Assembly: GCA_964019165.1 (NCBI GenBank)
Contig: OZ025267.1
Coordinates: 8,188,148 to 8,252,147, forward strand
Reading direction: 5' to 3'
Source: Mastigias papua
Taxonomy: Eukaryota > Cnidaria > Scyphozoa > Rhizostomeae > Mastigiidae
Length of the DNA: 64,000 nt
The notes beneath the pieces are model-generated. The model ran no database searches. It worked only from the letters and a program-made list of their open reading frames with translations, and was not told the DNA's origin. Position numbers and translations under genes: made by a program. Every line of letters begins with the position of its first letter. The first letter of the stretch is position 1. Below are positions 1 to 64,000 of the stretch, piece after piece.

Positions 1-363
1 ACACTGCTTCAGCATACCCTCTTGAATTCCTCGCAATACGACAGTAGTTATATGGTTGGGCCCCTCTATATTTAAGCTATATCAATGGCTCATTATAAGC
101 AGAATGACTTTTCTATCTGCTTTAGAGCCTATTCTATATTCTGTTACTGTTCTACCCCGTTGTATTTATTTTCACGTTGCTCTAGCGCCCTCTTCTCTAT
201 CCTGGAGCTGATCTAGCATTCCTTTATCTCCCCAGCCCCCCTTGTCAGGACGCTTCTAGCCAGCAGAGCAGAGCTTAGACAAAATCTGCAGAGCTTGAAT
301 AGATAGCGAGTGTTGCATTTCAATATGGAACAACCTGGTACAAGTAAAAGCCTGCTTTATACA

Positions 364-460
364 CAGGCCCGTAGCCAAGGGGGGCCTGGGGAGGCAAGGC
401 CCCCCTGGACTTGAGAAATTTATCTCTGTGCCCCCCTACAGAAATGAATCTTATATATAC

Positions 461-558
<98 letters not shown>

Positions 559-597
559 TGTATATATATATATATATATATAAATTTTAATTTTCTC

Positions 598-666
<69 letters not shown>

Positions 667-709
667 TTGGCTGTGCCCCCCTTGCGAATTCAAGCTGGCT
701 ACGGGCCTG
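364..709. mobile_element. hAT-type miniature inverted-repeat element (MITE), copy 1
   Basis: The ends form a perfect 13-bp terminal inverted repeat, CAGGCCCGTAGCC at the left and its reverse complement at the right. The 8 bp outside each end match at 7 of 8 positions (tttataca and cttataca), as expected for a hAT target-site duplication. There is no coding capacity, so a hAT transposase supplied from elsewhere would have had to move it. The middle is mostly (AT)n, plus a short piece (about 583-600) that also occurs in the SINE body near 44884. A shorter relative lies at 38844-38992. The assignment to hAT rests on TIR sequence and TSD length only. Confidence 0.75.
465..659. repeat. (AT)n microsatellite inside MITE copy 1
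   Basis: Two long AT dinucleotide runs (about 467-582 and 600-659) are separated by a short unique segment related to the SINE body seen near 44884. Confidence 0.9.
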
Positions 710-719
710 CTTATACAGC

Positions 720-1931
720 TGTGCCCTCATCTTCTACGCTCAATGAATGCAGATAGTGAGGACCCAGAGGTATGAGTAGGACTTTAATTCCTTTAGAGTA
801 ATTTCATCTACCAAACAAGCTGCCTGTCGATAACCGCCATTAAAGACATAAATATGATTATATAAAGTAGCATAACATAACATAATTATGTAAAAAGCTT
901 CTGTGATTATATGTTTGTTGAAAAACATTTGAAGAAATAACTGTTTTATCGGGGGGTGTATCACCATAGAACAGTGTGCGATACTTTGTGATTTTTGTGC
1001 CATTTTTGTGTTTGTTTTTATGATTGTCCGTTATTTTATTAGCTTGTCCCCCACCCCTCACCAATTTGTGTAAGATGAGGTAATTTTATTAGTAATCCTT
1101 GTAAAAGCTTTAACAACAATTGTAACTAAGCCGAAGTAACAATTTGCAATTTAAAAACTGACATATAAAGATATTAAAAATTTATGCATTTTGAAACTGT
1201 AACTTATACAGTTGGCTTCTCCCCGAGCTTCCAACGCACATTTATGCGCTGCGGGGCAGCATTGTTGCAGAAAGTGAAGGTGGTGCCAAAATCCTGCGCG
1301 AATGCGACAAAGGTCGGAAACTGAGCTTCGACCGAGGAAAACAAATCATGACGTAGCGATAGCAAAATCAGTTTTTCAATACGTGCGTGTAGCTTTTGCT
1401 TACGATTTACACTTGTATATGCAAAGACATGTCTCTGTACCATAGGACATTGTAGCTTTGTATAAAGAAGAAGCGGTAGGGCCTAAGTTTTTTTAAACTA
1501 TATTTGTGCTCAGCTTTCTTTAAGTACTGCTGTTCCGTTTTAATATAAAGATCTTCAATTTTTGAGAACATTATTATGATGCAGCATGCTGGCAAACAGT
1601 AAAGAAGGTGGTTGTCGATGCGATACCTATTTCATGCAGCTGCTACATTATAGTCTTCAAATTGACTGATATGTTTTTAGTAATGGGGGCGCTCCCTCCA
1701 CGATTAGTTTATCTATAGACGGAGCTCCTCCTTTAAGAAAATTCTTCTTCAATGCAAATTTCCAATGCTATTATGTAATCTGTTAGTATTCTTGTATTTC
1801 TGTTCCATTCTCTGTGTAACTAGTCATATTTTATATTCATACATTTTTGATAATTTTTTCTGTGACTTTTGTAAGTATGTAGGGGATTTTCAAAAATTCG
1901 TCTTGTACTGAAATTGCAACTAGTTAAATTG
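720..1931. other. Intergenic, no gene recognised
   Basis: AT-rich sequence. A 79-codon open frame on the minus strand (1204-1443) is slightly richer in GC than its surroundings, but I recognise no family and see no exon boundaries that I trust. Confidence 0.5.
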
Positions 1932-2115
<184 letters not shown>

Positions 2116-2286
2116 TATATGATGTTGAAACTGTTATTGATAAATCTGTGTTTTTCTCATTGATATTTACAATGTCCAAAGTTAGCAACTAGTGCCAAAG
2201 CAAGTTGTTTCTTTTGACACTTTACCTGGAATGTCATGTTTACATGTTAACTTTTGTAAATTCATTCAGGTACTATTGAAAGTAAA

Positions 2287-5200
2287 ATGACAGCTTCAAG
2301 AAGTACTAATGGGCAATCAAAGAGCTCAGTCACAAGCTTATCTGTAAGAACATTCAAAGTTGTTGTCATTGGGGACATGTCAGTTGGAAAGACTTGTCTT
2401 TTATGTCGATTATGTGGTGGAAAGTTCCCAGAATACACAGAAACAACAATTGGTGTTGACTTCTTAGAGCGGTCTTTGGAAGTTGAAGATGAAACAGTAA
2501 AGGTATAGCACATTTAGTTTTCTGTTTTTTGTGCTAGTATCCTACCATATTATGAGGAAATTCTATCACTAAACATTTTGCTATGGGGATAGTACATGGA
2601 ACCCTTGAGACATTTCCTGACCATGCCCTTTGTGTGATGCCAGGTTGCACAAAACTAATAGAATAATTAGTGATTGGTGATTTTACTTGACATGTCATAT
2701 CTCAATCAAGGCAAGTTTTGATGCAAGAGGTCATATGAATTCACTTTTGAAGAGTTAAGTGGTTTCATCACTGCACAACACCATTTTATCATTTCACAAA
2801 TTAGTTATTAATGCACACTAATATCAAGTATAGCCTGATTGCATGTTGACAAATGCTTGGGTCTGTGAAGAGCCACCTAAAACAGTATATTGACTATGTA
2901 TGAAATACTTAGGAGTATATGCAGCAGTGTTTTTCAGACAAGGTTGCATACAGGGGCAAAACTAGTAGGGGTTTAGGGAGTGTAGCACCCACACCAATTG
3001 TCAAAAATAGTCAGTTTTTTGGGGAAATTGTTTTGGCTACCCACATTTTTGTTAAGCAATTCTGGAGAATTTCATGTAACTCACTCTTTGATTGCTGCTT
3101 TTTGCACAGAATATTATCAGGGTTCGTAGAGTCAGGGAAAATCAGGTGAAAATGGAAGTTTTTGGGAATTGCAGGGAAATTCAGGGAAAATTAGAGTACT
3201 TCTCTATGTCTTGGAAGAATATTTGTTTTCCAGACTAAATCAGAATGTATCCACTCCTCTGATAAATGTTTGGTACTTGTTCAGGTGGTTGGTAAATCAT
3301 AGCAACTGTATAGTATCTGTCAGATGGTCTGCTTATTAGCATGGCAATTATCATGTATCATCATCATCATCTTGTGCCATCTGCTCCCAGCAGGTTGGCT
3401 GTTATGGACCTCCATTCTTGTCTGTTCTCCGCAGCTCTCACGCATTCACCATAAGTCTTTCCTGTCCAGTCCTTGATGTTAGTTGCCCATGTAATTCTTG
3501 GCCTTCCTTTTCCCCTTTTTCCGTTTATTTTTTTTTTAATTATCATGTATAGTTAGCATAAAAAAGAATCCCATTTCTCTATAGTGTAAAAAACTGTACT
3601 GATCTTCTTCTTCTCCCAGCTTTACTCCCAACCATATGGGGTCACAGGTGCAGATTGCTCTTCTCCACACCTTCCTATTTCTTGCTTCCTCCCCTCTATG
3701 CCACATCACCTCCATATCATTCCATATACAATCTCTCCATCTCTGTTTTGATCTTCTTCTTCTTTGCCTGACCACCATCATTCTTGGGAGCAAAATAATA
3801 GCAAGAGCATATCATACTAGATATGAAGACCTGCATTTGTGTACCCTCCCACTGTCAGTTGTCAAGAGACACCACAGCTCATTGTTATATTAATTAAGTT
3901 AAATTAAAATTCTGTTAAATTAATTTTGTTATTTGATTGAGTTTTAATATCCATAGACTAGTGGACTGGACTGCTCCAGAGTTTATGTCCTGCTTGATTT
4001 TTGGGAAAAACAGAGAAAATGTGCAAAAGTATATGAAAAATTTGGGACTTTTTTGCTCAAAAGCTGTATGAAAGCTGATTATTAAGTTTTCGAAAATACA
4101 CAGAATTAAGTGTTTCACAATGTATGGCCCCATCTTTTTGGCATCTGTATGTCACACTCCTTTAATGACAACAATTAAGTTTTACCCTTGAATACATATA
4201 ATGTCTAAGGGCATTCTTCTGGAAAGTTTTTAGAAAACTGGGCCAGAGATCTTACGCTCGAAAGAAGCTGCATTGTGCTTTGTTAAGGATTAGATGCATG
4301 TCTGTAGCAGAGTTGTGTTTATTGAATTGTTCTCTGTTGACAGGATTTTGTTCATATACATGGTGGGTAGCTTCAGGTTTTCCTTGGCATTCATCTTATA
4401 GTTTTGTTAAAGTATTCTTTGTCCCAACAGAACCAAAAGACATCTTCTTGAGTATTGAAGGCACATGGTCAGCTGGAGATTTATTCAATGGAAACCTGAC
4501 CTGTTGCTAGTTTTGTGGCCCATAGTGAAATAAATTAATGTTCCTTATTTCTCTTGCTATCATATGGGCAACCATGTATTGTGAATGGGTCCATTGGCCA
4601 TTTGATTAAATTTTCTCTGTAGGGCCTTCTTTTATGTCCCATCAGTTTGGAAACAGCTGTTGTAGGAGAGCTCTGTACAGTTATCAACAGAAATAGATAT
4701 GTATAGGATGATTGATGTTAGATAAAGTGAGGAAGAGCCTTTCAACAGTTATGTGTATAATCAGATTTAGAAGTAAGAACGGACTTTGTTCATTCAACTA
4801 GACAGTTAGTTAGAGGTCCAAAACTCTCCATCTTGAATTACTAACCCTTTGCCTCCATTTTGTTGAAGAGTTACTCTCAAGTCCTGAGAGAGGGAAAGCT
4901 GCTTTCAAATTTATGTTGTTCCATGGTTGTCTAGCAGGGCGCCATCCTGACAATGTAAGGAAGGGAGCCACCAGTAGAATGAATTACCACCAACAACACG
5001 GAGTTCAGATAAGTGAAGTACGATAAGCAGAGATGCACCCTTTTTTGTGTAGACAGGATTGTGTTTTCCCTGGTGAGAAGTGAATGAGCCCTTATTGGTC
5101 AATTCAATGAGGTAGCCAGACGCTCCATTTCTCTCTTTACGTTTAGGGCCTGCATGTGTTCGTTTATATTTCCATTTTGGTTGTTTGTGCGATGTTTGAT

Positions 5201-6318
5201 ATCAATGGTTCGCAAACTTTTCAAATTATGTTCCATGGCGTTCCCCTATAGAATATATTTTCGAATCATGGTTTCCCTGGAGGGATAAATTGATACTATG
5301 ATTAATATTCTTTCACGGAGAGCAAACATAAATGGAAATACAGGTTAATATAATAAGGAACAAGCGAAAGCAACCTGTCGAGGTTACCTGAAACCCTTTT
5401 CGGTCCACCTGGTACCTTCGCAGTCCCCTCGGGGACCGCGGACCCCAGTTTGGAAGCCACTGTCTTATACTTCTATGAGTTTCAGACGACAAAGTACATT
5501 CACTGAACTTGTTTCGGATTTTTTCCCACTATTGTATAGTTTTAAAGCTTGACAAGTTAATCACTTTACAATCTGTAGTTGTCTATTGCTGAGCACACAT
5601 TCTCCCATCGCAATGCATCTACAGTACATTTGATCGAATTTTTCCAGATGTTCTGCTTTGTAATAGTTATACTGTTCACATGATTTGAACTGTTTTATCT
5701 AGGATGTCTGTGTTTTGTGGAATAAATCGCTTCTACATTGACTCTTAAATCGTTTATTTATCTGCCATTTTATCGCAGCTTCAGCTTTGGGACACGGCAG
5801 GGCAAGAGAGGTTCAGACACAGTATGGTGCCTCATTATTATAGAAACATTGATGCTGCTGTGTTTGTGTTTGATGTAACTCGTCGAACTTCATTTGATAA
5901 CATTCCGAGGTGGATTGAAGAACTTCATGCGTTTAGCAGTAGGAGTAAAACCATCCCACAAATTATCATCGGCAACAAATGTGATCTGCATGCCGACAGG
6001 CAAGTCAGATCAAGTGAAATTAAGAACATTGCTAATCACTACGGACTGCCTTATTGGGAAACATCGGCTAAGAGTGATTTAGAGAAGGATACAGTCGAAG
6101 TTATCTTCAAAAGCATTGCTGAAAGCCTAAAGTTGAAGACCCCGTTAATGGGTTTTCCACCAGAGCATTCGACTAAAATTAATTTGCATGCCAAGGCAGG
6201 AATGACCATGGGTCAAAGTATTGCGGCATCGAGCAATTCGAATTCACAGAGTATGAGTGAAAGTGATCGTAGCCGGTATGGCAAAAGACCTATGAAGAAT
6301 CGTTGCTGTAGTACATAG
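2287..6318 (+). CDS. Rab33-like small GTPase (two coding exons)
   Basis: Coding exons are 2287-2502 and 5779-6318, joined in phase 0 through a GTATAG donor and a TATCGCAG acceptor, giving about 251 residues. All Ras-type motifs are present: P-loop GDMSVGKT (29-36), switch I threonine in TTIGVD, WDTAGQE (76-82), NKCD (138-141) and ETSAK (166-170). The C-terminus ends RCCST, with a cysteine pair suitable for geranylgeranylation. The GVDF.ER segment after switch I and the SMV..YYRN stretch resemble Rab33. In animals, Rab33 proteins act at the Golgi and on autophagosome formation through Atg16L; that role is inferred here. A likely acceptor just upstream (near 2268) suggests a 5' noncoding exon. 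AATAAA at about 6452 is a plausible polyadenylation signal. Another divergent Golgi Rab is possible but less likely. Confidence 0.87.
3366..3530 (-). mobile_element. LINE 3' tail fragment A (non-LTR retrotransposon ORF end)
   Basis: Read on the minus strand, this encodes the end of a reverse-transcriptase [12 protein letters not shown], then W-T-G, then [12 protein letters not shown], then a stop. The GRPR.TW..W and (A).DR..WR pattern is typical of the C-terminal tail of several LINE clades. After the stop comes a short (TGA)n run, a common LINE 3' tail. The copy is 5'-truncated and sits in the Rab33-like intron. Confidence 0.7.
3600..3793 (-). mobile_element. LINE 3' tail fragment B
   Basis: The minus-strand frame reads [12 protein letters not shown], then a DCI..DM motif, then [13 protein letters not shown], then [15 protein letters not shown]. 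The W.D(C)I..DM, RR.WRR and (A/C)DP.W pattern is the C-terminal end of a LINE ORF2. It is a different family from the neighbouring fragment, in the same orientation, and no upstream reverse-transcriptase domain remains. Confidence 0.65.
3800..5202. other. Rab33-like intron sequence, no further feature
   Basis: AT-rich intron. Short open frames here show no family motif and have no supported splice boundaries. Confidence 0.5.
5203..5462. mobile_element. hAT-type MITE in the Rab33-like intron
   Basis: The ends are imperfect inverted repeats. The left reads CAATGGTTCGCAAACT; the reverse complement of the right end reads CAGTGGCTTCCAAACT (12 of 16 match). This resembles the widespread hAT terminus CAGTGGTTCCCAAACT. 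The right subterminal part holds a GC-rich GGGGACCGCGGACC stretch. Flanking 8-mers match at only 5 of 8, so the insertion is old or the ends are slightly misplaced. A degraded relative of the right end lies at 28380-28453. Confidence 0.6.
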
Positions 6319-6956
6319 TTTGGGCCTTACCAGTTACGTAGAGTTAGTTTGTATACGCTGTTACACCAGCAGATGATTCACTTCTGTGGGGGCCCAACAT
6401 GTGGAAATGTGATTACATTTAGCCAACATAAATAAGAAGTCCCCTTAAAGAAATAAAACAGGCTGAAATACAAAACAGTTAGGCCCTGGCCAATAGTGTT
6501 GATTTTCCTAGTTGCTTACGTAGTCACAATCATCGACTTTGCTACACTGTATCATGAACCGTGTTCACACAATCCAACATTTCACCAGTCTTTTATCCAG
6601 CATTTAGTCAATACCCTTTGGATCAACGATGGGATGGACATTGGAAGGGTCCTACAAAAGTGAGAGGCAATCTTTGCTATATTGGGGTGTATCCTCGTAC
6701 GCATACACGAATTGAACATTTTCCATCTCTGACCCCACGACTACCTTCTATTATAGCGGATCCATATCGCACTAGCCCTATTTTTGCCCCTAGTTTGAAT
6801 ATCGATCATCATCCACCATTATCATTACTTCTGTTCATTCATTCATTGCATAATTTTGTACCATTTGATAGCCTGGCTTTTAATCATTTGTACACACTCT
6901 TGCAAAGTTCCATAAGTTTCACATGAGCAAAACCTCCATTCTGAATATCCTAGCCA

Positions 6957-6989
6957 GCTGGTCTGGTCTGGTCTGGTCTGGTCTGGTCT
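6957..6989. repeat. (TCTGG)n pentanucleotide repeat
   Basis: About six tandem TCTGG units. Confidence 0.85.
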
Positions 6990-9900
6990 CTTTCAGTTTT
7001 CAAATCTAGCAGTTTTAGGCCTTGAAATATGCTGTAGAGCAACAGATTACTCCTGGAGGGCATGTATTCATGATATTTGCTTGGTGTGCTAAGGCAAGAC
7101 AATGACGTAACTAGTGAAACATTTACGCATGCACTTATTTCCTTCTCAGCAGAACCTTGTCGCCCTTCCAAGGATCTCGCCGCACTGGGATGCCTGTAGC
7201 TCTTGTTTCGTATACATTAGTTTCTTATAAAGAGTGAATTTATTCAAAAACTACGTTCCTTTGAAGACTTTAGCTCCGTACTGCAATCCCTTCAATGTCC
7301 TTCTCCTAGTACTTATACTACTGAATGCTTCGATGGGGGTTCGCAAGAAATTTGACGTCGTCAAGATGCAGAAAAGTTTCATGATTTGCTGTCTTTTCAC
7401 ACGTAGATATCTTCGTAGTAGACATTAGTATCCTGTAATTTTTAGGAAAGGTGATTTAGCGATACTTGTTAAGTCTACAAGCATAGATTGAGTGGGAACT
7501 TATACTTTTCATCTACCTATTTAGGTTTTCCCAACCACCTTTATTCCTCCATCCATTTTTCAGCGGGATTAAAATTTTGCAACGGCTCTTTTTCTGTAGC
7601 CAAGTGTGACGGAAGCAAAGACTTGTGAGGCGGCTGTAAGATCCAGTACAATTTTTGTGTAGAGGATCCTAGAGAATTTTTCGTGACTATTGAAGACCAT
7701 CTTTTTGAGTTTGTGCATTTGAAAAAAGACCAGGCTATCAAAGTGTTAATTGTTGATTATTGTTGTAAATGTTCCATAACTTTTGGACTTAGTGTTTAAT
7801 GGTCCTAGTACAGCTTAATAATACTTGACCTTAAGAACTTTTCCTATAACTAGTGTGTGTCTCCAACGCACGACTTCGCACCGTCATGAAGGCTACTGAG
7901 GGGGCAGAATATGTGGACATGTCTTTACATTAGTAGTAAGCACCCTGAAGATTTTGTGGGCATAGTCCAGCATCAGAAACAATCCAGGATCTTATAATAA
8001 TTTGTAATTACGCACGCTTTTGTAAAAAAGTTTTTTGCCCAGTTTTAAACTGTCTTAATTTTTCATGAGTTCATTATCAGAAGTATTGGCCTTTCTGAAC
8101 TTTTTTGAAAGTCAAGCACTAGCTTCTTTCAAGCCTACTTCTAATTAGAAAATCTTCTATTGATCATGTTTTAAATTGTGTTTGAAGGAATTATTGTCCG
8201 TTCTTTCAGGATAGGTTATATTTCCATAGAACATTAGCCGAAGATCAGTGCAATGTGCTAAGAATATATTTAGGGGAAATCGTAAGAAGCCAGTGCAATC
8301 CTCTTTTTTCAGTTACCCTAGCATTGACTTTTGCGGTGCGTCCACAATTCTATTCTTATAGGAAAGGCATCATTCTATATATACGTTTTTTATGAGAAAC
8401 TGTTTCCCCAGTACTGAAACTTTCTTAGCTTGTTCATGATTTCAGTATTGAAGCTTTCTTAAGACTTTCTTCGCGAGAATAGTAGAGTTTGCATACTAGC
8501 TAATTGTTACACAGACAGATTGGCATTACAAAAACATATCACTCTAATTCATAGGTTACCACAAGAAATCTATACAAATTAAGTAAAAGCGATTATTGTC
8601 TTGCTTGAATACTTGAATTTTAAACGTATATGACTTACCGACTTTCTTAGGTCTCAAAACCCAGTGCTGAACTTTGTTCTTTGTTAACTTTTTGAGCAGT
8701 CGAGTACTACTTTCTTATAAGCCACTTTCTCATAAAAAGACGTGTATATATCATGTGTAGGGTTCGATTAATTATCGTTAATTGGGGGTAGCTACTATAG
8801 AAGACTTTCTGATTTTATCTATATTGTGTTTGATTGCGCTGAGAGAGGTTAGTCTTGGTAAGCAGTGGCAATAGCTGTAGATCAGTGTTACACATGTAAT
8901 AGTGTCATTAAGTGTAGTATGCGGTAGGGCTGTCTAGAGTAGTTTTCATTTAGTAATTGCTAGTTGGGTAATTAGATATCGGTACTACAGTTTTTATATT
9001 CATTTTCATAGAGTTTTTGTATAATGGTTTGATGTAAATTTCTAATTGATCAAATTTCAAAATGAGGTAGAAAATATTTAAATTTAAGAACAGTTATTCT
9101 TTCATCATATGATACCACTGTCCTTGAGTTAGAAATTCCTCATTAAGAAACTCATATCAGCCAAATGAAAAGTAAGCAGTATTATTTGACCTCGTGCATC
9201 AATAATGTACACCAATTTCACATCAACACAATCTCATGATAACTTATTTCTAGGAGTATTCGCCTTGTGGTTTTTCCAGCAATATCAAAGGCTTCTAGTA
9301 GATCCGCCATTCTAGTTTCGTAGTGTTTGCTCTCATAGCATGTATTCTCGAATTAGCCTTATAAGAGCTTGTTTGTTCCTGATGTCTTTGGTGAGAGCTT
9401 ATATGAGGGGAGTGCTTGGGAGGCTTATGAAATGATTTGGCATATGCAATTTAGAAACTTTTTTCTCCATAATGTTTAAGAGGATTGGTGTAAATATGAG
9501 CATCAATTTATGATTATGTTTTAATCATCTTCTGTGATGGAGGTTATTCAAATGGGGGCCAAGTCGTTCTGTTTTCGCCTACTATTTACACATTTGATAG
9601 CCGTGAGAGGTTCATTGTCTTCGTTCAGCTTAGAAATGAGTCTTTAACAAGAGACTTTGTTTGCTTTCATTAGCTTTAGAACAATATAGAACAATATAAG
9701 AGAACTGAATTCAGTTGCCCTCATGGATTGGATCATCCCTAGAACTGCACGAGTGAACAAATCAAGATTTCTCATTCTTTATTTTGTTGCAAAGAAGAGA
9801 GGTTTTCTCCTGGAAAATCCTAATGACAGATCTAGACTACATGTATATCAATATTTAAGATGGCAGTCATATTCAAGACATGTAAGAAATTTTGACAACT

Positions 9901-10586
9901 GGTATCATTACCACTGGGAAGAATCTTGTATTTTCAGAAAACTATCAGATACGTATGAACATGTTTTGAATTTGAGACTTTCCACCGTGTTATCCTCAAT
10001 GCTTTGAAAGTGGGACACAATGGGTCACCTTTACTATGGGCAACAAGTGTGATATTCATGACTAGTACTGCTGTCCCAAATGCAACCTAGCTAGAGCAAA
10101 CCATTCTGGAGACTTCTGTTGTGACAACTGTAGTGCTTGGTGGCTATGCATATAATTAGTGCAAAATTGGCTATCTTTGGCCAGACTGAAGCTGAAAAAA
10201 CTTTTAAAGTGATTGCAGTTGTTACTGAGATAAAGTATTTTGAGTTATATGTTTGTTACCTTTTGTATTGGGTTTATTAGTAAATGTTTAATTTGTTATT
10301 TCTATATGTTGAAGAATCAAGTGATCTTTATTGGCCATGTAGCAGCAGCATATAGCACTCTTTTTTACCTGAACTGTCGTGCCCCACCATGAATGATGCC
10401 AGAGTACTTCAGACAATATGCATAAAACATTCTCTTTCGCTCAAACTGGCACATTTTCTTTTAAAAGCCTGCTAAAACATATGTCATTTGCACACTTTAT
10501 TTAATGATTTCAATGGATGGTACATTGAGACCAAGGTTACTAACCATTCAACAGAAAAAGATCACTATTTTGACCTGTTGTGCCCC

Positions 10587-10645
10587 CTTCCCCATCCCCA
10601 TCCCCATCCCCATCCCCATCCCCATCCCCATCCCCATCCCCATCC
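10587..10645. repeat. (CCCCAT)n hexanucleotide repeat
   Basis: About nine tandem units of CCCCAT. The open frames across it (Pro-His or Met-Gly repeats) are by-products. Confidence 0.9.
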
Positions 10646-11650
10646 ATTCACTGTTTTCAAAGTTGAAAACACAATTTTCACATAGATTACCTGTTCCTAG
10701 AAGTACCCACAGCCACCCAGCTCTCCAGTTCATTTCAGTAGTTATTTTTTCTGTAAAGTCTCTTGCATTCACGAGTTTATCTTACGTTCTAGTGCTCATT
10801 GCACACAATTTTTTTGCAATCCCAGAGTATTTAAAAAAAGATCCATAACTTTGAAGGCTAAGTTGTAGACGTTACCCCCCCCCCCGGGTCATGAGATCTT
10901 GTAGTATATTTGATATTTTTCTCTAAAAACATTATAATGACTCAGCGTGACAAAGGAGGCTGCTAGTGAAACAAAAATACTGAATCAACTAAGTGCGACT
11001 GGAAAGCGCTAGGTTGTCAGGTTCGAAAGTAGTCCACCATTTCTTCTGTTTGCAGTTGACTATCTCACCTTCGAAGTTGAACTTTCAGCCTCCGCTATTG
11101 ACACCCGCATTCGAAATTTACACCTCGTTTCAATCTGGGAATCTGAAAATGGGAATCCCCTTAAGCAGGTCCAGATCCACTGAATCTGGACTTTCCTCTC
11201 CCGTGTTGACCAATGAGTGTTGACGAACTTCCCTATACAATACAAGGATTATTCCGGATTTGGAAATCCGAACTTCATTCAGTTCTCAAATGTGGTGGAG
11301 TCCCCTTGACGAGAGATTCCGCTTTCGCAGAACCATTGTGGCTGCTCTCAAATCTCTGGGATTAGGTCATCGCTCCATCTGTTCATAACCTTCAGAATAT
11401 GAATCAGATACCATGAATAGCATTGAGTTTCCCGGTATAAATACCTAGTAATCATCAGGACTCTCGCGGAGGATTCATAAGAAGAATTACATGGACATTC
11501 ATGTACACATATTTTTGAATAACAATCGACTGAAAGCTAAAACTTTTTTGTGGAAGGAGAAGACTGTTGGAACTACAGGACAGGGCAAATTAGTCTCTAC
11601 TTTTTAGGTTATATACATCTATAACAAGGTATAATCTTGGCCTTGTTGGC

Positions 11651-14600
11651 ATGGATTACAAATATCATTTCAAAGTGATTTTAGTTGGAAATGCCGGTGT
11701 TGGCAAAACTGCAATGGTTCGACGATTCACAAAGGGATTTTTCCCTTTCAAGGAGGCACCAACCATTGGAGTGGATATGAGTGTGAAGACGGTAGAAGTA
11801 GATGGAGAAAAAGTTAAGGTAAAAGTTACTTATTTTTCTGCTATCAATTCAGAGGATTACAACATCTTTGTGTTATTTAACTGAAAATGTTACGAGAATC
11901 ATTGCTGACATTTTACGTCTTTTAGTTTCACTGAAGTACCTTTCAAAGCTTTTTCTGTGGTACAACCTTCTTTATAGGGAACCTGGCTATGTAGAGAATT
12001 AGCGCTTGATGCTCCTTATTCTTGACCTCCTGTGACCACATCAAAGTAATAAAGATAGATCTTTACCTTTATCAACACATTTAGTGAAACACTTGCTACA
12101 TGGGATTACACCCAGTTCATGTGAATTTTGCCGCAACCTGCTTCCAAATTCTCGATTTTTGGTAATGATATTGATACTTGAAACTGTAAAGCTCCTTATG
12201 GTCTTTTCCTATAGTAGTTCAAGCTCCTTACAGTTTTTGGCTTTCTGCTTATTCGGCTGCTTTTGAAGGGGTATCTTATACGAGAAGCAAGCATGGCATA
12301 ACTTTAAAACAGTTGCTTTACATTATTCTACATAGGCACTTAAGAGCCTAGTATTATGGCTCTTACGTAATGTCATTCACGATAATTTTGGAAAAATACC
12401 CAAAACGCAAGATCGATGGGAGGGTTCATGACCCTATAAATAAATCCTACCTCGAATATATTCATACTTGGATTTGATTTGAAGGGCAAGCAAGGGAGTG
12501 ATCTCGATGCATTTTGTCACTTTCTGGCGCAATAATGGCTTAAAAAGCATAGAATCAGAGTAATTAAGAATCAAAAGGGGATTATTTAATTAAAGTTGGT
12601 CATCAAAACTAATACGAATTACCATTTTTCCTGATAAAATGTTTGAAGATTTATTGATGTTTAGATAGCATTAAGCTATGTTATATTTCCTTTAAGATGG
12701 CCTGCTAGTGCTTCCAAGGGAAGGCGACGCCCATTTTTAACAATAAAAGTATGGAACTGTAAGCAGTCCTTATTTTAAGCTCTGCCTAAAACTGGATCAT
12801 ACTGGTGCTGATGGAAAACTGCGCCTACTATTGTAGGTGTGCATAACTTTAATTCTTTAAGTCCAAGTCATTTTGAGATATTCAGTTCATTGAGACCCAG
12901 AAAACATTACTAAGTGACTTTGGGGCGTTAGAGATTAATTCGCACAAGGATACCGAATTAATAACAAATTTATCAATGGCGATATGTTTCTATATGGAGT
13001 GACGCAATGTTTTAAAACCACTGACAATCACGTTAATAGCTATATGCGTTAATTTATGCATGATATTACCAAGACATTGTATTGCTTCACCAAATACCTG
13101 TTATGGTCTTACACAATTTATTCGTATTACGTAATGGATGGGTCTTGCCGAACAACATGAACACTTTACTAATAAGGAAAACCTTTCTAGGGAGAGGAAT
13201 TTTATTCCTTATGGAATAGGGGCTGAAATTTTCTATGTCCTATAAGAAGCAGGTCGGCTCTAGTTTCTTTTCATTTACTATTCAAAGTTTTCCGTTTGTA
13301 GATTCATACTTCAAAGAAGTTTTATTGAGCCTCTGTATGGATATTCAATTAGTTAACTGTATTTCTATCACACAAGTTAAGTCCCTATACTCATGTAAGC
13401 AGTTCCAAGCTCTGAACTGTGGTGGGGGTTAAAGTTTAACCCTTCATCTGAGTATATGCTCTCTATTTCAGCTTACCCCATACATATGCAGTGTGAAAGG
13501 TGCTAAGTCATTCTTACTAATGGAAGTTATGACAGATTATGAAGTATTAGTTTGTCCATGAAAAATGCCATAGTTATTAGATATTTAACTCTTTGGATCA
13601 GTAATGAAATACAGCATAAATCCTGAATAGTCATAGGTGCCTAAAATGCTTTCGAAATATTTTGAACTTGTATAAACTTCCAGGAGAGCAGATTTTTCTT
13701 ACATCCTTGCCATAGTTATGTCTACAAGCCTGAAGCGAAAGAATACCCCCAACTCCTACATTTCCAAGTAATCTATTGCGATCCATCGCATTGAAGTCAA
13801 TGCTATCCAAACACATGAGTTTTACTGTGTTCAAGCTTCGTCAATAAACATGCTACCATTCCCACTTACATAGGTTGGTTGAGAATTAGCTCCAGGTCTA
13901 TTATCCCCTTGCTTTTTCGCCCATAATTGATTTCATGGGAAAATAAGATTTTAATGAGACCACTAATTCTCTTCTGACAACCCCATGAATGAGCATTCTC
14001 TTTGAGTGTTGCAAGTACTATCATTCTCATAATAAACGCCAAGGTCATCCATCAAGATGCTGTGCGACTTTCAGTTTAGGGTGGCCACATTCAATACGGG
14101 GATCAGCTGCTGACCTTCACTTGATTAACCTCTCACGTCTCTCAGTTAGCAGAATTGTATCTAGCATCTATTCCTCCCGGTAAACACCCAATCTTAATAA
14201 TGTTTTTGTTGATGCACGTTGTTTGACAGTTTAATATTCACATCGATGAATAATTACCAGTGCATATGTAGCATTAGCGTTTTCATTGCTCTTTCATTCT
14301 TAATTTTTCATCTTGTCATGTTGCTGGCTTTCCTTAATTCAATAGCTTTTAGAGTTAAAGCAGCTTCTCAACTATAGTTGAATGGGGCATTGTCGTTTGA
14401 GTCGTGTTGAGATCTTTTGAAACCAGTCCATCAATAGAAACTAATTCATTTATTGTGACCGAAAAACTGCTTTGCCGACTTTCTTGGGTTCTCTGTATCC
14501 TTCTTCTGATCAATTCTAGCTTTCAGATACTATTAAATGACGATTCCGTTAAAAGAAACAGTATTTATAGCAGGTAGTCTAAGTGAATGATAGTGTGCTA

Positions 14601-15751
14601 AACGCACATAAGAGAAAGTTGCATAGCGAAGTCCAACAGAAAAGCACTTCTCTATCCAAAATTTTGCCCGTGAGGTGTGCCCACCCAAAATGCTCGCCAA
14701 AATTAGTTGAATTGATAGCAGATTGTTCTTCCTTTCAATCCCACTGGCAGTAGCTCATAGCTGGATTGTCTCTTCCTTCTTCCCTCACCCTGGACTGATA
14801 TGAGTTGTGATATTTATCCACCATTCGATATTGCTAAGCAAATCCAGAGATAGCTCATCTATATTTGAAATTGTGCCAGGGAGAAGGGCAGATGATGAGA
14901 AAAGGTCGTTGGTAACTTGTTAAGTGTCTTAACTATTTTGGTGAGGAATGCAGTTGCTGCCATATTGTGACAGGTTGTTGACAAGCTCAGCTTGATTTAG
15001 GATTGTAGAACAAGAATGAAGAAAAAGAGAACAATTTCATTTGGAAGACTACTAGCACGAAAAATTCACGAATTCTCGACCAACGGGGTAGATATTGCAA
15101 AATAAGGTATATGTTGTGGCACTTACTGTATGTTGATGCTGGCATCGCGTAGTAACAGAGCTTCAATTATAACTGTCATGTTTATATACCTAACAGGTGT
15201 TTGTTTTTCCAATGCAGTTTAAAATTTGGGACAGCGCTGGCCAAGAGAGATTCAAATGTTTAACATCAAGTTATTTCCGAAACGCTGATGCTGCAATTCT
15301 AGTTTATAGTATCGACAGTGAAGAATCTTTTGACGGATTACATCGGTGGACACAAGAGCTTGACAAATGTGGCAAAGACAATCTCGTTAAAATAATTGTC
15401 GGGAATAAGTCGGACTTAGAGAACGATCGTGTCGTATCAACACAGAATGCTATTGCTTTTGCCATGGCTGACAATGCTACCGCAGCAATGGAATGCTCTG
15501 CGAAGGACAGTGACAACATAGAACTATTGTTTGAAGAACTGGCAAGAAAATTGATCAGTTTGATATCTGGTCACCTGACGAGCTATTTCGACGATGATAG
15601 CTGCGGCAACAAAAGCTATGATCCATGCAAAGGTAGACTTCTAAAGCCAGTTTGTGAAAATAACAATGGCACCCAAGTAAAGGAGTCGAAATTTTTCAAT
15701 TTCCTGGATATTTCATCGAACTGCTTTAGAAAAATATGTGGCATGTGCTAG
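11651..15751 (+). CDS. Rab30-like small GTPase (two coding exons)
   Basis: Exons 11651-11818 and 15218-15751 join in phase 0 (donor AAG/GTAAAAG, acceptor AATGCAG), giving about 233 residues. The start MDYKYHFKVILVGNAGVGKT closely matches the Rab30 pattern, where the P-loop GNAGVGKT (13-20) follows a short N-terminus. Other motifs: PTIGVD in switch I, IWDSAGQE (60-66), NKSD (119-122) and CSAK (149-152). Switch II has serine where nearly all Rabs have threonine (WDTAGQE). The C-terminus ends CGMC, a prenylatable tail. The segment before it is longer than in mammalian Rab30. Rab30 acts at the Golgi; the same role here is inference. It lies 5.3 kb downstream of the Rab33-like gene on the same strand, with its intron at the same position. 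Rab43 and Rab19 relatives are the main alternatives. Confidence 0.82.
11819..15217. other. Intron of the Rab30-like gene
   Basis: 3.4 kb of AT-rich sequence with no repeat or coding feature that I can support. Confidence 0.6.
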
Positions 15752-16059
15752 CAAAATGATAAAATTAGACTTGAGATATTGTCATAAAGAGCCAAATAGG
15801 TGTGTTTAACAAATGGAGTTCTTCAGTTTTATAGCTCAGGAAGCAAGGTGAAAATGTTATAGTCAATCAGCTTCTTTCTCCTAAGTTGTATGAACGCCAG
15901 CCAATCAGTGTGTAAAATGCGCTAAATCTTTCAGCATTGTTGACAATTGTGGCCAAAGGACCTCCAAGCTGTGGGAGACTCTAAATTGCTGGAAGTGAAG
16001 ACAAGCTTCTAGTGCTTCTCAAAGTAGAAATGTCATTCTACGTTTTGATCACAGGTGCA

Positions 16060-16272
16060 CACCATTAAGAAGCTCACAGAACATACATTTGACAGTCCTC
16101 CCTTATGCAAATCAAATCCAGGTCTATGCTAGATGGTGGCACAAGCAAATTCTCTACGATGAATGACATTCATCGTAGAGAATTTGCTTGTGCCACCATC
16201 TAGCATAGACCTGGATTTGATTTGCATAAGGGAGGACTGTCAAATGTATGTTCTGTGAGCTTCTTAATGGTG
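16060..16272. repeat. Perfect inverted repeat, 106-bp arms, 1-nt spacer
   Basis: The left arm (16060-16165) and right arm (16167-16272) are exact reverse complements over all 106 bases, separated by one A at 16166. Pairing stops abruptly at both outer ends. The arms have no open frame and no transposon-like termini that I recognise. It is either a very recent inverted duplication or a fold-back artefact of sequencing or assembly. Confidence 0.93.
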
Positions 16273-16559
16273 ACCAAAGTCTTCTACTAGTTTTCTGAGC
16301 AATTAATTAGCAGCCATAATTAGAGAAAGCAGTCTGATTCAACCAGCTTGATATAAAAAATCCTTAATTTAGGTAGAAAGTTTATGAACCTCACAATGCG
16401 TTCATTGAATACTCTCACAAGAATTACTCTTAAGTCTTATGCATTTCAGAAAGTAGCTCTATTTCTATTTATATTTCACAACAACAATAACTGCACCCAA
16501 CAACTTACCCGATGAACGAAATGCAGCCAACTAAACTCAGTGAATTCCTAATAGGCCAT

Positions 16560-17098
16560 TAGCGTATCATATCATACTATGCACCGTAACATATATCATA
16601 TGTCATATCATAGCCCAGACCTGGGCAATGCACGGCCCGCGGGTCACATACGGCCCATTGATTTACTCTGACTGGCCCGTGAAAGGCTGCATACAAAATA
16701 GATATATTTCGAAAATTCATGTTAAGCATTGACAAAAGCCACATCGCCTTTACTTTGAAGTTGCTTTTTACTCGCGTTCTTAAAAAGTGTAAATAATATT
16801 ATTTGGAAATGAATTCAGTCATTTTGACCTGGCCCTCCTCAGTATTTTTGCTTCTAATACCATATCATATTTTATCTTATCTTATCATATCATATCATAT
16901 CATATCATATCATATCATATCATATCATATTATATCATATCATAGCATATCATAGCATATCATATCATATCATATCATATCATATCATATCATATCATAT
17001 CATATCATATCATATCATATCATATCATATCATATATCATATCATATATCATATCATATCATATCATATCATATCATATCATATCATATCATATATCA
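16560..17098. repeat. (CATAT)n satellite interrupted by a unique insert
   Basis: Pentanucleotide CATAT units occur at 16560-16612 and, in a long array, at 16861-17098, with occasional CATAG and ATATC variants. The segment between them is not repetitive. Confidence 0.88.
16616..16855. mobile_element. Possible hAT-related element fragment inside the CATAT satellite
   Basis: The left edge reads CAGACCTGGGCAATGCACGG, followed by CGGCCC-type repeats (GGCCCGCGGG, ACGGCCC). This resembles hAT-derived repeats in many animals. No matching inverted right end is visible, so the right boundary is set only by the return of CATAT units. Confidence 0.35.
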
Positions 17099-20000
17099 TC
17101 TAATATTTTACGAAATATTTGGTGCTATATTGTGTAACTTTAAGTATTTGTACATGTACAGTTGATAGTTCAACGTTTCGATAATGATATTTCATAAAAA
17201 TCGTAGATTCGAGTTGCATCTGTTTTGTAGATAACATATATAGTTTACAAAAAATTCGCTTTTAGAAACAAATGTTTAGCTGTTTGGAATATTTGTGTTG
17301 TTTTGTGAATAGGAAAATTGATGACAGCATAGTGTTCTTTATGCTTGTGTAAGAAGGATAATACAAAGAACTATGGATGAAAATGTGAATGATTATTTTT
17401 ATCTTTAAAAACGTAACTTTGGGGTGATTCCTCTCTAGAACATTCTTCGCATCTCCATCATTTCATCTATAGTAACTTAAGAAAAAAATGAAACTGGAAA
17501 CCTTATTTGTGATGGTGTTTGCTGACTCTAGTTCTTCGTGGCGTAACTGTGTCACCCTATTACTTTCTTAGCTCCTGGAGACTGTGATCAGAGCTCGAAA
17601 CTTGGGAAGCAATGAACAGGTGGCTTTCAAAAAAACTACCTTAACGTAACAAGATAACAGCGAAAGACTGTTAGGGCTTAAATGCTAATATCAAAGGCAT
17701 CGTAAAGAACAGTTATCTCTTGTGCTTCCTGCCAGCAATTTCAATATACTGGGATGGGGAACACTGCTTCCACCTTTATTAGTGCGATGAGCAGACCTTG
17801 ACATGAGATCGAAATTATAAACAGTTTCCACATAACATCAAAACATGAACCTAAGGAAGGATCCGAGGCAGAAGATAGACATTCCAGAAGAGTTCATGAT
17901 CTAGTTGTGTAATTTTGACGAATAATTCAATAACACAATAAACGAAATCAATCTCAACACAAGGTGTAAAAAATGATACACAGTAACGTAAGTCAGGTTT
18001 CAATGTAAAATGCACAATAAATCAACGACCATAACTCATTTTCCAAACGTATTTTATAACATCTACACAGCTACGTGTCTTACAATTTGTCGTCTATATA
18101 ACAGCTAAGTTGATATTATGCACAGATGTGAACAAGGAACCACCCATATAAAAAAGGTGACACAGAAATTATGGGGCTCATCTTGAGTCATCTTGGGATA
18201 TCATTAATTTTTGGGGACTGAAAAGTCTTGTATTATATATTAACATTTTATTCGATTAACTTCAAGGTACATCTTGTATATCTGTGCCAGTCAGTCTGTC
18301 TCATAAGTCCCCAATACTTCTACAGCACATTACTGTTAAACAGTTTTACTGAATAATGGGTGCCAGAAAGAGAACAGATGCACAACCAAGTGCAGTATGT
18401 TTGGACAAGTACTTTGAAACAATAAATTACTTATTCTGCTAGATTAAAAATGAGGATGAACCAGCACATGTTTATGGTGGAACAACTAGCATAATCACAG
18501 GCAAAAGGCAAAGTGTAAGTGGCAAAGCGACCATCTCCTATGCAGAAATAACATTCTTCCATAAGTGAGTCAAATGTTTTACTTGGAGGAGTCACATTGT
18601 TCATTGTGAGAGACTTCATTTAAGAAAGATCGATGCTACAAGATTGTAGTGAAATTTTGATGGAAATTGTCGAGAAAATGCCAAAAATAGTGCAGGTATC
18701 ATCAGGTGTGTAACAGATTGCACTAATCTTTCTTCTGCATAAAGGACAATAAAATGGCTCCATTACTATTTACAAAAGCAATCTAAAAGTAACTTTGCTA
18801 ACAAAAAGTCAAACACTAAGTGAAAATGAAAACACAATATGTACTGATATTTCACAGCAGCAACACATTTGACCAGCGATCCTAAACTCAGCCCCATAAT
18901 AAGACTGTCTCATACCACTAGAACACAATGTATGTCACCAGTGTTAAACAAACTATGGCACAATTCATGCTTTAAAACACCAGGGGCAAGGCAGTGAGAC
19001 AGACCTCTCTTACTCTTTCAACTATCATGTAAAACATGAAGGAGGTGATGGTAAGAACCTTCATGTAATCAGCAAGAAATGAGTTTCCAAACAGTGTCTC
19101 AATTAACACACATACTTGTTTCTGATTATTGTTATAGATAGAAGTAGAAAATGAAGCAGACTTGTAACACAAGCATGTTTGAAAGACAACTTTTAACTTT
19201 GACTTTACAGTGAGTTGAAATGGCTTCATATCAAATGAAGCCGAGTTGCTTGCTCTTCAGAAAGTCAGGAGCTTCACACCTTGCCCCTGTCAGTTGGTGC
19301 TTCTATCCCACAATCTACAGAAATACTATTCAATTTATGTTGCTGGTCTGAAGAATAAAAACAACTTCAAATACCTACTACTTAACTATGCAGCACATCC
19401 TCATCTTTCCAAACTGTTTAAACACACATTTTCAGAGAGTTGTTCAAATAAGCGAAAAATTGGGATAACAAAGAATGTGTTTTTCTCTATAAATGCGACT
19501 AGTTGTACAGAGGGAAACTATGGCACCAAGCATTCTCATCAGTTGCATTATTGATAGTTGTAAGGAAATCATTTGTAATATACTTAGTCACATGGAAAAG
19601 TGTGAAAAACTAATGGTTTACATTTTGTCTGATCCAAAGTTCTGTCGAACCCTAATGTATTCACATGCTAAATTACCAAGAACAGAAAACTGTTTACATA
19701 AATGAGGTTTAAACAAGTGAGGTTTCGATATAAACAAGGGTGCACTGTACTGCCAACATGCTATAATTTCTCATCTAATCTGGTCATGATATGTACTGGA
19801 GTACTATGTGGCAAGATTGAGGAATCATGGTACAATGTGATGAAGTTAATAACAAAAATGCCTACAAACAAATGATGTGATATTCAATTCATTTTGATTT
19901 GCCTTTTCTCCTAGTGAAGGAAACTGTAATCCTAGGTGAGAAAAGCTGACAGGAAAATTAAAATCTCAAACCAGTCCATTCATTAGCATTGCATTGTTAA

Positions 20001-20297
20001 TATGAATTTTTAACAGCATAATTAATGTAGCTTTTGGCCCAGCTTGCAATACAAAAAGTCAACTTTGCATGGTTGCCAAGTTTGTGAATTTGAATCACCT
20101 CTGTTTTGAAACCTCTTCTGTAGAGAATATTACAGAAGCTGGTACCAAACAGAAGGTAAATGAAGGACACAAGTTATACTTTCTGATCCTCATATTCCTA
20201 TAGACTTAAATTGCTTGGAAAATGTTCACAATGTACCATAAATAGAATGGGACTGCTCCTCCATCTTGTCACTTGCAGTTCTCCAGTACTCTGGTTG

Positions 20298-22443
<2,146 letters not shown>

Positions 22444-23200
22444 CTGCAAAAAGAAAAGGTTAAAGGTTAATAAAATTGATATTCCAAATACAATAGATTT
22501 GACATTTGAAAATCAAATTCTGGCACTAAGAGCATGAGAGACATAAAAGTAGAACTTCTAGCTAAATTCTACTGGTATAGAATAACCTTTTTCTAGCACA
22601 TTAATATTGTAATTCCCACCTTATGCCTCATGTTGCAGTGAAACAAAGAACAAGTTGTCTTCATAGCCCGTGAAGTAGAATAGATAGAGCTGAAGTTCAG
22701 AAACATATAAAAATGCTAGGTATGGAGCATTCAAGGGACTCCGATCTCGCAAGTGCCAAAATGTAGCTGCCAAAACTGGATTCTTGAGTTTAGCTACTAT
22801 GATAGAGCAAAACGTGTTTCAGGTAGAGAGGAAGTAAGGAGGAGAAGACGAAATAGGCATACCACGACCCTTTCTCAATAGTACAAACATTGTTTAACTT
22901 TATCTATGCCTCTAAGTCGTCGATTCATCATGTCCATAAGGACTTCCCATCATAAGACGGTGTTGCTGGTCGTTTACCCTTTCAGCATCCTTTGAAAACT
23001 ACTGGGAACTAAGGTCCAACTGCTATTGTGAAAGTGCCGTTTCCACGAACACATTGACTTCCCATAGAGATGAGACTTCCTAACATTCAGCAATGTAGTC
23101 ACATGACTTGACAACAGTTTTCCTTACTTAATCTTACGGAATCTTACTCTCTTGTTTGATGTCCAAAACGAGACCATAGCTTGGCGGGAAACAAGTTGGA
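22444..23200. promoter_or_regulatory. Divergent promoter region, DRAM / DDX11 (inferred)
   Basis: The DRAM exon carrying the start codon and the DDX11 start codon are 780 bp apart in opposite directions. The interval must hold the noncoding DRAM first exon and both promoters, unless DDX11 also has upstream exons. No TATA box or known motif was identified with confidence. Confidence 0.45.
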
Positions 23201-55941
<32,741 letters not shown>

Positions 55942-58900
55942 TTGATGTCGAAATACAGAAGTCTTTGCCTCAGATACTTGCATTTTTCATCATTGAAGCC
56001 CCACTTTGACTTCAAAACTCAAGGATGGTTTCGAATTTCTCTGATTAACTTTGCTCTCTGATGAGAAGATGCCCGTTATGCTGCTTGTTGACCGATTTTT
56101 CAGTTGTGTCATCTGTGTTGGGATTAGATTGTCTGTATCTTGTCGTGTTATGTAGATTCTATATAAGCCAGTGTTCCCATACAAATTATGTTCCACGACA
56201 GTCTCCTGCAGTATTCTTTCTCGACTCATGATCTTCCTAGAGAAATACATAGATGATATGATTAGAATAATTTCAAAGACAACGAACATTAACAATGATA
56301 CAAGTCAGGGATCCACTAGGCTATACCCTTAATATTTTACTCAAAAACCATGACCCACATTGAAATTGATAGATTTTAGTTATATATTGAAACGTCATTA
56401 ATACTCACCAATTTTGCCCGAAAAATAAGGCTACAGCCTTGGTATTTTACCCAAAAATAACCAAACTTGAACTTCATTCAGTTTGACTACAGTTTGAAAA
56501 GTGATGAAACTGAGCAAATGTTGGCCAAACGTAAGGCTATAGCTTTGGTATCTTAACCACTAATGACCAAAACTGAAATTCACTCATTTCGAATACAGGT
56601 CGAAAAGTGATAGAAATGAGTCAATTTTGGCCAAACAGCAAGGCTATAACCTTGATATTTTACCCAAGAATGGTAGAAATTTAAATTCATTCATTTTTAT
56701 TCCTGATCGACAAGTGATAACAATGAGCCAATTGTGACCAAAAAGTAAGATTATAGCCTTGGTATTTTACCCAAAACTGGCCATAATAGAAATTGATTGA
56801 TTTCGATTACAGATTGAAAAGTGATGAAAATGAGCCAATTTTGGTCAAAGAATAAGGCTATAGCCTTGATACTTTGCCCATAAATGACCAAAATGGAAAA
56901 TGATTGATTTTGATTACAGATTGAAAAGTGATGAAAATGAGCTAATTGCGACCAAATAGTAAGGCTATAGCCTTGGCATTTTACCCAAAACTGGCCATAA
57001 GTGAAATTCATTTATTTTGATTGCTGACTAAAGTGTTGAAAATTAGCCAATTTGTGACCAAAAGGTAAGGCTATAGCCTTGTTATTTTACCCAAAATTGA
57101 CCATAATTGAAGTTCATTCATTTTGATTGCAGATTGAACAGTGATGAAACTGAGCCAGTTTTGGTCAAAAAGTAAGTCCATAGCCTTGGCATTTTAAGCA
57201 ACACCGGCCAAACTTGAAATTCATTCATTTTCATTGTAGATTGAACAAAGACGAACATGAGCCAGGTTTGGCCAAAAGGTAAGGCTATAGCCTTCGTATT
57301 TTGCTGGAAAATGAGAAAAAATTGAAATTGATTGATTTTGATTGCAGATTGAATAGTGATGAAAATGAGCCAAATGTGGCCAAAAAGCAAGGCTATAGCC
57401 TTGGTATTTTACCTAAAAATGACCAGCATCGAAATTTATTCATTTTAAATGCAGATCAGACAGCTATGAAACTGAAGCAATTTTGATCAAGAAGTAAAGC
57501 AATTAACTTGGCATTTTACCCAAAAATGACCAACATTGAAATTCATTCATAACGCTGGCAAACTGAGAGGTCGCGAAAATGAGCCAATTTTGGCCAAAAG
57601 GTAAGGCTATAGCCTTGGTATTTTGCCGAAAAATGGCCGAAAAATGACCGAAATTGAAATTCATTGATTTTGATATGAGATTGAAAAGTGATGAAAATGA
57701 GCCAATTTTGGCCAAAAGGTAAGGCTATAGCCTTGGTATTTTGCCGGAAAATGGCCGAAAAATGACCGAAATTGAAATTCATTGATTTTGATATGAGATT
57801 GAAAAGTGATGAAAATGAGCCAATTTTGGCCAAAAGGTAAGGCTATAGCCTTGGTATTTTGCCGAAAAATGGCCGAAAAATGACCGAAATTGAAATTCAT
57901 TGATTTTGATATGAGATTGAAAAGTGATGAAAATGAGCCAATTTTGGCCAAAAGGTAAGGCTATAGCCTTGGTATTTTGCCGAAAAATGGCCGAAAAATG
58001 ACCGAAATTGAAATTCATTGATTTTGATATGAGATTGAAAAGTGATGAAAATGAGCCAATTTTGGCCAAAAGGTAAGGCTATAGCCTTGGTATTTTGCCG
58101 GAAAATGGCCGAGAAATGACCGAAATTGAAATTCATTGATTGTGATATGAGATTGAAAAGTGATGAAAATGAGCCAACTTTGACCAAGAGGTAAGATTAT
58201 AGCCTTGGTTTTTTACCCAATATTGGACAAATTGAAATTCATTGAGTTTAAATAAAGGTCGAAAAATGATGAATATGAGGCAACTTTGACCAAGAGGTAA
58301 GATTATAGCCTTGGTTTTTTACCCAATATTGGACAAATTGAAATTCATTGAGTTTAAATAAAGGTCGAAAAATGATGAATATGAGGCAACTTTGACCAAG
58401 AGGTAAGATTATAGCCTTGGTTTTTTACCCAATATTGGACAAATTGAAATTCATTAATTTTGTGATTTATTTTTATGCATACCTTGAGAGCCATTAGAGT
58501 TTTCAGTTTCCTTATAGATAGTCGAGCGACACCCATATAAGCAAAACAACAGAATGCAGTCATATAACGGGGTACGGCCGTGTTGACATAAATTTGGCCG
58601 TTTGCTGCAAAGAAAGGTCTTGTAACCTCCTTTCAGGGGAACATGAGAGGGAGAAAATCGAACAGGTGGTAGACGGTAGCAAAAACTACACCAGATTTAG
58701 TGCTATTTTTCATACTGAACAGTTCATAGTGCTACATAACACGGGGAAACATTACCATAACATTAAAACAGCAAGAAAGGGAATATCAAGCAGATTTATA
58801 AAGACTCTTCACTCCAAGGCGATTCTTCGCATTTGTTTTTGCTAAGGTGTAAACAGGCTGAATCTCGTTTTACTTTCAGTTTAGAATTCCCTGATACATT

Positions 58901-60258
58901 TTAAGTGCATGTAATAAAAAGGAGTGAAATGTCAACAACGTAATAGAAAGTGATTAGTTTTGCATTCGTTGCATAAATACCTTCTGCAATTAAAGAGCCT
59001 TTGCAAATGAAGACAAACCATCCATTAAAACTAGAGATATCCCTTCGCAATAGAAGTTCGTCAATAAACGAACGAAAACGGCAAATATGACTTATGGTAT
59101 TGTAGAAAACAAAATCATCGCATCTATCCCTTGGTCGTGGCTGAAGAAGTTATTGTCACTCACTGCGGCAAAATCCAATCCCAATGAACTAAATATGCAA
59201 GGCCACTTCTTCACAAATCTCAAAGATGGACATGCAATTCAATTGGTTAAAATGGGATATATTACTTTTTCAGAAAGAAACTATGACCAATACTAACCCT
59301 AAAGAGACGTACATTAAATTTCAAACAACGCCCCTACGATTAGAGAAAAACCAGCCATGCCGTAAACGAAGGTCGACATCAACTAAACAGCTGCCAGATA
59401 GTAACTACATAAATCGATACAACAGTGCACCATAAACAATAATATTAATACTTATTATACTCTGTAACTAAGTCTCTTAATACCTTTTTGTACCTTAAAT
59501 ACCTTTGCTACTTTCTGTAATTATTATTCTCTAAAGTGATAATTAACATCGAAGAATCAACCGAGATAAGTCACATGATATATACCAAAGAATTTTTATT
59601 CATAGAAAAGAATTCACCCAAGAATTGACGAAATTCCTCACAAGTTTCAATGTATCTGATTATTTTAACATTTTTCCAATGCCGGACTAATTGACTGTGG
59701 TCATATTCTGATGAAGAAAGTAGTGATACTATCCAGCATTAGTAAAGCAGAAAATAAATTAAAGTAACAGATGTCATGCGACTCAAGGTAGAAATGGTGA
59801 TCCTCATTTCAAAAAGACAATGTAAAATCCTGATACTTCTTTCCAAATTTCATAATGAAAAGTAATGACATATGAAACGTTGAAGTTCTCAAACAAGAAC
59901 AGGGGTAAAAATAGTAGCAAACAATCCTGGTATCGGGAGCAATATGTTGATGTTAAATACTTTTCGGGAACTAAATAACTTACAGAAAAGAGCCTTATTG
60001 AAAAAAGTCAAGAATGAATCTTCGTGACTGTTCTGTGTAAGTCAAATTCTCCGATAATCATGTAACTTATCTGATTTGCTAAGAACTACTGAAATTTGCT
60101 CTTAAGTGGTATAACAATTAGAACATTATGTACAACCAAACTCTTAAAACGAATCAAATGTGCACCAAGCTTACTGCAATCCTGTTGCTATGCTAATCTA
60201 GTGCATATTTAAATGTATAACCCTTTTTTTATATGAAGTTCCAAACTGTCAACCTTTA
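55942..60258. other. Tail-to-tail spacer between DDX11 and PKD2
   Basis: Contains the 107/118-bp satellite. From 58466 to 60258 I see no recognised gene. Two overlapping plus-strand frames (59087-59296 and 59226-59435) have ordinary amino-acid composition but no known motif. Part of the right side is probably the PKD2 3' UTR. Confidence 0.5.
56310..58465. repeat. Satellite array, ~20 monomers of 107 or 118 bp
   Basis: Monomers share AAGGCTATAGCCTTGGTATTTT and GATGAAAATGAGCCAATTTT. From 56310 to about 57600 they are diverged, spaced about 100-111 bp. From about 57600 to 58190 they are almost identical with a 118-bp period, the extra 11 bp being a local duplication (AATGGCCG/AATGACCG). Three similar ~107-bp copies follow to 58465. 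Each typical monomer has two perfect palindromes, TTTTGGCCAAAA and AAGGCTATAGCCTT. The repeated 96-codon minus-strand frames are by-products of the period. Confidence 0.93.
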
Positions 60259-63200
60259 TCATATGTTGCTCTGTTCATTGAACACCTTTGGTATTCCATC
60301 ATCGTCCTAGTGTGTAAACAAAAAAACACTTCGTATTATCAAGAATATCTTAAAATGCACCAGGTCTGGGCCCAAACATGTAAAACATCAAAGAAGATCT
60401 GAAGCCTTAAGATGTGCAGTGTGTCCACGAGCACATGCGGTTTGAATGCCAGTCTGATGCTAATATCAAAAGGATCAACAAATGCAAAGCATGTCAATTC
60501 CAAATGAGACTAAATTGTATTAATAGGCGGTCTAGTTCTTTGCCAAACGCTGTTTACCATATGCCTCCGAAATGTTAAAAAAGACGTTTCTGACACCACA
60601 AATTGATAAAAGTGATAGTATAAAGTTAAATTCGTGAAGAAAGTATGAAATTTTGTATCCTACATAACAATATGACTTAGTTCTAAGGTTATATTATAAC
60701 TCAAAATAAAATTTACTTACAGCATTGATCCTTACGGATGTTTCACTTCCTCTAGGAGTTGCTCTGCTACTAGCTGATTTTGGGGGTCTCTTTTTAGATG
60801 AGGCGGCTGATAACCGAGAAGAAGCACTAGGGGGGCGTGTACCACCTTCTCTCAGAGATGCATCACTATCCCAACGTTCCAGTTCTTCACGAACAAGTTT
60901 TTCCATGTGTTCTCGTCGAGAATCATCATCACGTCTGTCGTCCTAAGGAGTTAAAACACTAACAATAACAGATTACTGAAGCAAAGAATAACATGATTTT
61001 TCGCATCATTTCATTGCAACATTCCTGTCCATAGCAAATGATAATTCACCTACAGACCTCCCAGTCACATTTCACGAATTCTTCTACCAATCTATGCCAT
61101 ATTTATTCTATATTCTATGCTATTTTATGCTATTTTATGCCACACTTTCATGGAATTTAAGCTACTTCGTGCTAAGTTCTCGTAAATTTCATGTATGCAG
61201 CACAATTGGTGTATTGTCAACAAACCCAATTTAAATCATAACTCTGTAGTAAGGAGGCATAAGGCAAAATAACATGAGAGTATAAATACATGTTTTTCTT
61301 TTTATAAGGAAAACTTTAATAAGAAACCGAGCTTCAAAACCCGCAAAACTTAAGAAAATTTAATTTAATTTATCTATGAAATTTTTTGCAATTTTATACT
61401 GAGTAACAATAGTTTATACCAGCCTTAACACAATTTATGCTAAACGTAAACTTTTGCACCTTTTTTTTATTATGCAATCTGGAAGGCCTGCACCTAATAT
61501 CTACATGTTGCTTTACAGCCATGCTTGAAAATAATATGAATATCAGGCCAATACATAAGAAAATCCTATTGTCTACAATATTTGACAAAAAGGCCATCGT
61601 AAAGACAGAGACAGTAACTTACAATTACATCTTATGGAATGAATGTGAGCATTGAATTGAATAAACAGTGTGAAAGGTGCAAAACAAACAATTTCAACTG
61701 GAGACATGTTTAAGTACTGTCTAAAGTATCCAGAAGTGGGTATAAGGCACGTCATTACATTTCTAATAAAGTCATGTATGGAGACTTTGCAGATTTTGAT
61801 GATAAATTTTATATTACAAATTTGTGTTACCTCTGCAATGCTGTCCAATAGTTTAGCCATAGTTTCACGTCTCTTGAGTTTAGCTTTTTCCATTGCCTCC
61901 AATTTAACAAGAACAGCATCAATCTTCGAAACAATGCTTCCAATACTGTGTTCCATGCGATCAACTCGTCGACTCAATCTAATACAAAAACATACTCCTT
62001 AATAAACTTGTATCTAAATAAAGGAATTAAGATTTGCTTTTCCGAACTAAATCAAAACGCATGGAATATGTACTTTGGGCCTTTGAAAAGCTCTATTGAT
62101 AACTTTTCAACCACTCTAAGGCGTACTTTGTAATCTCAAATGGATAAATATGAAACTCAACTGAAACAAAGAAACTGGCCAATTTGTGTTTAATAGTTCT
62201 ATATTATTCTCTCCAAAAGAACGACAGATCCACTTTAGAATATGAACGACAGACAATCAAAAAAGTGTTACTATACCCTACTTTCACCACCAAGACTTAA
62301 CTTGAAGTGAATATTAAATGAAGAAAGCAAAAACTTACACCGTAAATTCCTCAAACGATACACCTCCTCCTCCACCGCGACCTCTTCTACCTTCCATATC
62401 GACATCATCGTCGTCATCGTCATCACTGTCTCTCATGCTAACTCGGCTTCTGGAGTTTCTCATCGGCATCTCGCTACCCTTAGCGCGCTCAACCTCCTCC
62501 ATTTCCTCGTTCAATTCAGCCTGAAGAAGAAAAAATCTGTCTTAATTCCTAATAACCACAATTATTGTTCATAACCAGAGAAATCTCGGTATAAAGATTT
62601 ATAAAATCCGGAATGAAAATGCATAAATGGCTTAACATCTCACAGCTTCTTTACTAAAAAACACAGAAAGCCAAAATCTTGCTAATATGACGTAAAAACA
62701 AAAGAATTAATACAACATATTTCAGGGTAGGACAAAGGCTCATTCCAAATGATCTGTCAATATAATCGCATTGTATCCTGGATATGACTGCAAAAGGTCA
62801 CCAAAATAGAAGATGGTTTATATTAGTGTATATTGTGGCAGTGAATAAAATATGTCTCTAAGAATACCATACTGCAGGCGCATATTCAAAATGTCCTAAT
62901 GACAGACATTGTGAAGTGGTCGTGCAAGTCAAAATGTCCTAATGACAGACATTGTGAAGTGGTCGTGCGAGTCAAAATGTCCTAATGACAGACATTGTGA
63001 AGTGGTCGTGCAAGTCAAAATGTCCTAATGACAGACATTGTGAAGTGGTCGTGCGAGTCAAAATGTCCTAATGACAGACATTGTGAAGTGGTCGTGCGAG
63101 AAACTGAGTGACCCAAGCGGAAGAAGAACTCCTGACTCTCGACTTTCTACGCCACAGAAAACGAGTGACCCTATAGTTCAGTGGTAAAGCACTCCAAGTA

Positions 63201-63643
63201 CAAAATCGAAGGTCGCGAATTCCTATTTTGCTTGGGTTACTCATTTCCTCACTTTCACTTCAAACCTTCTCTTGAATCCTGCTGACTTTACCCAATTACA
63301 GGCACTTTTGATAGAGCAGCAAAGTACAAAGCAAACCATTGTATGGGACAGAAATTAACAAAAATTTATCAAAATGTCTATGAGGATCAAAGGCAAATCA
63401 GCCGCTGAATTTGATAAAAATCTCCATATTCGTGTATAAAGCAGAAAAGTCTACGATAGCATATTGCCATAGGAAGGATTCACAAAGTCTTATGTTGCCT
63501 ACCAAAAAGCCATTTGCTAAATTACCTTTTGACCTTCAAGATCTTCGTGCATCTTCCTTTGTTCTTCTTCATTCAACACACGATCCCCATCCAAATCATA
63601 TTTAGCAAAGACGGCCTCGATTTCAGCATCGGCATGTCCGCGC
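60259..63643 (-). CDS. PKD2: Polycystin-2 (PKD2), C-terminal five exons, partial
   Basis: Minus-strand exons: 63526-63643, 62339-62520, 61831-61978, 60721-60942 and 60259-60306, joined in phase with GT..AG sites. Polycystin-2 is a TRP-type cation channel of cilia and ER; only its cytosolic tail is here. The first exon encodes the EF-hand: [16 protein letters not shown], then loop [12 protein letters not shown] with ligands D, D, D, N and E intact. Next is an acidic stretch with seven aspartates and GVSFEEFTV. Then comes the coiled coil, [20 protein letters not shown] and [13 protein letters not shown], almost identical to vertebrate PKD2, which drives trimerisation and PKD1 binding. Exon 60721-60942 gives [15 protein letters not shown] and a Ser/Arg-rich tail. 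The last exon ([15 protein letters not shown], stop) is placed by a strong TTTTTTTGTTTACACACTAG acceptor and phase. Channel exons lie beyond 64000. Confidence 0.92.
62888..63101. repeat. 43-bp tandem repeat, five units, in a PKD2 intron
   Basis: The unit starts AAAATGTCCTAATGACAGAC and ends GTCGTGCAAGTC or GTCGTGCGAGTC. Units 1 and 3 have GCAAG; units 2, 4 and 5 have GCGAG. Otherwise they are identical. Each unit contains the small inverted pair AATGTC/GACATT. Confidence 0.92.
63105..63243 (+). mobile_element. tRNA-like sequence within a short inverted-repeat element
   Basis: 63163-63242 resembles a tRNA: ends GAGTGAC/GTTACTC can pair, an A-box TAGTTCAGTGG is followed by TAAAGCACTCC, and a degenerate B-box is GGTCGCGAATTCC. 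The T arm pairs poorly, so it is a pseudo-tRNA or SINE. The block is bounded by inverted copies of TGAGTGACCCAAGC (63105-63118 and 63230-63243, 13 of 14 matching). Confidence 0.45.
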
Positions 63644-63756
63644 CTTGCAAAGAAAGGTGATCAATTTGTTATATATTAGCATAACATAATATATACACAT
63701 TTGTACATAAATACACAAATATATACATACATATGTTTATCCCATATATGCATACG

Positions 63757-63761
<5 letters not shown>

Positions 63762-63848
<87 letters not shown>
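63762..63848. repeat. (AT)n microsatellite in a PKD2 intron
   Basis: Pure AT run about 120 bp upstream (in gene direction) of the EF-hand exon. Confidence 0.93.
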
Positions 63849-63851
<3 letters not shown>

Positions 63852-64000
63852 CATAAATTACATTTATATTTATACGCATATTGTTATAAACATATTACGT
63901 CTAATTTACGTATTAACCAAATTTTAATAATGATACATACGTAATTGAATTTGCGTTTATATCATTCAAAGAAACCAATCAAACTGGACCTACTCGTTAC

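What the first reader, a model, noticed from the sequence alone, without database searches (positions are those of the whole stretch)
16060..16272. Perfect 213-bp palindrome with a single-base spacer
Two 106-bp arms are exactly complementary with one base between them, and pairing ends sharply. Near-spacerless palindromes this long are unstable in cells and in cloning, so an intact perfect one is either very new, maintained by some process, or an assembly fold-back. If transcribed, it would make a 106-bp double-stranded RNA hairpin that could feed an siRNA pathway. It lies about 300 bp past the Rab30-like stop codon, so it could be in that gene's 3' UTR.
Basis: partly seen in the sequence, partly recalled or inferred. 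Interest (0 to 1): 0.75.

Follow-up and report, generated by a model that had tools for sequence, protein, structure and literature searches.

The report
Young near-spacerless 213-bp DNA palindrome
A stretch of 106 DNA letters in an animal-like genome is followed almost immediately by its exact mirror copy, most likely the fresh scar of a copying slip during DNA replication rather than a gene or a mobile element; it is rare but of a known kind.

Summary
Window 16060-16272 is a perfect inverted repeat: 106-nt arms, one A between them, pairing stopping at both ends. It is far beyond chance; in 234 kb of this genome no other complex perfect inverted repeat with spacer up to 10 had arms over 12 nt. 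The one answered whole-genome search (346.8 Mb) found the arm only as these two copies. There is no target-site duplication and the flanks do not mirror each other. This argues against a MITE and a simple assembly fold-back. Best explanation: a recent local inverted duplication, a 107-nt templated insertion by replication template switch or fold-back, a size within the published range (median 12, maximum 128 nt in great apes; PMC7954356, passages). Zero mismatches bound arm divergence at 2.8% if the arms evolve independently. The siRNA idea has no positive support: the 3' UTR end cannot be placed and no second genomic match offers a target. Real, probably, but of modest interest.

The parts
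16060..16165 (+). left arm, 106 nt
   Evidence: exact reverse complement of 16167-16272; with the right arm, the only match in the assembly at E 0.001
16166..16166 (.). single-base spacer (A)
16167..16272 (-). right arm, reverse complement of the left arm
16040..16059 (.). left flank; no target-site duplication with the right flank
16273..16292 (.). right flank; its first two bases (AC) agree with the spacer and the next base, and the two arms share their last two bases (TG), so the junction can slide by 2 nt on either side if the ancestor carried the left arm only
11651..11827 (+). stretch matching the N-terminal 59 residues of a Rab30-like relative, first coding exon of the Rab30-like gene (exon ends not determined)
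   Evidence: tblastn with P0010, 88% identity
15212..15751 (+). last coding exon of the Rab30-like gene with stop codon (5' end of the exon approximate)
   Evidence: Ras family PF00071 E 1.1e-34; Rab-30 chain 2ew1_A is the second-best solved structure; tblastn

Best explanation
A recent local inverted duplication. A polymerase copying one 106-nt segment downstream of the Rab30-like gene switched strand (or the nascent strand folded back), copied the segment backwards, then returned to the original template, leaving an inserted 107-nt reverse-complement copy beside its source. Shown: exact arms, near-zero spacer, single genomic locus in the one search answered, no target-site duplication, flanks that do not mirror. 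Inferred: the switch-and-return event, which arm is original, and youth. Once made, the DNA could form a cruciform and any transcript a 106-bp hairpin, but nothing here shows a function.
For: Arm found at one locus only in 346.8 Mb. No target-site duplication, tested at 1-12 nt. Flanks do not mirror each other. If the ancestor carried the left arm only, the insertion junction has 2+2 nt of sliding identity (TG and AC), as microhomology-aided switching would give; weak support. Template-switch events of this size are documented: great-ape gold-standard set, median 12, maximum 128 nt (PMC7954356, passages), and such switches can create perfect stems in one step (PMC8794818, passages). Arms identical at 106 of 106 columns: pairwise divergence under 2.8% at 95%.
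Against: No relative's or second haplotype's DNA was available, so the state with a single arm has not been seen. 107 nt is near the top of the published short-range distribution, and in PMC8794818 the largest pattern, up to 59 bp, failed the authors' quality control. The microhomology is short and two ancestral states were examined (2+2 and 2+1). A DNA strand cannot fold back with a 1-nt loop (recalled; PMC7999016 gives four to six unpaired central bases), so the switch must have been between strands or through a somewhat larger loop.
Confidence: 0.6

Rival explanations
1. Assembly or library artefact: a fold-back or duplex-read error that survived into the consensus.
For: Near-spacerless palindromes are hard to replicate and sequence (recalled); no reads were available here. 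Letter-perfect arms are what a copying artefact would give.
Against: A fold-back would go on mirroring the flank; here the flanks are unlike. No N in the window; long pure repeats are carried intact, such as (TA) over 201 bp, which suggests long accurate reads (inference). The nearby Rab proteins sit on a 1.0-Mb contig record.
Confidence: 0.17
2. A palindromic transposable element (MITE or foldback) of which this is a lone young copy.
For: Size is in the MITE range (recalled); other inverted-repeat sequences exist in this genome, for example the decayed hairpin at 36179-36575 with a related fragment at 41352-41473 and long-armed ones in sampled stretches L012 and L018.
Against: Arm has no other match in the assembly at E 0.001 (a search that skips very common words and scores only the best candidates). 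No target-site duplication at 1-12 nt; TTAA lies 5 nt inside both ends, so a TTAA target would need five chance-matching outer bases (sequence). Low alignment scores of the arm with five sampled inverted repeats (13-21) and with the 36-kb hairpin (17 and 18).
Confidence: 0.1
3. An old palindrome kept perfect by arm-to-arm gene conversion or hairpin-templated correction.
For: Template switching may help to maintain stems, though the authors call that role less clear (PMC8794818, passages).
Against: No sign of a wider imperfect palindrome around it; the next-best complex hairpin of the window is decayed to 72%, so maintenance is not general here.
Confidence: 0.08
4. A functional hairpin-RNA locus making siRNAs, in the 3' UTR of the Rab30-like gene or as its own transcript.
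For: An RNA of 16040-16292 folds at -202.7 kcal/mol, z -30.7, as any perfect hairpin must. It lies 308 bp past a stop codon. Rfam mir-2831 matches at E 2.2e-09, though below its gathering score.
Against: No second genomic match for a target at E 0.001 or better; no canonical polyadenylation signal from 15700 to 17300; 6 of 6 Rfam microRNA matches are below gathering score.
Confidence: 0.05

Closest known systems
Short-range template-switch mutations in great apes (PMC7954356, passages read)
   Same: An inserted reverse-complement copy beside its source, giving a perfect inverted repeat in one event; 107 nt lies within the reported maximum of 128.
   Different: The ancestral sequence is unknown here; far longer than the median of 12.
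Template-switch origin of RNA hairpins and microRNA loci (PMC8794818, passages read)
   Same: New perfect stems made in a single event.
   Different: Patterns there were up to 59 bp, the largest failing quality control; no transcript is known here.
Human palindromic AT-rich repeats, PATRR (PMC7999016, passages read)
   Same: Palindromes of a few hundred bp carried in an animal chromosome; PATRR17 is about 200 bp.
   Different: PATRRs are over 90% AT and near-perfect; these arms are 41.5% GC and perfect.
Coding palindromes of Nematomorpha mitochondria (PMC6649704, abstract read)
   Same: Perfect inverted repeats of up to 284 bp.
   Different: Those are many, mitochondrial and inside genes; this is one nuclear locus (on a 23-Mb contig), with stops in all six frames.
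MITE or foldback elements
   Same: Full-length inverted repeats of this size (recalled).
   Different: Single locus, no target-site duplication.
Drosophila hairpin-RNA loci (PMC10317233, PMC10292708; search listings with the start of the abstract only)
   Same: Long hairpin arms at one locus.
   Different: Those repress genes of similar sequence (recalled); none is found for this arm at E 0.001.

Membership tests
Template-switch (local inverted duplication) event | adjacent exact reverse-complement copy | tested here: met
Template-switch (local inverted duplication) event | copied segment is local, not from elsewhere | tested here: met
   only the two arms at E 0.001 in the one genome searched; very common words are skipped
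Template-switch (local inverted duplication) event | size in the documented range | tested here: met
   107 nt against maximum 128 (PMC7954356); above the 59 of PMC8794818
Template-switch (local inverted duplication) event | ancestor or relative with one arm | not testable with these tools
   states that G000 has no relatives held; no eukaryote nucleotide collection was available
MITE / cut-and-paste transposon | target-site duplication | tested here: not met
   lengths 1-12 (only a 1-nt agreement, A)
MITE / cut-and-paste transposon | several copies in the genome | tested here: not met
   caveat: very common words are skipped and only the best candidates are scored
MITE / cut-and-paste transposon | terminal inverted repeats | tested here: met
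   trivially true of a palindrome
Hairpin-RNA siRNA locus | sequence-matched target elsewhere | tested here: not met
   at E 0.001; the looser search to E 10 did not complete
Hairpin-RNA siRNA locus | transcript and 21-23-nt small RNAs | not testable with these tools
   no RNA data
microRNA precursor (Rfam) | score above a family's gathering score | tested here: not met
   6 matches with E up to 1, 0 of 6 at gathering; best 50.9 bits (E 2.2e-09) against a cut-off of 90

The most novel reading that the evidence does not exclude
A newborn hairpin gene caught in the act: one template switch has put a perfect 106-bp double-stranded RNA hairpin into the 3' UTR of a Rab gene, so that the transcript is now diced or edited and the gene's dosage is altered in carriers.
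Probability: 0.05. Interest if true: 0.55.

Novelty: new member of a known kind. Interest (0 to 1): 0.3.

Why it matters
If real and polymorphic, it is a datable natural example of how long palindromes are born in an animal-like genome, before instability or mutation erases them. It would let mutation, cruciform breakage and new-hairpin birth be measured at one unique locus. It does not point to a new kind of system.

Tried and rejected
Wider imperfect palindrome around the perfect one: rejected. Target-site duplication at 1-12 nt: none beyond a single shared A. Similarity of the arm to the 36-kb decayed hairpin and to five inverted repeats in sampled stretches: low scores only (no shuffle control was run for these). 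Coding content: all six frames across the 213 nt contain stops. Exact 29-nt arm pattern in genome contigs and viral contigs: 0 matches each; plasmids, distant mode: none. These collections hold prokaryotes, viruses and plasmids, so the absence says little. Organism naming through Rab homologues: not resolved; the closest hits carry no organism names. Rfam: one tRNA in the window at gathering score, nothing at the palindrome at gathering score. Paper search on foldback, palindrome, long reads and assembly artefact: one paper, on tumour breakage cycles, seen as listing only; paper searches on MITE palindromes and on template switching with microRNA genes gave nothing that I used.

Full report
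The observation. Bases 16060-16272 form a perfect inverted repeat with 106-nt arms and one A between them. The arms are ordinary sequence, 41.5% GC against 39.1% and 30.8% in the 1-kb flanks. Outside the repeat, left flank and reverse-complemented right flank show no similarity beyond shuffles at 60, 150 and 400 nt, so pairing ends sharply. Under base composition the expected number of such repeats in the window is about 10^-53; 60 fifth-order Markov simulations gave longest complex arms of 9-14 nt. The filters matter: low-complexity arms, such as the 201-bp (TA) run at 21041-21241, also make long palindromes and were set aside.

The setting. The window is C1:8188148-8252147 of an unnamed assembly of 346,844,687 bases in 172 contigs; C1 has 23,086,502 bases. 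GC is 35.5% in the window and 33-41% in the sampled stretches. The palindrome lies 308 bp past the stop codon of a Rab30-like gene whose coding stretches match at 11651-11827 and 15212-15751 on the + strand. A second Rab-family gene lies upstream (matches at 2296-2505 and 5776-6309, open frame to 6318).

How unusual it is here. I fetched 17 stretches of 10 kb from contigs C1, C3, C4 and C5 (of 20 asked). In these plus the window, 234 kb with 780 N, there were two complex perfect inverted repeats with arms of 12 nt or more and spacer up to 10: this one and one of 12 nt in L006 (arms with low 4-mer variety or under 20% GC were dropped, and their number was not kept). A gapped scan for hairpins spanning up to 400 nt found longer imperfect ones: L012 (106 columns, 95%, 104 nt between arms), L018 (100 columns, 94%, 107 nt between), L016, L006, L011, L019, a satellite in L004, and the decayed hairpin of the window at 36179-36575 (185 columns, 72%). 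So inverted-repeat sequences are present in the genome, but in this sample none other is both spacerless and perfect. The sample is under 0.1% of the assembly, so the genome-wide number is not known.

What it is. In the one whole-genome search that was answered, the arm matches at one place only, as these two copies. That search skips very common words and scores only the best candidates, one in this case. There is no target-site duplication at 1-12 nt beyond a single shared A. Both results go against a MITE. A simple assembly fold-back would continue to mirror its flank, which this does not. The anatomy is that of an inserted 107-nt reverse-complement copy next to its source. If the ancestor carried the left arm, the junction slides by TG on one side and AC on the other (2+2 nt); if the right arm, 2+1. 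I take this as weak support for microhomology-aided switching, because both ancestral states were tried. Published short-range template switches in great apes (gold-standard set) have a median copied length of 12 and a maximum of 128 nt (PMC7954356, passages), and the process can make perfect stems in one step (PMC8794818, passages). I therefore favour a recent local inverted duplication by template switching or fold-back synthesis, at 0.6.

Age. No mismatch in 106 columns bounds pairwise divergence at 2.8% with 95% confidence if the arms evolve independently; arm-to-arm conversion would void this bound. The longest perfect inverted repeat reported for the human genome has 140-bp arms, under limits of arm 10 or more and spacer up to 8 (PMC13155455, passages), so 106-bp arms are rare but not without precedent in an animal. 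Human palindromes of 200 bp and more are known as near-perfect AT-rich repeats (PMC7999016, passages).

Function. As RNA, 16040-16292 folds at -202.7 kcal/mol, which any perfect hairpin would. There is no AATAAA or ATTAAA from 15700 to 17300; variant hexamers lie before (15758, 15783) and after (16352, 17193) the palindrome, so the end of the Rab30-like transcript cannot be placed. Six Rfam microRNA matches (five families) are listed, the best (mir-2831) at E 2.2e-09, but all six are below their gathering scores; I read them as hairpin shape. No second genomic match offers a target at E 0.001. The siRNA idea remains open and unsupported.

Limits. No reads, no RNA, no second haplotype and no relative's DNA could be examined. 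The genome search was answered once; the looser search for diverged copies did not complete. The artefact reading keeps 0.17 for that reason.

Noticed in passing
window 36179-36575: Decayed hairpin of 397 bp (arms 72% alike over 185 columns); a related fragment lies at 41352-41473, so it looks like a repeat family with fold-back structure.
   Followed up: partly
   Followed up: partly
window 56318-58462: Satellite-like tandem array (units of about 106-118 bp) with repeated copies of the 14-bp palindrome AAGGCTATAGCCTT.
   Followed up: no
window 16615-16690: GC-rich stretch with GGCCCG motifs shortly before ATATC repeats; it resembles termini of non-autonomous hAT-like elements as I recall them, not tested.
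   Followed up: no
L004 (C1:1000001-1010000): Satellite array with inverted-repeat structure across much of the 10 kb, several copies 214 bp apart.
   Followed up: no
window 21041-21241: Pure (TA) run of 201 bp without interruption, itself a perfect palindrome; perhaps a sign of accurate long reads.
   Followed up: no
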